Assembly (NCBI GenBank): GCA_913009755.1
Contig: CAJVWU010000003.1
Span: 1 to 64,000 of the forward strand
Reading direction: 5' to 3'
Source: an uncultured Bacteroidia bacterium
GTDB lineage: Bacteria; Bacteroidota; Bacteroidia; Bacteroidales; F082
Length of the DNA: 64,000 bases
A model generated the notes under the pieces. The model was not told the DNA's origin. It made no database searches and saw only the letters and a list, made by a program, of their open reading frames with translations. This document shows positions 1 to 64,000 of this stretch, piece after piece (the first letter of the stretch is position 1; each line of letters opens with the position of its first letter). A program made the translations under genes and the position numbers.

Positions 1-152
1 TTCGATAGATTTTAATAAGCTATATCATTATTGATGAAAAAAAACCTTAAAACTGAAGATAATATGACTTCTTTTATGAAAAAACCGTGACATAGATGAG
101 TTTTTCAGTAGCTTGCGGATTTAAGGTATTTTTTAAATTATGGATTCTCATT

Positions 153-773
153 TTATTCGGCATAAGGATTGTTATTGACTCCACCTGACTGTAGGTTGCC
201 GGTAACATTGACAGCACCTCCCATAATGTAAACCGATTCGATTTTGGTTATAAGGTCGGGAGAATGCATCAGTACGCGGCCAAGGTTTGTTAAAGGGGCC
301 GGTTCAACAAACCTGACCGGCTTATCAGCATTAGTTAGAAAATCAATTAAAAAATCAACAGCACCCTTATCATTTACCGAATTTAGATTTAACGGTAAGT
401 CAACCCCCAGCATCGTGTTTGCATATGAAAGCCAATCAGCGGGTCTCAAATGCGTATTATTACTGTTAATTGCGATAGTATCCCCTGTTGCCACAGGTAT
501 ATCCGGTTTACCGGCCAATTTAATCAATCCCAAGGCATTTCTTGTTGCAGGTGTTGGATGTGACATGCCTGTTCCTGAAATTGTAATTCCCTGGACAGAT
601 AGCTCCGGGCGCTGTAACAAATACATAATGGCGATGGCATCATCAACGTCAAGATCGGTGTCGATCAGGACACTAATTTTGCTTTGTATATCTGGTACGG
701 CGTCCTTTTTGCAGGAATTGAACAGAAATAGAAATGCAGTGGAAAATACGATTATCCGACAGATTTTTTTCAC
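153..773 (-). pseudogene. C-terminally truncated nucleoside hydrolase-like lipoprotein
   Basis: Inosine/uridine-preferring nucleoside hydrolases cleave the N-glycosidic bond of nucleosides using a Ca2+-binding aspartate cluster. Here the N-terminus has a signal segment ending in a lipobox (FLFNSC), then the family signature DTDLDVDDAIA near residues 38-48. An EPAPLTNLG segment and an IMGGAV segment follow, both family hallmarks. The reading frame stops after 206 residues, right where the family normally continues (an AEWN-like stretch). Full-length members are about 300 or more residues and carry a catalytic His in the missing part. The 152 bases beyond the stop contain no recognisable continuation in any frame. 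I infer a decayed or truncated gene rather than an active hydrolase. It lies 21 bp downstream of the propeller lipoprotein on the same strand. Confidence 0.7.
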
Positions 774-794
774 TTTTATTTATTGTATCGTTAA

Positions 795-1868
795 TCAATC
801 TCTGATAAATGAAATTTTCCAAAGAGCAGCATCACTTGTATATGCAATTTCCCAGTCGTCTCCACCATTACTGGTTTTCAGGATCGGGCCATCAAATGGA
901 GGGTGAAAGTCTGATGCGACCATCAGTGCAATATTCCTGTCCCAGGTATCCAAACCAACCAAAAAGCTATTGCTCACAGTACCGGGAACATCTTTTTGGG
1001 TCCAGTTATTTCCACCATCGGTTGTAATCCACATATTGCCCAGGTCGCAGGCAGCCCACCAGGTTTGGGCATCAAGCATTTTCAGGTAATTGATATCGGC
1101 ACCATCCACACCACCAACAGGGATAGAATCATTGTTCCAGCTTGTTCCCCCATCCGTACTAACAATATAATGTCCTTTACCACCATGAACCACAATGGTA
1201 TTTTCTGAGGAAACCACGCCGATCCACTCCCATTTATTGAAGTCATCATCGGGGACGATGGAATCCCATGTGGTGCCATTGTCGGTGCTATAGGCAATAA
1301 AACCGGTTTCTCCGCGATTGGCGTATCCGCCGGCAACATATATTTCATTGGGCCCGGTAACCCAGATTCCCTGAATGGTTTTACGCTGAAAAAATGTAGT
1401 GTCAAGAAGGGTAAATGTCTTTCCGCCATCATTTGATCTGTAAATAATCCCGGTAGTTCCTACTGCACCACCGATCCAGATATTGGTTTTTTCGTAAATA
1501 TTGACACACGACAGGTTCGCATCGGGTAGTTGAGCGGGTGGTGTAACCTTTACCCAGGTTAAGCCACTGTCAGTGGTTTTTAGCAGGGTATTCTTATTGC
1601 CGGTAGCCCATACGGTGTTTTCATCAATTGCCCATACATCGACAAATCCAACACTCTCAAATGCGGGGTTACCCACACCTTGCCTGACCCATGTTTCTCC
1701 GGCATCAGGTGTGAAGAGAATTGTTCCGTAACCGGTACTGTCAATCGCACCGGTTGCCCAGGCATACTTTTTCTTTTCAACGGGTTGCGAACCATCCTTT
1801 TTACAACTGCTAATAACTAATAGTATGGTTAGTACAAGTAGTGTAATTAATGCTGTTAATTTTTTCAT
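795..1868 (-). CDS. YCF48/BNR-type beta-propeller lipoprotein
   Basis: This 357-residue protein has a lipoprotein signal peptide (hydrophobic residues about 5-20, then VISSCKK, with Cys as the likely lipidation site). The rest is a chain of short propeller repeats. Each has an Asp-box-like S/T-x-D-G-G-x-x-W core, for example STDGGTSWNN and TTDGGNNWTQ, mixed with WATG motifs like those in the plant and cyanobacterial photosystem II assembly factor YCF48. Such proteins are common surface or periplasmic lipoproteins in Bacteroidota. The ligand is unknown, and no catalytic residues of sialidases are evident. It may be co-transcribed with the truncated nucleoside hydrolase 21 bp downstream. I am confident of the fold class but not of any function. 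Confidence 0.8.
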   Translation of the reverse strand: MKKLTALITLLVLTILLVISSCKKDGSQPVEKKKYAWATGAIDSTGYGTILFTPDAGETWVRQGVGNPAFESVGFVDVWAIDENTVWATGNKNTLLKTTDSGLTWVKVTPPAQLPDANLSCVNIYEKTNIWIGGAVGTTGIIYRSNDGGKTFTLLDTTFFQRKTIQGIWVTGPNEIYVAGGYANRGETGFIAYSTDNGTTWDSIVPDDDFNKWEWIGVVSSENTIVVHGGKGHYIVSTDGGTSWNNDSIPVGGVDGADINYLKMLDAQTWWAACDLGNMWITTDGGNNWTQKDVPGTVSNSFLVGLDTWDRNIALMVASDFHPPFDGPILKTSNGGDDWEIAYTSDAALWKISFIRD

Positions 1869-1940
1869 ATTTCTTTTATTGTTTATTCCCTTCGTTCAAG
1901 TTGAGAAATACGTTTAAATTTGTACATATCAATTAAATAG

Positions 1941-2520
1941 CACTATCCAAAGGACTTTCAAGAATTTCTCTTACAGTTCAAAACTGAAGATGATTGTTAG
2001 GATTATCTTTTTGAAATTCGTTGGACCAATGGATTTTCTTGTCCTAACTGCAAATCTAACATATTTTGGATAACAGTAAAAAAGTTGATTCATTGTGTTT
2101 CCTGTGGGCATCAGGCATCCATTACGTCAGGCACTATCTTCCATGGGACACGAAAACCGCTATTACTTTGGTTTCACATTATATGGTGGGTTGCAGCGCA
2201 AAAGACTGGAGCAAGCGCGAACCATCTTAAAGATTTCATGGGTTTTGGTTCGTATAAAACTGCATGGAGCTGGTTGCATAAGCTTCGCAGAGCAATGGTC
2301 CGGCCAAATAGAGATCGACTGACAGGAATTGTAGAAGTTGATGAAACCTATATTGGTGACAAGGAAATTGGAAAAGGAGAACAAGGAAGGGGGAGCAGTG
2401 ACAAAATCTTTGGTTGTAGTAGAAACTGAATGCAAAGGAAAGCAGATAGGCCGGGTTCGGTTCAGGATCATATCCGAAGCTTCAGGGGAAGAACTTCTCC
2501 CATTCATTGAACATGCTCAC
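1941..2520 (+). pseudogene. IS1595-family transposase, decayed
   Basis: Translation across frames gives an ISXO2-like DDE transposase: an N-terminal zinc ribbon (CPNC ... CVSCGH), the SGTIFHGTRKPLLLWF segment, a KTAWSWLHKLR helix, and the first catalytic Asp in VDETYIGDKE. Three lesions are visible. There is an in-frame TAG at 1998-2000 (between DDC and DYLFEIRW). There is a frameshift at about 2403-2406, where removing one A from the AAAA run restores DKSLVVVETE. The reading breaks off near 2510-2520, inside the catalytic domain, where a recombinase fragment begins. The element is therefore dead, and no intact terminal repeats were found. Confidence 0.8.
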
Positions 2521-2828
2521 CGATGGCAACCACAAGCCCGGCAGTGTAAAGATGAGTTATTACGCCCTTCGTTTCCTGTTCGTGCACATCTATCACAAAG
2601 AATGGGCAAAAGAATACCTGCCCACGCCCAAAGTAGCCAAGACCCTTCCGCTGGTGTTAAGCAAAGAAGAAGTCTTCGACGTATTACATGTCATACAGAA
2701 CTTCAAGCCACCGTACAGTGATCATGTTCATCTATTCCACCGGGGTACGGATATCGGAATGTGTGAACATCAAACCCGCCGACATTGACAGCCGGCGTAT
2801 GCAGGTCAACATCCAGGAAGGAAAATGA
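2505..2828 (+). pseudogene. Tyrosine recombinase (phage-integrase family) fragment
   Basis: Directly after the IS1595 break the frame reads like the middle of an XerC/D-type or transposon integrase. A SAM-like core-binding segment (KMSYYALRFLFVH ... KEWAKEYLP) is followed by TLPLVLSKEEV at the start of the catalytic domain. A frameshift near 2710-2718 then leads into FIYSTGVRISECVNIKPADI, which contains the first catalytic Arg motif (TGVRISE). A stop follows at 2826-2828. Weak integrase-like remains (QYGGRYIT near 2955) may extend to about 3,000. Both ends are missing, so this is a relic. Its abrupt fusion to the IS1595 remnant suggests one element inserted into or recombined with the other. 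Confidence 0.7.
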
Positions 2829-3101
2829 TTAAAACAGCGCAAAGAGCCCCTTTCGCCCTTGCTGCTAAAAACAAGCCGGATAATCAACCCGCTGGATAAA
2901 CCGGAAGGAGTGGAGGGGCTATGCAAAAGATAACCGTTTGCAATATTTTACAGCAGTATGGCGGCCGTTACATCACGGCAAACCACATCAAAGGACAGGA
3001 AAAAGGTGCTGTTTGACATATTGTTTAAAGCTTGCTCACAGACCCTGCTTGAATTAAGCAGGGACGCATCTTGGTGCCGGTACCACGCATTTGTTTCATA
3101 C

Positions 3102-3302
3102 TCACTTGATGACCTGAAGTAGCCGTCGTACGAGAGGTTGATAAACGGACCAGTCGGCGAGATCCTGCAATACTTCCGGTTTATCGCTCCCTTCTGCAAA
3201 ATGCAAACGATGTTTAAGGCTGTCGGTTTCAGTGTTCGATAATAAATTAGTCGGGTAACAAAAGAAGGTAGAGAGCAATGCAAGGAAAAAGGATATCCTC
3301 AT
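3102..3302 (-). pseudogene. N-terminal scrap of a secreted TPR-type protein
   Basis: The first 40 or so residues look like a real N-terminus. A signal peptide (MRISFFLALLSTFF) is followed by ETDSLKHRL and GSDKPEVLQDLADW, resembling the start of TPR-containing histidine kinases and cyclases of Bacteroidota, where a D-S-L-K helix and an E-x-L-N-D-L-A helix open the TPR array. After that the similarity fades and the frame stops. Nothing upstream or downstream continues it. It is probably a decay product. The identification rests on short motifs only, and it could be a chance reading frame. Confidence 0.3.
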
Positions 3303-3698
3303 TAATCTGATTGTTAAACGGCTCAAATGTAGGAAAACCTTAAATAATTGTCTTTCTGACCCGGCAGATGACGGGTCGGAAACTTAAGAAACTGAAATTC
3401 TGTTCTATGAAAATCAATACCCGTCCGGTCAGGCGGGCTTCACTTCAGGTAAACTGTTATGACCAATAACGAAATGTAAGCAAGTACCTGATTAACCGTT
3501 CCAAAGGGTGGCCAGGGTTTCAACGCACCTTTGCATCGGCACCAGTTGCAATAGCCAGCGCCAGGATAGATAGTACGTCAATTGCTGTGGCATAATAGCG
3601 GTTTTTGAAGATATTGATTTTTTTGAAGATGTACCTGAGGCCACCAGTGAATGAAACAAGGAAACAGCTCCGCAGGCAATCACAATAAACAGGAATGG
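3303..3698. other. Non-coding spacer with one REP-like palindrome
   Basis: No supported gene is seen. The stretch contains one copy of the 18-base palindrome CCCGTCCGGTCAGGCGGG at 3420-3437, which recurs at 24,027 and 50,580. Short readable minus-strand segments at 3490-3650 look like further decay of the neighbouring IS1182 remnant but are too degraded to assign. Confidence 0.4.
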
Positions 3699-3953
3699 CT
3701 ACAAGGGTGGGGCATCGGCAATATGGGGCTGGAAAGCCGGGCGGCCATTCTCACCAAATTCCATCCTGAACCCATATTCTGTCAATGGCAAACCATCAAC
3801 AAAAAGGTCGATGAGGCGAACCTCGTTATCCTGATCGATTGATTGTTCAAGTGTCACAGGAAAAAGAGCCGCCTGGCTTCTGTCAAATCTCTGCCTGTAC
3901 TGCGTTTCGGCAGGCAGGCTTGTATAAATTTCATATAGGAAAGGGTTGAAAAC
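3699..3953 (-). pseudogene. IS1182-family transposase N-terminal fragment
   Basis: On the minus strand the uninterrupted stretch has QYRQRFDRSQAALFPVTLEQ, then SIDQDNEVRLIDLFVDGL and FRMEFGENGRPAFQP. This matches the conserved start of IS1182-type transposases: a Q-x-x-LFP-x-SLEE opening, the DNEVRxIDxFVD helix and the ENGRPAYHP motif before the DUF772 helices. After GRPAFQP the frame runs into a stop at 3699-3701, and the expected LLKLFIYGY segment is absent or scrambled. Only about 85 residues of a protein of several hundred remain, so it is non-functional. I infer it is part of the same graveyard of insertion sequences as its neighbours. Confidence 0.65.
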
Positions 3954-4223
3954 CTTGTTTATGCAGTAGGATCAGGCACCGGGAATTATTAACAAAATGC
4001 TATTGGGTTTTTAGACGGTCTGACGGGTTGCAAATATGGCCCGTAGTCGTTTGTGTACAGGGGTTTTGTTGGATACTTTTATGTTTATTTTACTTCTCAA
4101 TTTTCTTGATAACTGCTAAACCGGCTATGGGCTATGATTTGCTGTTAACGGTAGATTTTTATTAATTTTTGTTTTCTTTTAATTAGTCGGTTTGTGTGAA
4201 TATATCTCTTTAACCCACATCAT

Positions 4224-4919
4224 CCGCTTACGGCATTTGTAAGTCAGACCCGGATGGTTGCCAATGCTTGGCTAAGACTTGGTAATACTGCCGATAGCAG
4301 CAGTTGTAAAGCATTTATGTAAGAGACATTCGATGACGTATTTAAAGACAAGAAGATAGGTTTGGTCCGTGCAGATAGTGGTTTTTACACAGAGGAATTA
4401 TTGAGCTATCTGGAGGAAGAAAACCATAAATACATAAATACATAATGGCAGTTAGGATGTATCCCAATGTAAAGAGTTCAGTCTACGGGCTTGAGGACTG
4501 GATTAGCCTGACAAAAGGTATTGAATTAAACCAAATGCTTTTCAAACATGAAGACGGAAAGTTAAGAAGATATATTGTTGTACGAAAGCAAGTAGAGATC
4601 AGGCCTAAAGCCGGAGGGAAAATATTATTTGAGGACCTCCCAGATTATAGATACAGTTGTTATGTTACAAATCTGGATCTGCCATTAGATCAAATATGGA
4701 ACATTTACAACACAAGGGCAGATTGCGCTTAATCATCACAATAGGGCTACTCTAAAAACACTTAAAGTCTATTGCTTTGCATTAGGGGCATGGACAGTAA
4801 ACCATGCAAATAAAAAAGTGTTGAAAATTGCATTATATACAAAAAGAAGGCCTTGGCTTGATGGTATTTTTGCCCAAATTAAGAATACAAGTCCCCCTTA
4901 TCAATATTCTAATGTATAA
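4224..4919 (+). pseudogene. IS1380-family transposase, decayed
   Basis: Frame-corrected reading gives IS1380 (DDE group 1) signatures in order: VANAWLRLGNTADSSSC, a stop in place of Glu (TAA in FM*ETFDD), KIGLVRADSGFYTEELLSYL with a catalytic Asp, YGLEDWISL, RYIVVRKQ, then WNIYNTRADC. The residues expected after NTRADC (the E-N-x-I-K-E-L region) are missing. The frame resumes with LKTLKVYCFALGAW and the C-terminal RRPWLDGIFAQI. Lesions therefore include the in-frame TAA near 4321, an 8-bp tandem duplication (ATAAATAC, about 4427-4442) that shifts the frame, and an internal deletion near 4728. Removing one duplicate copy restores NHKYIMAVRM. It is a dead element. Confidence 0.8.
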
Positions 4920-4947
4920 TTCGGGATTAAAGGGGGGGAAATTTTTC

Positions 4948-4979
4948 GACCCGCTGAAAACAAGACTGTTCAGCGGGTC
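4948..4979. repeat. Inverted repeat GACCCGCTGAA / TTCAGCGGGTC
   Basis: Perfect 11-bp arms (4948-4958 and 4969-4979) surround a 10-base loop. The same pair of arms occurs at 50,333-50,343 and 50,376-50,386 with a longer spacer. A diverged version (GAC...GTC, with the same TTTTTCGAC prefix) occurs at about 25,534-25,558. Position just beyond the 3' end of cinA also allows a terminator role, although no T-run follows. Confidence 0.6.
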
Positions 4980-5030
4980 AGGTTATCCGCTTGCTGACCC
5001 CGCTTCAAGCACCCGGGCTTGAAGGAATTC

Positions 5031-6278
5031 TCATGTTGTCTCTTTTAATATTTCCAGCCGTAACATATTCAGGGCGGCCAAGGCTGATCGCCTGATGTTC
5101 CTGCCCCGGTGTTCGCCAAAATGAAAAAGTTTGGATTTAACATTCCCGGATGTAGCTACCGCTATCCAAACGGTTCCCACCGGTTTTTCTTTGGTTCCCC
5201 CATCGGGGCCGGCAATGCCCGAAACAGCCAGGCTGTAGTCCGTTCCAAGTTTTTCCTTAATCCCCAATGCCATTTGTTCCACCACCTGGCGGCTGACCGC
5301 ACCATATTTTTCCAGGTCACCGGGATCAACACCCAGTTGGCCGGTTTTCACACTGTTGGCATAAGAAATGACCGAACCGGTATAATAATCGGAACTCCCG
5401 GGAATGCTGGTGATCAGATGGGCCAGGTATCCTCCGGTACAACTCTCGGCCGTTGAAACGGTCTTGTTTCTTTCCCTGAGCAGGCTGCCTGTAACCTCCT
5501 CAAGGGTAACTTCATCATAGCCGTAAACCAGCTCGGGAATATAGTTGTTCAGGTCATTGCAATATTTTTCAATTTCTTTTTTGAGTTTTTCTTTATCTTT
5601 TCCTGATGCCGATAATCTTAACCTGATGATGCCGGGTTGTGGCAAATAGGCCAGTTTAATATGTTGCGGTAAACTCTCTTCCCATTTTTTAATTTTTTCC
5701 GACATAAACGACTCCGGCATTCCGGTGGTCATGATGGTCTTATAAAAAAGTGGTTCCGGTTTGTATTTTTTCAGTAACCGGGGCAACACCTGGTCTGTCA
5801 TCATGGGTTTCATCTCAAACGGTACACCGGGCATGGAGACAATGACCTTCCCGTTTTTTTCGAACCACATCCCCGGTGCAGTACCGTTGTTGTTTTCAAT
5901 GGGGACACAGTTTTCAGGGATATCGGCCTGATGCCGGTTGATGTCTGTCATGTTGAAGTTACGGGCGGCAAAAAAGGCCTTAACTTTTTTATAAGTCGGC
6001 TCATGAAACACCATGCCGACACCAAAATATCGGGCAAGGGTCAGTTTGGTGATGTCGTCTTTTGTGGGGCCAAGGCCGCCGGTCATTAATATAATATCTG
6101 CCCTTTGCAAGGCTTCATCCAATGATTGATGAATGTCATCTTCCTGATCGGAAATAACGGTAACATGAACGACCCGGATACCCGACTTGTTCAACTCGGC
6201 AGCCATCCAGGATGCATTGGTGTTGACAACCTGCCCGATCAGCAATTCATCGCCGATACTTATGATTTCAGCTTTCAT
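5031..6278 (-). CDS. cinA: CinA-like protein (nicotinamide-nucleotide amidase family)
   Basis: CinA proteins join an N-terminal MoaB/MogA-like (COG1058) domain, linked to ADP-ribose pyrophosphatase activity in some members, to a C-terminal PncC-type domain that deamidates NMN in pyridine-nucleotide salvage. The 415-residue length is typical of the two-domain form. Residues 66-75 read TGGLGPTKDD, the molybdopterin-binding-domain signature. Near residue 275 STAESCTGGYLAHLI marks the start of the amidase domain, and AVSGIAGPDGG lies near the end. The gene starts 1 bp after the stop of the universal stress protein gene, so the two are probably co-transcribed. This supports a role in stress-time NAD economy, which is inference. 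Confidence 0.92.
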   Translation of the reverse strand: MKAEIISIGDELLIGQVVNTNASWMAAELNKSGIRVVHVTVISDQEDDIHQSLDEALQRADIILMTGGLGPTKDDITKLTLARYFGVGMVFHEPTYKKVKAFFAARNFNMTDINRHQADIPENCVPIENNNGTAPGMWFEKNGKVIVSMPGVPFEMKPMMTDQVLPRLLKKYKPEPLFYKTIMTTGMPESFMSEKIKKWEESLPQHIKLAYLPQPGIIRLRLSASGKDKEKLKKEIEKYCNDLNNYIPELVYGYDEVTLEEVTGSLLRERNKTVSTAESCTGGYLAHLITSIPGSSDYYTGSVISYANSVKTGQLGVDPGDLEKYGAVSRQVVEQMALGIKEKLGTDYSLAVSGIAGPDGGTKEKPVGTVWIAVATSGNVKSKLFHFGEHRGRNIRRSALAALNMLRLEILKETT

Positions 6279-6279
6279 C

Positions 6280-7158
6280 TCAGGCCCCCAGGATAACCGT
6301 GCTCAATTCTTTAGGTATGATGGACATAACAGGAACTTTGGCAAACCGCAAAACGGTTTGGACAGCCGATCCCATAAAGAATTCTTCAATGCGGGTTTCC
6401 TGCTGGGTCATAACCATAATGAGGTCGGCATGAATTTCTTCTGCATATTCCAGCACGGTGAAAGCTACCGATTTGGGCCCTTTTTCCGATTTAATCAGTT
6501 TTGTGGTAACCGGAATGTTTTCTTTTTCGATAAACTCTTTCGACAACTGCATCTGTTCGTTTAGCCGTTCCTGTATTTCGATAAATGAAGATGAATATAT
6601 GCTGACGATATGGATGCTTGCTCCGAACCGGTTTGCTATTTGAATGGCATTGGTAACCTTTTGGCGGGTTTCGGCAGTGAGGTCGAGGGGAAGCAGTATT
6701 TTTTTAATCTTTTTCAGTTGCACATTGCTGTTAAAGGTAAACACCGGAACAGCAGACTGACGAACCACTTTGTTAACCGTTGCACCAAGGGAATTTTTTT
6801 GCGTGTAGTCATCTTCCGTATGTGTGTGCGTGCTCATGGCAATCAAATCAACGCCATAACTGGTTGCTGCCTTCAGTATTTCTTCAGCCGGGTGACCGGT
6901 TTGAAGCACCGCATTGACTTCAAGGCCTGTTTTATTGTGAATATTCGCGGAAAAGGCAGCAAGTTGTTTGTTTTTTTCTTTGATCAAAAGGTTTTTCGAT
7001 TCATCATCAGCATCGGCAAACTTTTCTTTTTCAAATACATAAAGTAAAATCACTTTATCAGCTATATGTGATAAATTAGCGTAAGAACGTTCGAGCCTCG
7101 GAAGAGTTTTGTCTTCCAGATCGATGGCAATTAATACGGTTTGGTCAGATTTAGTCAT
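6280..7158 (-). CDS. Universal stress protein with two tandem UspA domains
   Basis: The 292-residue product contains two UspA repeats, about 1-145 and 150-292. Each starts with a hydrophobic strand (TVLIAIDLED; KKILLPLDLT) and ends with the nucleotide-site region. The second copy has MGSAVQTVLRFAKVPVM; the first has SLGATVNKVVRQSAVPVF. I chose the ATG at 7158 because it precedes the domain directly; an upstream in-frame ATG at 7197 would add 13 residues unlike the family. Tandem UspA proteins are cytoplasmic and usually bind ATP or signal stress, but the exact role is unknown here. It lies divergent to the nucleoside phosphorylase gene with a 55-bp gap and directly upstream of cinA. Confidence 0.88.
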   Translation of the reverse strand: MTKSDQTVLIAIDLEDKTLPRLERSYANLSHIADKVILLYVFEKEKFADADDESKNLLIKEKNKQLAAFSANIHNKTGLEVNAVLQTGHPAEEILKAATSYGVDLIAMSTHTHTEDDYTQKNSLGATVNKVVRQSAVPVFTFNSNVQLKKIKKILLPLDLTAETRQKVTNAIQIANRFGASIHIVSIYSSSFIEIQERLNEQMQLSKEFIEKENIPVTTKLIKSEKGPKSVAFTVLEYAEEIHADLIMVMTQQETRIEEFFMGSAVQTVLRFAKVPVMSIIPKELSTVILGA

Positions 7159-7213
7159 TTTATATTGTTGTTTATTTATTTTTACAAAAATATTCAATTT
7201 TAGGGAGAGAGAT

Positions 7214-8083
7214 ATGGAAAAAGCAGAATTGGTTTTAAATACGGATGGATCAGTATATCATTTGAAATTAAAACCGGGCGATGTGGCCGAAACAATCTTC
7301 CTCGTTGGCGACCCGGCAAGGGCCAAAATAATTTCAACATTTTTTGATTCGGTTGAACTTGAACAGAGCAACAGGGAGATCAATACGTTTACCGGGTTTT
7401 ACAAAGGCAAGAGGATGAGTGTCCTTTCAACAGGAATGGGGACTGACAATATCGAGATTGTTGTTAATGAACTGGATGCGTTGTTTAATATTGATTTTGA
7501 AACCAGACTGCCGAGACAGGAAACGGTTTCGCTTAACCTGATCAGGATTGGCACATCCGGAGGATTACAGCCTGACATATCGGTTGACAATTCGTTTGTT
7601 GTTTCAAAATACGGGCTGGGTCTTGACGGGCTGGCTTATTTTTATGAAAAAGGGCCGTTGGTCATGGAAAGGGAACTGACTTCCAGTTTCATCAACCAGA
7701 TGGACTGGGACCGTGACCTGCCCAAACCTTATGCCGTAAAAGCTTCATCGCGTCTGCATGAAATCATTGGCAGGAAATGGCGCACCGGCATCACCCTGAC
7801 TGCCCCGGGATTTTATGCCCCGCAAGGCCGTGAACTGCGGCTGAAAGTTGCCGACAATACCATCATTGACCGTGCCCGGAATTTTAAATATTCGGGGTAT
7901 CAGGTCACCAATTTTGAAATGGAGACATCTGCCCTGTACCTGCTGTCGGCCCTGCTCGGCCATCAGGCAGTCACCGTTTGCGATATCATTGCCAACCGTA
8001 TAACGGGCGATTTTAACCAGGATTACCACGCAAGCATGAAAGTGCTGATACAAACGGTGCTTGACCGGGCTGTGAACCTCTGA
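7214..8083 (+). CDS. Nucleoside phosphorylase (uridine phosphorylase-like)
   Basis: This 289-residue protein belongs to the PNP/UDP phosphorylase (PNP_UDP_1) superfamily, which splits nucleosides with phosphate. Visible motifs are the phosphate-site GDPARA near residue 32, VLSTGMGTDN, IRIGTSGGLQ, and the ribose/base-site FEMETSALYLL, in the expected order. The spacing and the FEMETSALY form favour a uridine phosphorylase-like enzyme over PNP, but base specificity cannot be settled by eye. The start at 7214 is preceded by an AG-rich stretch (AGGGAGAGAG) that could serve as a ribosome binding site; a longer frame from 7109 would overlap the divergent usp gene and adds no family residues. It probably serves nucleoside salvage. 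Confidence 0.87.
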   Translation: MEKAELVLNTDGSVYHLKLKPGDVAETIFLVGDPARAKIISTFFDSVELEQSNREINTFTGFYKGKRMSVLSTGMGTDNIEIVVNELDALFNIDFETRLPRQETVSLNLIRIGTSGGLQPDISVDNSFVVSKYGLGLDGLAYFYEKGPLVMERELTSSFINQMDWDRDLPKPYAVKASSRLHEIIGRKWRTGITLTAPGFYAPQGRELRLKVADNTIIDRARNFKYSGYQVTNFEMETSALYLLSALLGHQAVTVCDIIANRITGDFNQDYHASMKVLIQTVLDRAVNL

Positions 8084-8149
8084 AAAAAGGCGAGCGAAAG
8101 GTTTGGTATATTATTGGGATAAAGTGTATTGAAGGTAAAGGGTGTACAA

Positions 8150-8191
8150 CCGACTGTTGACTGCCGACTGCCGATTGTTGACTGCCGACTC
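8150..8191. repeat. 21-bp tandem duplication
   Basis: Two adjacent 21-bp units (8150-8170 and 8171-8191) built on CCGACTGTTGACTG and CCGACT differ at two positions. They lie between the convergent phosphorylase and TPR membrane protein genes. They contain no T-run and no clear hairpin. Likely simple-repeat spacer DNA. Confidence 0.7.
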
Positions 8192-8200
8192 AAAGCCCCT

Positions 8201-10267
8201 CTACTTCTCAGGCTTGTATGTACCCTGCGCTTCATAAGCTTTTTGCAGATAGTAATTTGCAGAGTCAACATTGCCGTGTTCGGTATAATAGCGGGCCAGC
8301 AATTTTCCGACTTCGGGTTTGGTCCCCATTTTTATGGCAATCCTGTAAAAACTAAGGGCTCTTGTTGTATCCCCTTTAAAATAATAATATCCGCCCAGGT
8401 TCAGGTAGGGAATGTCGCTGCCGGGATACTTTTTTCTGTATTGATCGTTGGCAGCCAGGGCTTTGGCATAGCGCCCACCGTGAAGATAAGCTTCAATAAG
8501 GCGGGCTTTGTATTTCCGGCTGTCAGGATCAAGCCTTGATGCTTCCAGCAAATCAATGGCCTGTCTGTCAAAATTCTCTTGCAATCTGGCTGCTTCCGAT
8601 TTTAAAAAATAAATGTAGGCCGAATCTTCCGGTCCGTATTCAAGCGCTTTATTGTAATAAATATCTGCTTTGGTGAAGTATTCAAGAACCTTAACATTTT
8701 CCTTTCCTGCTTCATCTTTTTTCCCTGAACCGGTAAAACTTTTTAACCTCCGCAACGATTGGCTGCCAAAAAACTCGGCATTGAGGTATCCCAAACGCTC
8801 CCATGCTTCAATGTAAGTTGTGTCCACATTTAGTGCTTTCCAGGTGTAAGCCTCCACTTCCTTGATAACCGGAAGGATAAACTTGTAAGGGCTCACTTTT
8901 TTATTCATGGCATGGGCAATGGGAGCAAGCCGTTTGGCTGCATAAACATTATTGACATAGGCTGATTTTTCCAGTAAGGGGATGTCATGGTCGAAGATGG
9001 ATTTTTCGTTTGCCCAATCCTTGTTGCGGTTCAGGGTTAACGCACCGTAAGGAATAAGTATCAAAACGATCACAATCCAAACCCCGGCCAGTCTTTTGGT
9101 TTTTCCGTTTTCCGCTTTAAAAATGGAAAACAGCAACCAGGTAACCAACATGGCAAAAGCCAGCGAAGGGAAAAACAGGAAACGTTCATCCACAATTCCG
9201 GGCATCGGCATAAACAGGTTTGAATAACCGATGATGCTGAAAAAGAAGAAAAGGATGATGAATGATAAAAGATTTTTTGTTTTAAACCCTTTAACGGCTA
9301 TAACAAGTAATATGATAACAATCCCAAGGCTGATCCACATCCAGCCATTATTCAGCGAGGCCATATCAATCATGTTGTAGCCATAATAAAACCGAAGCGG
9401 ATAAGGAACCACAAGCATTTTAAGATACCAGCCCAGTACCACAAAAGCAGTACCCAAGACCGGGAGGAAGCCCTTGCTGTTTACCAGCGGATTTTCAACA
9501 AACTCCAGCGGTACGCCTGCTGAGGGAAGCCACAAATAGGGCAGGAAGAGTGCAACAACCGCAACGGCCGCCTGTATAAAAAACAACGACCACACCTGCT
9601 TTTTCCGGGCATCGGTAAAGAAATAAAGCACCAGCGGAAAGACGGCGACAAAATTAACTGCCTGTTCGTTGGACCATAATGCCAGAAAATAACTGACCGA
9701 ACCGAAGATCAGGTATTTGATTTTGGTGTTGTCAATCCAAAGGATAAACTGCCGGATGGCAATGATCCCGAAAATAAAAGCCAGCAGTATATCCCTGTTT
9801 CTCAGATTATCAACCACCTGCGTATGGATCGGGTGCGCCAGGAAAAGAACGGTAACCAGGAACGGGAACCAGATGCTGTAATTCCTGAACAATCTTCTCA
9901 ATAAACCAAATAACAACAGGATGCCAAAAATGTACAGCAGCAAATTAATCACGTGGCTAATCTGCGGAACTTTCTTTGAATGGTTGGTAAACTGATATTC
10001 AATGGCAAATAATGATCTTGACAAAGGCCGGTATGACCTAAAGTTGCCTTTCTGTAAACCATAAGATGTGGCAAATATTTCCGGAATATCTTTGATGACC
10101 GGTCCCGGGTTTTCATGCGATGTTATCCTGATGGCATCATCACCGTAGGAATATTTGTCGGATAACGAATTGTAATAAAAAACAAAAGCCAGCAGCACCA
10201 ATCCCAATTGAAACAGGCTGATGATAAGGGTTTTCTTTTCGTTCCGGTCTTTCCTTCTCTTTCCCAT
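8201..10267 (-). CDS. Multi-pass membrane protein with C-terminal TPRs (GT-C/TMTC-like)
   Basis: The 688-residue product begins with a basic cytoplasmic tail and a first membrane helix, then the luminal/periplasmic loop YNSLSDKYSYGDDAIRITSH. NFRSYRPLSRSLFAIEYQF and FLAHPIHTQVVDNLRNRD follow. These features are shared with GT-C-fold proteins of the DUF1736/TMTC type, which are O-mannosyltransferase-like. About ten hydrophobic helices span residues 15-420. The last 230 residues are tetratricopeptide repeats, including YIEAWERLGYLNAEFFG and DIPYLNLGGYYYFKGD. By family analogy it may glycosylate exported proteins or lipids, using the TPRs to bind acceptor or partner. Acceptor and donor are unknown. 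It lies 44 bp downstream of the alpha/beta hydrolase on the same strand. Confidence 0.78.
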   Translation of the reverse strand: MGKRRKDRNEKKTLIISLFQLGLVLLAFVFYYNSLSDKYSYGDDAIRITSHENPGPVIKDIPEIFATSYGLQKGNFRSYRPLSRSLFAIEYQFTNHSKKVPQISHVINLLLYIFGILLLFGLLRRLFRNYSIWFPFLVTVLFLAHPIHTQVVDNLRNRDILLAFIFGIIAIRQFILWIDNTKIKYLIFGSVSYFLALWSNEQAVNFVAVFPLVLYFFTDARKKQVWSLFFIQAAVAVVALFLPYLWLPSAGVPLEFVENPLVNSKGFLPVLGTAFVVLGWYLKMLVVPYPLRFYYGYNMIDMASLNNGWMWISLGIVIILLVIAVKGFKTKNLLSFIILFFFFSIIGYSNLFMPMPGIVDERFLFFPSLAFAMLVTWLLFSIFKAENGKTKRLAGVWIVIVLILIPYGALTLNRNKDWANEKSIFDHDIPLLEKSAYVNNVYAAKRLAPIAHAMNKKVSPYKFILPVIKEVEAYTWKALNVDTTYIEAWERLGYLNAEFFGSQSLRRLKSFTGSGKKDEAGKENVKVLEYFTKADIYYNKALEYGPEDSAYIYFLKSEAARLQENFDRQAIDLLEASRLDPDSRKYKARLIEAYLHGGRYAKALAANDQYRKKYPGSDIPYLNLGGYYYFKGDTTRALSFYRIAIKMGTKPEVGKLLARYYTEHGNVDSANYYLQKAYEAQGTYKPEK

Positions 10268-10311
10268 TTTATAAATATTTTTAGGAAGCGGCTGTTATTT
10301 CAGCCTGTTTG

Positions 10312-11112
10312 TCAATAATCCAGGTTGCGTTCGATAAAATGTTCAAGCGATGCATACGTTAAACCTTCCGCCTCTAAAAATCCTAAATGGCCCACATTGT
10401 CCAGGATGATGGCTTCACAATTTTTCGGCAGGCTCAGTTGCGGCATGATGGTTTCCATGGCAATGCGCGAATCTTGTTTGCCAATGATGATTAAAACAGG
10501 GATATCAATACTTGCCAGCAGTTCACGGTTGTCTTCACGATCGCGCATACCGGCAAGTGCGGCAACAACCCCTTCTGCAGAAGTTTTAACAGCCGACTTT
10601 TGCAATTGCCTGATCTCTTTTGAAAAACGGCTTACGTTTTCTTCAGCAAACAAAAGCGGAATAAAAGAGGTGATAAAATCTTTGTGGTTTTTCTTTACAA
10701 TCTCAATGGTACGGTTACGGTTATTTTTTCCTTCCTCATCATCGGCCGCAGCCTGCGAATGGAACAAAACAATCCCTTTTAGTTTTTCGGGAAAAAGTTT
10801 TGCAAATGCCAGGGTAACATAGCCCCCCATGGAATGTCCGATCATAATACATTGGCCGATGTTTTCTTCATCCAGCACTTTTTCAACTGCCCCGGCCATC
10901 AGCGACATGCTGTGCACATCATCAACCACACTGCTTTTCCCAAAACCGGGCAAATCAATCTGGATTACGGTAAACCGGTCGGACAAACGATCGGCAAAAT
11001 CATTCCAGATGGTGTGATCTTCAAGGAAACCATGAAGGAAAACAATACCGGAACCCTGGCCTGTTATCCTGTAGTTCAGATTACCTCCCCTGAATGTTAT
11101 GCGCTTTTCCAT
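10312..11112 (-). CDS. Alpha/beta-fold hydrolase
   Basis: The 266-residue protein has the alpha/beta-hydrolase layout: an oxyanion segment IVFLHGFLEDH (residues 23-33), the nucleophile elbow IGHSMGG with Ser94, a likely acid Asp near DIPVLIIIGKQDSR, and the catalytic His in DNVGHLGFLE near residue 244. There is no signal peptide, so it should be cytoplasmic. It resembles the large family that includes carboxylesterases, MhpC-type C-C hydrolases and MenH, and no substrate can be named. It is followed 44 bp later by the TPR membrane protein gene on the same strand, which may mean co-transcription but says little about function. Confidence 0.85.
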   Translation of the reverse strand: MEKRITFRGGNLNYRITGQGSGIVFLHGFLEDHTIWNDFADRLSDRFTVIQIDLPGFGKSSVVDDVHSMSLMAGAVEKVLDEENIGQCIMIGHSMGGYVTLAFAKLFPEKLKGIVLFHSQAAADDEEGKNNRNRTIEIVKKNHKDFITSFIPLLFAEENVSRFSKEIRQLQKSAVKTSAEGVVAALAGMRDREDNRELLASIDIPVLIIIGKQDSRIAMETIMPQLSLPKNCEAIILDNVGHLGFLEAEGLTYASLEHFIERNLDY

Positions 11113-11248
11113 TTCATAAGAGATTTTGGCAAAGATAATAATAGGTTAATGACAAAAAGCCTGTCTATGGTAAAATCTGCAAACGGGCTTTAATGAATTA
11201 ACGTTTTTTAACCCTGCGTTGCGGTGGTTATGCCCCAAAGCAAACGGT

Positions 11249-11410
11249 TGTCATTCCGAACCGAGCCCGACGAAGGAGGGCGAAGTGTGAGAAATCCCCT
11301 GAAGAAGCACCCACTCCTTGCTGTCATTTCGAACGAGCGACGAAGGAGCGAGGAGAAATCCCCTAAGAACCCTTGTCCCCGGGGGATTTCTCCCTGCGGT
11401 CGAAATGACA
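11249..11410. repeat. Intergenic TGTCATTTCGA repeat cluster
   Basis: Three related units fill the gap between the hydrolase and the T9SS cargo gene: 11249-11300 (TGTCATTCCGA ... GAGAAATCCCC), 11322-11364 (TGTCATTTCGA ... GAGAAATCCCC) and an inverted unit at 11381-11410 (GGGGATTTCTC ... TCGAAATGACA). The second and third can fold into one long hairpin. Repeats of this pattern are widespread in Bacteroidota intergenic DNA. No gene is present in this 317-bp gap. Confidence 0.75.
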
Positions 11411-11429
11411 GGGGCTAACTATTTGAATA

Positions 11430-14159
11430 TTACCTGACCACCAGCTTCCTGCTTCCGGACCTGCCATCGTAAGTCATTCGAACCGTGTAAATCCCAGAAG
11501 GCAGGTTCTCAATTCCGATTTGCTTTGTCAACATCCCGCCGGTGGTTTCAAATTCTCTATTCACTATTTGTTTCCCCGAAAAGTCAAATAAGTTGACCTG
11601 AACGGTTTGTCCGTCATCCGCATTGAGCGAAACATTAAAATACCCGGAAGCCGGGTTGGGAAAGATTTTAAAATCGGCGGTCTTCAGATTATTCTCCGGT
11701 GTGGCGTCATAAATATCCAGTTCATAATCCGCGGTAAACAATCCCCTGCCGTGGGAAGCAGCCAGCACAGTATTGTCGGCGTTTCGCAATTGCAGCATAT
11801 CCACCCTTACATTGGCCATACCATCCACTGCCGGTGCCCATTCGGTTGGATAGTCCATCAACGTGTTGGTTGCCCATACCCCGTTTTCGGTGGCCAGCAA
11901 AGCCTGACTGTTATTATCGGGATGGAAAATAGCCCACCTGATCGGCATGTCCGGCAGATTGGCTTCTTTTTCAGCCCATGTATCCCCACCGTCAAGCGTC
12001 AGCCAAACAGAAGAAACACCGTAATTGGAAAAGGTTACCAGCATAATATCCTCATTGCTTCCAAGTGCCACACATGAAATGTTGGCCGTGGGGAAATCGG
12101 GACTGCCGATATCTTCAACCTGCGGAATGTTATCCGCATTTGTAACTTTAAAGAGCTTTCCTGCTGTCGTTCCCACAAACAAGGTAGTTGTGCCCTGCGG
12201 TGCAAACCTTGAGTACTTAACATGCGAGAAGGGAACTGTGGTCCCCGTTCCCAGATAGATCAATTCAGAAGAGGCGTTTGAAGGAATTCCTTTTGCCCTC
12301 ATCAACCTGTCAGGGTGGTCACCGAAGAAAGTAACTGCATTGGCATACAGGATGTTCTCTTTGTAATCATAATCTGCCGGGCAAATGAACGTTCCCGAAT
12401 TTCCGTCAAAATCATCAACGGGATTTCCATTTACAAATATCGTGTAACGGTTGTAGTAATATGACGTAATAAATATGGATGATTGGTTGTTGTCCCAAAA
12501 ACAAAAAGCGCCGTCACCACCGTCTATCATGTCGTTAATATCAAGCGGTGAGCCGTTGTAATAAAGTGTTCCGTTATCCTGCAGGCCACCGATGTATTTT
12601 TTCGCTCCCGGTGTGGGACTGATGGCACACGTATAAAATTGCAAGGTGTTGTATCCCTGGTTGCGTTGGATAAATACCGGAAAACCCTGGTTTGCAGTAT
12701 TGGTAAGGAAAACCCCTCCGTCACACGAAAAAATAGCCGTTGTGGGTGTTCCGGGTTTATATTGGATGTTATGCTGGTCGGCATGGACATATTCATCACC
12801 TCCACCCCAATACATCAAACTCCAGTCGGATACATGTTTCCAGGAACCTCCTGCATTTTCCGATTTCCACAGGTCGAGGCCACCGGTAAAGATCACATCC
12901 GGGTTGGAAGGATCAACCTGAAGGATAAAAGCATGCCAGGCCAGGGTGGACCAGTCATTGTCAGGGCGTGAAACAGCCAGCCAGTTCGTCCCACCATCGT
13001 AAGATTTGGCAATATACCGCCCTTTATAATAAGTAAACCCGTTTACATATCCGGCAGCAAACTGGGCATACACCCGATTGGAATCCGACGGAGAAACCGC
13101 AAGTATGGTTCTTGCCGGTATATTATAATAGCCCTCGTTTTTGATCACCGTATTGTAATGATCATATATCGTCCAGCTTCCGGGCAATCCCGTATCGGAA
13201 TAAAGCACTGTGGCCCCTCCTTTTTTGTTCAGGTTTTCCATCGTGCCGACAAATATCCTCCCATTGGCAGCCATCTCAATATCGGAGGGAGTATAGGGAT
13301 CGTTGGCAAAACCCGGTATTAACGGCAACACCTGTTCCCAGGTCTGGCCGCCGTCATCCGACCGGTACAAACCGTCGCTGGGCTGGCTTTCATGGTCTTC
13401 ACCCATATAGATTCCCGAAGCCACGGCAGCATAGATCACACCAGTGCCATTTTCATCGCGTACAACGATATCAGTAATGTAGTCAAAGTCAGCGGTTGAT
13501 TCGAGCAATGTCCAGTTTTCACCGCCGTCATCCGTTTTAAAGATGCCGGCCCCCAGTCCCGATGATTCGCGATAGATGATGCGTGCTGTTTGTGCCTCGC
13601 CGGTCCCCACATAAAAAGTTTGGGTGTTATCTGGGTCGTAAGCCATGCAACTGATGGCCAGGTCGGGCCAGAAATCCCCAACCGGCACCCATTGTTCCGA
13701 AAGGTCGGTGATATCATCGGTGTACCATAATCCTCCCGTAACGCCGCCGGCCCATACTTTATTTGTGTAATTGGGATCGAACATGATCGTCCGTGTCCGT
13801 CCCCCCATATTGGCTCCTGTCGTTTCCCATTCAACAGGTGGGTCATAATCGCGTGATGCCTGTTGGCCGGTAACCAGTTGTTGCGTATATTTTTGAGCTT
13901 TCCACAGTCTCCTTTTGGGAACATAACCCAATGCCGGGTCAACGGTCGTAATGTATTCCTGGTAAGCCGCCATGTCGGGCTGGTCAGGTGATTTGGCTTC
14001 TTTACTACCGGTAATGGCCCGTTGCGTGATCTTTGATGATTGTTCATAAATGAATTCCTCATATTTTTCCCGGTCACTTTTTGTGTTTGTCACCGTGAGG
14101 GCAATGCCGGTTGTTAAAAGAAAAGCCAGGGAAATAAATACATATAAAGATTGTTTCAT
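11430..14159 (-). CDS. Secreted beta-propeller protein with T9SS C-terminal sorting domain
   Basis: The 909-residue protein starts with a signal peptide (MKQSLYVFISLAFLLTTGIA). It continues with a large propeller region carrying repeated Asp boxes of the sortilin/BNR type (TDDGGENWTLL, SDDGGQTWEQV, SYDGGTNWLAV, TLDGGDTWAEK). From about residue 830 it ends in a type IX sorting domain: FKIFPNPASGYFNVSL, then VNLFDFSGKQ, then LPSGIYTVRMTYDG and a final SRKLVVR. It should cross the inner membrane by Sec and the outer membrane by the T9SS whose core genes lie at 29.6-35.4 kb. No catalytic residues for a glycosidase could be picked out. It may be an adhesin or a binding protein. Confidence 0.9.
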   Translation of the reverse strand: MKQSLYVFISLAFLLTTGIALTVTNTKSDREKYEEFIYEQSSKITQRAITGSKEAKSPDQPDMAAYQEYITTVDPALGYVPKRRLWKAQKYTQQLVTGQQASRDYDPPVEWETTGANMGGRTRTIMFDPNYTNKVWAGGVTGGLWYTDDITDLSEQWVPVGDFWPDLAISCMAYDPDNTQTFYVGTGEAQTARIIYRESSGLGAGIFKTDDGGENWTLLESTADFDYITDIVVRDENGTGVIYAAVASGIYMGEDHESQPSDGLYRSDDGGQTWEQVLPLIPGFANDPYTPSDIEMAANGRIFVGTMENLNKKGGATVLYSDTGLPGSWTIYDHYNTVIKNEGYYNIPARTILAVSPSDSNRVYAQFAAGYVNGFTYYKGRYIAKSYDGGTNWLAVSRPDNDWSTLAWHAFILQVDPSNPDVIFTGGLDLWKSENAGGSWKHVSDWSLMYWGGGDEYVHADQHNIQYKPGTPTTAIFSCDGGVFLTNTANQGFPVFIQRNQGYNTLQFYTCAISPTPGAKKYIGGLQDNGTLYYNGSPLDINDMIDGGDGAFCFWDNNQSSIFITSYYYNRYTIFVNGNPVDDFDGNSGTFICPADYDYKENILYANAVTFFGDHPDRLMRAKGIPSNASSELIYLGTGTTVPFSHVKYSRFAPQGTTTLFVGTTAGKLFKVTNADNIPQVEDIGSPDFPTANISCVALGSNEDIMLVTFSNYGVSSVWLTLDGGDTWAEKEANLPDMPIRWAIFHPDNNSQALLATENGVWATNTLMDYPTEWAPAVDGMANVRVDMLQLRNADNTVLAASHGRGLFTADYELDIYDATPENNLKTADFKIFPNPASGYFNVSLNADDGQTVQVNLFDFSGKQIVNREFETTGGMLTKQIGIENLPSGIYTVRMTYDGRSGSRKLVVR

Positions 14160-14230
14160 TGAATGAAATTTTACGATTTTATGGAATTATCTGCAACAAA
14201 GCAGACAAATTAACCCCATTGGATGTTGCC

Positions 14231-17200
14231 TCAGGAACTTTCTTTTTCCAAAAAAGTTTTTTTGTCAGTAATAACGAAAGTTTTCAAGTTGTTTTTTTTC
14301 AGTTTGCCGTTTAGCGCAGGCAGGGTGTTTTTAACGGCATTATCCACTTGTACCTGATAAGTATTCATTTGTCCTTCCAGTTCTTTCAACCCGTCAATCT
14401 GTGACTTTGTCGGCCGGCCCTGATAACCGAGCAATCCGCCGTAAATATTGCCTATCCGTTCACGTAACCGTTCTTCACCGGTTATTCTCCCTTCACGGGT
14501 GGCCAAAATCTTTAACCGTAATGCGGCCATTTCATCCGATAAAGCCGAAAGCTTTTTGTTCAGCCCCCCTTTTGTTGAATCGGACTTGCTTTTTGCCTGA
14601 TCCCTGATCTCAATGATCTGATTGTCCAAAAAAGCGAGGTCTTGCAGCATGTTGTAAGCTTTCATCAGGTATTTGTGCCTTTCATCCCGGTCGGCTGTTG
14701 AATGGTGTGGGTTATCGTCATATTCCACGTTGACAGTTCCCCGGATGGTATCTTTGTTTTTGATGATCTTCACGAGGTAATCTCCGGGAGGATAGGAAGG
14801 CCCCTGCATGGCCCATCCCAGTAACTGGACGGAAGAAGGCACTTTCGGCCTTTTCATCACTATTTTCCAGTTCACCCTGTTGATGCCCTTTTGTTTTCCG
14901 GCAGGGAGTTTTTTGATCATCTCGCCTTCGGGATTATAAACTTCAATAAACATATCGCCGAAAATATGGCGCTTTTTCATGTAATAATTGATGCTTACTG
15001 CTGAGGGCGGATTGGAGCCGCGAAAATCATCATCGCCGTTAAATTCCTGGATGCCGCCCATAGTACCCAGTTTATAGGGCCTTGACCCCAGGTAAACCAG
15101 ATTGTCGTTCAACATATCCGTTTTCAGGTTTTGTAAGGGAGTCAGGTCGTCAATGATGTAAATCCCCCGTCCGTGCGTGGCCAGAACAAGATCGTTTTCA
15201 CGCGACTGAAAGGCCATATCCCTGACTGCCACTTTCGGCAGGTTCCCGGTAAAACGCGCCCATTGCTTCCCGTCGTTAATGCTGATGTACAATCCGGCTT
15301 CCGTGCCGAGGAACAGCAAATCGGGATTTTTCAGGTCCTGTTTGATGATGTTGCAGTAACTCCCGATATTATCCGTTGCCAGGTTTGTCCACGTTTTTCC
15401 GAAATCGGTCGTTTTGAAAATATACGGTTTCATATCGCCCTGTGTATGCCCGTCGAATGTAACCCAGGCCGTAGCTTCGTCATAAGGCGAGGGTTCCACA
15501 TAAGCCACCCATGTTGTGGGAGGTAAACCGGGAACATTGGCTGTCAGGTTTTCCCAGGTCTGTCCTTTGTCTTTCGTCAGTTGCAAGTTTCCGTCATCGG
15601 TACCCACCCAGATGATGTTGTCATTCAGCGGAGATTCGCCGATGGTATAAATGGTGCAATGGTTTTCGGCTGTAGAATTATCAATGGTCAGTCCGCCGGT
15701 TTGTTCCTGCTTTTGTTTTTCGGGATCGTTGGTGGTCAGATCGGGAGAAAGTTTTTGCCAACTGTTGCCATTATCGGATGACCGGTATAAAAACTGGCTT
15801 CCGGTGTACAGGTCTTTACTGTTGGCACCCAATACAAGTGGGGAATTCCAGTTCCAACGCAATTTGGTTCCGTCTTCTGAGTAAGGCATAACGTCTTTGT
15901 TTTCCTGAGTATCAATAAAAAGTCTTCTCAGTTTACCCCCCTGCCACTGCCAGTACATGATGTTGTCATTTTTCGGGTCGCGTATGACGTTAAAACCATC
16001 GCCCCAGCCCACATTTTTCCAACTCGCATTGGTTACGCCGCCCGCTGCTTTTGAAGGGCCGATCCACGAACCGTTGTCCTGCAACCCGCCAAACACATGA
16101 TAGGGTTTGTCGTTGTCCACATTAACGTGATAAAACTGGGAAACGGGCAGATTACGGCAGAACGACCATGTTTTGGCCTGGTCAACCGAAATGTAAACAC
16201 CACCATCGGTAGAAAGATAGATCAACTGATTGTTGTTTGGGTCAATCCATACGCCATGCACATCACTATGGAAATTCCCACCCGTTACGGAAGGGGACAT
16301 AAATTTTTTCCCGCCGTCTTCACTCATCTGCAATCTGAAGCCGGGTTTGTAAATGCGGTTGGTGTCCACCGGATCGGGAACAAAAAATCCGAAATAAAAA
16401 GGGCGTTCATTCACATCGTTGGTATTATTTGCCAGTTTCCAGGTTTTGCCTTTATCGGCCGAGCGGTAGAGCGAAGTCTCTTTGGCTTCGATAAGCAGAT
16501 AAACCACGTTGGGGTCTGCCGGGCTGAAATCCACATACACCCGTCCCCAGGGTTTGGAGGTAAGGCCTTTTTCAATTGACGTCCAGGTTTTGCCCCCATC
16601 TTCCGACCTGAAAAAACTGCCGCCCGGCCCGCCGGAACGGAAAGACCATCCGGTCCTGCGGAAATCCCACATACCGGCATAGATAAGGTCGGGATTTTCC
16701 GGGTCCAGGGCAATACCACTGCATCCGGTGTTCTCATCCACGAAAAGAATCTTTTGCCAGGTTTTTCCACCGTCTTCGGTTTTGTATAACCCACGATCCG
16801 GGCTTGCACTCCACAAGGGGCCAAGTGCCGCCACATATACAATATCGGGATTTTCAGGATTAATAACTATCCTTGCAATGCGTTCGGTACTGTCGAGCCC
16901 TTTGTATTTCCAGTCCGTTCCGCTGTTGTATGTCACATAAACACCTTTGCCGATTGAGGTGCTGTTCCGGGTCCAGGGTTCGCCTGTTCCCGCCCAAACG
17001 GTATCGGGATGTTTCTGGTCAATAGTGATGGCGCCAATGGCCTGTATCTCTTTGTCAAATACCGGTTTGAAAGTGGTTCCCCTGTTGGTGGTTTTCCAGA
17101 TGCCTCCACCGGCAGCACCCACATAAAAAATTCGTGAATCGGAGTTGACGGCATCAAGGGCTGCCACACGGCCGCTCATCACGGCAGGGCCAATGCTGCG

Positions 17201-17308
17201 GGCTCTCAGTTGCCCGAATGTGTTTTTGTCTATTTTGACCGGTTTCTGGCTGATGCCGGCCAGTGTGATGGCAACTGCCAGAATAGCCAGGAGAAATGTT
17301 CTTTTCAT
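14231..17308 (-). CDS. Large secreted VPS10/sortilin-like beta-propeller protein
   Basis: The 1025-residue product has a signal peptide (MKRTFLLAILAVAITLAGIS) and two consecutive propeller-like blocks rich in DGGKTW boxes (for example TEDGGKTWQKI, SEDGGKTWTSI, TKDKGQTWENL). The segments GLYKTEDGG and ATHGRGIYIIDDL are typical of the Bacteroidota sortilin-like glycosyl-hydrolase-annotated family. Residues about 790-870 look like a beta-sandwich, followed by a charged helical tail (900-1020). Unlike its neighbour it lacks a T9SS sorting domain, so I expect periplasmic or other export. Such proteins are often annotated as glycosyl hydrolases, but no catalytic dyad is recognisable, and that label should be treated as homology only. 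It lies 71 bp upstream of the 909-residue propeller gene on the same strand. Confidence 0.85.
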   Translation of the reverse strand: MKRTFLLAILAVAITLAGISQKPVKIDKNTFGQLRARSIGPAVMSGRVAALDAVNSDSRIFYVGAAGGGIWKTTNRGTTFKPVFDKEIQAIGAITIDQKHPDTVWAGTGEPWTRNSTSIGKGVYVTYNSGTDWKYKGLDSTERIARIVINPENPDIVYVAALGPLWSASPDRGLYKTEDGGKTWQKILFVDENTGCSGIALDPENPDLIYAGMWDFRRTGWSFRSGGPGGSFFRSEDGGKTWTSIEKGLTSKPWGRVYVDFSPADPNVVYLLIEAKETSLYRSADKGKTWKLANNTNDVNERPFYFGFFVPDPVDTNRIYKPGFRLQMSEDGGKKFMSPSVTGGNFHSDVHGVWIDPNNNQLIYLSTDGGVYISVDQAKTWSFCRNLPVSQFYHVNVDNDKPYHVFGGLQDNGSWIGPSKAAGGVTNASWKNVGWGDGFNVIRDPKNDNIMYWQWQGGKLRRLFIDTQENKDVMPYSEDGTKLRWNWNSPLVLGANSKDLYTGSQFLYRSSDNGNSWQKLSPDLTTNDPEKQKQEQTGGLTIDNSTAENHCTIYTIGESPLNDNIIWVGTDDGNLQLTKDKGQTWENLTANVPGLPPTTWVAYVEPSPYDEATAWVTFDGHTQGDMKPYIFKTTDFGKTWTNLATDNIGSYCNIIKQDLKNPDLLFLGTEAGLYISINDGKQWARFTGNLPKVAVRDMAFQSRENDLVLATHGRGIYIIDDLTPLQNLKTDMLNDNLVYLGSRPYKLGTMGGIQEFNGDDDFRGSNPPSAVSINYYMKKRHIFGDMFIEVYNPEGEMIKKLPAGKQKGINRVNWKIVMKRPKVPSSVQLLGWAMQGPSYPPGDYLVKIIKNKDTIRGTVNVEYDDNPHHSTADRDERHKYLMKAYNMLQDLAFLDNQIIEIRDQAKSKSDSTKGGLNKKLSALSDEMAALRLKILATREGRITGEERLRERIGNIYGGLLGYQGRPTKSQIDGLKELEGQMNTYQVQVDNAVKNTLPALNGKLKKNNLKTFVITDKKTFLEKESS

Positions 17309-17374
17309 AAGTAGTGATTTTGGGTTGTGAATTGTTTCAAAAGAAAGTTAGAAATTATAAGTAAAAAACATTGA

Positions 17375-17432
17375 AAAATCACCAAATAAATGATAGTCGT
17401 TTTCCACCCCCTTAATCCCCTGCCAGCGTGGG
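17375..17432. repeat. 58-bp dispersed repeat, copy A
   Basis: This stretch (AAATAAATGAT ... CCACCCCCTTAATCCCC ... GCGTGGG) matches the reverse complement of 35,549-35,606 over its whole length with only a few differences by eye. It sits between the sortilin-like gene and the LolA-like gene. It contains no ORF. See the matching entry at 35,549. Confidence 0.7.
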
Positions 17433-17502
17433 ATAATGGGAATTTATTTGCTGATTGTTCTCTGTTAACACTTCATGTCATTGCTTTAAACAGCCAGTTG
17501 CA

Positions 17503-18258
17503 TTATTTGTCTTGTTGCTGTGTTGAATCGGCTGCCGGCACCTCGGGTTTTACAAAGATGGAAACATCCACTTCGGGATTCAGCAAAACAGTGTCTATTG
17601 AAAGCGTGTTGACTACCTGGCCGTTGTAACTGTCCGAGTGGCTGTAAGCCATCATGATACCCTCACCGACGGGTTTATAGTCACTCAAATCGGATTCGGT
17701 TTTCACAGGCTCGCCGCGCATGGTGATGGTGTTTTCGGTTTTCAGGATCACGAAATTCTCCGCATCAAGGTAATAGATGGTTTCGTCTCCGTTTTTATCC
17801 GTCAGTTTGATTTTGTAAACATCGGAACCTTCCAGGTCGTCTTTCCCCAGCAGTTCAACCTTGCTTCCTTTTTCTTTCCAGTTGTACAGTTCACCGGTAA
17901 TGTCGGCCTGTTTCTCCATTTGCTTGAGTTGGTCTCCTGTGATGTCTTTCGGGGCAAGGGTTCCGGTCCAGGGGGCAATCACCCAGGCTTCGCCCTGGTT
18001 GTAAACCTGCACCATTTTCTGTCCCTGGATGGGCACCTCAAGGCGATAGCGTTTGGGAGGGAAAGAGGTGATGGTAAAATCGTATTCCATTCCCTGATTG
18101 AATGATTTCCCTTTGATCTCCATGCTTTTGACTTTGGCCAGTTTGTCAAGCCCCATGACTTTGTAATAATTGTTCAGAATTTCATCCAGCGAAAGGTCCT
18201 GGGCTGACAGTGAGAATGAGAACAGCATTCCCACAAATAAGTAAATCCATTTTTTCAT
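17503..18258 (-). CDS. Periplasmic LolA-like outer membrane lipoprotein-sorting domain protein
   Basis: The 251-residue protein has a clean signal peptide (MKKWIYLFVGMLFSFSLSAQ, cleavage after SAQ). The opening helix DEILNNYYKVMGLDKLAKVKS is followed by MEIKGKSFNQGMEYDFTI and a beta-rich body (PPKRYRLEVPIQGQKMVQVYN, AWVIAPWTG, YYLDAENFVILKTE). This is the LolA/LolB-like beta-barrel fold found in many Bacteroidota proteins annotated as outer membrane lipoprotein-sorting proteins. True LolA carries lipoproteins across the periplasm, but this subfamily is distinct and its cargo is unknown. The last residues (PAADSTQQQDK) form a flexible tail. It is probably not the housekeeping LolA. Confidence 0.75.
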   Translation of the reverse strand: MKKWIYLFVGMLFSFSLSAQDLSLDEILNNYYKVMGLDKLAKVKSMEIKGKSFNQGMEYDFTITSFPPKRYRLEVPIQGQKMVQVYNQGEAWVIAPWTGTLAPKDITGDQLKQMEKQADITGELYNWKEKGSKVELLGKDDLEGSDVYKIKLTDKNGDETIYYLDAENFVILKTENTITMRGEPVKTESDLSDYKPVGEGIMMAYSHSDSYNGQVVNTLSIDTVLLNPEVDVSIFVKPEVPAADSTQQQDK

Positions 18259-18421
18259 AAAATTTAATTTTTGAGTTGTTGTTATTTTGATTTAAAAACT
18301 ATTTCGAAATACAAAAACCGTGCAGAAGGTTATATCATATTGTATATCTATCATTTATATTCATCTTCCCCAAAATACATCATACCAGATGTCCGTTAAC
18401 GGACAGGAGAATGTTCAATAA

Positions 18422-19138
18422 TCAGACATACACAATTCCTTTTTCCGGGTCATAAACCGGAACGACCGGACTGCTGTTTCTTTGCAGACAAAATTCCACA
18501 TCTTTTTCAAAACCGTTTTCCACCAGAAAATTCAGGTGCCGGCAATTCCGTAACCTGTTTTTCAAATCCCCGGTTCCGCTTTTCCATGCTTTCCGGAGAA
18601 TATGTCCCAGGTCATCCGTTTTTACGGAAGTAAATTCCGAAAGTTTGTCAATGATCATCCCGGCACACAGGCCGTCGTCCAGTGAAAACCTGCCGTTGGT
18701 ACCCGCGCAAAGCAATATCAGTTTCTGGTTATTCTTAACCTGTTCTGTCACAGCATCCACATTTAGGAAAGCGCCGATAAAAACTTCCTTTGTCTTTTGG
18801 CAGGCTTTCATAGCCTTGGTCCCGTTGGTGGTGGTCATGATCAGAGTCTTTCCTTCAACGGTTTCCCGGATGAACTCCAACGGAGAATTTCCCAAATCGA
18901 AGCCGTCTATTTTCTTGGCATTTCGTTCACCGCATAAAAGGGAAGTTTCAGGTTTGTATTTTTTAGCTTCCGAAAGCACCATTTCATTTGTCAACACCGG
19001 TATAATCTTTTTCGCCCCGTTTTCCAGGGCAGTGATCATCACGGAAGTAGCCCGCAACACATCAATGACCACGACGGTTTTTCCTGAGATATCTTTTGCG
19101 TTTGCGACGTCGGCGAATGGATAGGTTTCGATGGTCAT
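18422..19138 (-). CDS. comB: 2-phosphosulfolactate phosphatase family protein
   Basis: ComB hydrolyses 2-phosphosulfolactate in archaeal and some bacterial coenzyme M and sulfolactate pathways. The 238-residue product shows the family run: VVVIDVLRATSVMITAL near residue 22, LLCGERNAKKIDGFDLGNSP, a TTTNGTKAM motif and LLCAGTNGRFSLDDGLCAG. All are intact, including the Asp/Arg of DVLRAT and the Asn/Gly/Thr of TTNGT. In Bacteroidota the family is common without coenzyme M, so the natural substrate may differ. No sulfolactate or coenzyme M genes are visible next to it. Confidence 0.85.
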   Translation of the reverse strand: MTIETYPFADVANAKDISGKTVVVIDVLRATSVMITALENGAKKIIPVLTNEMVLSEAKKYKPETSLLCGERNAKKIDGFDLGNSPLEFIRETVEGKTLIMTTTNGTKAMKACQKTKEVFIGAFLNVDAVTEQVKNNQKLILLCAGTNGRFSLDDGLCAGMIIDKLSEFTSVKTDDLGHILRKAWKSGTGDLKNRLRNCRHLNFLVENGFEKDVEFCLQRNSSPVVPVYDPEKGIVYV

Positions 19139-19393
19139 GGGACAAAGTTATTATTTATTTATTATCGGATTGTATCAGCCCGGATGACCCTGTCGGACGA
19201 GAATCCGAAAGAGTAGTGTTTTCAATGGAAATTTGTTCGTCCGGTTGATTTTTCTTTTTCCCCAAAAACACCTTCCAGAGTACCGGGGAATCGGTACATG
19301 GAAGTGTGTTTAAAATAAATACTGTCTGTCCGCAATGTTGGAAAATCAAAAAAAAGCGATTCTTTCTTCTTTGTCCGGAATGTTTTTACGAAC

Positions 19394-19972
19394 TTTATTT
19401 TTTCCGGAAGCCAGAAACATTTGTTGCTTTCCATGTTTAGCGATTATGGCAAACCGTTTTATCAGAGTTCCGAAATGCTGAACCTTGGAAAAATAAACAG
19501 TAAAACATATAAAGAATTTATTCACGAGTGGTTTGAAAAAAGCAAACGAACCATCGAACAATCTGCGCTTGATCTCATCATGAAATATACCCAGGTGCAT
19601 ACATTTTACGTCCAGTACCTTTGCAATAAACTTTACGGATTGCCTGTCAGAAAAATCACATCTGAAACTGTAACCGATACATTGTTAAGAATACTGGAAG
19701 AGAACGAAGTCATTTATTTTAACTATAAAGTGCTGCTCACTGGCAATCAGTTCAGGCTGTTGGAAGTTATTGCAAAAGAGGGGGGCGTTTCAAAACCCAC
19801 TTCAAAAGATTTTATCGGAAAATATCATCTGGGCACACCCAGTTCGGTGGGAGCCGCCATGAACGCACTGTTTAAAAAAGAAATGATTTTTAAAGAGAAT
19901 GGCCTGATCAAGGTTTATGACATCTTTTTTTCTCTTTGGCTGGAAAGAAGAACCACTGTTATACGGAATTAA
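19394..19972 (+). pseudogene. C-terminal fragment of an archaeal-type AAA ATPase
   Basis: The frame opens in the middle of an ATPase_2-like domain with FIFSGSQKHLLLSMFS, the sensor-1 strand of this family. It continues through the winged-helix C-terminus and ends with a KVYDIFFSLWLERR motif, all characteristic of the roughly 370-400-residue ATP-binding proteins (MJ-type AAA ATPases) common in Bacteroidota and archaea. The Walker A and B part is absent upstream; the preceding 200 bases contain no matching sequence in any frame. An internal TTG at 19,421 could start a short protein, but without the P-loop it would not be an ATPase. I consider it a relic of a mobile or defence-associated ATPase gene. 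Confidence 0.65.
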
Positions 19973-20196
19973 TAATAGTTTCAAAATTTTTCGGGACTTC
20001 ATATTTAAACTAAAGGTATTTGAATTTTAACAACGTGTAGCAATGCGAATCCCGCATGGGTGAAATTTCTTCACCTTCGATCCGATGATTTCAAGGTACG
20101 GACAGGTGCGAGCTGCCGGGCTGTTGTTCAGGCTTGAAGAATTATCATTTCCGTCTTTTTCTTAATTTCATTGTCTTAATAAACAGAGAAGCAGAA
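19973..20196. other. Spacer upstream of the ECF sigma operon
   Basis: No gene is supported here. An in-frame upstream extension of the sigma factor (from 20,134) would overlap this spacer but carries no sigma-70 residues. Confidence 0.4.
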
Positions 20197-20736
20197 ATGT
20201 TGAATTCAACAGAACCCGATTATAATACACAATTGGTCAGTCGTTGCAAAAAAGGCGACAAAGCGGCTCAATACAGGCTATACCTGGAATATGCCGATGC
20301 GATGTTCAATATTTGTAAACGGCTCGTATCAAACCGTGTGGATGCTGAAGATTTATTACAGGTTGCTTTTGCAAAGGCTTTTACAAAGCTTAACAAGTTG
20401 AAAAATAACAGAAAATTCGGCGGCTGGCTGAAAACAATTACCGTGAATGAATGTTTGAATTTTCTAAAAAAGAAAAAAATCGTTTTTGATGAATTGCCGG
20501 AAATTCCCGATGACACAAAAGAAACTGATGACGACAGAATTCAGATTGACAGTGAAACATTAAGAAAAGCCATGGACGAACTGCCCGAAGGAAGCAAGAT
20601 CATTTTTAACCTGTATCTGATTGAAAATTATAAACATAAGGAAATTGCCCGGATGTTGGGCATCTCCGCATCAACATCAAAATCGCAATATGCAAGGGCA
20701 AAACAATTGTTGAAAGATAAATTATTGAAAAAATGA
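20197..20736 (+). CDS. ECF-type RNA polymerase sigma factor
   Basis: The 179-residue protein has sigma region 2 at residues about 10-85. AEDLLQVAFAKAFTKL is the -10/core-binding helix, and FGGWLKTITVNECLNF follows. Region 4 lies at about 118-172 (RKAMDELPEGSKIIFNLYLI ... KHKEIARMLGISASTSKSQYARAKQLLK, the helix-turn-helix). The start at 20,197 is chosen because sigma factors of this class begin shortly before region 2. The next gene begins within its stop codon (ATGATG at 20,733), indicating translational coupling with the anti-sigma partner. It would direct RNA polymerase to promoters that respond to an envelope signal, by analogy with other ECF systems; its regulon cannot be read from the window. 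Confidence 0.92.
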   Translation: MLNSTEPDYNTQLVSRCKKGDKAAQYRLYLEYADAMFNICKRLVSNRVDAEDLLQVAFAKAFTKLNKLKNNRKFGGWLKTITVNECLNFLKKKKIVFDELPEIPDDTKETDDDRIQIDSETLRKAMDELPEGSKIIFNLYLIENYKHKEIARMLGISASTSKSQYARAKQLLKDKLLKK

Positions 20737-21275
20737 TGAAAGATAAATTTGAAAGATTGATAAAAAAAGTCACCGGAAATTTTGACGAACCTTTCCGGGA
20801 AAAAGAAATAGCATGGAAAGGGGTTGAACAAAAGCTCCATAAGCACAAAAAAAGAAAACTAAGCATCAGGTTAGGTATTGCTGCAAGTTTAATTATACTG
20901 GTTGGGTCAGGAACAATCTTTTTTGTTAACAACAATCAACCTACAGGTGCTGCTGATTATTGTTATAAAGTTTCGGAAGATCTTTCGGAAACGGAATTTT
21001 ACTATTCAGGCCTTATTGAGGATAAACAACAACAAATTAAAAATGCAAGACCATACGACAAAGATTTATTTAAACCATTTTTTAATGAGTTAAACCAGCT
21101 TGATCATCAATACAAAACCTATAAAACCGAGCTTAACGACTTTGGCTACCGTGAAGAATTAATAAGGGCCCTGATTGAAAATCAACAGCAGAAACTCAAT
21201 GTTTTAAATAAATTATTATCGAAAATCCAAAAAATTAAAAATTATGAAAACAGAAAAAAAGAATATCACTTTTAA
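20733..21275 (+). CDS. Putative single-pass membrane anti-sigma factor
   Basis: This 180-residue protein starts inside the sigma gene stop codon. It has a cytoplasmic N-terminus of about 45 residues (KFERLIKKVTGNFDEPFREKE, AWKGVEQKL), one membrane helix at residues 46-66 (IRLGIAASLIILVGSGTIFF), and a helical periplasmic part with ELNQLDHQYKTYKTELND. The layout and position are those of Bacteroidota anti-sigma factors, although no zinc-binding HxxxCxxC motif is present. The upstream ATG at 20,733 and a second one at 20,736 are both possible starts. The function is inferred from synteny and topology, not from a recognised domain. Confidence 0.7.
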   Translation: MMKDKFERLIKKVTGNFDEPFREKEIAWKGVEQKLHKHKKRKLSIRLGIAASLIILVGSGTIFFVNNNQPTGAADYCYKVSEDLSETEFYYSGLIEDKQQQIKNARPYDKDLFKPFFNELNQLDHQYKTYKTELNDFGYREELIRALIENQQQKLNVLNKLLSKIQKIKNYENRKKEYHF

Positions 21276-22386
21276 TCTCCTTCTCATTTTCTGCTTAATC
21301 ACATTTTCAGGATTTGCGCAGGATGATTTGATTTCAAAAGTTAAAACCATCGTGAAAACATTTGACCAACCCAACATTGAATATTTCGGGGTTACAAATA
21401 TTTTCGGAAATGTTGACATCAGTTACTGGGATCAGAAAAAAATGAAAATAACCGTCACGATCAAGGTAATTGCCTGGGAAGAAGATGATGCGGAAAGGTT
21501 TATTGAGAAACTAACACCTGAAATAAAAGTGTCTGAAGGCAAAGACGGAAAGGTTAGTGTTTATTCGGCAATAGATATTTCCCATATTAAAAATCTATGT
21601 GGTTGTGGTAATAATGATAGAAAAGTTTATGCACCATGGTTTAAAAAGAATGCCGAAGTAAAACAATTCAATGTCAGTTATGATGTAAAAATACCTGCAT
21701 CGGTTAATAAAATGGATTTATACAACCGCTATGGCAATATGAGCATCCCTGATTTTGAAGGCAATATGTCAATTCAACTGACCAATGGGAATTTGAAAAC
21801 AGGGAATTTGAAACTATCGGATAACGATATAGGAATTCGTGTTCGCTATGGTAAGGTCAATTTGGAAAGTGTTGAAAACTCAAAACTAAATTTGTATTCC
21901 TGTAATGATGTAAGCATAGGAAATATCGGAAATGTAAATTTAACGAGTAAGTTTTCTGACATTAATATAACTTCTTGTTCGGGATTGGTTTTAAATTCAG
22001 AGAGCGACAACATCACCATCGGTAACCTGACATCATTAAAGGGAAGCGGTAATTTTACCAGCCTTAAAATAGGTAATCTTGTTAGCTCAATAGATTTTGA
22101 TAATAAGAGCGGTGAAATAGAGATAGTTAAAATCAATCCCGGTTTTAAAAACATTTCTTTGGCCGGGCAGTTCAACGATTATATCTTAAATCTCAATAAC
22201 CTGAACTATTCCATTTTTGCAGAATTGGAATTTACAGATTTGAAAAGTGACAAAACCATTTACCCCGAACAGAAAAGGAAAGGATTGATTAATGGAAAGG
22301 CGATTATTGAAAAGCAAATTGGCAACCAGACCGGGGATTCTCATGTAAACCTGAAATGCTCAAATTGTAATGTGGTTTTGCAATAG
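21244..22386 (+). CDS. Secreted DUF4097/GIN-like beta-helix protein
   Basis: The 380-residue product has a signal peptide (ITFNLLLIFCLITFSGFAQ). A body of short regular beta-strand repeats follows (NVDISYWDQKKMKITVTIKV, MSIPDFEGNMSIQLTNGNLK, NVNLTSKFSDINITSCSGL), typical of DUF4097 and putative auto-transporter-adhesin head (GIN) folds. A Cys cluster (NLCGCGNND) lies near residue 120 and a CSNC near the end, which is unusual for the fold and may bind metal or form disulfides. It overlaps the anti-sigma frame by 32 bp, so it is the third gene of the sigma operon and a plausible sensor or output of that system. The role is otherwise unknown. Confidence 0.72.
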   Translation: MKTEKKNITFNLLLIFCLITFSGFAQDDLISKVKTIVKTFDQPNIEYFGVTNIFGNVDISYWDQKKMKITVTIKVIAWEEDDAERFIEKLTPEIKVSEGKDGKVSVYSAIDISHIKNLCGCGNNDRKVYAPWFKKNAEVKQFNVSYDVKIPASVNKMDLYNRYGNMSIPDFEGNMSIQLTNGNLKTGNLKLSDNDIGIRVRYGKVNLESVENSKLNLYSCNDVSIGNIGNVNLTSKFSDINITSCSGLVLNSESDNITIGNLTSLKGSGNFTSLKIGNLVSSIDFDNKSGEIEIVKINPGFKNISLAGQFNDYILNLNNLNYSIFAELEFTDLKSDKTIYPEQKRKGLINGKAIIEKQIGNQTGDSHVNLKCSNCNVVLQ

Positions 22387-22811
22387 GTTATAATACGATG
22401 AAAATTCCATGCGCTGGGCTGTGGACTTTGTGGATAACCTGTTGTATCTGAAATGGCAGGGTTTTGACAAAGTCCCTGCGTCCCGTAGGAGCAGTAAAAA
22501 CCCGAGACAACAACCTGCTTTAAGCGTCCCCTTAAAGCAATTAAATCATCAAGTTAATAAAGGTTCAGGCAAGGACACTTGAACCCGGTTTGCTAGTATT
22601 ATGTGTTTTTTCTTTTTCCGTTGTTGGTGTCCTCACCAACAACATTTGTACACCAGATAATATGCCGTTGGTGAGGACACCAACGGCGGGCGGGGAAAGG
22701 CGGGGACACCAACGACGGAGATAATCCCGAAGGGAAGAAATGATTATAGAACCGGAAAAAATGAAAATCAACCTCGAAGAGGTGACATGAATAAATAATT
22801 AGCTGCTTCAA
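22387..22811. other. Repeat-bearing spacer
   Basis: No convincing gene is visible. A short readable frame (MRWAVDFVDNLLYLKWQGF, from 22,409) looks like a relic and is not recognised. The rest holds the inverted-repeat pair described in the next entry. Confidence 0.35.
22620..22687. repeat. Two opposed copies of the GTTGGTGTCCTCACCAAC palindrome
   Basis: Copy one (22,620-22,643) has perfect 10-bp arms around a TCCT loop. Copy two (22,664-22,687) has 10-bp arms around an AGGA loop and is the reverse complement of copy one at its 18-base core. Relatives occur at 61,692-61,709 (one mismatch) and, more distantly, at 59,403-59,426. This looks like a family of mobile or interspersed palindromes. 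Confidence 0.8.
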
Positions 22812-22858
22812 AAACACTCTTCCAGGTACGCCGGGGCGTACTCTGGAAGGTGTTTTTT
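22812..22858. terminator. Strong bidirectional hairpin terminator
   Basis: An almost perfect stem (AACAC-CTTCCAG-TACGCC paired with GGCGTA-CTGGAAG-GTGTT, single-base bulges) is followed by a T-run to 22,858. It lies between the plus-strand secreted gene and the minus-strand glycyl radical enzyme gene and could serve either. The minus-strand side is preceded by A-rich bases. Confidence 0.7.
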
Positions 22859-22872
22859 ATCTCCCCACCCCA

Positions 22873-23934
22873 TCAGAATTCCTCATTCTCCGTCCTTCTG
22901 ATAATCTCGTCCTGAAGTTCTTCACCGAGGTCGTTGAAATAATCGCTGTAACCGGCCACGCGGACGATCAGGTCTTTGTAATCCTCGGGATGTTTCCGGG
23001 CCTTGCGTAACGTATCCGCCGTCACCACATTAAACTGGATGTGGTGGCCGTCCATCCGGAAATAGGAACGGATCAACTGAACCAGTGAATCCAGCCCTTT
23101 TTCATCCTCCAGCAGAGATGGTGTGAATTTCTGGTTGAGCAAAGTGCCACCCGTCCGCAGATGGTCTATTTTTGCTGCCGACTTGATCACTGCAGAAGGC
23201 CCTTTGCGACAGATGGCTGCCATCTGCATCAGTTCGATTTTCCTGTCCTCGTCTTTTTCTTCTTCCGACAGTTTTTCCAGTGTGTCGGCATGCCGTTCGG
23301 CAAAGCAGATGACAGCACCGGCAGCAATGTCCATGGCTTTCAGTTCTTCCCGTTTTGCAAATGCTTCGGGATCGTTGAAAAAGTCCAGATTCTCAATGGC
23401 TTGGGCAATTTCCTTTTTCAGGTCGAGGAACCCTTTCCGGAACATCTTCTTTCCGAGCACGGTATGTCCCGGCGCTCGCTGTTCCTGGAACTCGGTGAAC
23501 ACACCTGCCACGTAAGCATCATGCCATTCTTTATCGAGATTTTTAAATATCAGATCACGGTTTGATTTCCCTTTCCAGAAAGGGATGATCACATCACGAT
23601 AAACGTTCATGGTTTCTTTGTCCACCCTGAACCACACTTTCGGCCGTGTGTCTAATGTTTTCAGGTCTTCGAGCGAGTGGAGTGTGATCTCGGGGTAGGT
23701 GGGCACCGCTTTGGGAACAGGACCGCGTTCGCCGACGATCAGTTCGCCGTCGTTGATACAAATCTTTTTATTTTCCAGAATGTATTCGAAGGCCAGCGCC
23801 CTGCGCACGGGCACCGACACCTGATGTGCCAGGTCACTCTTGTAAAATTCGGTGACAAGCAACGCCCGCTCTGCCGATATGCGCGGGATGGCGTTCTGGC
23901 TCTGGTCGCGGAGTTTTTTTATTTTTTTGTTCAT
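22873..23934 (-). pseudogene. Glycyl radical enzyme (HypD-like) with large internal deletion
   Basis: Glycyl radical enzymes such as 4-hydroxyproline dehydratase are about 780-800 residues long and use a C-terminal glycyl radical with a central Cys. This 353-residue frame is open throughout. Residues 1-244 match the N-terminus (INDGELIVGERGPVPKAVP, FTEFQEQRAPGHTV, KGFLDLKKEI). From residue 245 it jumps to the C-terminus: GPSAVIKSAAKIDHLRTGGT, DGHHIQFNVV and the glycyl loop VRVAGYSDYF (Gly about 328), ending DEIIRRTE. The catalytic Cys and about 430 intervening residues are absent. The junction is at about 23,199-23,206. No activase gene is adjacent. It is either a deletion remnant, an assembly artefact, or a reduced protein with a non-enzymatic role. 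Confidence 0.85.
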
Positions 23935-23953
23935 GGTTTATTCTTTTTATCCT

Positions 23954-23973
23954 CCCAGGCTTGAAGGCCTGGG
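23954..23973. terminator. Small GC hairpin between rlmN and the glycyl radical enzyme
   Basis: CCCAGGC and GCCTGGG form a 7-bp stem around a 6-base loop (TTGAAG), preceded on the plus strand by a T-rich stretch. It could be a weak terminator for rlmN on the minus strand or part of a leader. Function uncertain. Confidence 0.4.
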
Positions 23974-24026
23974 TAACTGATTTGTGTCTATCCGGGTTTC
24001 GAAGCACATCAGTTTCCCCGTCCCTG

Positions 24027-24044
24027 CCCGTCCGGTCAGGCGGG
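24027..24044. repeat. REP-like 18-bp palindrome CCCGTCCGGTCAGGCGGG
   Basis: This is identical over 18 bases to copies at 3420-3437 and 50,580-50,597. The ends pair as CCCGTC with GGCGGG. It lies in the spacer downstream of rlmN. Confidence 0.75.
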
Positions 24045-24082
24045 TTTTAGGGCGAGTAAATAAAAACAGCTGTATTAAATTT

Positions 24083-25105
24083 TCAGGAATTTTTGATCAT
24101 CTCTTTTGTCGAGAGCAAACCGCAGGCGGCATCAATATCCCGGCCTCGGGAAGCCCTGACGGTGGTCAATATCCCCTTGGCGTTCAGTGCATCTTTAAAT
24201 TCCTGTAACCGCTGTTCATCCGTTGTTTTAAGGGGTGTATTGGGTATCTGGTGAAAACGGATCAGGTTGATACGGCAACGTATGCCATTTAAAATGCGTG
24301 CCAGCTCTTTCACATGACGGGGGGTGTCGTTCAGTCCTTGGAAAACGATATACTCAAACGAAACCCTGCGCTGTCTGCCGAGGTCATGGGTTTTGATCTC
24401 ATTCAAAATATCATCAATGGAATATTTGTGGCTGACCGGCATGAGTATTTTGCGTTCACTTTCAAAAGGGGTATGCAGACTCACGGCAAGATGACAACGG
24501 CTGTTTTCGAGGAAATGCTTCATGGCGGGGACAATCCCGATGGTGGAAACCGTGATCCGTCGCGGGCTCCAGCCGTAACCCCATTCAGCGGTGAGTACCT
24601 CCAGACTTTTCATCACCTCATCAAGGTTGTCAAAAGGTTCGCCCATACCCATGTAAACGATGTTGGTCAACTGGTCACGTTCGGGCAGGCTTTCGATTTG
24701 ATTTAGTATCTGATTGGATGTCAGGTTGGCCTGAAGCTCCTGCCTGCCTGTCATGCAGAACAGGCATCGCATCTTGCAGCCTACCTGCGAAGAAACACAA
24801 AGTGTGCTTCTTTTGTCTTCGGGAATAAAAGCCGATTCGATATAGCCACCGCCGGCTTTGAACAGGTATTTTTTGGTGCCATCGGCAGAGGTCTGCACAT
24901 TAATGGGGTTTCCCAGGCCAATGTTGTAATTCTCATTCAGCAGGGCTCTTGCCTTTTTCGACAGGTTGGTCATCGTGTCAATGGAAGTTACTTTGTTTTT
25001 ATACAGCCAGCCGGCAATCTGTCCTGTCGTAAATTTTGGTAAATCCAGATCCGAAACAATTTGCTGTAACTCTGCTAACGTTTTGCCGAAAAGGGGTTCA
25101 TTCAT
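24083..25105 (-). CDS. rlmN: 23S rRNA/tRNA A2503-type methyltransferase RlmN
   Basis: RlmN is a radical SAM enzyme that methylates C2 of adenosine 2503 in 23S rRNA and A37 in some tRNAs. The 340-residue length is normal. The CxxxCxxC iron-sulfur motif is seen as CKMRCLFC in VGCKMRCLFCMTGRQE. The catalytic mechanism also needs a C-terminal Cys, present in GRDIDAACGLL. The GMGEPFDNL and SLHTPF segments are further family markers. There is no sign of the resistance paralogue Cfr, although the two are hard to separate by eye. It is a single housekeeping gene with a 148-bp gap to the glycyl radical enzyme gene. Confidence 0.93.
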   Translation of the reverse strand: MNEPLFGKTLAELQQIVSDLDLPKFTTGQIAGWLYKNKVTSIDTMTNLSKKARALLNENYNIGLGNPINVQTSADGTKKYLFKAGGGYIESAFIPEDKRSTLCVSSQVGCKMRCLFCMTGRQELQANLTSNQILNQIESLPERDQLTNIVYMGMGEPFDNLDEVMKSLEVLTAEWGYGWSPRRITVSTIGIVPAMKHFLENSRCHLAVSLHTPFESERKILMPVSHKYSIDDILNEIKTHDLGRQRRVSFEYIVFQGLNDTPRHVKELARILNGIRCRINLIRFHQIPNTPLKTTDEQRLQEFKDALNAKGILTTVRASRGRDIDAACGLLSTKEMIKNS

Positions 25106-25643
25106 CTTAAATTCTGATTTTTGCTGTCAGTGGAAGCTACCGGCAAAAATAAGTAAAACAGGATTTTTAAGGATTATGATTAATCCGGTTGAAAAAAGGC
25201 CATTAAGTGCTTTTTTTCTTTCAAGTTTGCCAGATTAAATTATTCACCTCCTGTACCCCCGCGCCGCCTGTCATAGTGGTTACGGCGGTCAGACAGCGGG
25301 GGATATGTCACATTCCAAATATAATTAGTTGTAAAACACCATGGGATAAATCCCGTGGCCGGAGCTCATCTTGCCCCTCCGAAACAAGCCCCCAAGTCCC
25401 GTTTAAAACAAGACGACCGAGGGCATAGCCCATTAATTTATCAATGGGTGGGAGGAAACAAAACTACCATTGGCAAACCATCTTATTGCCAAGACATAAA
25501 ATGCCAAAGGCAATTTATTTTTCGACTGGCCGGGAATAAATCTATCCGGCGGGTCAGGGGACAGATGGAAAAAGTTTCCTCTTCCAGGAGCTTCGCACGC
25601 TGGAAGGTTGTTGGAACGCGGGTAAATTTATTGGGTTAACTGC
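25106..25643. other. Spacer with several imperfect palindromes
   Basis: No gene is supported across 538 bp. Palindromes seen: an outer CCCCCGC / GCGGGGG pair at about 25,255-25,301, a GAC...GTC pair resembling the 4948 repeat at about 25,534-25,558, and a CTTCCAG / CTGGAAG hairpin at 25,581-25,606. A few long readable frames in the stretch are by-products of GC-rich repeats. Confidence 0.5.
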
Positions 25644-27380
25644 TTATTCCCTTTTTCGTATCTTGATTTTATACACCTTGCTGTTCAGCCCCGGAGGCAG
25701 CCATCCCGACCGGATACAAACCCTCAGATGGTAATCACCGGGTTCAGGTGGCGTCATAGCCAACAAGATGGTGTTGTATTTTTTATAAAGCCTGAGCAAT
25801 GAAATGTCTTCCACCTCCCGGTAGGAAACCACTTTTCCGTTTCTTGTAAAAGCCACTGCGAGATACGTATCACCTCCATCCTGTTTCACGGTGAGGGCTG
25901 TATCGAGGGGATTATCAACTTCAACAGGAACCCTGATCAGCGTGGAAGGCGGGAAAGCGTGGTTTTCCATCTCTATTTTAACAGGCAGGAAATTATAAGA
26001 CCGGTAATGTTTAATAACCGAATAATACCACCATTGCCCCATGATAAAAGCACTATCGGGATGGGGCAGATAATAGCACATCGGATCGGTAAGCCGCATC
26101 CCCCTTTCGGGATAGACAAACAGCACTTCTTTGCCTGCCAGTTTGGGTTCTATTCCGGCGAGGTCAAATTGGTTCTTCCTGTAAAGCAGATAATTGAAAG
26201 TGAACGATTCACGTTTTGCATAAAACAAATATTTGGAGGCTTTCTGATAAGAATTGGCAAAGACCACCGGCCGGTTTCCGGCTATTTTTTTTATTTCCAG
26301 CGCCCATTTCTTCCAGTTGTGAAATTCATTTTTCAACTCCGGGCCACCTTTTGCCGGCATAAAATCATAAACAAGATAAACCCTCAAAACAAGGATTAAC
26401 ACCATACTGATCCCCCCCAGGATATACAGGGCTTTGTGAACCCTGAGTTTGTTTTCGATCAGGGGCCAGGCAAGCACAATCAGGGGGATATAGGCCGTCA
26501 CTGTCCAGTTGGCTTCTACAGGGCCGACAAATGATAACAGCAGCCCCAGTCCGAAAACCCCGTAAATATTAGCGAGCAGTGCACGGTTGAAAATATTTTC
26601 CGCCTTGTTTTTTAACGCATAATAAATCAGAAAAAAAGCAATGAGCGGATTCATCAGGGCCAGTTGTCCTGCGAGGTAATTTACGATATTCATCACATCG
26701 AAATAGGCATTGCGGCTTCTTTCAACGAGAAAGAAATAAAAACTGATAAAATGATGGTTGATCTGCCAGACCAGATGGGGTATCATTAAAAGCATGGAAA
26801 TGGCCAGGATGACCCAAAACGACTTTCTTTTGACAATCTTCAGATTAGTCACAAAAGTAAAAAAAAGTACCGGCACACCGGAATATTTGCTGTAAAGCAT
26901 CCCTGTAATGCCCAGAATCAGCAAAAGTGCGTTTGTCCAATTCTCTTTCCCGGCATATTTTTGATAAGCATAAAAAAACAGGGTGGCAAAAAAGATGAGC
27001 GGCGTGTCGGGCACGGCAATAAAACCGCCGGCCTGAAAAATGAAAATGGAAAAAACGAAAACAAAAAACAAAAGATAATTCTTTACCCCGGCCATTTTCA
27101 CGATCATCATCAAAACAGCCACCGACATCAGGACAATGAATAACCTTACACCCAATTCATTGGGGAAAAGTCCATATCCCAACCTGATCAACAGGGCAAT
27201 CATGGGCGGATGGTCATAATATCCCCAGGCGAGGTGGGTAGAATAAAAATAATAGTAGGCTTCGTCGTGCAGCAGCTCGGTAAAATAAGATTGGAACAGG
27301 TTGATAATAAACCAAAGCGCCAGCAACCCGTAATAAAGTTGTTTAGCGTGTGTAAAGGGTTTGTTGGCTGTTGTATCCAT
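25644..27380 (-). CDS. GT39-type (PMT/ArnT-like) membrane glycosyltransferase
   Basis: The 578-residue product opens with membrane helices and the loop LLHDEAYYYFYS near residue 38, then GYYDHPPMIALLIRLG. This acidic DEAYY plus HPP pattern is the signature of dolichyl- or undecaprenyl-phosphate-mannose/arabinose transferases of the GT39 and ArnT family (the Asp/Glu are the putative catalytic acids). About 11 hydrophobic helices fill residues 15-330. The C-terminal 200 residues are soluble, probably periplasmic, and include a small beta-rich domain. It would move a sugar from a lipid carrier onto lipid A, glycan or protein. The acceptor is unknown. It is a single gene with a 158-bp gap to the next minus-strand gene. 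Confidence 0.82.
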   Translation of the reverse strand: MDTTANKPFTHAKQLYYGLLALWFIINLFQSYFTELLHDEAYYYFYSTHLAWGYYDHPPMIALLIRLGYGLFPNELGVRLFIVLMSVAVLMMIVKMAGVKNYLLFFVFVFSIFIFQAGGFIAVPDTPLIFFATLFFYAYQKYAGKENWTNALLLILGITGMLYSKYSGVPVLFFTFVTNLKIVKRKSFWVILAISMLLMIPHLVWQINHHFISFYFFLVERSRNAYFDVMNIVNYLAGQLALMNPLIAFFLIYYALKNKAENIFNRALLANIYGVFGLGLLLSFVGPVEANWTVTAYIPLIVLAWPLIENKLRVHKALYILGGISMVLILVLRVYLVYDFMPAKGGPELKNEFHNWKKWALEIKKIAGNRPVVFANSYQKASKYLFYAKRESFTFNYLLYRKNQFDLAGIEPKLAGKEVLFVYPERGMRLTDPMCYYLPHPDSAFIMGQWWYYSVIKHYRSYNFLPVKIEMENHAFPPSTLIRVPVEVDNPLDTALTVKQDGGDTYLAVAFTRNGKVVSYREVEDISLLRLYKKYNTILLAMTPPEPGDYHLRVCIRSGWLPPGLNSKVYKIKIRKRE

Positions 27381-27538
27381 GCCGTTAACTGGTGATTGTC
27401 ATTGGCAAAGATGGGAAAAATGTAGGATTTGGAAAGCAGAAAGTAAAAAGTAGAAGTTTGGTGCTGTTTCCCTTCCCGATTCCGGATCCAAGACTCGCTG
27501 CGTTCGTTGGTACGCCACGTAAAATTCTATTTTCAGGA

Positions 27539-28498
27539 TCAATAAAACCTGATTTTTTCAGGTATCAGGTAATTGTTGGTCCGCCGGTGTTTATAAATAG
27601 TATCAATAAACATTTTTGTAAATGCCAGATGAACACCCTCGGCCCAGTGTTTGGTCATTCCCGCCCCACCGGCTTTACCGCTTACTTCGGCAGCAAACAT
27701 GATTTCGCGGGTGGCAATGTCGAAAAAGGTAACCCAGATCAGGGAATACTCCCGCTCTTTGTTGAAGTTTTCAAGAACAATAACCATTTCCACCCCTGAT
27801 TTTTCAGACAGCACATACGACTTCACAATTTTTTTCAGGTCTTCAAACGGAATGCAAAAATTGCCGGCTACCACAAAATCCTGAAAATCCATAAACCTGT
27901 AGTTTGGAAATACACTTTGTCCGACAAACATTGACCCTTTATTCATCCAGTGCCTGATGTCGGCAACCGGCAATAAATGATTTGACAGTTCATTGTTCCA
28001 GGCTTCATAATAATTTTGGACAATTTCCACACTGTGCCCGATCTTGCTTGCGTTTGACAGTTTGAGGTAAGTCATGTCGAAACCGTAAAAAACCAGATCC
28101 TGCCGGTAAAATATTTCGTTTCCCCGGTCGCCATAGACTTTTCCCCCCATTTGCTTTCTGATCTGGCAATAGCGGTTGCCAATCGCAGGATTGTAAACAA
28201 ACCGGGAAGGGTTTTCCGAAACAACGGCTTTCGTTTTTTGTTTACTGCCCGTTTTGGCTTTTTCTATACGGGTGAACACATCTTTATCGCCGGACTCATA
28301 CCGGATCATAAAGATTTTTGATTTTTCAATATTGTATGTCGGGCCGGTCAGGTTGGATGCCCTTTTATATTTAACCGTTTGGGGAAGTATTTCGGTGACT
28401 TTGGCTTTGATCTCATCCCCGTTTTTTAATATGATCACATCCTGCGAATAGGAAAAGCTGACAACAAAAAGCAAAATAACAACAAGTGATTTTTTCAT
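27539..28498 (-). CDS. Secreted protein of unknown function
   Basis: The 319-residue product has a signal peptide (MKKSLVVILLFVVSFSYSQ). It then has a segment conserved in many Bacteroidota secreted proteins: DVIILKNGDEIKAKVTEILP, then YNIEKSKIFMIRYESGDKD. The second half (VVAGNFCIPFEDLKKIVKSY, FFDIATREIMFAAEVSG) has no domain I recognise, although it resembles periplasmic proteins with a cystatin- or lipocalin-like fold. No partners are apparent: the upstream neighbour is a tRNA and the downstream one is a transferase. I can name no function. Confidence 0.6.
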   Translation of the reverse strand: MKKSLVVILLFVVSFSYSQDVIILKNGDEIKAKVTEILPQTVKYKRASNLTGPTYNIEKSKIFMIRYESGDKDVFTRIEKAKTGSKQKTKAVVSENPSRFVYNPAIGNRYCQIRKQMGGKVYGDRGNEIFYRQDLVFYGFDMTYLKLSNASKIGHSVEIVQNYYEAWNNELSNHLLPVADIRHWMNKGSMFVGQSVFPNYRFMDFQDFVVAGNFCIPFEDLKKIVKSYVLSEKSGVEMVIVLENFNKEREYSLIWVTFFDIATREIMFAAEVSGKAGGAGMTKHWAEGVHLAFTKMFIDTIYKHRRTNNYLIPEKIRFY

Positions 28499-28718
28499 TT
28501 CTAAATCTTTTTTAATCCAACGATTAATTAATCCTTTAAAAACTTTGTTCTGTCTTTACTGAAAAAAACAGGTTTTCGTTACAAAATTGATTGGTTTTTT
28601 GATTTACGGTCAAAAATAAGAAATCTCTTTTTTCCGTCTTTATAAAATGTGAAGGAAGGATTAAATATGTTTTGATTCTAAATAATATGTATCCGACAGG
28701 AGAATGTGAGTTGAACAT

Positions 28719-28757
28719 TAAAAAAAATGCCTCATCCCGTAATCGGGATGAGGCATT
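28719..28757 (-). terminator. Rho-independent terminator of the tRNA-Ala gene
   Basis: Perfect 14-bp arms (28,726-28,739 and 28,744-28,757) enclose a TAAT loop. On the minus strand the stem is followed by a T-run. It begins 12 bp past the end of the tRNA. Confidence 0.9.
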
Positions 28758-28768
28758 AAATCATCCTG

Positions 28769-28842
28769 TGGAGCATATCGGAGTCGAACCGATGACCTCT
28801 TGACTGCCAGTCAAACGCTCTAACCAACTGAGCTAATGCCCC
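28769..28842 (-). tRNA. tRNA-Ala (anticodon GGC)
   Basis: The minus strand folds as a complete cloverleaf. The acceptor stem is GGGGCAT with ATGCTCC and includes the G3-U70 wobble pair that alanyl-tRNA synthetase recognises. The anticodon loop CTGGCAG reads GGC, and the T loop is TTCGACT. The discriminator base is A and CCA is not encoded, so it must be added after transcription. A strong terminator follows at 28,719-28,757. There is no sign of an integrated element at its 3' end. Confidence 0.95.
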
Positions 28843-28947
28843 CCCTCTGATCGCCGTAACCGTCAGTTGACGGAGAAGACTACCCTTTTTTTTTCACCCT
28901 TCGGCGAAAAATGAGATGCAAAAGTAAAAACTTTTTGAATTAATCAT

Positions 28948-28955
28948 ATATTTGT
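28948..28955 (+). promoter_or_regulatory. Bacteroidota -7 box upstream of thpR
   Basis: TATATTTG matches TAnnTTTG and lies 10 bp before the ATG at 28,965, suggesting a very short leader. No good -33 TTG at normal spacing is seen. Confidence 0.45.
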
Positions 28956-28964
28956 ACCGAAACC

Positions 28965-29519
28965 ATGAAACGACTCTTTGCCGCTATAAAAATTACCCCT
29001 GATGAACATTTTTTGAGCATTTATTACAACCTTGTCAAAAGGCTGGAAAAAGAATGCATAAAATGGGTGAAACCACAAAACTTTCATCTCACACTTAAAT
29101 TTTTTGGTGAGACAACAGAAGACAAGATCGAAATCATTGACCACGGATTGAACAAAATTGCAAGCGTCCTCTCACCTTTTAATATAAAGATTCAAAACAC
29201 AGGTATTTTCGGAAGCCGTTACAATCCAAAGGTTATTTGGTTTGGTATTGAAGACGGTGGGCATCTGGCCGAACTTGCAGAAACTACCCTGACAGCAATG
29301 GATGAAGCGGGATTTGCCCGTGACAGGCAGAACTTTGTCCCTCATCTGACTGTCGGACGAATCAGGAGATTGTCTGACAAACAACATTTTCAACAAACAA
29401 TAAAAAAATTTGCTGAGGCAAACCTCATGGAAATGCAAGTAAATGAAATTTACCTTTATGAAAGCCACCTGAAACCTGATGGGCCTGTTTATGAAACGGT
29501 GAACAAATTTGCTTTTTGA
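28965..29519 (+). CDS. thpR: RNA 2',3'-cyclic phosphodiesterase ThpR
   Basis: The 184-residue product is a 2H phosphoesterase that opens 2',3'-cyclic phosphates on RNA ends (older name: 2'-5' RNA ligase). Both catalytic HxTx motifs are present, HLTLKFFGE with His41 and HLTVGRIRR with His127. Family length is about 180 residues and fits. FAAIKITPDEH at the start matches the usual N-terminus. It stands alone between the tRNA gene and the T9SS locus. Confidence 0.9.
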   Translation: MKRLFAAIKITPDEHFLSIYYNLVKRLEKECIKWVKPQNFHLTLKFFGETTEDKIEIIDHGLNKIASVLSPFNIKIQNTGIFGSRYNPKVIWFGIEDGGHLAELAETTLTAMDEAGFARDRQNFVPHLTVGRIRRLSDKQHFQQTIKKFAEANLMEMQVNEIYLYESHLKPDGPVYETVNKFAF

Positions 29520-29655
29520 ATAAATGTCTGCAAAATATTTCAACATGTCTGCAACAATTCCCGTATAATTGTTGTCGTAGGTTACAACAAAATAAAACAT
29601 TGAAAGTTATTATAGGTATAATTTTTTTACTTTAGCCACTCATTAATTTAAAGGT

Positions 29656-30615
29656 TTGACACGAAAGATTTTATATATATTACCCCTGTTTATCAGCCTG
29701 TTTATAATGGGTGAACTTTACGGTCAGCAAGCTCCTGTTTTTACACAATATTACAGTACGTATATGTTCTCGAACCCGGCTTATGCCGGTATACGTCAGG
29801 GGATTTGTGTAATCGGGTTATACCGTCAGCAGTGGGCAGGGGGGTTCAACGATGAAGACGGTTATAATATGGCACCCCAGGATATCTTACTTTCCCTCGA
29901 CTCGCCACTGAAAGCCCTGCACGGCGGTTTGGGCGGATCGGTTATCCAGGACCGGCTTGGTTATCAAAGCGATATTGTTGTCCAGGTGGATTATTCGTTT
30001 CACCTGAACCTTTCATTTGGAACGCTCGGACTGGGTGCCGGCATCAATTTAATCAACAGAAGTATTGACGGTTCCAAATTTAAGCCCGTTCAGCTCCACG
30101 ATCCCATTCTGCCGACTTCTGCCGTAAGCGATATGCGGATTGATGCCAGTGCCGGATTGTTCCTTAACCAACAGGGACGTTATTATTTCGGGTTTTCCGT
30201 TGCCAACATTCTTGAATCCGGGTTCAAAAAATTTGACCCTTCAGGCAAAAGCATTACTTCTACCGACAGGACTTTTTATATTGAAGGGGGTTATCATTTT
30301 GTTATTCCCCGGAATCCCCTGTTTGAAATAACCCCTTCTGTTATGATATTGAGCGATGTGGCTTCTACACAATATAATTTAACAGGAATCGTTAGTTACA
30401 ATGACAAATTTTGGGGAGGTATAAATTACCGCTTTCAGGAATCGGTGGGGTTTATCGTAGGAGTACGGTTCAAGGATTTCAGGATCAGTTATTCTTACGA
30501 CCTGAACACCTTACCGGTAAGTATTCCGGGAAGTCATGAAGTAGTACTGGGTTATTGTTTTAAATTAAAACATGAACGCTCCAAAACAAGTTATAAAAAT
30601 ACCCGTTATTTATAA
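29656..30615 (+). CDS. porP: Type IX secretion system outer membrane protein PorP/SprF
   Basis: PorP/SprF family proteins are outer-membrane barrels of the T9SS that anchor or help export cargo. The 319-residue product has a TTG start giving a signal peptide (MTRKILYILPLFISLFIMGE ... GQQ); starting later would lose the signal peptide, so TTG is preferred. The segment APVFTQYYSTYMFSNPAYAG is the PorP/SprF family hallmark. It ends in beta-barrel-like strands with aromatic ends (FRISYSYDLN, YCFKLKHE). It lies 101 bp upstream of gldK in the same order as porP-porK-porL-porM-porN of Porphyromonas. Confidence 0.93.
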   Translation: MTRKILYILPLFISLFIMGELYGQQAPVFTQYYSTYMFSNPAYAGIRQGICVIGLYRQQWAGGFNDEDGYNMAPQDILLSLDSPLKALHGGLGGSVIQDRLGYQSDIVVQVDYSFHLNLSFGTLGLGAGINLINRSIDGSKFKPVQLHDPILPTSAVSDMRIDASAGLFLNQQGRYYFGFSVANILESGFKKFDPSGKSITSTDRTFYIEGGYHFVIPRNPLFEITPSVMILSDVASTQYNLTGIVSYNDKFWGGINYRFQESVGFIVGVRFKDFRISYSYDLNTLPVSIPGSHEVVLGYCFKLKHERSKTSYKNTRYL

Positions 30616-30716
30616 TGTCATCCTAAACATGGACAATAAATGCTATTTGAAACTATATTTTTATATTTTTGGGCGCACAATTAAAATGAATAGATCAAAC
30701 TCATAATAAAAATACA

Positions 30717-32087
30717 ATGAAAAAACTGGTTTTATACGTTGTGGTCGTAATTTTTTTGGCCGGTTGCAGCAACTCCGGTAACGGTGAACTTGTTGGAACC
30801 CGCAAGAAATCAAAACCGTTTTACCAGCCCGATCCTTACGGCATGGTTTTCGTACCACAAGGGAGTTTTGTCATGGGTGCTTCTACCGAAGACATGACCC
30901 ATGGCCATCTTATCCAGCCAAAAACTATTTCCGTTTCTTCATTTTTTATGGATGAAACAGAGATCACCAATGATGAATACCGTCAGTTTGTAAACTGGGT
31001 AAGAGATTCCATTGCCCGTACCATGCTGGGTGATGTAAGGCCCGATGAATATTTGATAGAAGAAAACCCAAAGACCGGTGAGGTATATGACCCTCCTTAC
31101 CTGAACTGGAAAAACAAGATTGACTGGAACAGTGAAGACCAGGATGTCAGAGATGCTCTTGAGGATTTATATCTACCCGAACATGAACGCTATTTTCGTC
31201 GCAAGGAAATTGATACACGTAAACTGATGTATTCTTATTACTGGGTTGATCTTCATGCCGCAGCCAAAAAAGATTTTACCGAGGAAGCAGATTACCGCAA
31301 TGCCGGTCTGGCTAACCGTCCGCAGGGCTTGCGCGACCGTTCCGTTTATGTTAGAAATGAAACCATTGCCGTTTATCCCGACACATTGGCATGGATACAT
31401 GACTATACCTATTCATTCAATGACCCGCTTACCGAAAAATATTTCTGGCACCCGGCTTATGACCATTATCCTGTAGTAGGTGTTAACTGGAGACAGGCCA
31501 GGGCTTTCTGTGTATGGCGGACAGAATTTCTGAACAGTTATCTCAGGGCAAAAAAAGACCAGGTGTCGCTTGCCGAATTCCGTCTTCCTACCGAAGCGGA
31601 ATGGGAATGGGCTGCCCGTGGTGGTTATGCCCTGAACCCTTATCCGTGGGGCGGGCCTTACACAAGAAATGAAAAAGGCTGTTTCCTGGCAAACTTCAAA
31701 CCTATCAGAGGCAACTATATTGCCGATGGCGGTTTAAGGACGGTCATCGTTGCGCATTATCCACCTAACGACTGGGGCCTTTATGATATGGCAGGGAATG
31801 TTTCCGAGTGGACCAGCAGTGCCTTCGACCCGGCATCCTATAACTTTACCTGGGACATGAACCCTAATTATACTTTCAATGCCAAAGAAGATGACCCGCC
31901 GGTTATGAAACGAAAAGTTGTACGTGGCGGTTCATGGAAAGATATTGCTTATTACTTGCAGGTTACCACCAGAGCTTATGAGTATCAGGATACATCAAAA
32001 TGTTACATCGGTTTTAGAACCATTCAGCCTTATCTGGGTAGAAACAAAGGCGACAACCCAAGCAAGGCTTCAAGAGTTTATAATTAA
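30717..32087 (+). CDS. gldK: T9SS/gliding lipoprotein GldK (PorK), SUMF1-like
   Basis: GldK/PorK is an outer-membrane lipoprotein forming the periplasmic ring of the T9SS with GldN. The 456-residue protein has a lipobox (FLAGCSN), then the formylglycine-generating-enzyme-like fold: MVFVPQGSFVMGAS, DETEITNDEYRQFVNW, RLPTEAEWEWAARGG, MAGNVSEWTSSAFD and VVRGGSWKD near the end. As in other GldK proteins the fold is used structurally. Gene order and 35-bp spacing to gldL support co-transcription. Confidence 0.95.
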   Translation: MKKLVLYVVVVIFLAGCSNSGNGELVGTRKKSKPFYQPDPYGMVFVPQGSFVMGASTEDMTHGHLIQPKTISVSSFFMDETEITNDEYRQFVNWVRDSIARTMLGDVRPDEYLIEENPKTGEVYDPPYLNWKNKIDWNSEDQDVRDALEDLYLPEHERYFRRKEIDTRKLMYSYYWVDLHAAAKKDFTEEADYRNAGLANRPQGLRDRSVYVRNETIAVYPDTLAWIHDYTYSFNDPLTEKYFWHPAYDHYPVVGVNWRQARAFCVWRTEFLNSYLRAKKDQVSLAEFRLPTEAEWEWAARGGYALNPYPWGGPYTRNEKGCFLANFKPIRGNYIADGGLRTVIVAHYPPNDWGLYDMAGNVSEWTSSAFDPASYNFTWDMNPNYTFNAKEDDPPVMKRKVVRGGSWKDIAYYLQVTTRAYEYQDTSKCYIGFRTIQPYLGRNKGDNPSKASRVYN

Positions 32088-32122
32088 TCAAATCAGTTAA
32101 ATTTTTAAATAAAAAAATTATC

Positions 32123-32800
32123 ATGGGCTTATTTAATTTTACACGCACCCGGGGATACAGACAATTCATGGCCAAAGTATATGGATGGGGCGCATCCGTC
32201 GTACTGATTGGTGCCATGTTTAAAATCAACCACTATCCCGGGGCTGATCTTATGCTTGTTGTTGGTTTAGGCACTGAAGCAATCATCTTCTTTTTCTCAG
32301 CTTTTGAACCACCTTTTGTTGAACCCGACTGGAGTATGGTTTATCCCGAACTGGCCGGAATGTACCACGACGTAAAAGGAGGTGAATTGCAAAAAAGGAA
32401 ATCAGCCACCGATCGCCTCGACGAAATGTTTGAAAAAGCCAAACTTGATCAGAAAACAATTGATAAACTGAGCACGGGGTTTGAAAAATTATCGGAAAAC
32501 GCCGCTAAATTAAGTGATTTATCTGACGCAGCTTCTGCAACAAGTGACTTTGCAAGTAATGTCCAAACGGCATCTAATTCAGCCCGTATATTTGGAGAGT
32601 CCGTCGCAAAAGATGCAGAAACCACAGGATACTATGCAGAATCATTACAAACCACAATGAGTGTTTTTCTTGAAAAACTTGAGCAATCATCCGCATCAGC
32701 CACAGAATTTCACGGCGAAATGCAAAACCTCACCAGTAAAATGAGTGAGCTCAATACCGTTTACGGAAATATCCTTACAGCTATGAATGTTAAGGGTTAA
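32123..32800 (+). CDS. gldL: T9SS motor membrane protein GldL (PorL)
   Basis: GldL forms, with GldM, the proton-driven inner-membrane motor of the T9SS. The 225-residue protein has two membrane helices, about 20-35 and 42-60. The second contains the conserved Glu (residue 52 in GLGTEAIIFFFSAFEPP) implicated in proton flow. The cytoplasmic C-terminal 150 residues (KRKSATDRLDEMFEKAKLDQ, AKLSDLSDAASATSD) are helical and likely coiled coil. It is followed 61 bp later by gldM, all on one strand. Confidence 0.95.
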   Translation: MGLFNFTRTRGYRQFMAKVYGWGASVVLIGAMFKINHYPGADLMLVVGLGTEAIIFFFSAFEPPFVEPDWSMVYPELAGMYHDVKGGELQKRKSATDRLDEMFEKAKLDQKTIDKLSTGFEKLSENAAKLSDLSDAASATSDFASNVQTASNSARIFGESVAKDAETTGYYAESLQTTMSVFLEKLEQSSASATEFHGEMQNLTSKMSELNTVYGNILTAMNVKG

Positions 32801-32861
32801 TTATTTAAACCAATACATGATTATTTAACCTCAACCCATTAACAAAAGAAAAAAGTAAAAA

Positions 32862-34532
32862 ATGGCTGGATATAAGGAAACACCGCGACAAAAGATGATC
32901 GCAATGATGTACTTGGTTTTGTACGCCTTGCTTGCATTGAATGTATCGAAAGAAGTATTAAATGCTTTTATCGTTGTTAACGAATCAATGGAAAGTACTA
33001 ATGCGAGTACGGCTGCCAAAATCAATGATGCATACAAAAAGTTTCAGTTGCAAAATCGTTTAAACCCGGAAAAAGTAGGCCCTTACTGGGAAAAAGCACA
33101 GGTAGTCAGGGAGAAAGCCAATCAACTGGTTAAATATATAGAGGACCAGGAATTGAAATTGGTGGAAGTTTCCGAATCCCGCCTGACAAAGCAGGAGATA
33201 TTGGATAAATATTATAGGGACACGATAATTAACGGTACAAAAACCAAATATCTCATGCTTTCCGAAGTAGAAACAAAAGATAAATATAATGCCACTACAC
33301 ATTATATGGTTAGAACAGGTGATAAGCCCGGAGAAGGTGAAGCTTATGTGTTAAGTAAAAAAATGCAGGATTTACGGGATGTTATCCTCAAAACAATGAA
33401 TCTGCCCGAAGACTCCAGAAAAGTAGGCCTCATTACCAATATGAAAGGGGTTACTTACAGGGATAACGACGGACAACGACAAGATTGGGAACAGCACAAC
33501 TTTTATTTTACTATCCTGGCTGCGGACATTACCATCCTTAACCGGATTATCGGTGAAGCACGAACGGCAGAATACAATGCCGTAAATTATCTCTACGGAT
33601 CTATTTCGGAAACGTCTTTTAAATTTGATGAAGTAGCAGCAAAAGTTATCCCGAAAAGTACTTATATCTTGCAGGGACAGAAATATCAGGCTGATGTGTT
33701 GGTAGCTGCCTATGATAAAAAAACAGAATCAACCATCAAGGTGTTGCAGGGGGCCGACACCTTAACAGCAGCAAATGTATCACGCGCCCAGATAATCAAG
33801 GGTCAGGCAGGAATGGGAAAACTGGAATTTCATGCAACTAAACCTGGACCGCACAAATATGCCGGGGTTATTGAAATGGTTGACCCCAAAACCAACAAAA
33901 TGAAAGACTATCATTTTAAAGGTGCTTATATTGTTGCGCCTCCCGCACTTACGGTTGCCCCGCTTAAAATGAACGTGCTCTATATCGGTATTGATAACCC
34001 GGTAGCCATCTCTGCCCCCGGTATTCCCGAGGAAAAGATCAGACCGGTTATTGACCAGGGGGTATTAAAAAGAGGCCCCGAAGGGAAAGACTGGATTGTC
34101 AGGATCAATAAAGTGGCAAAAGGTGTACATAAGGCTTATGTTAGCGCTACGGCAAACATATATGGCAAAAACCTGCCACTTGGCAAAGTGGAATTCAGGG
34201 TAAAGCGTGTACCCACACCTACTGCTGAAATTGCCGGCCAGTCTGACGGGCAAATGGACAAAAACCGCTTACTGGCTGCCGGTGCCATTATTCCGACGAT
34301 GAGGGATTTTGAATTTGAAATTTATTATGTAGTGCTCGGTTATACTTTCGGGACCATCATCAATGGTGACTATATCCCGAAAAATGTAAAAGGAAATCGT
34401 TTTACCAAAGAAATCACTAACATTATCAGAAACGGAAAACGTAAACAAAAATTCTTTTTTGATAATATCCGGGCCAAAGGGCCTGACGGTACAATCAGGA
34501 GCCTTAACCCGATCAATCTTGAGTTAAAATAA
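32862..34532 (+). CDS. gldM: T9SS motor shaft protein GldM (PorM)
   Basis: GldM is anchored in the inner membrane by one helix and reaches across the periplasm to the GldKN ring; with GldL it forms the proton-driven motor. The start MAGYKETPRQKMIAMMYLVL is characteristic of the family, and the membrane helix spans about residues 11-33. The remaining 520 residues form the periplasmic domains, with the signature of four beta-rich domains (PKSTYILQGQKYQADVLVAA, VEFRVKRVPTPTAEIAG). Length (556) is normal for PorM/GldM. It is 19 bp from gldN. Confidence 0.95.
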   Translation: MAGYKETPRQKMIAMMYLVLYALLALNVSKEVLNAFIVVNESMESTNASTAAKINDAYKKFQLQNRLNPEKVGPYWEKAQVVREKANQLVKYIEDQELKLVEVSESRLTKQEILDKYYRDTIINGTKTKYLMLSEVETKDKYNATTHYMVRTGDKPGEGEAYVLSKKMQDLRDVILKTMNLPEDSRKVGLITNMKGVTYRDNDGQRQDWEQHNFYFTILAADITILNRIIGEARTAEYNAVNYLYGSISETSFKFDEVAAKVIPKSTYILQGQKYQADVLVAAYDKKTESTIKVLQGADTLTAANVSRAQIIKGQAGMGKLEFHATKPGPHKYAGVIEMVDPKTNKMKDYHFKGAYIVAPPALTVAPLKMNVLYIGIDNPVAISAPGIPEEKIRPVIDQGVLKRGPEGKDWIVRINKVAKGVHKAYVSATANIYGKNLPLGKVEFRVKRVPTPTAEIAGQSDGQMDKNRLLAAGAIIPTMRDFEFEIYYVVLGYTFGTIINGDYIPKNVKGNRFTKEITNIIRNGKRKQKFFFDNIRAKGPDGTIRSLNPINLELK

Positions 34533-34551
34533 TTTTAAAACAAAGGATATC

Positions 34552-35394
34552 ATGAAAAGATTGTTTCTTGCCTTCTTTATTATCTTTTTGGGGGTTTCGC
34601 CAATCATAAAAGCCCAGATTGTTGATGAGGCGCCCATGGACGGTTTATACGCAGAAGACGAAACAACTTTTGCCAAGCCCGTACCTTATCCCTTTATTCG
34701 GAAAGCTGATGTTATGTGGTCGAAACGGATATGGAGGGAAATTGACTTCAGGCAAAAATTTAACCAGAAATTTTATTTTCCCCCTGATCCCCAGGCAAAC
34801 TGGAAATCTTTTATTACCATAGTGCTCGATGCCTTAAAAGAAGGCAAGATTACTGCTTATGATATTTCCAGTACCGATGAATTGCTGGTGCCGGTCACCT
34901 ACAACGAAATTATCGCCAGGCAAACCGATTCGAGTTATCAGATCATGAACAGGCCTTATCCTCCGTATGAAGAATTTGATACGGTGATCTATACCGAATT
35001 CGACCCCACAAAAGTAATGCGCCTGAGGATAAAAGAAGACTGGTACTTCGACAGCGAACGTTCACAAATGCTGGTACGTATCCAGGCTTTGTGTCCTGTC
35101 ATGATCAAAGAACGTAACGGGGAAGAGGTTACGGAACCTTTGTTCTGGATCTCGTATCCGGAATCGCGGGAGGTGTTTGCCAATGCGCTGGTCTTCAATG
35201 AATTTAATTCGGCAGCCCGCCTTACTTACGATGAATTGTTCTGGAAACGCCTTTTTGACAGTTATATTTACAAAGAACAAAATGTTTTCGATCGGCGTAT
35301 TTCGCAATATGCTACCGGCGTGGATGCTTTGCTTGAAGCTAACAGAGTTAAAAATGAGATGTTTACGTTCGAAGAAAGTTTGTGGCAATATTAA
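34552..35394 (+). CDS. gldN: T9SS ring protein GldN (PorN)
   Basis: GldN/PorN is a periplasmic partner of GldK in the T9SS ring complex. The 280-residue protein has a signal peptide (KRLFLAFFIIFLGVSPIIKAQ) and the family run KADVMWSKRIWREIDFRQKF and RLRIKEDWYFDSERSQMLVR. The gene closes the porP-gldKLMN locus and is followed by a terminator at 35,416-35,446. No gldJ is present next to it, in line with the Bacteroidales-type arrangement, although this window does not show the rest of the genome. Confidence 0.95.
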   Translation: MKRLFLAFFIIFLGVSPIIKAQIVDEAPMDGLYAEDETTFAKPVPYPFIRKADVMWSKRIWREIDFRQKFNQKFYFPPDPQANWKSFITIVLDALKEGKITAYDISSTDELLVPVTYNEIIARQTDSSYQIMNRPYPPYEEFDTVIYTEFDPTKVMRLRIKEDWYFDSERSQMLVRIQALCPVMIKERNGEEVTEPLFWISYPESREVFANALVFNEFNSAARLTYDELFWKRLFDSYIYKEQNVFDRRISQYATGVDALLEANRVKNEMFTFEESLWQY

Positions 35395-35415
35395 AAACAA
35401 AAAAACAGTAAAAAA

Positions 35416-35446
35416 AAACTCTCCTCAATCCGGAGGGTTTTTTTTT
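35416..35446 (+). terminator. Rho-independent terminator after gldN
   Basis: AAACTCTCC pairs with GGAGGGTTT (one T-G wobble) around a 7-base loop and is followed by a T-run to 35,446. It ends the T9SS operon. Confidence 0.85.
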
Positions 35447-35548
35447 GATATGAATGTCCCCCGCCGGCTGACTGCCGAACTATCTTTGGCAGGCGGTGCG
35501 TGGGCAGGGGGCGGATTTCCCCCACTGACGGGTCAAGCTGTGAATGTC

Positions 35549-35606
35549 CCCCGCCGGCGGGGGATTAAGGGGGTGGAAAAAGACGATCATTTATTTGCTG
35601 ATTTTT
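35549..35606. repeat. 58-bp dispersed repeat, copy B (inverted)
   Basis: This matches the reverse complement of 17,375-17,432 (GGGGATTAAGGGGGTGG and ATCATTTATTTGCTGATTTT blocks). The preceding 100 bases hold GC-rich palindromic sequence (two CCCCCGCCGGC blocks) and no gene in the 334-bp gap. Confidence 0.7.
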
Positions 35607-35681
35607 ACACTAATATTTTTTTCCGCATTTCTTTACATTGGTTAGTTACATGGCCTGACACTTTTTGTTCGTCGAACTATC

Positions 35682-35715
35682 TTGTTTTCCCATGACAAAT
35701 TTCAGTTTAACTTTG
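35682..35715 (+). promoter_or_regulatory. Probable promoter of recG
   Basis: TAACTTTG at 35,708-35,715 matches the Bacteroidota -7 box TAnnTTTG. A TTG at 35,682-35,684 could serve as the -33 box, with a spacing of about 23 bp. The leader would be short (about 10 bases). Confidence 0.5.
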
Positions 35716-35728
35716 TAACGTAATCTGA

Positions 35729-37843
35729 ATGGAGATGCAGGATATTTTTGAAACCCCCATAACCTACCTAAAGGGCGTTGGCCCTAAAAAAGCCGAAGTG
35801 CTTAAAACGGAACTGGGAATAGAAGTTTTTAACGACCTCCTGCATTATTTTCCCTTTCGCTACATTGACAAAAGCCATATTTACAAGGTAAAAGATGTGA
35901 CCACCGACACGATTTATTTCCAGTTGAAAGGAAAAATAACTAACCTGATTCCCGTTGGCCAAAAAAGAATGAAATACATTACCGCTACATTCAGCGATGA
36001 CACAGGCCATATCGGACTGGTCTGGTTTAAAGGATTGCGATGGATTAAGAACCGTTTCTCCCCTGAAAAAGAATACCTGTTGTTTGGGAAACCCTCTGTT
36101 TTTAAAAACCATTACAATTTTGTCCACCCCGAAGTGGAAGATGTTGTTGAAGGTGAAGAAGACGAAGTTGCAGGACAAAGGCTTGAAGGGGTTTACAGCT
36201 CCACCGAAAAATTAAAAAACAACGGGCTGGGAACACGCGGAATCAGCAAACTGACCCGGAGGTTATTGAACAAGGTTGCAGATCATATTCAGGAAATCCT
36301 GCCCGGTTATCTTTTACAATCACAACAGCTAATTGGCAGAAAACAGGCATTGGTCAACATTCATTTTCCGGAAAACCCGAAAATGATAGAACAAGCCACC
36401 CGTCGGCTTAAATTTGACGAACTCTTTTTCCTTCAGTTGCAGCTCATCACCGGAAAGCAGGCTTTAAAAGAAAAAATTAAAGGGCATCTGTTTTCAAAAG
36501 TCGGAAAAAACCTGAACTCATTTTATAAAAAATACTTACCGTTTCAACTGACAAATGCCCAAAAAAGGGTCATTAAAGAAATCAGGATAGATTTGGGCTC
36601 AGGAAAACAGATGAACCGCCTGCTACAAGGGGATGTAGGCAGCGGCAAAACCGTTGTTGCACTGATGAGTGCCCTGATTGCCCTGGACAACGGTTTCCAG
36701 GCTTGCCTGATGGCACCCACCGAAATACTGGCAAACCAGCATTTCAACAGCATCAGCCGCCTTTTGGACGGCATGGACATTCAAATAGCCTTGCTGACCG
36801 GTTCCACCAAACAGGCAAAGCGAAAAATAATTCATGAAAACCTGCTCAGCGGAGAGCTTAACTTTTTGGTGGGCACCCATGCACTTATCGAAGAAACCGT
36901 TACTTTTAAAAACCTGGGGTTTGTGATCATTGATGAACAGCACCGTTTTGGCGTTGAACAAAGAGCCAGGCTGTGGAAGAAAAATGTCAACCCGCCCCAT
37001 GTACTGGTCATGACGGCCACGCCCATTCCGCGAACATTGGCAATGACTGTTTACGGCAACCTGGATGTCTCGGTAATTGACGAATTGCCGCCCGGAAGAA
37101 AACCGGTGAAGACCCTGTTGTTTTTCGAGTCGAAGAGGTTGAGGGTCATCGGTTTTATCCGTGAACAGATAAAAAAAGGGAGACAGATTTACATTGTTTA
37201 CCCTCTGATACAGGAATCGGAAAAAATGGACCTGAAGAACCTGATGCATGGCTTTGAATATATTCAAAGAGAGTTTCCACTGCCCGAATACCAGGTGAGC
37301 GTTTTGCACGGGAGAATGAAAACGGAAGACAAGGAATATGAGATGAAGCGCTTTGTGGAAGGCATCACACAAATCATGGTCTCCACTACCGTTATCGAAG
37401 TGGGTGTGGACGTTTCCAATGCCTCGGTTATGATCATCGAAAATGCGGAAAGGTTCGGTTTGTCGCAACTGCACCAGCTCAGGGGACGTGTAGGCCGTGG
37501 CGCCGAACAATCGTTTTGCATCCTGATGGCAGGCAACAAAATATCAAACGAAGGAAGAAAACGCCTGGAAACCATGGTGCGTACCAACGACGGTTTTGAA
37601 ATTGCCGAAGCCGACCTGCAACTGCGCGGACCAGGCGACATTGAAGGAACACGGCAATCGGGAATACTTGATTTTAAAATTGTAAACCTGGCACGCGACA
37701 ATGAACTGATCGTAAAAACAAGAAACCTGGCCGAAAAAATACTTGAAAGAGACCCGAAACTTCAACTCCCCGATAATCGGTTGCTCCTGACCCACCTCGA
37801 AAAACTGCGAAAGGAAAAACACCAATGGGGAAGAATATCGTAA
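35729..37843 (+). CDS. recG: ATP-dependent DNA helicase RecG
   Basis: RecG unwinds and reverses stalled replication forks. The 704-residue length is typical. N-terminal wedge and OB domain: ITYLKGVGPKKAEVL and YFPFRYIDKS. Helicase motifs: LLQGDVGSGKTVVALMSALI (motif I), DEQHRFGVEQR (motif II, DEQH), VMTATPIPRTLAMTVYG (motif III), STTVIEVGVDVSNASVM and LRGRVGRG (motifs V and VI). The wedge and TRG-type C-terminus (GIEGTRQSG-like GDIEGTRQSGILDF) are present. It begins a long plus-strand run that continues with pheT. Confidence 0.96.
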   Translation: MEMQDIFETPITYLKGVGPKKAEVLKTELGIEVFNDLLHYFPFRYIDKSHIYKVKDVTTDTIYFQLKGKITNLIPVGQKRMKYITATFSDDTGHIGLVWFKGLRWIKNRFSPEKEYLLFGKPSVFKNHYNFVHPEVEDVVEGEEDEVAGQRLEGVYSSTEKLKNNGLGTRGISKLTRRLLNKVADHIQEILPGYLLQSQQLIGRKQALVNIHFPENPKMIEQATRRLKFDELFFLQLQLITGKQALKEKIKGHLFSKVGKNLNSFYKKYLPFQLTNAQKRVIKEIRIDLGSGKQMNRLLQGDVGSGKTVVALMSALIALDNGFQACLMAPTEILANQHFNSISRLLDGMDIQIALLTGSTKQAKRKIIHENLLSGELNFLVGTHALIEETVTFKNLGFVIIDEQHRFGVEQRARLWKKNVNPPHVLVMTATPIPRTLAMTVYGNLDVSVIDELPPGRKPVKTLLFFESKRLRVIGFIREQIKKGRQIYIVYPLIQESEKMDLKNLMHGFEYIQREFPLPEYQVSVLHGRMKTEDKEYEMKRFVEGITQIMVSTTVIEVGVDVSNASVMIIENAERFGLSQLHQLRGRVGRGAEQSFCILMAGNKISNEGRKRLETMVRTNDGFEIAEADLQLRGPGDIEGTRQSGILDFKIVNLARDNELIVKTRNLAEKILERDPKLQLPDNRLLLTHLEKLRKEKHQWGRIS

Positions 37844-37873
37844 ATCAAAAATCCAAAACTCCTTACATTTCTT

Positions 37874-37881
37874 TACTTTTG
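37874..37881 (+). promoter_or_regulatory. Bacteroidota -7 box upstream of pheT
   Basis: TACTTTTG fits TAnnTTTG and lies 29 bp before the ATG. A -33 TTG is not clear. Confidence 0.45.
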
Positions 37882-37910
37882 CACTTCACAAATTTTTAAA
37901 TCGAATAACA

Positions 37911-40370
37911 ATGAAGTTGTCGTATAACTGGCTGAAACAATATGTTGACATTGACGTGGACCCCTTGGAACTTTCAGGCATTTTGACGGACATCGGCCTG
38001 GAAGTGGAAGGATTTGAAAAGTTTCAATCGGTAAAAGGAGGGCTCGAAGGCATCGTAATCGGAAAAGTAATTACCTGTGAAAAACATCCCAATGCCGACA
38101 AACTCAGTGTCACCACAGTGGATATCGGTGGAGGGATAATATTACCCATCGTTTGCGGGGCGTCCAATGTGGCTGCCGGACAAACGGTTACTGTTGCCAC
38201 CGTTGGCACCGTATTGTATTCGGAAGGCGAATCGTTTACCATCAAAAAAGTGAAAATAAGGGGTGAGGTTTCTGAAGGGATGATTTGTGCAGAAGATGAA
38301 TTGGGTCTGGGCACATCACACGACGGTATCATGGTGTTGCCCGGTGAACTTCAACCCGGTTCAAAGGCAAGCGATTATTTTAATATTGAAGAAGACTATG
38401 TTTACGAAATCGGCCTCACCCCCAACCGTGCTGATGCCGCATCGCACATTGGTTCGGCACGCGATGTTGCCGCCGGCCTGAACAGGCTTAAAAAAACCCG
38501 TAACTATAAGCTGCACCTTCCTTCGGTTGATGATTTTAAAACAGACAATCATTCGCTGGATATTGATGTTGTTGTAGAAGACACTGCAGCCTGCCCCCGA
38601 TATTCCGGGGTTACCATCTCCGGGGTAAAGGTGGCCGAATCTCCGGGTTGGCTGAAAAACCGCCTCAATGCCATCGGGTTGCGCCCCATCAACAACATTG
38701 TGGACATTACCAATTATATCCTTCACGAAACAGGTCAGCCGCTTCACCCGTTTGATGCCGACAAAATTAAAGGCAATAAAGTGATCGTTAAAAAGATGCC
38801 GAAAGGCACATCGTTCATTACGCTGGACGGGATAGAAAGGCAACTCGATGCTGACGACCTGATGATCTGCAACACGGAAGAAGGCATGTGCATCGGGGGA
38901 GTTTTTGGCGGTATGGATTCCGGGGTAACCGAAAACACCACCAATATTTTTCTGGAAAGTGCCTATTTCGATCCGGCCCATATCCGTAAAACTTCAAAAC
39001 GCCACGGATTGCAGACCGATGCTTCCTTTCGTTTTGAACGGGGTGCCAACCCGGCCGTTACCATATATGCCCTGAAACGTGCAGCCATACTGTTTAAAGA
39101 AATTGCCGGCGGAAAAATATCTTCTGTCATCAAAGATGTTTATCCTGAAAAAATTGAAAAATGGACAATTGACATCACCTATAAAAATGTTGACCGGCTG
39201 ATTGGCAAAACCATCGAAAGGAAAATTATAAAAGAAATATTGACCGACCTTGAAATGGAAGTGGTGGAAGAAACCGGAGAAGGCCTTAAATTGCTTATTC
39301 CCACTTTTAAAGTTGACGTAAAACGGGAAGCTGATGTCATTGAAGAAATCCTCAGGGTTTATGGTTATAACAATGTGGAATTTGAAGATAAAATTGATGC
39401 TTCGGTAAGCTACCGCAAAAAGCCTGACCCCGAAAAAGTGCAGAATCTGGTTTCCGATCAGTTGACGGCACAGGGATTTGTAGAGATAATAAACAACTCA
39501 CTTACGCAGTCGGAATATTACATCAACAATCCGGATTTTAATGAGGACAAAAGTGTAACACTGCTCAATCCTTTAAGCAAAGACCTTGATGTTATGCGGC
39601 AGTCATTGTTATTTGGCGGGCTTGAAGTGGTAAGTTACAACATCAACCATAAAATAGCCGATCAGAAACTTTACGAATTCGGGAAAATATATAACCGGGA
39701 AATATCAAAAGCCAAAATTGGCGGGCTGGAAAAATACCACGAAGAAAAACATTTGTCCCTTTTTACCACCGGTAACCTATGGCCGGAAAACTGGAATAAT
39801 GACACCCGGAAAGTTGATTTTTATTATCTGAAAGGAATTGTTGAAGGGATTTTCAGCAAAATGGGGATAAACCGTTCCGGATTGGATGTTCGTGAAATCA
39901 GCTCAAATAATTACAGCTATGGCCTTGAATTTCTGAAAGGGGGCACAACAATTGCGACAGTTACCGGTTTAAGTAAGAAACTGTTGCAGGTATTCGACAT
40001 CGGCCATGAAGTGATGATGGCCGACCTGAACTGGGAGAAAGTCATTGCGTTGCATGCAGAAAACGAAACGGTTTATCATCCGGTATCCAAATACCCTTCG
40101 GTCCGTCGCGACCTGGCTTTACTGGTTAATAGATCATTGCACTTTGCCGAAATGGAAAAACTGGCTTTTGAAACCGAACGGAAAATATTGAAGAAAGTTG
40201 GTATTTTTGATGTTTACGAAGGTGAAAAAATACCGGGAGGAAAAAAGTCGTATGCCTTGTCTTTCATTTTACAGGATGAAGCAAAAACACTTACTGATAA
40301 AGTCATTGATAAGACCATGAAACGGTTCCGGAAGGCTTTTGAGCAAAAGTTTAAAGCAGAATTACGTTAA
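37911..40370 (+). CDS. pheT: Phenylalanine--tRNA ligase beta subunit
   Basis: PheT forms the (alpha-beta)2 enzyme that charges tRNA-Phe. At 819 residues it has the full bacterial layout: an N-terminal tRNA-binding OB domain (GIVIGKVITCEKHPNADKL near residue 48), the B3/B4 editing domain (RPINNIVDITNYI, GMCIGGVFGGMDSGV), the B5 domain (DVKREADVIEEILRVYGYNN) and a C-terminal FDX-ACB domain (YPSVRRDLALLVN). The alpha subunit gene is not in this window, as is common when pheS and pheT are unlinked. Confidence 0.96.
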   Translation: MKLSYNWLKQYVDIDVDPLELSGILTDIGLEVEGFEKFQSVKGGLEGIVIGKVITCEKHPNADKLSVTTVDIGGGIILPIVCGASNVAAGQTVTVATVGTVLYSEGESFTIKKVKIRGEVSEGMICAEDELGLGTSHDGIMVLPGELQPGSKASDYFNIEEDYVYEIGLTPNRADAASHIGSARDVAAGLNRLKKTRNYKLHLPSVDDFKTDNHSLDIDVVVEDTAACPRYSGVTISGVKVAESPGWLKNRLNAIGLRPINNIVDITNYILHETGQPLHPFDADKIKGNKVIVKKMPKGTSFITLDGIERQLDADDLMICNTEEGMCIGGVFGGMDSGVTENTTNIFLESAYFDPAHIRKTSKRHGLQTDASFRFERGANPAVTIYALKRAAILFKEIAGGKISSVIKDVYPEKIEKWTIDITYKNVDRLIGKTIERKIIKEILTDLEMEVVEETGEGLKLLIPTFKVDVKREADVIEEILRVYGYNNVEFEDKIDASVSYRKKPDPEKVQNLVSDQLTAQGFVEIINNSLTQSEYYINNPDFNEDKSVTLLNPLSKDLDVMRQSLLFGGLEVVSYNINHKIADQKLYEFGKIYNREISKAKIGGLEKYHEEKHLSLFTTGNLWPENWNNDTRKVDFYYLKGIVEGIFSKMGINRSGLDVREISSNNYSYGLEFLKGGTTIATVTGLSKKLLQVFDIGHEVMMADLNWEKVIALHAENETVYHPVSKYPSVRRDLALLVNRSLHFAEMEKLAFETERKILKKVGIFDVYEGEKIPGGKKSYALSFILQDEAKTLTDKVIDKTMKRFRKAFEQKFKAELR

Positions 40371-40426
40371 TTTTCAGGTTTCTTGCGTGATATTTATTAA
40401 TTTTAAATCGTATTTAATCGAAGTTC

Positions 40427-41647
40427 ATGGAATATCAATCAATAAAACAACGATTTGGGATCATTGGGAATTCAACTTTGTTGCACCGGGCCATTGAAGT
40501 GGCTGTTCAGGTAGCTCCCACCGACCTCACGGTGCTCATCACGGGCGAAAGCGGTGTGGGGAAAGAAGTCTTCCCGAAAATCATCCACCAGATGAGTACG
40601 CGGAAACATGGCAACTATATTGCCGTTAACTGTGGGGCAATTCCGGAAGGAACCATTGATTCGGAACTTTTCGGACATGAAAAAGGTTCGTTCACCGGAG
40701 CCCATGAAGCACGGAAAGGTTATTTCGAAGTCGCCGACGGGGGAACCATTTTTCTGGATGAAGTGGCTGAGCTGCCTCTCTCTACACAGGTCAGGCTTTT
40801 GAGGGTGCTCGAGTCGGGAGAATTCATGAAAGTGGGCTCTTCGAAGGTGATCAAAACAAATGTCCGCATGGTAGCGGCCAGCAATGTGAATGTCCCTGCT
40901 GCCATTGAAAAAGGCAGTTTCAGGCAGGATTTGTTTTATCGTTTAAATACAGTCCCCATATTCATCCCGCCACTTCGCAACCGGAAAGAGGATATTCATC
41001 TGCTGTTCAGGAAATTTGCCGCCGATTTTGCGGAGAAATACCGTATGCCGCCCGTCCGCCTTTCACCGGAAGCAATCAATATTTTACAAAACTATTACTG
41101 GCCCGGAAACATCAGGCAACTGAAAAATGTTACCGAACAAATTTCCATTATTGAAAAAAATAAAGACATTGGCGCCCCGGTACTAAAACAATACCTGCCG
41201 GGGAACGAAGTCCCCGGACTTCCCGTCCTGTATAAAAAGAAAGAAGAACAACATATCTCCGAACGCGAACTGCTTTACAAGGTGCTGTTTGATATGAAGA
41301 AGGACATGACGGAATTGAAAAAAGTTGTTGCCTCCCTCATCAAACATGGTGAACACGAAGCAACACCCGAACAAACAAAAGCCCTTCTTGTAAAAGATTA
41401 TTCGGAAAACATCCTGGAAGAAGAACCGGGATACCCTGAAATTAAAATTACCCACCCGCAACATGATCTGGATGAATTTCATCCCACTGAAGTGGTGGAA
41501 GAATCGCTATCGCTTCAGCAAAAAGAAAATGAACTCATCAAAAAAGCACTGGAAAAACATCACGGAAAAAGAAAAAGTGCTGCTAAAGAGTTAGGTATTT
41601 CCGAACGTACATTATACAGAAAAATAAAGGAATATAACATAAAGTGA
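40427..41647 (+). CDS. Sigma-54-dependent transcriptional activator without sensor domain
   Basis: The 406-residue protein starts directly with the AAA+ domain. Walker A is GESGVGKE at residues 40-47, the sigma-54-contact loop GSFTGA at 87-92, and Walker B GGTIFLDE at 105-112, with an ATPase core to about 245. The middle 270-350 region is charged and helical. The C-terminus is a Fis-type HTH (KRKSAAKELGISERTLYRKI). It has no receiver, PAS or GAF domain, so its control is unlikely to be by phosphorylation of its own N-terminus. It is conserved next to lptE and secG in many Bacteroidota, and the stop codon overlaps the lptE start, indicating coupling. Confidence 0.9.
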   Translation: MEYQSIKQRFGIIGNSTLLHRAIEVAVQVAPTDLTVLITGESGVGKEVFPKIIHQMSTRKHGNYIAVNCGAIPEGTIDSELFGHEKGSFTGAHEARKGYFEVADGGTIFLDEVAELPLSTQVRLLRVLESGEFMKVGSSKVIKTNVRMVAASNVNVPAAIEKGSFRQDLFYRLNTVPIFIPPLRNRKEDIHLLFRKFAADFAEKYRMPPVRLSPEAINILQNYYWPGNIRQLKNVTEQISIIEKNKDIGAPVLKQYLPGNEVPGLPVLYKKKEEQHISERELLYKVLFDMKKDMTELKKVVASLIKHGEHEATPEQTKALLVKDYSENILEEEPGYPEIKITHPQHDLDEFHPTEVVEESLSLQQKENELIKKALEKHHGKRKSAAKELGISERTLYRKIKEYNIK

Positions 41648-42177
41648 GTAAGACAGTTTGTCATCGGTTAAAACCCACGGGTATTTTATCGGCAATGGTC
41701 ATTTTATTGATCTTTTTTGCCGAGGGCTGCGGCGTTTATTCATTCACGGGAGCTTCGGTCCCCCCGCAGGCAAAAACCGTATCGGTTGCTTATTTTCCAA
41801 ATAAAGCCCCGTTGGTTGCCCCCCTTTTAAGCCCTGTATTCACGGATGCGCTGAGGGATAAATTTACAAGGGAAGCCAATCTGAATATGGTTGAAAAAAA
41901 CGGTGATCTGGCCATTTACGGTGAAATAATAGGTTATAAAACCACCCCGGTAGCCATACAGGGTAACCAAACCGCTGCACTCAACCGGTTGACAATTACC
42001 GTTAATGTGCGGTTTGTCAATAAATATGAACCCGACAAAAACTTTGAACAAAAGTTTACGGAATTCTTTAAATATCCTTCAGATGCCGACCTGAACAGCA
42101 TCAGTGGCAGTTTGATCGAAACAATTACGGCATTGCTGGTAACCGATATTTTTAACAAAGCTGTGGTGAACTGGTAA
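41644..42177 (+). CDS. lptE: LPS assembly lipoprotein LptE
   Basis: LptE is the plug lipoprotein of the LptD outer-membrane LPS translocon. The 177-residue product starts with GTG inside the stop codon of the sigma-54 activator gene. It has a signal peptide with lipobox FAEGCGVY, then the LptE-like segment YSFTGASVPPQAKTVSVAYF and LNRLTITVNVRF with FEQKFTEFFKYP, which are the Bacteroidota LptE hallmarks. The rest of the Lpt machinery is not in this window. It is part of the conserved activator-lptE-secG run. Confidence 0.85.
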   Translation: MSKTVCHRLKPTGILSAMVILLIFFAEGCGVYSFTGASVPPQAKTVSVAYFPNKAPLVAPLLSPVFTDALRDKFTREANLNMVEKNGDLAIYGEIIGYKTTPVAIQGNQTAALNRLTITVNVRFVNKYEPDKNFEQKFTEFFKYPSDADLNSISGSLIETITALLVTDIFNKAVVNW

Positions 42178-42191
42178 ATCAAGGTTTCAAA

Positions 42192-42956
42192 ATGAATAAA
42201 GAAACTTTTTTAAAATACGTCAAAGACCCAAATCTGTTAAACAGCAGTACGTTACCTGAAACGGACGTGCTTGTTACCGAATTCCCGTATTGCCAGACTG
42301 CACGTATTCTGCTCACCTTAAACTTGTTTAAAGAAAAACATGTTTTGTATGACAAGCAGTTGAAGTTAACTGCCGTACAGGCAGGTAACCGGCGCATACT
42401 TAAAAAACATATTGATAAACTGGGCCTAAAGCCAAAGCCGGTTGTTTTGCCGGATGAAGAACCAAAACCTTTTTCAGAAGTCCATCCATTAGCCGAAGTT
42501 ACACCCCCTGAACCAGAACAGAAACCGGGACAATCTCAACAACCGTTTGAAGAGACCGATACGCTTACCCGGATGAAACAAATCATTAAACAGCGAATCG
42601 AATATCTTGAAAAAGAAAAAAAATCAAGGCCACAACAACTTCCCGTTCCGGAAGAAACAATAGAAATTGAAGATCAGGCTTTACGTCAGCCGGATGAACT
42701 GATTGATGAATTTATCAGGAACGAACCCCGCATTTCACGGCCAAAAACAACATTTTTCAACCCGGCAGAAGCAGCCAAAGAAAGCGTGGTTGATGATGAA
42801 AATATTGTGAGCGAAACACTTGCGAAAATATATTTCGATCAGAAACGGTTTGCAAAAGCAATCAATATTTATAAAAAATTAAGTTTGAAATTTCCGGAAA
42901 AAAGTAGTTACTTTGCACCCCTCATTCGAAAAGCAGAGGAAGAACTTAAAAATTAG
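42192..42956 (+). CDS. Conserved protein with C-terminal TPR, linked to lptE and secG
   Basis: The 254-residue product lies between lptE and secG, 14 bp and 4 bp from its neighbours. The N-terminal 75 residues (KYVKDPNLLNSSTLPETDVL, EFPYCQTARILLTLNLF) form a compact domain seen at this locus in other Bacteroidota. A proline-rich charged linker spans residues about 80-200. The last 50 residues (AKIYFDQKRFAKAINIYKKL) form one TPR hairpin. There is no signal peptide or membrane helix, so it should be cytoplasmic or inner-membrane associated. Its function is unknown; position hints at envelope or secretion control. Confidence 0.75.
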   Translation: MNKETFLKYVKDPNLLNSSTLPETDVLVTEFPYCQTARILLTLNLFKEKHVLYDKQLKLTAVQAGNRRILKKHIDKLGLKPKPVVLPDEEPKPFSEVHPLAEVTPPEPEQKPGQSQQPFEETDTLTRMKQIIKQRIEYLEKEKKSRPQQLPVPEETIEIEDQALRQPDELIDEFIRNEPRISRPKTTFFNPAEAAKESVVDDENIVSETLAKIYFDQKRFAKAINIYKKLSLKFPEKSSYFAPLIRKAEEELKN

Positions 42957-42960
42957 GATC

Positions 42961-43323
42961 ATGTATCTTTTTGTTTCCATATTAATTTTAATCGTATGTG
43001 TGCTGCTCGGGCTTATTGTTTTGGTCCAAAACCCTAAAGGAGGCGGCCTGGCAGCTAATTTTACAGGTGCAGGATCACAGTTCATGGGGGTCAGGCAAAC
43101 TGCCGATTTCCTTGAAAAAGCCACCTGGACCCTCTCCGTTGCCTTGTTGGTTCTGGCCCTTACGGCAACGATGGTAATCCCCCGCGGTTCAGTTGATACT
43201 TCCCAACAGGATACCGAATTGAAAAAGCAAATTGAAGATTTTACAAAAAACGCCCCGGCACCGGTTGATTTTCAAACCCCGCCCGGTAAAAAAGAGGCAC
43301 AACAGCAGGGTGGCAATAAATAG
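42961..43323 (+). CDS. secG: Preprotein translocase subunit SecG
   Basis: SecG is a small subunit of the SecYEG channel. The 120-residue protein has two membrane helices, residues about 3-21 (FVSILILIVCVLLGLIVLV) and 52-74 (WTLSVALLVLALTATMVI), with the conserved loop QNPKGGGLAANFTGAG between them, and a long hydrophilic tail rich in Pro and Gln. I take the ATG at 42,961 as the start because the upstream frame overlaps the previous gene and is unlike SecG. A terminator follows at 43,346-43,386. Confidence 0.92.
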   Translation: MYLFVSILILIVCVLLGLIVLVQNPKGGGLAANFTGAGSQFMGVRQTADFLEKATWTLSVALLVLALTATMVIPRGSVDTSQQDTELKKQIEDFTKNAPAPVDFQTPPGKKEAQQQGGNK

Positions 43324-43345
43324 ATGAAGTCTTTTAAAAAGAAAT

Positions 43346-43386
43346 AAAAAATGTCAGAATGTCATAACGTTCTGACATTTTTTTTT
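43346..43386 (+). terminator. Rho-independent terminator after secG
   Basis: AATGTCAGAA and TTCTGACATT form a 10-bp stem, extended by A/T pairs, and a T-run follows. It separates the secG operon from groESL. Confidence 0.85.
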
Positions 43387-43456
43387 ATTCCACCATTTGG
43401 CACAAAATGTGAAAAGCCACAATAATCAAATAAAATAACCAAATAAAATATTCAAA

Positions 43457-43729
43457 ATGATAAATATCAAACCACTTGGCGAAAGGGTTGTTGTTGAACC
43501 CGCCCCCGCAGAAGATAAAACCGCAGGAGGAATAATTATTCCCGATACGGCTAAAGAAAAACCGCAGCAGGGAACCGTTGTGGCCGTGCCCGCTGAAAAC
43601 AAAGAAAACCCTGTTACCGTTAAAGTCGGTGACAAGGTGTTGTACGGAAAATATTCAGGAACAGAAATCACAATTGATGGCAACGATTATCTGATTATGA
43701 ACGAATCGGATATCCTGGCTGTTATTTAA
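43457..43729 (+). CDS. groES: Co-chaperonin GroES
   Basis: The 90-residue protein is the 10-kDa lid of the GroEL chamber. Family motifs: [19 protein letters not shown] at the start, [20 protein letters not shown] as the mobile loop region, and [13 protein letters not shown] before the final strand. The gene is 43 bp upstream of groEL on the same strand. No CIRCE repeat is visible upstream, so HrcA control is not supported. Confidence 0.96.
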
Positions 43730-43736
43730 ATTGTAA

Positions 43737-45413
<1,677 letters not shown>

Positions 45414-45442
45414 AACAAGTGATTTATCATTATCATAAAGAG

Positions 45443-45475
45443 CCCGTTTCAAAAAAATGAAACGGGTTTTTTTTT
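45443..45475 (+). terminator. Rho-independent terminator after groEL
   Basis: CCCGTTTCA pairs with TGAAACGGG around a 6-base A loop, then nine T bases. It ends the groESL operon. Confidence 0.9.
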
Positions 45476-45538
45476 ACCAACCACCAAAGTCAATGATTCA
45501 TTATTTTGATGCATTTTTATCATAAGAGTAATTTCTAT

Positions 45539-45546
45539 TAACTTTG
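45539..45546 (+). promoter_or_regulatory. Bacteroidota -7 box upstream of the DUF4468-like gene
   Basis: TAACTTTG matches TAnnTTTG and lies 24 bp before the chosen ATG at 45,571. A matching -33 TTG at the right distance was not seen. Confidence 0.45.
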
Positions 45547-45570
45547 CTCTTGAGAACAAAAGTTTCAACC

Positions 45571-46110
45571 ATGAAGGTTTTTCTAAGTTTATTCTTTTTA
45601 GTAACCGTGCTGTACATGAGTGCTCAGCAACAGATACTGGTCATTCCCGTTGATTCGGCAACCCGGGAAATTCGCTTTAGAAATGTAGTTGACGTACAAG
45701 GGACCAAGGAAGAATTGTTTAACCGGTGTGTTTATTGGCTGAATGATTTTTATAAAGACCCCGCCCGTGTAACCACATTGCGCGATATACAGACAGGTAA
45801 AATAGCAGGGCGGCATCAATTTAGAATTTATTATTACGACAAAGACAGCATTAAACACACTGCCGGCATGATCAGGTATTTTTTTACTATTGAGTTCAAA
45901 AAAAACCGTTACCGTTATACCATTAACAAGATCGTACTAAAAAGCACAACCTTTGTGCCGGTGGAAAAATGGTTGAATAAAAATGACCCGGCTTACAACC
46001 CGCGGTGGGATGATTATCTGCAACAGATCGCCCGTTACGTGTACAAATGGAGCAAAAGCCTGGAAGAAAAAATGAAACCCGAAAAAGAAGAAAAACCTGA
46101 TATTTGGTAA
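45571..46110 (+). CDS. Secreted DUF4468-like protein
   Basis: The 179-residue protein has a signal peptide (KVFLSLFFLVTVLYMSAQQ). The folded part is of DUF4468 type: LVIPVDSATREIRFRNVVDV, then GTKEELFNRCVYWLNDFY with the conserved W and Y, and IRYFFTIEFKKNRYRYTINK. The domain is a TBP-like alpha/beta fold common in Bacteroidota exported proteins, with unknown function. The ATG at 45,571 is chosen because it begins the signal peptide; an upstream TTG would add nine residues. It precedes the HMG-CoA reductase by 53 bp but shows no functional link. Confidence 0.75.
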   Translation: MKVFLSLFFLVTVLYMSAQQQILVIPVDSATREIRFRNVVDVQGTKEELFNRCVYWLNDFYKDPARVTTLRDIQTGKIAGRHQFRIYYYDKDSIKHTAGMIRYFFTIEFKKNRYRYTINKIVLKSTTFVPVEKWLNKNDPAYNPRWDDYLQQIARYVYKWSKSLEEKMKPEKEEKPDIW

Positions 46111-46163
46111 CTTTTGCCCTTATTTTAAAAACAAAACACTGATATTTCTGAAAATCAACCGGA

Positions 46164-47501
46164 ATGCCGAGAAGAAGAAAACGTGATCTGCTCATTAAGG
46201 GGTTCTCAAAACTCCTGAAAGAAGACAAACTGAAAATTGTTGCCCAACTGATGGACAAACAGGTGGAGAGTATGGAATTGATGAAAAGCTTCTGGCATTC
46301 CGACCATTCGGTGCAGAAGATTTTTGATGAATTCAGTGAAAATACAATCTCCAATTTTTATATCCCTTACGGTGTTGCCCCTAATGTGGTGGTCAACGGC
46401 GAAGCCCATCTTGTCCCCCTGGTCATTGAAGAAAGTTCAGTAGTGGCAGCCGCCTCTTCCAGCGCCAAATTCTGGTCGGAACACGGAGGGTTTCATTCTG
46501 TGGTGGTGGACGTGGTTAAAATCGGGCAAATCCATTTTATCTGGAGCGGGAAAAAAGAAAAATTATTGTCTGTTTTCGATGATCTTAAAACCACTTTCCG
46601 CGTTGCCACTAAACACATTACGGAAAATATGGAAAAACGGGGGGGTGGCATACTGGGATTTGAACTGGTGGATATGACCGGCCGGATGGAAGATTATTAC
46701 CAGATTAAAGTCTCATTCAATACCGTGGACTCAATGGGCGCTAATTTCATTAACTCGTGCCTTGAAGAATTTGCCGTTGAGTTAAAATCATTTTTTCAAA
46801 TCCATCCCATCTTTACAGGCAAAGAAAAAGAATGCATGGTTATCATGTCTATCCTCTCGAATTACACACCCGATTGCCTCGTTAAAACCTGGGTGGAATG
46901 TAACATCAAAGAACTTAACGGGCTTGACAATGAACTCACAGGTGAACAGTTCGCCAGAAAATTTCAGATGGCTGTTAAAATTGCCGAACTGGATGAGTAC
47001 AGGGCAACTACACACAACAAAGGTATATTCAACGGCATTGATGCGGTGGCCATTGCAACCGGAAATGATTTCAGGGCCATTGAAGCGGCCGGGCACACTT
47101 ATGCTTCGCGCACAGGCAAGTACAAAAGCCTCTCAACCGTTGAAATTAAAGACGGGCAGTTTAAATTTTTACTGGAAGTGCCATTGGCTATGGGAACGGT
47201 TGGCGGCCTGACCAACCTTCATCCGTTGGCTAAAAAATCCCTCGAAATGCTGGGCAACCCTTCTGCCCAAAAATTAATGATGATTGCCGCTTCCGTCGGG
47301 TTGGCCAATAATTTTGCAGCCGTAAGGTCGTTGGTGACCAAAGGCATACAAATCGGACACATGAAGATGCACCTGTTTAATATCCTGAACCATTTTCATG
47401 CCACCGAAGAAGAGAAGAAAAAAGCAGAAGAATATTTTATTGGTCATAAAATATCTTTTGCAGAAGTTACCGAATACATGAACAAACTGAGACAATGTTG
47501 A
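46164..47501 (+). CDS. Hydroxymethylglutaryl-CoA reductase (class II)
   Basis: HMG-CoA reductase makes mevalonate from HMG-CoA for isoprenoids (class II can also run in the degradative direction). The 445-residue protein has SENTISNFYIPYGVAPN with the catalytic Glu, NKGIFNGIDAVAIATGNDF (Lys and Asp), then PLAMGTVGGLTNLHP and QIGHMKMHLFNI with the catalytic His. It has no membrane domain. The next gene (a GHMP kinase) begins 7 bp before its stop, so the two are translated together. The pairing suggests a biosynthetic role in a mevalonate pathway. Confidence 0.93.
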   Translation: MPRRRKRDLLIKGFSKLLKEDKLKIVAQLMDKQVESMELMKSFWHSDHSVQKIFDEFSENTISNFYIPYGVAPNVVVNGEAHLVPLVIEESSVVAAASSSAKFWSEHGGFHSVVVDVVKIGQIHFIWSGKKEKLLSVFDDLKTTFRVATKHITENMEKRGGGILGFELVDMTGRMEDYYQIKVSFNTVDSMGANFINSCLEEFAVELKSFFQIHPIFTGKEKECMVIMSILSNYTPDCLVKTWVECNIKELNGLDNELTGEQFARKFQMAVKIAELDEYRATTHNKGIFNGIDAVAIATGNDFRAIEAAGHTYASRTGKYKSLSTVEIKDGQFKFLLEVPLAMGTVGGLTNLHPLAKKSLEMLGNPSAQKLMMIAASVGLANNFAAVRSLVTKGIQIGHMKMHLFNILNHFHATEEEKKKAEEYFIGHKISFAEVTEYMNKLRQC

Positions 47502-48418
47502 TTACGAAAAGCTGGTTTTCTGCAGGAAAACTCCTGATCACCGGAGAGTACCTGGTTTTGTCAGGGGCTAAAGCATTGGCTGTTCCGCTCAATGTAGGGC
47601 AACATTTGTCGGTATCGGGCAGTCATGAGAAAACCTTGCACTGGCGTGCAATGAAACCGGACGGCCTGTGGTTCCAGTCCATTTTCAGCCTGCCCGGCCT
47701 GAAAACAATCTATTCACCGGAAAAAGAGCTGGGCGAAAAATTAAAAAATATTTTACTGGCCATCCTTTCGCTGAATCCCTATTTCCTGAATAACGACGAA
47801 AAAGGGTTTGAAGTGGATACCATCCTGGAATTTGACCCCGAATACGGATTCGGGTCAAGTTCCACTTTAATCAATAACATGGCAAAATGGGCGGATGTTG
47901 ACCCTTACACATTGCAAAAACTAACCTTTGGCGGATCGGGGTATGATATTGCCTGTGCATCGGCAAAAAGGCCGCTGGTTTATCAACTGGTGAATGAACA
48001 ATCTGAAGTGACCAAAGTGGATTTTCAACCGGCTTTTAAAGATCATTTATATTTTGTGTATTCAGGCCGGAAACAAAGAACCGCTGAAAGCCTCTTAAAA
48101 TTCAAACATACACCATTTGACAAAAACGACATTAACACAATCAGCAGCATTACGGAAGCCATACTTAATACGGAAAAACTTGATGACTTTGAAAAGCTGC
48201 TCACTGAACATGAACTCCTGATGTCGAAAATCCTGCATCTTTCACCTGTCAAAGACCAGCTTTTTCCCGGCCATCAGGGAGCAGTGAAATCACTGGGCGC
48301 CTGGGGCGGCGATTTTATGCTGATAACTTTTCACGATGATCCTGCCAAAGTTAAAAAATACCTGAAAAATAAAGGGTTTGATGTTTTTTACAGGTACGGG
48401 GAGATCGTGCGGTCGTAG
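47495..48418 (+). CDS. GHMP kinase (GYDIA-type, mevalonate-pathway candidate)
   Basis: GHMP kinases include mevalonate and phosphomevalonate kinases. The 307-residue product opens with FSAGKLLITGEYLVLSGAKA (N-terminal substrate/fold motif). It then has PEYGFGSSSTLINNMAKW with the P-loop GFGSSS, and FGGSGYDIACASAKRPLVY, a GYDIA motif that names the subfamily. GAWGGDFMLITFH near the end is motif 3. The 7-bp overlap with HMG-CoA reductase and the lack of other kinases nearby support mevalonate or phosphomevalonate as the substrate, though which one is not evident. The gene is the last of the long plus-strand run. Confidence 0.85.
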   Translation: MLITKSWFSAGKLLITGEYLVLSGAKALAVPLNVGQHLSVSGSHEKTLHWRAMKPDGLWFQSIFSLPGLKTIYSPEKELGEKLKNILLAILSLNPYFLNNDEKGFEVDTILEFDPEYGFGSSSTLINNMAKWADVDPYTLQKLTFGGSGYDIACASAKRPLVYQLVNEQSEVTKVDFQPAFKDHLYFVYSGRKQRTAESLLKFKHTPFDKNDINTISSITEAILNTEKLDDFEKLLTEHELLMSKILHLSPVKDQLFPGHQGAVKSLGAWGGDFMLITFHDDPAKVKKYLKNKGFDVFYRYGEIVRS

Positions 48419-48646
48419 TAAAAAAAAAGAAGATTGCATATATTCCTGAAGACAGCTACACTTGTTCCGATAATCTTTCAATCATTTTATGGTTTAATCA
48501 GATGTTCTTTCGGCTCTCTTAAAAATTACATGCAAATACCATGTCATAAAAAACCATGGACTTCAAGAAATTACGAAATTTTACCTGCAATGTGGGTTAA
48601 ATACGTGAATCCGGAATAAGAAACCAATAATTTTTTACATATTTAC
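48419..48646. other. AT-rich spacer without a gene
   Basis: No supported gene; a 61-residue frame at 48,434 lacks family features. The promoter described next starts at 48,647. Confidence 0.4.
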
Positions 48647-48677
48647 TTGCATTTTTGAAATACTATTCCTAAGTTTG
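48647..48677 (+). promoter_or_regulatory. Bacteroidota promoter with TTG and TAAGTTTG boxes
   Basis: TTG at 48,647-48,649 and TAAGTTTG at 48,670-48,677 are separated by 20 bp, the usual Bacteroidota spacing. Transcription would start near 48,684, giving a leader of about 230 bases before the small membrane protein gene. Confidence 0.6.
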
Positions 48678-48702
48678 TCTTTTAATTAAAATGACTTTCG
48701 TT

Positions 48703-48861
48703 TTAGGGAGGTCCAATTATCTCCCTTTGAATATGTAAAAAAGTGTAAATCAATATACTATAAAGTTTGCAGTATTTTCATGTTTCACTGATTATCAATT
48801 TTATTTATAAAATCACGGATAATGATCAAACACCCGATATAAGTTTTTTATATGGTGTTTG
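48703..48861 (+). promoter_or_regulatory. Structured leader with two hairpins
   Basis: The first hairpin (AGGGAG / CTCCCT, about 48,704-48,725) contains a 10-base loop. The second (48,827-48,861) has arms CAAACACC plus ATATAA pairing with TTATAT plus GGTGTTTG around a short loop. Both lie between the predicted promoter and the ATG at 48,913. They may control the small membrane gene, but no known riboswitch is recognised. Confidence 0.45.
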
Positions 48862-48912
48862 AGTCATGTTATATTCTAAATTAATGTTTAATTAAAAATG
48901 GAGGGTTAAATT

Positions 48913-49206
48913 ATGATTGGAATGAACTTTATTAGTTTTATTATTTTACTGGCAATCAGTGTGATTGTAGCAGTAATTTTGCACTTTGTGTTTAACTACT
49001 ATGTTAGGCAGAAGTGGAATTCAATCTTTTCTGAAATAGTCTTCGGATGGATTGGTGCCTGGCTGGGATCTCCCGTTTTGGGATACTGGTTCAAGGGTTG
49101 GAAATATGATAATGTTTATATCATTCCGGCAATCTTGGGCTCACTGGCACTTTTTGTTATAATTGTAGAAGTATTCAAATTATTCAATGTTTCTACAAAG
49201 GAATAA
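48913..49206 (+). CDS. Small multi-pass membrane protein of unknown function
   Basis: The 97-residue protein has three hydrophobic helices: residues 5-27 (FISFIILLAISVIVAVILHF), about 39-57 (IVFGWIGAWLGSPVLGYW) and 67-87 (IIPAILGSLALFVIIVEVF). It resembles the small transglycosylase-associated (GlsB/YeaQ) group in size and in the GWIGAWLG stretch, but this is loose. A GGAGGG ribosome-binding-like site lies 8 bp before the start, stronger than usual in this window. It has its own terminator at 49,231-49,259. Confidence 0.7.
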   Translation: MIGMNFISFIILLAISVIVAVILHFVFNYYVRQKWNSIFSEIVFGWIGAWLGSPVLGYWFKGWKYDNVYIIPAILGSLALFVIIVEVFKLFNVSTKE

Positions 49207-49230
49207 CCGGGAACATGTATTATTTCTATT

Positions 49231-49259
49231 AAAAAAGCCTGTTTTTCAGGCTTTTTTTT
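49231..49259 (+). terminator. Rho-independent terminator
   Basis: AAAAAAGCCTG pairs with CAGGCTTTTTT around a TTTTT loop, followed by T bases. It ends the small membrane protein transcript. Confidence 0.85.
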
Positions 49260-49363
49260 AACGCTGTCTAATAAGAGTTGTTGTAGTGGACAAAGCCCGG
49301 GAGCCACTTGCACGTAAGGCAGTAGCAGGAAGTGGTCAGGTTGTAATAGTAAGCAAAGTCACC

Positions 49364-49398
49364 AGTCTCGCTCACCCACAGGCCCGAGCTGGAAGACC
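49364..49398 (+). repeat. 35-bp repeat, copy 1
   Basis: AGTCTCGCT...CCCACA...GGAAGACC. It matches copy 3 (51,034-51,068, opposite strand) at 28 of 35 positions by eye. The following bases (GGCGCCGG, GTTGGGGGAG) are shared with copy 2 at about 50,603. It flanks the orphan ORFs. Confidence 0.7.
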
Positions 49399-49661
49399 GG
49401 CGCCGGTTGGGGGAGGTTGACGGACAAAGTAGATAAAGCTACTGACACTTATAGATTTGAGGATAAAAATTATCCCCAATGATATAATATAATCTACTAA
49501 ACAATCCATAAAAATAGGCTATATTATCCACCTTATCTTCATATGAATGAGCCCTAAAAAACATATAATAATGGTTCTACCACGAATTTAATGGAAAATG
49601 CTAAATTAGCAAAAAAAGTTAGACCATGTTCACCCATCAATTTTTTGATTTATTGCTAAAT

Positions 49662-49997
49662 TTAGAAGACAATTGGCAAGTAAAAAGAGTAGAAGCTGAT
49701 TATACTATCATCACACTTTTTATATGTTTCATGGCAACGCTTAATAAGTTTCCCTTTTTTATCATAAAAAGACCGATAAATATCTTCATTTTTTTCCGGT
49801 CGGTTAATTTGTCCATATCGTAAATAGAAGTTACCATTTGTTTTCAAAAATAATGTCAGTGGTTCAGGTTGTGTATCATTCGTAATAATATTCAGGTACT
49901 TATACTTAACCATACAGCCTTCAATAGAATCATTATTTTGACCTCTTAAAAACATTAATTGAACAAAAAGAAGCAATAGTAGATAAAAACCTTTCAT
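49662..49997 (-). CDS. Short secreted orphan protein
   Basis: The chosen ATG at 49,997 gives 111 residues starting MKGFYLLLLLFVQLMFLRGQ, a clear signal peptide; an ATG at 50,006 would overlap the ORF upstream by ATGGTGA coupling. The mature part (MVKYKYLNIITNDTQPEPL, FLKTNGNFYLRYGQINRPE) is polar and has no domain I recognise, with Cys pairs near the end (RCHETYKKCDD). Its neighbours are other orphan ORFs and repeat copies 1 and 2. It could be a small secreted effector or inhibitor, but no evidence decides this. Confidence 0.5.
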   Translation of the reverse strand: MKGFYLLLLLFVQLMFLRGQNNDSIEGCMVKYKYLNIITNDTQPEPLTLFLKTNGNFYLRYGQINRPEKNEDIYRSFYDKKGKLIKRCHETYKKCDDSIISFYSFYLPIVF

Positions 49998-49999
49998 AT

Positions 50000-50470
50000 T
50001 CACCATTTGAAAAACTTTAAATAGAAAAACAAAACACTATATTTTGAGTTAATAGAATAAACAAAATGACGTGGCCAAAAATTATATCTACTATGATGTT
50101 GCCACCTCCATCCTCCTAAATTTACATATCCGTCAATTTGAGTCCCAAAGGGAAAATCTATCGTTGCTTTATTTCTTTTAAAAGTCGTATTATAATAAGG
50201 TGTTTCGTCAGCAGGAAATCTTCTTTTCCAACCTTTCATTTCCTTTAAACCAACTGACGGAAATTCTATCTTTTCCGTCAGTTGACGATGCTGTAATATT
50301 CCTTCATTTGACTGAAAGGTTATTGTCCGCATGACCCGCTGAACGGGCCATCGGACGGGTATTAGGGTGGGGGCTTTCAGCGGGTCGGAAATAAGAAACC
50401 CTACCTTCCACACGACAGGGAATATAACCATCTTGTCAGCCGGGCAGGCCTTTGGCACAAATTCATGCAA
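50000..50470 (-). CDS. Orphan ORF, possibly C-terminal part of a larger gene
   Basis: The 156-residue frame is open but the first 55 residues come from a GC-rich palindromic repeat (50,333-50,386) and are unlikely to be a protein start. The final 95 residues (PSVGLKEMKGWKRRFPADET, NKATIDFPFGTQIDGYVNLG, GWRWQHHSRYNFWPRHFVYS) look protein-like, with many Trp, Tyr, His and Arg, but match no family I know. Its stop (TGA) overlaps the next ORF start. It might be a truncated gene with a repeat inserted upstream. Low confidence. Confidence 0.3.
   Translation of the reverse strand: MHEFVPKACPADKMVIFPVVWKVGFLISDPLKAPTLIPVRWPVQRVMRTITFQSNEGILQHRQLTEKIEFPSVGLKEMKGWKRRFPADETPYYNTTFKRNKATIDFPFGTQIDGYVNLGGWRWQHHSRYNFWPRHFVYSINSKYSVLFFYLKFFKW
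50333..50386. repeat. GACCCGCTGAA / TTCAGCGGGTC inverted repeat, long-spacer copy
   Basis: The same 11-bp arms as at 4948-4979 (arms 50,333-50,343 and 50,376-50,386), here 32 bp apart. The spacer is GC-rich. It lies within the frame of the orphan ORF. Confidence 0.7.
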
Positions 50471-50574
50471 TAAATCCCTTATTCTGTCAGTTGACGGATC
50501 CGGCGGGCAGCCCGTCCCTGTTGCGCTGCGCTAAAGGAGGACGAGGAAAAGGGAATTTACCAGGCACCGGTACT

Positions 50575-50602
50575 GCCGGCCCGTCCGGTCAGGCGGGCCG
50601 GC
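50575..50602. repeat. REP-like palindrome with extended arms
   Basis: Contains the 18-base CCCGTCCGGTCAGGCGGG core at 50,580-50,597. GCCGG before it and CCGGC after extend the stem, giving the longest palindrome of the three copies. Confidence 0.75.
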
Positions 50603-50631
50603 ACACAAGGCCGGGCCGGAAGACTGGCGCC
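50603..50631 (+). repeat. 35-bp repeat, partial copy 2
   Basis: Shares ACACAAGGCCGGGC and GGAAGACTGGCGCC with copies 1 and 3. It lies directly beside the REP-like palindrome. Confidence 0.55.
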
Positions 50632-50701
50632 AGGTGAGGCCTGAAGAATTGCCAGTTGGGGAGCTGATATTTTATTTGGAACAGCTCGGTTATTATGATT
50701 T

Positions 50702-50995
50702 TCATTGCGGCCAGTCAATTTTTTCAAGTTCCATGTAATGCCCATCGGGCCATTCAATCTTAATGATACCGTATTTGGTTGAATAATACAGTTTATTGGC
50801 CCGAATAACCGTGTCAGAATCCTGTACATTAATAAAAACATCGTAATACCATTTATCCCAAACACGGATACTGTCAACATAATCCGTTGTTTCAGTATTC
50901 AATGGCAAGGTGAATTTAAAGCTTCCTCCCTTTTTTTCAGTTTGAATATATATTTTAAACACCGGTGCAGAGTTTACCACTCCTTCCATTTGCAT
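50702..50995 (-). CDS. Orphan protein, possibly the C-terminal part of an exported protein
   Basis: The 97-residue frame has no signal peptide, but its body (FKFTLPLNTETTDYVDSIRV, WDKWYYDVFINVQDSDTVIR, STKYGIIKIEWPDGHYMELE) resembles the C-terminal half of Bacteroidota exported proteins that end in a KYGIIKIE strand. That and the lack of a natural N-terminus suggest loss of the start by repeat insertion. It lies between copies 2 and 3 of the 35-bp repeat. No function can be assigned. Confidence 0.45.
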   Translation of the reverse strand: MQMEGVVNSAPVFKIYIQTEKKGGSFKFTLPLNTETTDYVDSIRVWDKWYYDVFINVQDSDTVIRANKLYYSTKYGIIKIEWPDGHYMELEKIDWPQ

Positions 50996-51033
50996 ATAAA
51001 TACTTAAAGAAGGTAATGACCCCCTCTGGCTTA

Positions 51034-51068
51034 AGTCTTCCCGCCCGGCCTTGTGGGCAAGCGAGACT
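51034..51068 (-). repeat. 35-bp repeat, copy 3 (inverted)
   Basis: AGTCTTCCC ... GGCAAGCGAGACT on the plus strand, the reverse complement of copy 1 with 7 differences. It has 8-bp outer complementarity (TTAAGTCT / AGACTTAA). Confidence 0.7.
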
Positions 51069-51213
51069 TAAACCCTGTGAAACACGACATAAAACAAATT
51101 TAGTATTTTTTACGGGAAAAATTACAAACATTATTCATTTCACAAAAAACCATTGTTTCTAAATCATCTGATAATTTTTAATTTATTTTTGACCAATTCA
51201 AAAAATAAATCTC

Positions 51214-52857
51214 ATGCAACCCAAAAACTCATTCCTCCTTTCGGGAAACATCGTTGACCTGCTCACCGAAACCGTTTTTAAAGGAACCGTTCACATTAAC
51301 GGCGGGTTCATCACATCCATAGTCAAAGACGAATCGGTAACGGAAAGTCACTACATTCTTCCCGGCCTGATAGATTCGCATATACACATCGAAAGTTCCA
51401 TGCTTGTCCCTTCGGAATTTGCCCGGCTGGCAGTCGTTCACGGTACGGTGGCCACGGTTTCTGACCCGCATGAAATTGCCAATGTGCTGGGTATTCCCGG
51501 CGTTGAATTTATGATCGAAAACGGCAAAAAAGTGCCTTTCAAATTTTATTTCGGTGCTTCAGCCTGCGTGCCGGCAACACCTTTTGAAACAGCCGGCAGT
51601 GCCCTGGGGATTCAGGAACTGGACAACCTGCTCAGCCGGGATGAAATCAAATATTTGTCGGAAATGATGAATTTCCCCGGTGTGATCCGCCATGATGATT
51701 TTGAAATGCAAAAACTGGCCATCGCCCGAAAATACGGTAAACCGGCAGACGGCCATGCTCCCGGTGTGAAAGGCGAAGAGGCCAGGAAATATGCCGAAAC
51801 GGGAATTACGACCGACCACGAATGTTACACTATGGAAGAAGCACTTGACAAATTAAAATACGGGATGAAGATACAGATCAGGGAAGGCAGCGCTGCCAAG
51901 AATTTTGAAGCCCTCATCAGCCTGATGAAAGGCCATGCCGACAAACTTTTATTCTGTTCTGACGACAAGCACCCGGACGATCTGGTGGAAGGACACATCA
52001 ATCAAATGGTGGTCAGGGCCATTAACAAGGGGTTTGACCCCATAACTGTTTTAAAGAATGTGATCCTCAACCCCATAACCCATTATGGCCTGGATGTGGG
52101 CCGGTTGCAACCGGGTGACCCGGCAGATATGATTGTGGTTGATGACCTGAAAAACTTTGCGGTTTTACAAACTTACATTAACGGCATTAAAGTAGCTGAA
52201 AACGGGAAAACACTTATCCAGTCGGTCAAAACCGGCCATCCCAATGTTTTTCATGCAAAACCCATAACCATTGATCAAATCCATGTCGTCCCTCAAGGTA
52301 AGAAGCTAAAAGTGATGGTGGCTTATGACGGCGAACTGATCACCGGCATTGATTATGCCATCCCAAAAATAGTTAACGGCAACGTAGTGAGCGACACGGA
52401 AAATGATATCCTGAAGATTGTTGTGCTCAACCGATACCACAAGGCTGAACCGGCGGTAGGGTTTATTCATAATTTCGGGTTCAAAACCGGTGCCATTGCT
52501 TCCAGTGTGGCACACGACAGCCATAATGTTGTGGCTGTTGGTACAGATGATGAACACATTGTTAAAGCCATCAACAAAGTGGTTTCACAAAAAGGTGGGA
52601 TTTCGGTTGCCAACTCCGGTGACGTAAAAGGGTTGCCGCTGCCTGTGGCCGGTTTAATGTCGGATCGTGATGGTTACCAAATTGCCCGGCAATACCATTT
52701 GCTGGATAAAGAAGCCCACCGGATGGGTTCAAAATTGCGGGCCCCGTTCATGACACTTTCGTTTATGGCCCTGTTGGTTATCCCTGAACTTAAATTGAGC
52801 GACAAAGGTCTTTTTGATGGCAATACCTTTTCATTTACCCCCGTTTTTAAAAATTAA
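51214..52857 (+). CDS. ade: Adenine deaminase
   Basis: Ade turns adenine into hypoxanthine and ammonia in purine salvage. The 547-residue protein is a dinuclear metallo-hydrolase of the amidohydrolase fold: GLIDSHIHIESSML near residue 48 (metal-binding HxH) and VSDPHEIANVLG near 84. The DDKHPDDL stretch follows in the second half, with SVAHDSHNVVAVGTDDEH in the C-terminal part. The start and length fit the family. It is followed by an ArsR regulator 106 bp later, with a perfect palindrome between that may contain both an ade terminator and the regulator's operator. Confidence 0.94.
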   Translation: MQPKNSFLLSGNIVDLLTETVFKGTVHINGGFITSIVKDESVTESHYILPGLIDSHIHIESSMLVPSEFARLAVVHGTVATVSDPHEIANVLGIPGVEFMIENGKKVPFKFYFGASACVPATPFETAGSALGIQELDNLLSRDEIKYLSEMMNFPGVIRHDDFEMQKLAIARKYGKPADGHAPGVKGEEARKYAETGITTDHECYTMEEALDKLKYGMKIQIREGSAAKNFEALISLMKGHADKLLFCSDDKHPDDLVEGHINQMVVRAINKGFDPITVLKNVILNPITHYGLDVGRLQPGDPADMIVVDDLKNFAVLQTYINGIKVAENGKTLIQSVKTGHPNVFHAKPITIDQIHVVPQGKKLKVMVAYDGELITGIDYAIPKIVNGNVVSDTENDILKIVVLNRYHKAEPAVGFIHNFGFKTGAIASSVAHDSHNVVAVGTDDEHIVKAINKVVSQKGGISVANSGDVKGLPLPVAGLMSDRDGYQIARQYHLLDKEAHRMGSKLRAPFMTLSFMALLVIPELKLSDKGLFDGNTFSFTPVFKN

Positions 52858-52887
52858 ACTTATTTAGAACAAGTATAAAATAGTTAT

Positions 52888-52919
52888 AAACAACAATATA
52901 TGTAGATATATTGTTGTTT
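52888..52919. promoter_or_regulatory. Perfect 14-bp palindrome, probable ArsR operator
   Basis: Arms AAACAACAATATAT and ATATATTGTTGTTT are separated by GTAG. The second arm overlaps the TTG at 52,914-52,916 that would serve as the -33 box of the arsR promoter. An AT-rich palindrome directly over a promoter suggests autoregulation by the ArsR protein; it could equally act as a terminator of ade. Confidence 0.6.
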
Positions 52920-52945
52920 TCCATACTTGGTTATTTTTACTTTTG
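52914..52945 (+). promoter_or_regulatory. Promoter of the ArsR-family gene
   Basis: TTG at 52,914-52,916 and TACTTTTG at 52,938-52,945 are separated by 21 bp, a good Bacteroidota promoter fit. The start codon is at 52,964 with AAAGGAGA just upstream. Confidence 0.6.
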
Positions 52946-52963
52946 CGGCAAAAGGAGAAAGAT

Positions 52964-53260
52964 ATGGAACATATTGTTATCAGTCCTGAGAAATTGGAGT
53001 TGGCTGCCAGTAAACTCAGGGCAATATCACATCCCATGCGGATTGCTATTATTGAACTACTTGCAGCCAACATCAGGATGAGTGTCACCCAGATTTATGA
53101 GGGATTAAATATTGAACAGGCAACGGCTTCACATCATTTGAATATTTTGAAAAACAAAGGCATCCTTCAGTCGCACAGGGAAGGGAAAAAGATTTTTTAT
53201 AATTTGAAAAACCTTGTGTTAACCGAAATCATTGATTGCATTAACCGTTGCAATGATTAG
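52964..53260 (+). CDS. ArsR/SmtB-family transcriptional regulator
   Basis: The 98-residue protein is a small winged-helix DNA-binding regulator. HTH: MSVTQIYEGLNIEQATASHH (recognition helix QATASHHLNILKNKG), then the wing GILQSHREGKKIFYNLK. The start at 52,964 follows AAAGGAGAAA; an upstream in-frame ATG at 52,943 lies within the promoter region and is unlikely. It lacks the ELCVCDL metal motif of ArsR, and its Cys residues are near the end (DCINRCND), so the inducer is unclear. The palindrome just upstream suggests self-repression. Confidence 0.9.
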   Translation: MEHIVISPEKLELAASKLRAISHPMRIAIIELLAANIRMSVTQIYEGLNIEQATASHHLNILKNKGILQSHREGKKIFYNLKNLVLTEIIDCINRCND

Positions 53261-53266
53261 GGGCGT

Positions 53267-55066
53267 TTATTCTATATTCCATTTTTCCTGAACCTCCCAG
53301 TTAGCCCTTATTGTTACTTTTTTCGGAAAAAACGTTACGCTTTCGGGTTCTATTTTATAAATATAATTCCCGCTGTCCCATTTCCGGTTGCCATTTGTAT
53401 CGAAGATCAATTTCAGGACATATTCACCCGGCGTTAGATATTGAAAAGTAACGGTTGTATCGGATGAAAAATAAACTTCCCTTAAAACTTTCTCTTTTTC
53501 GGTCATCAACTGCAAAATATAGCTCATCGGATAGACAGGTGTCAAATCCAGAACGAATACACCATAATCACGCAATGATTTGGTCCCGAAACTAATGGTT
53601 TTCTTTTTATTGAACAGCCCGTTCCAGTCAATCACCGAGGAGTCGGGAAGGACAATTGCATAATGCGTATCCTCTTTAAGTTTCAGCGGAAAAACGATTT
53701 TGCGGTGGAGCGAATCGGCAAAATAGAATTTAGGGCTATAGGTAGAATCCTTTCCTGAAACCAACAATATGGAATCACTGATCACTTTTACAACCGGCTG
53801 GTCAAATACAAGTTCCGGATTTTTATCCAGCCGCAGATTATTGTTTTTGATGTTATTTTTAAATCCCAGATATTCTTTTCTGACTTCTTCATTTTTTTTT
53901 CTTTTGTTACGTGCACCTCTAAGTATGGCCTGCCGTGGAATCAGGCTCTGAGAAAGAAGGTCAAGCGTGTCAGCACCATGCATCACCAACAGATCAAGGG
54001 TGTCCACCGGAAGGTTTTTAACAAACCAGGTAACGGTATCCTTTCCGGCAGAAATTTCGGCAACATGCCAGAGGGTATCTTCCGAAAAATTAAGCGCTTC
54101 TATGGTAACGCCTTCTATTGGACGGGAAAACGCAAACCGAAGGGTATTTCTTCTTAACAATTTGGCATTAAGCAATTTTTGTGTGCTGTCGGTTTCGTTA
54201 AATAAAAATAAATCGTAATAGGTCACTTGCGACTCATATTGTTTTAGCGAATCCTGATAAAGTGAGTCAGCCAGCGATTGGGGGTTTTTCAGAAAACCGG
54301 AATCGGGAACAAAAACCGAACTGTCCGATATCATTGTGTCAGCTTTCATGGGTTCCTGATATTGCGGCATGATCAACGAATCAAGAAAAGCAATTTCTTC
54401 TCCCGGCTGGTCGTAAATATAATTGGAATTCAGGTCTTTCAGGGCAAAGATCAAATAAGGTTCGTCAGCCAGCCCGTTCAACATAAAATGGCCGTTGGCA
54501 TCCGTCTTACCCAAATAAAAAGGTTGTACCCTGAAAGGCATTGAGTCAAGCGGTATGGTGTCATTATCGTCTTTGTAAAGCATAACAGATACATCTTCCA
54601 CAGGTTTTAAGTCGAACGCATTGACGACAGTTCCGCTGATGTTCATCGAATCCACTCTGTCGCCGGTTGAAAAGATGTAAGTATAGTTGAGTAAAGGATT
54701 CTTCTCGGTAAGGTCGGTAATGGCATCTGAAAAGTTAACCGAATAAGTGGTATTGGGTTTCAACCCATCCTTAAACTTAATCATTAAAGACTTGCCTCTT
54801 AGTTTAAATTCGGGCAGTGTTTTCATGGGTGGCGAAATAAGGACTTTCTGGTTAATGTTGTCCAACTGGATAAACTCATCAAAAGTGAGGGTAAATTTAT
54901 CCGAATTAAAATGTGCACTTCCGTTTTCAGGTTCCGTTTCAAGAACAACCGGAGGAGAGATGTCTTTCGGCCCGCCACTTGGCATTACCTCATGGGCACA
55001 TTCGTAAATGATAAAAACAACAAAAACAAAGAAGATTATTTTCACTAATCCCCGCATACCCATCAA
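53267..55066 (-). CDS. Ig-like (Big_5) domain lipoprotein
   Basis: The 599-residue protein has a signal peptide with a lipobox-like IIYECAHE at its end. It then has an SbsA-type Ig domain (PPVVLETEPENGSAHFNSDK, LTFDEFIQLDN, LKPNTTYSVNFSDAITDL), typical of Bacteroidota Ig-like lipoproteins with an N-terminal Big_5 domain. The middle (residues 140-220) holds a carboxypeptidase-like beta-sandwich (NISGTVVNAFDLKPVEDVSV, TDANGHFMLNGLADEPYLIF). The C-terminal part has a further beta-rich domain. It is presumably on the cell surface and may be an adhesion or anchoring protein. It faces the arsR gene convergently, with 6 bp between the stops. Confidence 0.78.
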   Translation of the reverse strand: MMGMRGLVKIIFFVFVVFIIYECAHEVMPSGGPKDISPPVVLETEPENGSAHFNSDKFTLTFDEFIQLDNINQKVLISPPMKTLPEFKLRGKSLMIKFKDGLKPNTTYSVNFSDAITDLTEKNPLLNYTYIFSTGDRVDSMNISGTVVNAFDLKPVEDVSVMLYKDDNDTIPLDSMPFRVQPFYLGKTDANGHFMLNGLADEPYLIFALKDLNSNYIYDQPGEEIAFLDSLIMPQYQEPMKADTMISDSSVFVPDSGFLKNPQSLADSLYQDSLKQYESQVTYYDLFLFNETDSTQKLLNAKLLRRNTLRFAFSRPIEGVTIEALNFSEDTLWHVAEISAGKDTVTWFVKNLPVDTLDLLVMHGADTLDLLSQSLIPRQAILRGARNKRKKNEEVRKEYLGFKNNIKNNNLRLDKNPELVFDQPVVKVISDSILLVSGKDSTYSPKFYFADSLHRKIVFPLKLKEDTHYAIVLPDSSVIDWNGLFNKKKTISFGTKSLRDYGVFVLDLTPVYPMSYILQLMTEKEKVLREVYFSSDTTVTFQYLTPGEYVLKLIFDTNGNRKWDSGNYIYKIEPESVTFFPKKVTIRANWEVQEKWNIE

Positions 55067-55196
55067 TTAAATTTAAACCGGTGTTGATCAAACAGGAAAT
55101 TTTTCATCTCCACAACCCTAACCAAATTCATTTTCATCCTTGTCTGTTCCGCCAAAGCATTTAAACTACAAAGATGCAAAATAATACGGTCTTGCA

Positions 55197-55808
55197 TCAC
55201 ACATCAAGCGTTTTGAAACCAAAACCCAGGTTTGAAAAATATTCAAGAAAACGGGGCAGGGCATATAACATATTGCCGGCTGCTTTTTCACTATCGTGAA
55301 AAACGATAATAGACCCGGGCTTGCTATATTTCACGGCATATTCGTAACATTGTCCGGGGGTGGTTTTCGGATGAAAATCATAGGTCAGCACCGACCACAT
55401 TACAATTCGGTAATTGATCTTCAGATAACCAATCTGCAAATAAGTGATCCGTCCGTAAGGCGGCCTGAACAAATGCGAATCCACCAGCCCGGCACACTGG
55501 TCCACGTTATCCAGATAGTTGTGGTTAGTTGTCCGCCAGCCGTTAAGATGGTTATAACCGTGATTTCCGGTTTTGTGGCCTTTTTTAAGAATTGCCTGGT
55601 AAGTGTCGGGATATTTCACGACATTTTCGCCCACGCAAAAAAAAGTAGCTTTTGCATGGTACTCATCCAGTATCTGAAGCACCCGGGTCGTAATCTCCGG
55701 ATGGGGGCCATCGTCAAATGTCAGGAACATCACTTTTTCAGTGGTTTTAATTTCCCAGATCAATTGAGGGAACAACAATTTTCCTAACCCCGGCCTGACG
55801 AATTTCAT
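55197..55808 (-). CDS. Polysaccharide deacetylase (NodB/CE4 domain)
   Basis: CE4 deacetylases remove acetyl groups from chitin, peptidoglycan or other glycans using a metal. The 203-residue protein begins MKFVRPGLGKLLFPQLIWEI, then has the catalytic TFDDGPHPEIT (Asp pair), the metal-binding NHGYNH (His-x3-His), RPPYGR and the final HDSEKAAGN motif, all intact. The ATG at 55,808 is used because the earlier frame overlaps the divergent gpmA. There is no signal peptide apparent after this start. A likely role is in cell-wall or surface-glycan modification. Confidence 0.85.
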   Translation of the reverse strand: MKFVRPGLGKLLFPQLIWEIKTTEKVMFLTFDDGPHPEITTRVLQILDEYHAKATFFCVGENVVKYPDTYQAILKKGHKTGNHGYNHLNGWRTTNHNYLDNVDQCAGLVDSHLFRPPYGRITYLQIGYLKINYRIVMWSVLTYDFHPKTTPGQCYEYAVKYSKPGSIIVFHDSEKAAGNMLYALPRFLEYFSNLGFGFKTLDV

Positions 55809-55852
55809 GAGAACAAAAATAATATAGTCTCCCGTTACAAGATTACTTTTTT

Positions 55853-55860
55853 TATTTTTG
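55853..55860 (+). promoter_or_regulatory. Bacteroidota -7 box upstream of gpmA
   Basis: TATTTTTG fits TAnnTTTG, 18 bp before the ATG at 55,879. A -33 TTG is not evident. Confidence 0.45.
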
Positions 55861-55878
55861 CTCAAAATCTTTTGAATC

Positions 55879-56625
55879 ATGAAACGACTTGTATTGTTAA
55901 GACATGGGGAAAGCCAGTGGAACAAAGAAAACCGTTTTACCGGATGGACTGACGTCCCCCTTTCGGACAAGGGTGTTGAAGAAGCCATCCGTTCCGGAAA
56001 AACACTAAAAGAAAAAGGTTTTCATTTTAAGATGACCTATACTTCATATCTAAACAGGGCCATTAAAACATTATGGCTTGCACTGGAAGAAATGGATATG
56101 ATGTGGTTGCCGGTTAAAAAAAGCTGGCGACTGAATGAAAAACATTATGGCATGTTGCAGGGGCTTAATAAGACGGAAACAGCCGAAAAATATGGTGCCG
56201 ACAAGGTACAGCTCTGGCGCCGGAGTTTTGACACACCGCCCCAACCGCTGGCCCCGGACGATGAGCGGAACCCAAAATTTGACCCCCGCTATGCTGAACT
56301 AACACCCGAAGAAATCCCGTTGACCGAATCGCTGAAAGAAGTTATCGAAAGGTTTGTGCCCTATTGGGAAAACGAAATAGAACCCACACTGAAAGAACAA
56401 AATGAAGTTTTGATCTCTGCCCACGGCAACAGTTTAAGGGCCCTGGTGATGTACCTGAAAAATATGAGCAAAGAAGAAATTGTAAAATTCAATATCCCTA
56501 CCGGTATCCCTTACGTGTTTGAATTTGACGATGACATGAACCTGCAAAAAGATTATTTTATCGGTGACCCGGAAGAGATTAAAAAATTGATGGAACAAGT
56601 GGCAAACCAGACAAAACAAAAATAA
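55879..56625 (+). CDS. gpmA: 2,3-bisphosphoglycerate-dependent phosphoglycerate mutase
   Basis: GpmA interconverts 3- and 2-phosphoglycerate in glycolysis. The 248-residue protein has the phosphohistidine motif [19 protein letters not shown] at the start, the [12 protein letters not shown] segment, and the second His in [14 protein letters not shown]. All are canonical for the dPGM family. It is divergent from the deacetylase gene, and the next gene starts on its last base, so it is co-transcribed with the phosphatase. Confidence 0.95.
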
Positions 56626-57374
56626 TGGATAAAATTTGGGTCATCCCCGATACTCATGGCTGTGTATTAACCCTGAAAATCCTGATTGAAAATCAGATTG
56701 AACCGGACAAAAAAGACAAGCTGATCTTCGTTGGCGACTATATTGACCGTGGCCCCGACAGCAAAGGGGTGATTGATTACATCATGAACATGGAAAAACA
56801 GGGATATGATATTATTACCCTGATGGGCAATCACGAAGATTATTGCATAACAGCCTGGGAAGACGACCAGGATGCGAAAAGCTTTCTCGGAATAAGGCCC
56901 AAAACCAAAACACAAAAAGAGTGGGAGATGTATGGGGGAGTCCAGACCCTTGAGAGTTTTGGGGTTGACCGGCCCAGGGATATCCCCATGGTGTATATTG
57001 ATTGGATGAAAAAGCTGGAATATTATGTTGAAGTCAGTGATTTCATCATTGTGCACGCCGGTTTTAACTTTGACCTGGAAGACCCTTTTGAGGACAGGTT
57101 TTCCATGATCTGGATCAGGGAATTTACCACTGACCTGAAAAAAATAAACAACAAAACCATTATTCACGGCCACGTCCCCGTTAACCTGGAATATATTGAT
57201 ATGGCCATTAAAGCCAAAGGCCCGCGTGTAATTGATATTGACAATGGCATTTATTTCATCAATATGCCGGGCTATGGAAACCTGGTGGCCCTTGAACTGA
57301 CAAAAATGGAATATGCAGTTCAATCGGTAATGGACGAAGTTACATTCAACAATAAAAATACCTGGAGACGGTAA
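56625..57374 (+). CDS. PPP-family metallophosphoesterase
   Basis: The 249-residue protein has the calcineurin-like phosphoesterase motifs in order: PDTHGC at residues about 8-13, GDYIDRGPDSKG, GNHEDY near residue 66, then VHAGFNF and IIHGHVP. These are the metal ligands of serine/threonine phosphatases and Ap4A hydrolases. The substrate is uncertain (protein or bis-nucleosyl tetraphosphate). It overlaps the gpmA stop by one base. Length is typical of the small bacterial PrpA/ApaH-like group. Confidence 0.88.
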   Translation: MDKIWVIPDTHGCVLTLKILIENQIEPDKKDKLIFVGDYIDRGPDSKGVIDYIMNMEKQGYDIITLMGNHEDYCITAWEDDQDAKSFLGIRPKTKTQKEWEMYGGVQTLESFGVDRPRDIPMVYIDWMKKLEYYVEVSDFIIVHAGFNFDLEDPFEDRFSMIWIREFTTDLKKINNKTIIHGHVPVNLEYIDMAIKAKGPRVIDIDNGIYFINMPGYGNLVALELTKMEYAVQSVMDEVTFNNKNTWRR

Positions 57375-57556
57375 AAAAATCCGGTTACCCGTTCCCTTTG
57401 CTTTTAACAAAAAACCTGAAGTGCTTGTCTTCATAACGGGACACTGAATATCAATGGCTTGATGATAAATATTGCAGGCGAATATCCTTTTTATAAATAA
57501 ATTTTGGGTGAAAACAGGATTTTTGGGACAAAACTTTATAAGCTTTCTTTAATTGT

Positions 57557-57564
57557 TAAATTTG
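57557..57564 (+). promoter_or_regulatory. Bacteroidota -7 box upstream of first ClC gene
   Basis: TAAATTTG fits TAnnTTTG and lies 8 bp from the ATG at 57,572. A -33 TTG is about 31 bp upstream, longer than the usual spacing. Confidence 0.4.
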
Positions 57565-57571
57565 CGCCGCG

Positions 57572-59347
57572 ATGAAAAGGAGCAAAAAAATAATATTTCG
57601 GTTATTACATTGGTTGCGTAAAATGCCTTCCAGGCAACTGATGATCATTTTGAGTGTGATTGTGGGTTTCCTTGCGGGAATTGTTGCGGTCATCATCAGG
57701 GGGCTGGTTGTATGGATAGAACATTTGCTGACTTCGGGTTTCGTGATTGATTATTCCAACTATCTGTATGTTGTCTATCCGACAGTAGGTGTTTTGCTGA
57801 CCGTTGTTTTTATTAAATTTTTGTTGCGTCAGCCTGTCCGCGACGGTGTTCCCAGTGTTTTATACGCTATTTCAAGGCAACACGGCCTGATTAAACCGCA
57901 CAATACTTATTCTTCTATAATCACCAGTACGCTGACAGTTGCTTTTGGCGGTTCGGTCGGCCTCGAAGGACCCACGGTAATTACGGGAGCTGCCATCGGT
58001 TCAAACATCGGCAGGGTGTTGGGCTTAAATTACAAGCAAACGGTAGCCTTGTTGGGAATGGCCAGCGCCGCTGCCATGTCAGCCATTTTTAAAGCACCCA
58101 TTGCCGCCATTGTTTTTGCCCTTGAAGTGATTCTGTTTGATATGACTATGACGGCTCTTGTACCTTTGTTAATCGCTTCTATCGTTGCCGTTTTGACCAC
58201 TTATTTCTTCCAGGGTTTGGATGTTCTTTACCCCATGAAAGGAATCAGCATTTTCAAACTTTACGAAACACCTTATTATATCGGGCTGGGGGTTTTTACG
58301 GCTTTTATCTCTGCTTATTTCATCAAATTCTACGTATGGTCCGGTAAATTGTTTGACCGCCTTCATGGATGGTTCCCTAAATTCTTGCTTGGGGTTTCTA
58401 CGCTGGGGTTGATCATTTTCATGCTTCCTTCGTTATATGGTGAAGGTTACGGCGCCCTTAACAAAGCTATGGAGGGGGATTTAAGTTTTATATTCGACAA
58501 CAGCCTTTTTTACTTTTACAATGGCAAAATGGGTATCACACTGTTGTTGTTACTCGCCATCATTTTGTTTAAAGTTGTGGCAACCTCTTTTACATTCAGG
58601 GGTGGAGGGATTGGCGGAGTGTTTGCTCCTACCCTGTTCATCGGTACGATGTCGGGGCTGTTTTTTGTTACGGTAATCAACCATTATGGAATGACTGACC
58701 TGCCTGTGAGCAACTTTGCCATGGTCGGCATGGCCGGGATGCTTGCCGGGGTGATCCATGCCCCGCTCACTGCCATTTTCCTCATTGCAGAAGTTACAGG
58801 GGGCTACGAATTATTTCTCCCCATCATGCTTGTTGCCACCACCTCATACTCTTTAACCCGTTTAATGTCGCCACGGTCAATTTATACCATTCAGTTAAAC
58901 AAGCGAGGTGATATGCTCACCCACAATAAAGACAAATCGCTGCTATCGCTGATGGATATCAGGGACCAGATTGAAACAGATTTTGCAAAAGTGCATATTG
59001 ATGCTACCCTGGGCGACCTGGTCAAGATTATTGCCGATTCTCACCGGAACATTTTCCCTGTTGTTGATGATGAAAACACTTTTTACGGTTTTATCATTCT
59101 CGATCAGATTCGTCATACGATGTTCCAGCCCGAACTCTACCAAACAACAATGGTAAAAAGCCTGATGATGAAACCTACAAACGTAGTAAATATTGACGAT
59201 GACATGGAAACGGTAGCCCAAAAGTTCCAGCACTCGGGAAAATATAACCTGGTGGTGCTGGATGGCGACAAATATGTGGGATTTGTTTCCCGCGCCAATG
59301 TTTTTTCCCACTACCGCGACCTGCTGAAAGATTTTTCGGAAGAATGA
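57572..59347 (+). CDS. ClC-family chloride channel/transporter with CBS pair (first copy)
   Basis: ClC proteins move chloride, often in exchange for protons. The 591-residue protein has about ten to twelve membrane helices (residues 20-430). The gating-glutamate segment is GGSVGLEGPTVITGAAIG and the pore-lining GGGIGGVFAPTLFIG is present. The selectivity-loop region reads DGVPSVLYAI, so the usual SGIP is a variant. The C-terminal 150 residues hold two CBS domains (NIFPVVDDENTFYGF, YNLVVLDGDKYVGFVSRANVF), which often bind nucleotides and regulate gating. A paralogue follows 339 bp later. Confidence 0.93.
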   Translation: MKRSKKIIFRLLHWLRKMPSRQLMIILSVIVGFLAGIVAVIIRGLVVWIEHLLTSGFVIDYSNYLYVVYPTVGVLLTVVFIKFLLRQPVRDGVPSVLYAISRQHGLIKPHNTYSSIITSTLTVAFGGSVGLEGPTVITGAAIGSNIGRVLGLNYKQTVALLGMASAAAMSAIFKAPIAAIVFALEVILFDMTMTALVPLLIASIVAVLTTYFFQGLDVLYPMKGISIFKLYETPYYIGLGVFTAFISAYFIKFYVWSGKLFDRLHGWFPKFLLGVSTLGLIIFMLPSLYGEGYGALNKAMEGDLSFIFDNSLFYFYNGKMGITLLLLLAIILFKVVATSFTFRGGGIGGVFAPTLFIGTMSGLFFVTVINHYGMTDLPVSNFAMVGMAGMLAGVIHAPLTAIFLIAEVTGGYELFLPIMLVATTSYSLTRLMSPRSIYTIQLNKRGDMLTHNKDKSLLSLMDIRDQIETDFAKVHIDATLGDLVKIIADSHRNIFPVVDDENTFYGFIILDQIRHTMFQPELYQTTMVKSLMMKPTNVVNIDDDMETVAQKFQHSGKYNLVVLDGDKYVGFVSRANVFSHYRDLLKDFSEE

Positions 59348-59686
59348 TCCCGGCCCGCTGTGTGGGCTTTTGTACTTAGCAGACTGGAAAGAACCATCCC
59401 CCTCCGTTGATATCCCCACCAACGGATTTGTATTTGAAGAAGCTACTTGTCTGCTTTGTTTTTCCGGTTGGCAGGGACACCAGGGGGGGCGGAAAGTAAC
59501 CTTTTCACAAGTTCCGTGAACGCAGGGAGGCCTAAGTAATACTTTTCATATCTATCCGTTTTATCCTACTTTTGCCGAACATTTTTTAACCCAAACGGCG
59601 AATCACAAGGAGTTCAAAAAAAAAACCTGATCTTCAAATGTTGCGGTGGTGAAAAAAGGAATACAATCAACAATTAAATAATTGAA
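59348..59686. other. Spacer between ClC genes with palindrome
   Basis: No gene is supported in the 339-bp gap. It holds TCCGTTG / CAACGGA at 59,403-59,426, a diverged relative of the 22,620 palindrome, and a -7 box TACTTTTG at 59,567-59,574, 112 bp upstream of the second ClC gene. Confidence 0.5.
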
Positions 59687-61459
59687 ATGCCTGGCTTTCA
59701 GGATTTGCTCCATCGAAGGATAACCATTAAATCTTCCAAACAAAGAAGGCTTGTCCTGGCATTAAGCCTCATTATCGGTATCCTCAGCGGCCTTGCTGCT
59801 GTGTTGTTAAAAAATACGGTTCATCATGCTACCGATTTCATCATGCACGGTTTTGATTTTACCGAAGGCAATTACCTGTATCTTATATTCCCCCTGATCG
59901 GCATCGGGTTGACGGTTTTATTCAGCCTGTATATTGTTAAAGACAACATCAGCCATGGTGTGGCACGTATTCTTTATGCCATTTCAAGAAGGAATGGCAA
60001 GATAGATGCCCATAACATGTATTCCTCCATGATTGGCAGTACGTTTACCATTGGCTTTGGCGGATCAATGGGGCTTGAGGCCCCCATAGTGCTCACCGGA
60101 AGTGCGTTGGGCTCATACCTCGGGCGGCGGTTTCACCTGGATCATAAAACCATTAACATCCTGATTGGTGCCGGTGCCACCGGAGCATTGGCGGGTATTT
60201 TCAAAGCCCCCATCGCAGCCGTCGTTTTTTCCCTCGAAGTGCTGATGCTCGACCTGACCATGATCACTTTAATCCCTTTGTTGATCTCGTCTGCCACGGC
60301 AGCCACCATTGCCTTTTTTTTTATGGGCCCCCGGGTCATGTTTTCGTTTGAACTGATTGACCCTTTTTATTTAAAACACCTGCCCTGGTATATTTTACTC
60401 GGTGTTTTTACCGGTTTGATCTCTTTGTATTTTACACGGGCAACACTCTCCATCGAATCGGGGATGGGAAAGTTAAAACACAGGTGGCAAAAATGGCTTA
60501 TCGGTGCAATACCCCTCGGCATTATGATTTATGTGTTTCCTGCCCTTTACGGTGAAGGATACCAGTTTATGTATGACCTGGTTGACCAGAAAGTGACAGG
60601 GCTTGTCAATGAGACCTTGTTTAACGGGTTTGACAGTATTTGGTACCTCATTCTTTTTCTGGGATTGATTATGGTGTTTAAAGTCGTTGCCATGGCCCTC
60701 ACCGGTGGAAGTGGTGGCGTTGGGGGAATATTTGCCCCTTCCCTTTTTGTGGGAAGTATCGGGGGAGTGTTTTTTAGTAAACTGATAAACCAGTTGTGGC
60801 CTTTTGCCGATGTCCCCGAAAAAAATATGGCCCTCGTTGGCATGGCCGGGGTGATGGCCGGGGTGATGCAGGCCCCGCTAACCGGTGTTTTCCTGATTGC
60901 CGAAAGCACCGGTGGCTATGAACTGTTTACCCCGCTGATCTTTACTGCGGTTATCTCGTATCTGACAGTCATGCTGTTTGAGCAACATGGTATTTATACC
61001 AAACGCCTTGCCGAGCGCGGTGAGCTGATGACCCACGACAAAGACCGTAATGTCCTGCAAATGATGAAGGTGGACCGGCTGATAGAAACTAATTTCAGGA
61101 AGGTGGACCTCAGCGCCACCATGCGTGAATTTACCAAAGAAGTTGCCAAATCGCAAAGAAATGTATTTCCGGTTGTGGACAAGGACAACAACTTTTACGG
61201 TGTGATTTTCATCAATGATATCCGCAACATCATTTTCAATACCGAACTTTGGGATGCTACCATGGTCAGGGACCTGATGTTTATGCCCGATACTTTTGTT
61301 GATCCGGATGAGTCAATGGAATCGGTTGCTGCCAAATTTCAGGAAACGGACCATTACAACCTGCCGGTGATCAAAGACGGAAAATATCTCGGTTTTGTAT
61401 CAAGGGCACAGGTTTTTTCCACTTACCGTAAATTGCTCAGGGAATTTTCAGATGAATAG
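59687..61459 (+). CDS. ClC-family chloride channel/transporter with CBS pair (second copy)
   Basis: The 590-residue paralogue of the gene at 57,572 has the same order of features: membrane core, GGSMGLEAPIVLTGSALG with the conserved Glu, GGSGGVGGIFAPSLFVG, and two CBS domains (RNVFPVVDKDNNFYGVIFIN; YNLPVIKDGKYLGFVSRAQVF). The selectivity loop reads SHGVARILYAISRR, losing the Pro seen in the first copy. Sequence is clearly diverged, so a recent duplication is unlikely. It has its own -7 box 112 bp upstream. Its ion selectivity and transport mode are not evident. Confidence 0.93.
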   Translation: MPGFQDLLHRRITIKSSKQRRLVLALSLIIGILSGLAAVLLKNTVHHATDFIMHGFDFTEGNYLYLIFPLIGIGLTVLFSLYIVKDNISHGVARILYAISRRNGKIDAHNMYSSMIGSTFTIGFGGSMGLEAPIVLTGSALGSYLGRRFHLDHKTINILIGAGATGALAGIFKAPIAAVVFSLEVLMLDLTMITLIPLLISSATAATIAFFFMGPRVMFSFELIDPFYLKHLPWYILLGVFTGLISLYFTRATLSIESGMGKLKHRWQKWLIGAIPLGIMIYVFPALYGEGYQFMYDLVDQKVTGLVNETLFNGFDSIWYLILFLGLIMVFKVVAMALTGGSGGVGGIFAPSLFVGSIGGVFFSKLINQLWPFADVPEKNMALVGMAGVMAGVMQAPLTGVFLIAESTGGYELFTPLIFTAVISYLTVMLFEQHGIYTKRLAERGELMTHDKDRNVLQMMKVDRLIETNFRKVDLSATMREFTKEVAKSQRNVFPVVDKDNNFYGVIFINDIRNIIFNTELWDATMVRDLMFMPDTFVDPDESMESVAAKFQETDHYNLPVIKDGKYLGFVSRAQVFSTYRKLLREFSDE

Positions 61460-61725
61460 AGTCGAAAGCAGCAGCCTGCCCGGATATTGCAAAGCAAAAA
61501 CGGGTCTTCAGTCAATGTTAAGTATTTGATCTAATTGTTAGAAATCTTATATTATGGATTTGTTTAGTTCAACATGCCATGACTTTATCCAGATGGCTGT
61601 CGGTAAAGTAACTGATATGACCCACTTTATCATTTTTTATTTTTTATTCGATATTTTTTATTCAATTCCTGACTAATTGCTGTCTTTCTTTGTTGGTGTC
61701 CTCACCAATAACCCTGATTTGTACT
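61460..61725. other. AT-rich spacer with repeat
   Basis: No gene is supported. A copy of the GTTGGTGTCCTCACCAAC palindrome (last base changed) is at 61,692-61,709. Confidence 0.5.
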
Positions 61726-63204
61726 TTATTGCTTCACCCACTTCCCGCTTTCGTGCAGTCCGTCATCGGATGTTATCCGGTAAATGTAGGTTCCCGGTTT
61801 AAGAAAAGCAGTGCTAACCTTACTGTACCTGCCATTTATTTTTTGCTGCAACAATTCTTTCCCGTTCATGTCGAAAAGACGGAACAAAGATTCGGAGTAT
61901 TGGGCTGCCACCCTCACCCTGATTTCGTTGGTTCCGGGATTGGGAAAAACCAGGGCTTCGTGCATTTTTATTGCCGGTTTTTCTTCATTGCCTACAAGCA
62001 GGCCTTCACTGTTCAGTTTAATAACATAGATATCCCTTTGATAAGCATTTGTATGAAGATAATCATACTTATATCCGACTGCAATACAACCGCCATCTGA
62101 GGTAGCTATCAATCTATCCATGGCATAATAAGCATCGCCCCCGTAAAACCGTTCCCACCTTATATTTAGCATACTGTCGGTTTGATAAATATAAAACCAA
62201 CTCGGCACATTGGCAAATAGAGCTACCCAATTTGTAGTGCCTCCCATAAATATGGAATCCTTGTTGTTGAAGTCAAGCCCTCCATAATAAGCCGGGAGAT
62301 CTATTGTGTCGAGGGTCCCCCACCAGTTAAACAGGTTTTTATCAGGGTTGTCAGGGTCATAGTACAACTGGTGCATAAAAGCCACATCATCATCCGCTCC
62401 GCCATTCCATTCGCCGGTAATGTAAAAGGTGGAATCGCTGTCCCATTTTACCCCGAAGGGGTCACTCAGATCATGAGGCACCATCTTTTCTGAAAGGACA
62501 TTAAAAGCACTATCAAAAAAATAATATTTGGGAGTATATCCGTTAAAACCGTGCAACAGGCACCAATAATTGCCATTGGGCAGCACTTTTAAGTCCTGTC
62601 CGTTAGCAATGGAATCAAGCCAATATACCGTAGTTAAACTGTCGAGTGAATGTGAAAATTCATGGATGAACATACGGGGAGAAAAATAGTATGCTGTGTC
62701 GAGCATGGACCCAATCACAGCCATCCGGTTTTCAGAAATCGTTTTTACATAACCGTTGAGATAGGAATAATTTGAAATTAAATGATGTATGACGGTATCA
62801 ATGGGATTTAAATCCATATCGGTAACATAGAATACCAAAGAGGTGTTTAAAAATTCGCCAAATATTGTATCTGTCCTGAAACCGGCAAAAACAAGAGAGT
62901 CGGAGTAACCGGGCAATACTTTACTAAAAACCAATCTTTGCTTATTATCAATTATTGTCGCACTGTCAATAAATGCGCCTTCATCGCTAATCCTAAGAAT
63001 AAACCCGTTATCGTTATAAGATCCCGGATTCTTTTGGGCACCGCAAATGATATATGATCCATTGGCCGTATCTTCAATGATATCAAGAGCAACTTCGTCT
63101 TTTAGGGTAGCAAATAAATATTCGAATGTGGTAGTTTGGCCAAAAAGATTAATCGTCAAAAAAAGAATACTCAATAAAAATATTGATTTGAAAATGGTTT
63201 TCAT
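61726..63204 (-). CDS. Secreted protein with T9SS C-terminal sorting domain
   Basis: The 492-residue protein has a signal peptide (IFKSIFLLSILFLTINLFGQ). Its body has repeats of a propeller or beta-sheet type (SYIICGAQKNPGSYNDNGF, GGCIAVGYKYDYLHTN). The end is a T9SS sorting domain: ALVFPNPGTNEIRVRV, RLFDMNGKELLQQK, then TAFLKPGTYIYRI and SGKWVKQ. It would be exported through the T9SS encoded at 29.6-35.4 kb. The repeats resemble those of secreted proteins that report time or use status, but no function is known. It is 92 bp downstream of the edge ORF and on the same strand. Confidence 0.85.
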   Translation of the reverse strand: MKTIFKSIFLLSILFLTINLFGQTTTFEYLFATLKDEVALDIIEDTANGSYIICGAQKNPGSYNDNGFILRISDEGAFIDSATIIDNKQRLVFSKVLPGYSDSLVFAGFRTDTIFGEFLNTSLVFYVTDMDLNPIDTVIHHLISNYSYLNGYVKTISENRMAVIGSMLDTAYYFSPRMFIHEFSHSLDSLTTVYWLDSIANGQDLKVLPNGNYWCLLHGFNGYTPKYYFFDSAFNVLSEKMVPHDLSDPFGVKWDSDSTFYITGEWNGGADDDVAFMHQLYYDPDNPDKNLFNWWGTLDTIDLPAYYGGLDFNNKDSIFMGGTTNWVALFANVPSWFYIYQTDSMLNIRWERFYGGDAYYAMDRLIATSDGGCIAVGYKYDYLHTNAYQRDIYVIKLNSEGLLVGNEEKPAIKMHEALVFPNPGTNEIRVRVAAQYSESLFRLFDMNGKELLQQKINGRYSKVSTAFLKPGTYIYRITSDDGLHESGKWVKQ

Positions 63205-63255
63205 TTTAGGTAAGGTTTATTAAAAATAACAGGTATAGTTTATAAAATAACAAGT

Positions 63256-63290
63256 AAAGTTCCCTGCATAACTGTTATGCAGGGAACTTT
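63256..63290. terminator. Perfect 16-bp hairpin between two minus-strand genes
   Basis: AAAGTTCCCTGCATAA (63,256-63,271) and TTATGCAGGGAACTTT (63,275-63,290) are perfectly complementary with a CTG loop. It begins 7 bp from the stop of the edge ORF and is the likely terminator of that gene. Confidence 0.75.
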
Positions 63291-63296
63291 AAAAAA

Positions 63297-64000
63297 TCAA
63301 TCTGGTGGTGGAACATAGTACGGAATACCATATCTAATTTTGTAAAAATGCAGATAAGTTGAATTTTCATAATCAACTATTACTTCATCAGTAATTTCAA
63401 CTTTAATAAAATCTTTACCTGTAGGCCTTTCCCCTCCCTGATCCTGATATGTGTAAATAATATCATCACTCTGACCAAGGTAATAAGTTAGATCATTATT
63501 TTCGATGCAGGCATTTATTGTACCCGTATAATCAATATACAATCTCGGATTGCCGTTGGAATCGGTATATTCCATTCCCGTAGCATATTCTGTTACAATA
63601 TCTGTATAACCATATATCTGTTCTACCGGCACGGGCATAGGATTGTTCAGCCGCCACTGCAGTTCGTCAGAACCGTCTGAAACTCCATATTCGGTCCCAT
63701 CACATTTTCCTGCAGGCGGTTCGCCATCTTCTTCACCCAGGGTTCCCCAAATCCAGTCGTCGTCTTCGGCAAAAGGCACGTAATTACGCGGCAGGTCAAG
63801 CCCAAAGCCGGTTGCCACTGAAAGGTACCCGGTGGCCCCCACAACGGAGTCCATCGTTACATCTGAAAAAGCAACGTGTTTTACAGGGTTTGTGATCTGG
63901 TTATACTGAATATTCAGTGTGTCGTCCATCTGCCCGTAAACGGTTGTTACATCATCCATTGATACCATGTGGTTTGCATCCACACCGATGGTATAAAAGG
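63297..64000 (-). CDS. Partial exported-looking protein at window edge
   Basis: The frame runs off the window, so its start is not visible; 234 residues are present and the C-terminus is complete. The sequence is acidic and aromatic (VPFAEDDDWIWGTLGEEDG, EYGVSDGSDELQWRLNNP, YLGQSDDIIYTYQDQGGE) and ends IRYGIPYYVPPPD. No domain I recognise and no T9SS sorting domain at the end. The upstream part is needed to tell its class. It is followed by a strong hairpin. Confidence 0.6.
   Translation of the reverse strand, partial: FYTIGVDANHMVSMDDVTTVYGQMDDTLNIQYNQITNPVKHVAFSDVTMDSVVGATGYLSVATGFGLDLPRNYVPFAEDDDWIWGTLGEEDGEPPAGKCDGTEYGVSDGSDELQWRLNNPMPVPVEQIYGYTDIVTEYATGMEYTDSNGNPRLYIDYTGTINACIENNDLTYYLGQSDDIIYTYQDQGGERPTGKDFIKVEITDEVIVDYENSTYLHFYKIRYGIPYYVPPPD

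Follow-up and report, generated by a model that had tools for sequence, protein, structure and literature searches.

A hypD gene without its middle: a probable recent deletion pseudogene with an open reading frame in a Bacteroidales genome

Introduction

The window analyzed here, a stretch of 64,000 nucleotides from an uncultured bacterium of the Bacteroidales family F082 (assembly GCA_913009755.1, contig CAJVWU010000003.1), contains an uninterrupted frame that begins and ends like the glycyl radical enzyme HypD (trans-4-hydroxy-L-proline dehydratase) and lacks the part in between. The question is whether this frame encodes a small working protein, arose from a faulty assembly, or is what a deletion left of an ordinary gene. 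A gene can be dead even when its frame is open and well conserved and its glycyl radical motif intact, and annotation by the glycyl radical domain alone would falsely credit this bacterium with hydroxyproline dehydration. Checking for the activase gene and for a repeat at the junction settles most of the question. The comparisons described below argue, with good confidence, for a recent, non-functional deletion pseudogene of a normal hypD operon, its junction being known from the assembly alone. The finding is one of ordinary gene loss, of a kind already known.

Results and Discussion

The frame joins the two ends of HypD

A preliminary description of the window, made from the letters alone, had reported a 353-codon open frame with a HypD-type start and an intact VRVAGYSDYF loop. 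Translation and profile searches bear out both statements and place the frame on the reverse strand, which had not been specified (Table 1). In Pfam searches, the remnant matched profile positions 1 to 248 of 647 in PF02901 (PFL-like; E, 1.3e-62) and then positions 8 to 106 of 106 in PF01228 (Gly_radical; E, 9e-33), so that the C-terminal glycyl radical loop expected of HypD is present, with VRVAGY intact. The best NCBIfam match was the HypD model NF043068, which was hit in two stretches with 485.7 bits versus a cutoff of 1100, a score short of full membership in the HypD family. Aligned with the solved HypD chain 6vxc, residues 4 to 246 of the remnant corresponded to residues 28 to 269 and residues 244 to 350 to residues 701 to 807, with the middle absent. 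Two strong matches to both ends of one family within a single frame cannot be due to chance.

Table 1. Features of the hypD remnant and its surroundings (window coordinates)
Feature	Coordinates	Strand	Remarks
hypD remnant	22873..23934	-	353 codons, ATG start, stop included; HypD residues 1 to ~243 joined to the last ~109
N-terminal retained part (PFL-like domain, first ~242 codons)	23209..23934	-	Profile and structure alignment
Deletion junction CGCAAAGGGCC within short direct repeat	23198..23208	-	Orthologue comparison; coordinates by arithmetic
C-terminal retained glycyl radical domain	22873..23197	-	Profile and structure alignment
Glycyl radical loop VRVAGYSDYF, intact; Gly codon 22951-22953	22936..22965	-	Translation; coordinates by arithmetic
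Gap between rlmN and hypD remnant	23935..24082	-	148 bp; site of the HypD activase gene, upstream of hypD, in most relatives
rlmN-like gene, upstream neighbor	24083..25105	-	Precedes the activase-hypD pair in G002 as well
comB-like gene, first shared gene downstream	18422..19138	-	In G001 also downstream of hypD

That the middle of the enzyme is missing together with its catalytic Cys, as had also been proposed, was confirmed by comparison with relatives. The catalytic Cys motif GCVE is absent from the remnant; all nine prepared orthologues have it at residue 430, which lies in the missing part; a strict motif scan found both GCVE and the glycyl loop in 76/76 closed full-length relatives. The catalytic Cys/Glu loop (Cys434 and Glu436, C. 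difficile numbering) is lost, both residues falling within the missing 434 codons. According to excerpts of a mutational study of C. difficile HypD (PMC7077986), activity was not detectable in variants of C434, E436, D278, D339, S334, F340, H160, and G765, and was reduced but kept in single variants of Y450 and T645. When these ten residues, as given in the excerpts, were placed on the remnant by an arithmetic offset, D278, S334, D339, F340, C434, E436, Y450, and T645 lay within the missing stretch, and H160 and G765 remained.

The missing stretch is bounded by a short direct repeat

Exactly 1302 nt (434 codons) are missing from the remnant, whose frame has 1062 nt versus the 2364 nt of its orthologues. 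The orthologue length is uniform: 8 of the 9 prepared orthologues have 2364 nt (787 residues), and the ninth, from G004, is cut by a contig end. Among the five other genomes compared for the genus, four carry a full 787-residue hypD, and the fifth, again G004, has a 730-residue open piece at the contig end. The preliminary description had placed an in-frame loss of about 430 residues at 23,199-23,206, a position that the junction at 23198-23208 spans.

In G001, one of the two nearest relatives, the two ends of the corresponding stretch share the sequence CCGCAAGG(T/G)GCCT, 12 of 13 bases being alike and in the same register. The copies in G001 are CCGCAAGGTGCCT and CCGCAAGGGGCCT, and the window keeps a single copy, CGCAAAGGGCC. 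Consistent with this arrangement, BLASTN matches of the two halves of the remnant to G001 overlapped by 15 nt at the junction (23194-23208). Both copies of the repeat encode Arg-Lys-x-Pro in one frame; recombination between them therefore keeps the frame open, and no selection is needed to explain its openness. The repeat is short and imperfect: its uninterrupted matches measure 8 and 4 nt in G001, 5 nt in G002, and 2 to 4 nt in six other relatives compared, and longer repeats occur elsewhere in hypD (three pairs of 11-mers in G001; five pairs of 11-mers and two of 12-mers in G002). With the ends of the G001 gene standing in for the repeat of the ancestor, which is not at hand, we infer a microhomology deletion at this repeat, of which the open frame can be a by-product.

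Deletion pseudogenes that arise between short direct repeats are ordinary in bacteria. The remnant resembles them in its internal deletion at a short repeat, in the loss of its partner gene (see below), and in belonging to a gene of patchy occurrence in the family. It differs from them in that it has stayed in frame, the two repeat copies having a common reading frame, and in that it has no substitutional decay yet. Among the papers listed in literature searches, judged by their titles and the opening lines of their abstracts, none dealt with a truncated HypD.

The activase gene is gone as well

A second lesion, which the preliminary description had not claimed, adjoins the first: the gene for the HypD activase, as a rule a neighbor of hypD, is no longer there. 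An activase gene lies directly upstream of hypD in G002 to G005, G012, G013, G144, G149, G156, and G157 (264 to 294 codons as called); in the more distant G014 it lies downstream of hypD; and in G001 the last 14 activase residues are found at the contig edge, upstream of hypD. Among the 76 closed full-length loci, an activase occurs at most 1.5 kb upstream in 67. The others comprise six without a match but with a flank of less than 900 bp, two (L052 and L082) without a match despite longer flanks, and one (L109) with a 42% match elsewhere in the locus.

The neighbors on both sides indicate that the comparison is between corresponding loci. Upstream, a gene that we take from its sequence to be rlmN and two further genes are common to the window and G002, in which an 852-aa gene and a 423-aa open reading frame (ORF) are added. 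Downstream, a gene that is presumably comB, as named from its sequence, and the next two genes are common to the window and G001; the window adds genes at 19421-22386 and is without one small gene. From these partly shared neighbors it follows that the locus is orthologous and that the intact hypD is ancestral, a conclusion in line with the full-length hypD and upstream activase found when the locus was compared across the genus, as the preliminary description had suggested doing. Within the gap that takes the place of the activase gene, positions 23973-24033 resemble the activase-hypD spacer of G001 (84% over 61 nt), and the same stretch also belongs to a dispersed repeat family.

The rest of the remnant's own genome (4.05 Mb assembled into 165 contigs, 98.35% complete) yielded no HypD activase either; the best match had 21% identity. 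With the activase model, the best score in this genome was 28.8 bits versus a cutoff of 174.35, and G002 to G005 reached 271 to 305 bits. A cognate radical SAM activase is thus found neither beside the remnant nor in the assembly, and the glycyl radical activase that the preliminary description had proposed to seek elsewhere in the genome did not turn up above the cutoff. The genome has 19 matches to PF04055, and activation by one of these other radical SAM enzymes was rejected as unlikely on the scores, none of which exceeds the activase cutoff. At E 1e-40, an activase match was present in 46 of the 50 HypD-positive genomes of the family; the four without one are the remnant's own genome (G000), G001, G017, and G021, the absence from G001 being explained by its contig end. 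The lack of an activase match is thus not peculiar to the remnant's genome, which weighs somewhat against reading it as a lesion. The activase gene could in principle sit in the unassembled ~1.6% of the genome.

A short dispersed repeat family covers window positions 23960-24050 and occurs at four places in the window's own genome (this one included), 13 in G001, 4 in G002, 1 in G013, and none in G156. The copy at 23960-24050 may have taken part in the deletion of the activase gene.

The retained codons are clean

The retained codons were tested for substitutional decay, and none was found. The analysis of dN/dS used 9 of the 10 prepared sequences, with G004 left out because its contig ends within the gene and with one junction codon omitted. 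The pseudogene reading predicts relaxed selection, and no rise in omega was seen: the branch of the remnant had an omega of 0.070 versus a background of 0.054 (2dlnL, 0.52), and control branches gave 0.038 (G001), 0.043 (G002), and 0.064 (G156). Neither part of the remnant differed significantly from background (N-terminal part, 0.092 versus 0.063; C-terminal part, 0.024 versus 0.028). The upper 95% limit of the branch omega, ~0.135, implies that at most ~8.5% of the branch was neutral. There are no stops in the retained codons versus ~12 expected under neutrality along the whole branch, which gives a looser bound of ~24%. Across 105 near-invariant positions, R4K is the only change, as judged from the 63 of the 76 closed relatives that are exactly 787 aa long. 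In the gene tree, the window gene falls outside the G001-G002 pair with 74% support.

These clean codons fit either a recent loss or continued constraint on the remnant, which the tests cannot tell apart, and a deletion dating from the final ~8.5% of the branch would likewise be expected to leave them so. Recent loss is far more likely, because the activase and a partner enzyme are missing.

Does the remnant work, and is it real?

The retained C terminus had raised the idea of a small protein of the YfiD type that keeps the radical domain. The remnant is like YfiD/GrcA (TIGR04365 and NF038360) in that it ends in a glycyl radical segment and has no catalytic Cys; these models gave it 43 and 70 bits. 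It is unlike them in that these scores are far below the cutoffs (170 and 158 bits, respectively), in that its 353 aa include a 243-residue HypD N terminus, and in that neither a partner enzyme nor an activase was found in its genome. YfiD serves as a spare part for oxygen-cleaved PFL, the radical being installed by the PFL activating enzyme, according to excerpts of PMC8683613. The only PF01228 match in the remnant's genome is the remnant itself, and NrdD was found in none of the six genomes of the genus (the search control matched in 6 of 14 genomes). Since YfiD needs a PFL-type partner and an activating enzyme, and neither was found in the genome, a YfiD-like role of the remnant is not supported, and the repair protein was rejected as a candidate. 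Of the earlier interpretation, then, the in-frame deletion stands, now with a short direct repeat at its ends, and the small radical-domain protein does not.

A broader version of this idea is that selection maintains the joined N-terminal and radical domains as a functional mini-protein, either a carrier like YfiD/GrcA or a binding partner. The open frame, the intact glycyl loop, a branch omega of 0.070 that is not different from background, the omega of 0.024 in the C-terminal part, and the absence of stops, of which neutrality along the whole branch would predict ~12, would all be accounted for. However, no other glycyl radical gene, no activase over the cutoff, and no NrdD were found with which such a protein might act, and the fusion was seen in one genome only among the family, order, and class matches listed, so that we consider this explanation very unlikely. 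It also seems highly improbable that a 353-residue protein is made and kept as stand-alone HypD N-terminal and radical domains in a role that needs no catalytic Cys or activase, such as ligand or partner binding. AlphaFold2 gave the remnant a mean pLDDT of 67.9 and a pTM of 0.60, roughly half of the radical domain scoring below 50, compared to 80.3 and 0.84 for a full-length orthologue. Both models were built with the same 30 sequences (the window protein and 29 of the 76 closed relatives). The lower confidence, which is not a measure of stability, speaks weakly against a mini-protein and agrees weakly with a dead remnant.

The other alternative is an artefact of assembly or of a strain mixture, in which the genome would have a full-length hypD, and the activase with it, and the contig would have been joined or collapsed wrongly. 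The fragmentation of the assembly into 165 contigs and retained codons that look fully live speak in its favor. However, the repeat shared by the two ends, which agrees in ~12 of 13 bases in G001, is shorter than the usual word size of short-read assemblers. In addition, two separate lesions, in the activase gene and in the middle of hypD, would both have to be artefacts, and a whole-genome search with the remnant as the query returned one match only, as the corresponding search for the activase returned none. An artefact, though the main rival reading, is therefore unlikely, if less so than a working mini-protein.

The preferred explanation remains a deletion pseudogene: the gene has lost essential parts that intact orthologues at this locus still have. 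Like HypD (NF043068; PDB 6vxc and 6vxe), the remnant has both ends of the same family, an orthologous locus, and an intact glycyl loop; unlike HypD, it is without 434 central codons, the catalytic Cys, most substrate residues, and a detectable activase. The starting state would have been that of the relatives, a full-length hypD (787 aa) with the activase gene upstream. A slipped-strand or microhomology deletion would then have removed the middle of hypD with the frame staying open, and the activase gene would have been lost too, so that the hypD operon would have disappeared by at least two deletions. The product, if made, would be catalytically dead, being without the catalytic Cys, most substrate residues, and a known enzyme to install the radical; for these reasons we infer a dead remnant, and the open frame is almost certainly dead. 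Very probably, the radical enzyme with which this bacterium degraded hydroxyproline is gone, and the route that it provided from trans-4-hydroxyproline to pyrroline-5-carboxylate would have gone with it. On this reading, the clean frame reflects how recent the loss is and not the maintenance of a mini-protein.

Distribution of hypD and of the fusion

The occurrence of hypD in the family is patchy: 50 of 173 genomes contain a HypD-like match at E ~4e-60 or better (hand count, own genome included). From named genomes, 80 loci were collected, of which 76 were closed genes of 760 to 830 aa; the others were two contig-cut genes, one of 833 codons, and one of 714 codons. Homologues with the same junction, a check named in the preliminary description, were absent among the family, order, and class matches listed. 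No second fused hypD was found in the 173 family genomes (60 with any match) or among the matches listed for 393 genomes of the order (193 with any match; up to five candidates scored per genome), and there was none in 395 genomes of the class at E 1e-30 (4 with a match); a distant one may escape the order and class searches. The three genome sets overlap, and the window's own genome is counted in each. One candidate, L042, was matched over query positions 1 to 336 and was rejected because it is a full-length frame of 788 codons. A natural family of mini-HypD proteins was likewise rejected, since there was no other fusion among the matches listed at any of these ranks.

Some relatives have broken hypD genes of another kind. 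In G149 (L126 6699-9061) and G014 (L127 7323-9841), hypD is split into two overlapping frames, for which frameshifts or sequencing errors are possible explanations. G161 has hypD fragments with stops, which may be real or may be sequencing errors.

Other features near the locus

Several further features were noted around hypD. On the forward strand, window positions 19388-19951 match the C-terminal half (residues 186 to 373; 68% identity) of a 373-aa ORF that adjoins hypD in G157, and the N-terminal half of that ORF has no match within the window; to judge from this alignment, the stretch is probably another gene that has been cut short in the vicinity of the locus. In G002, spacers that look alike by eye (L117 6989-7134 and 8407-8877) flank the additional 423-aa ORF between rlmN and the activase gene, in the manner of an insertion. 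Downstream of the remnant, positions 22618-22719 hold clustered inverted and direct copies of a GTTGGTGTCCTCACCAAC element. Two similar imperfect hairpins, 3.5 kb apart, lie at 22801-22865 and 19256-19315; they start with AAAAACAC and CTTCCAG, contain two GTAC each, and both weakly match G001 positions 11930-11952 (L116) over 22 to 23 nt (E, 0.16 and 0.55).
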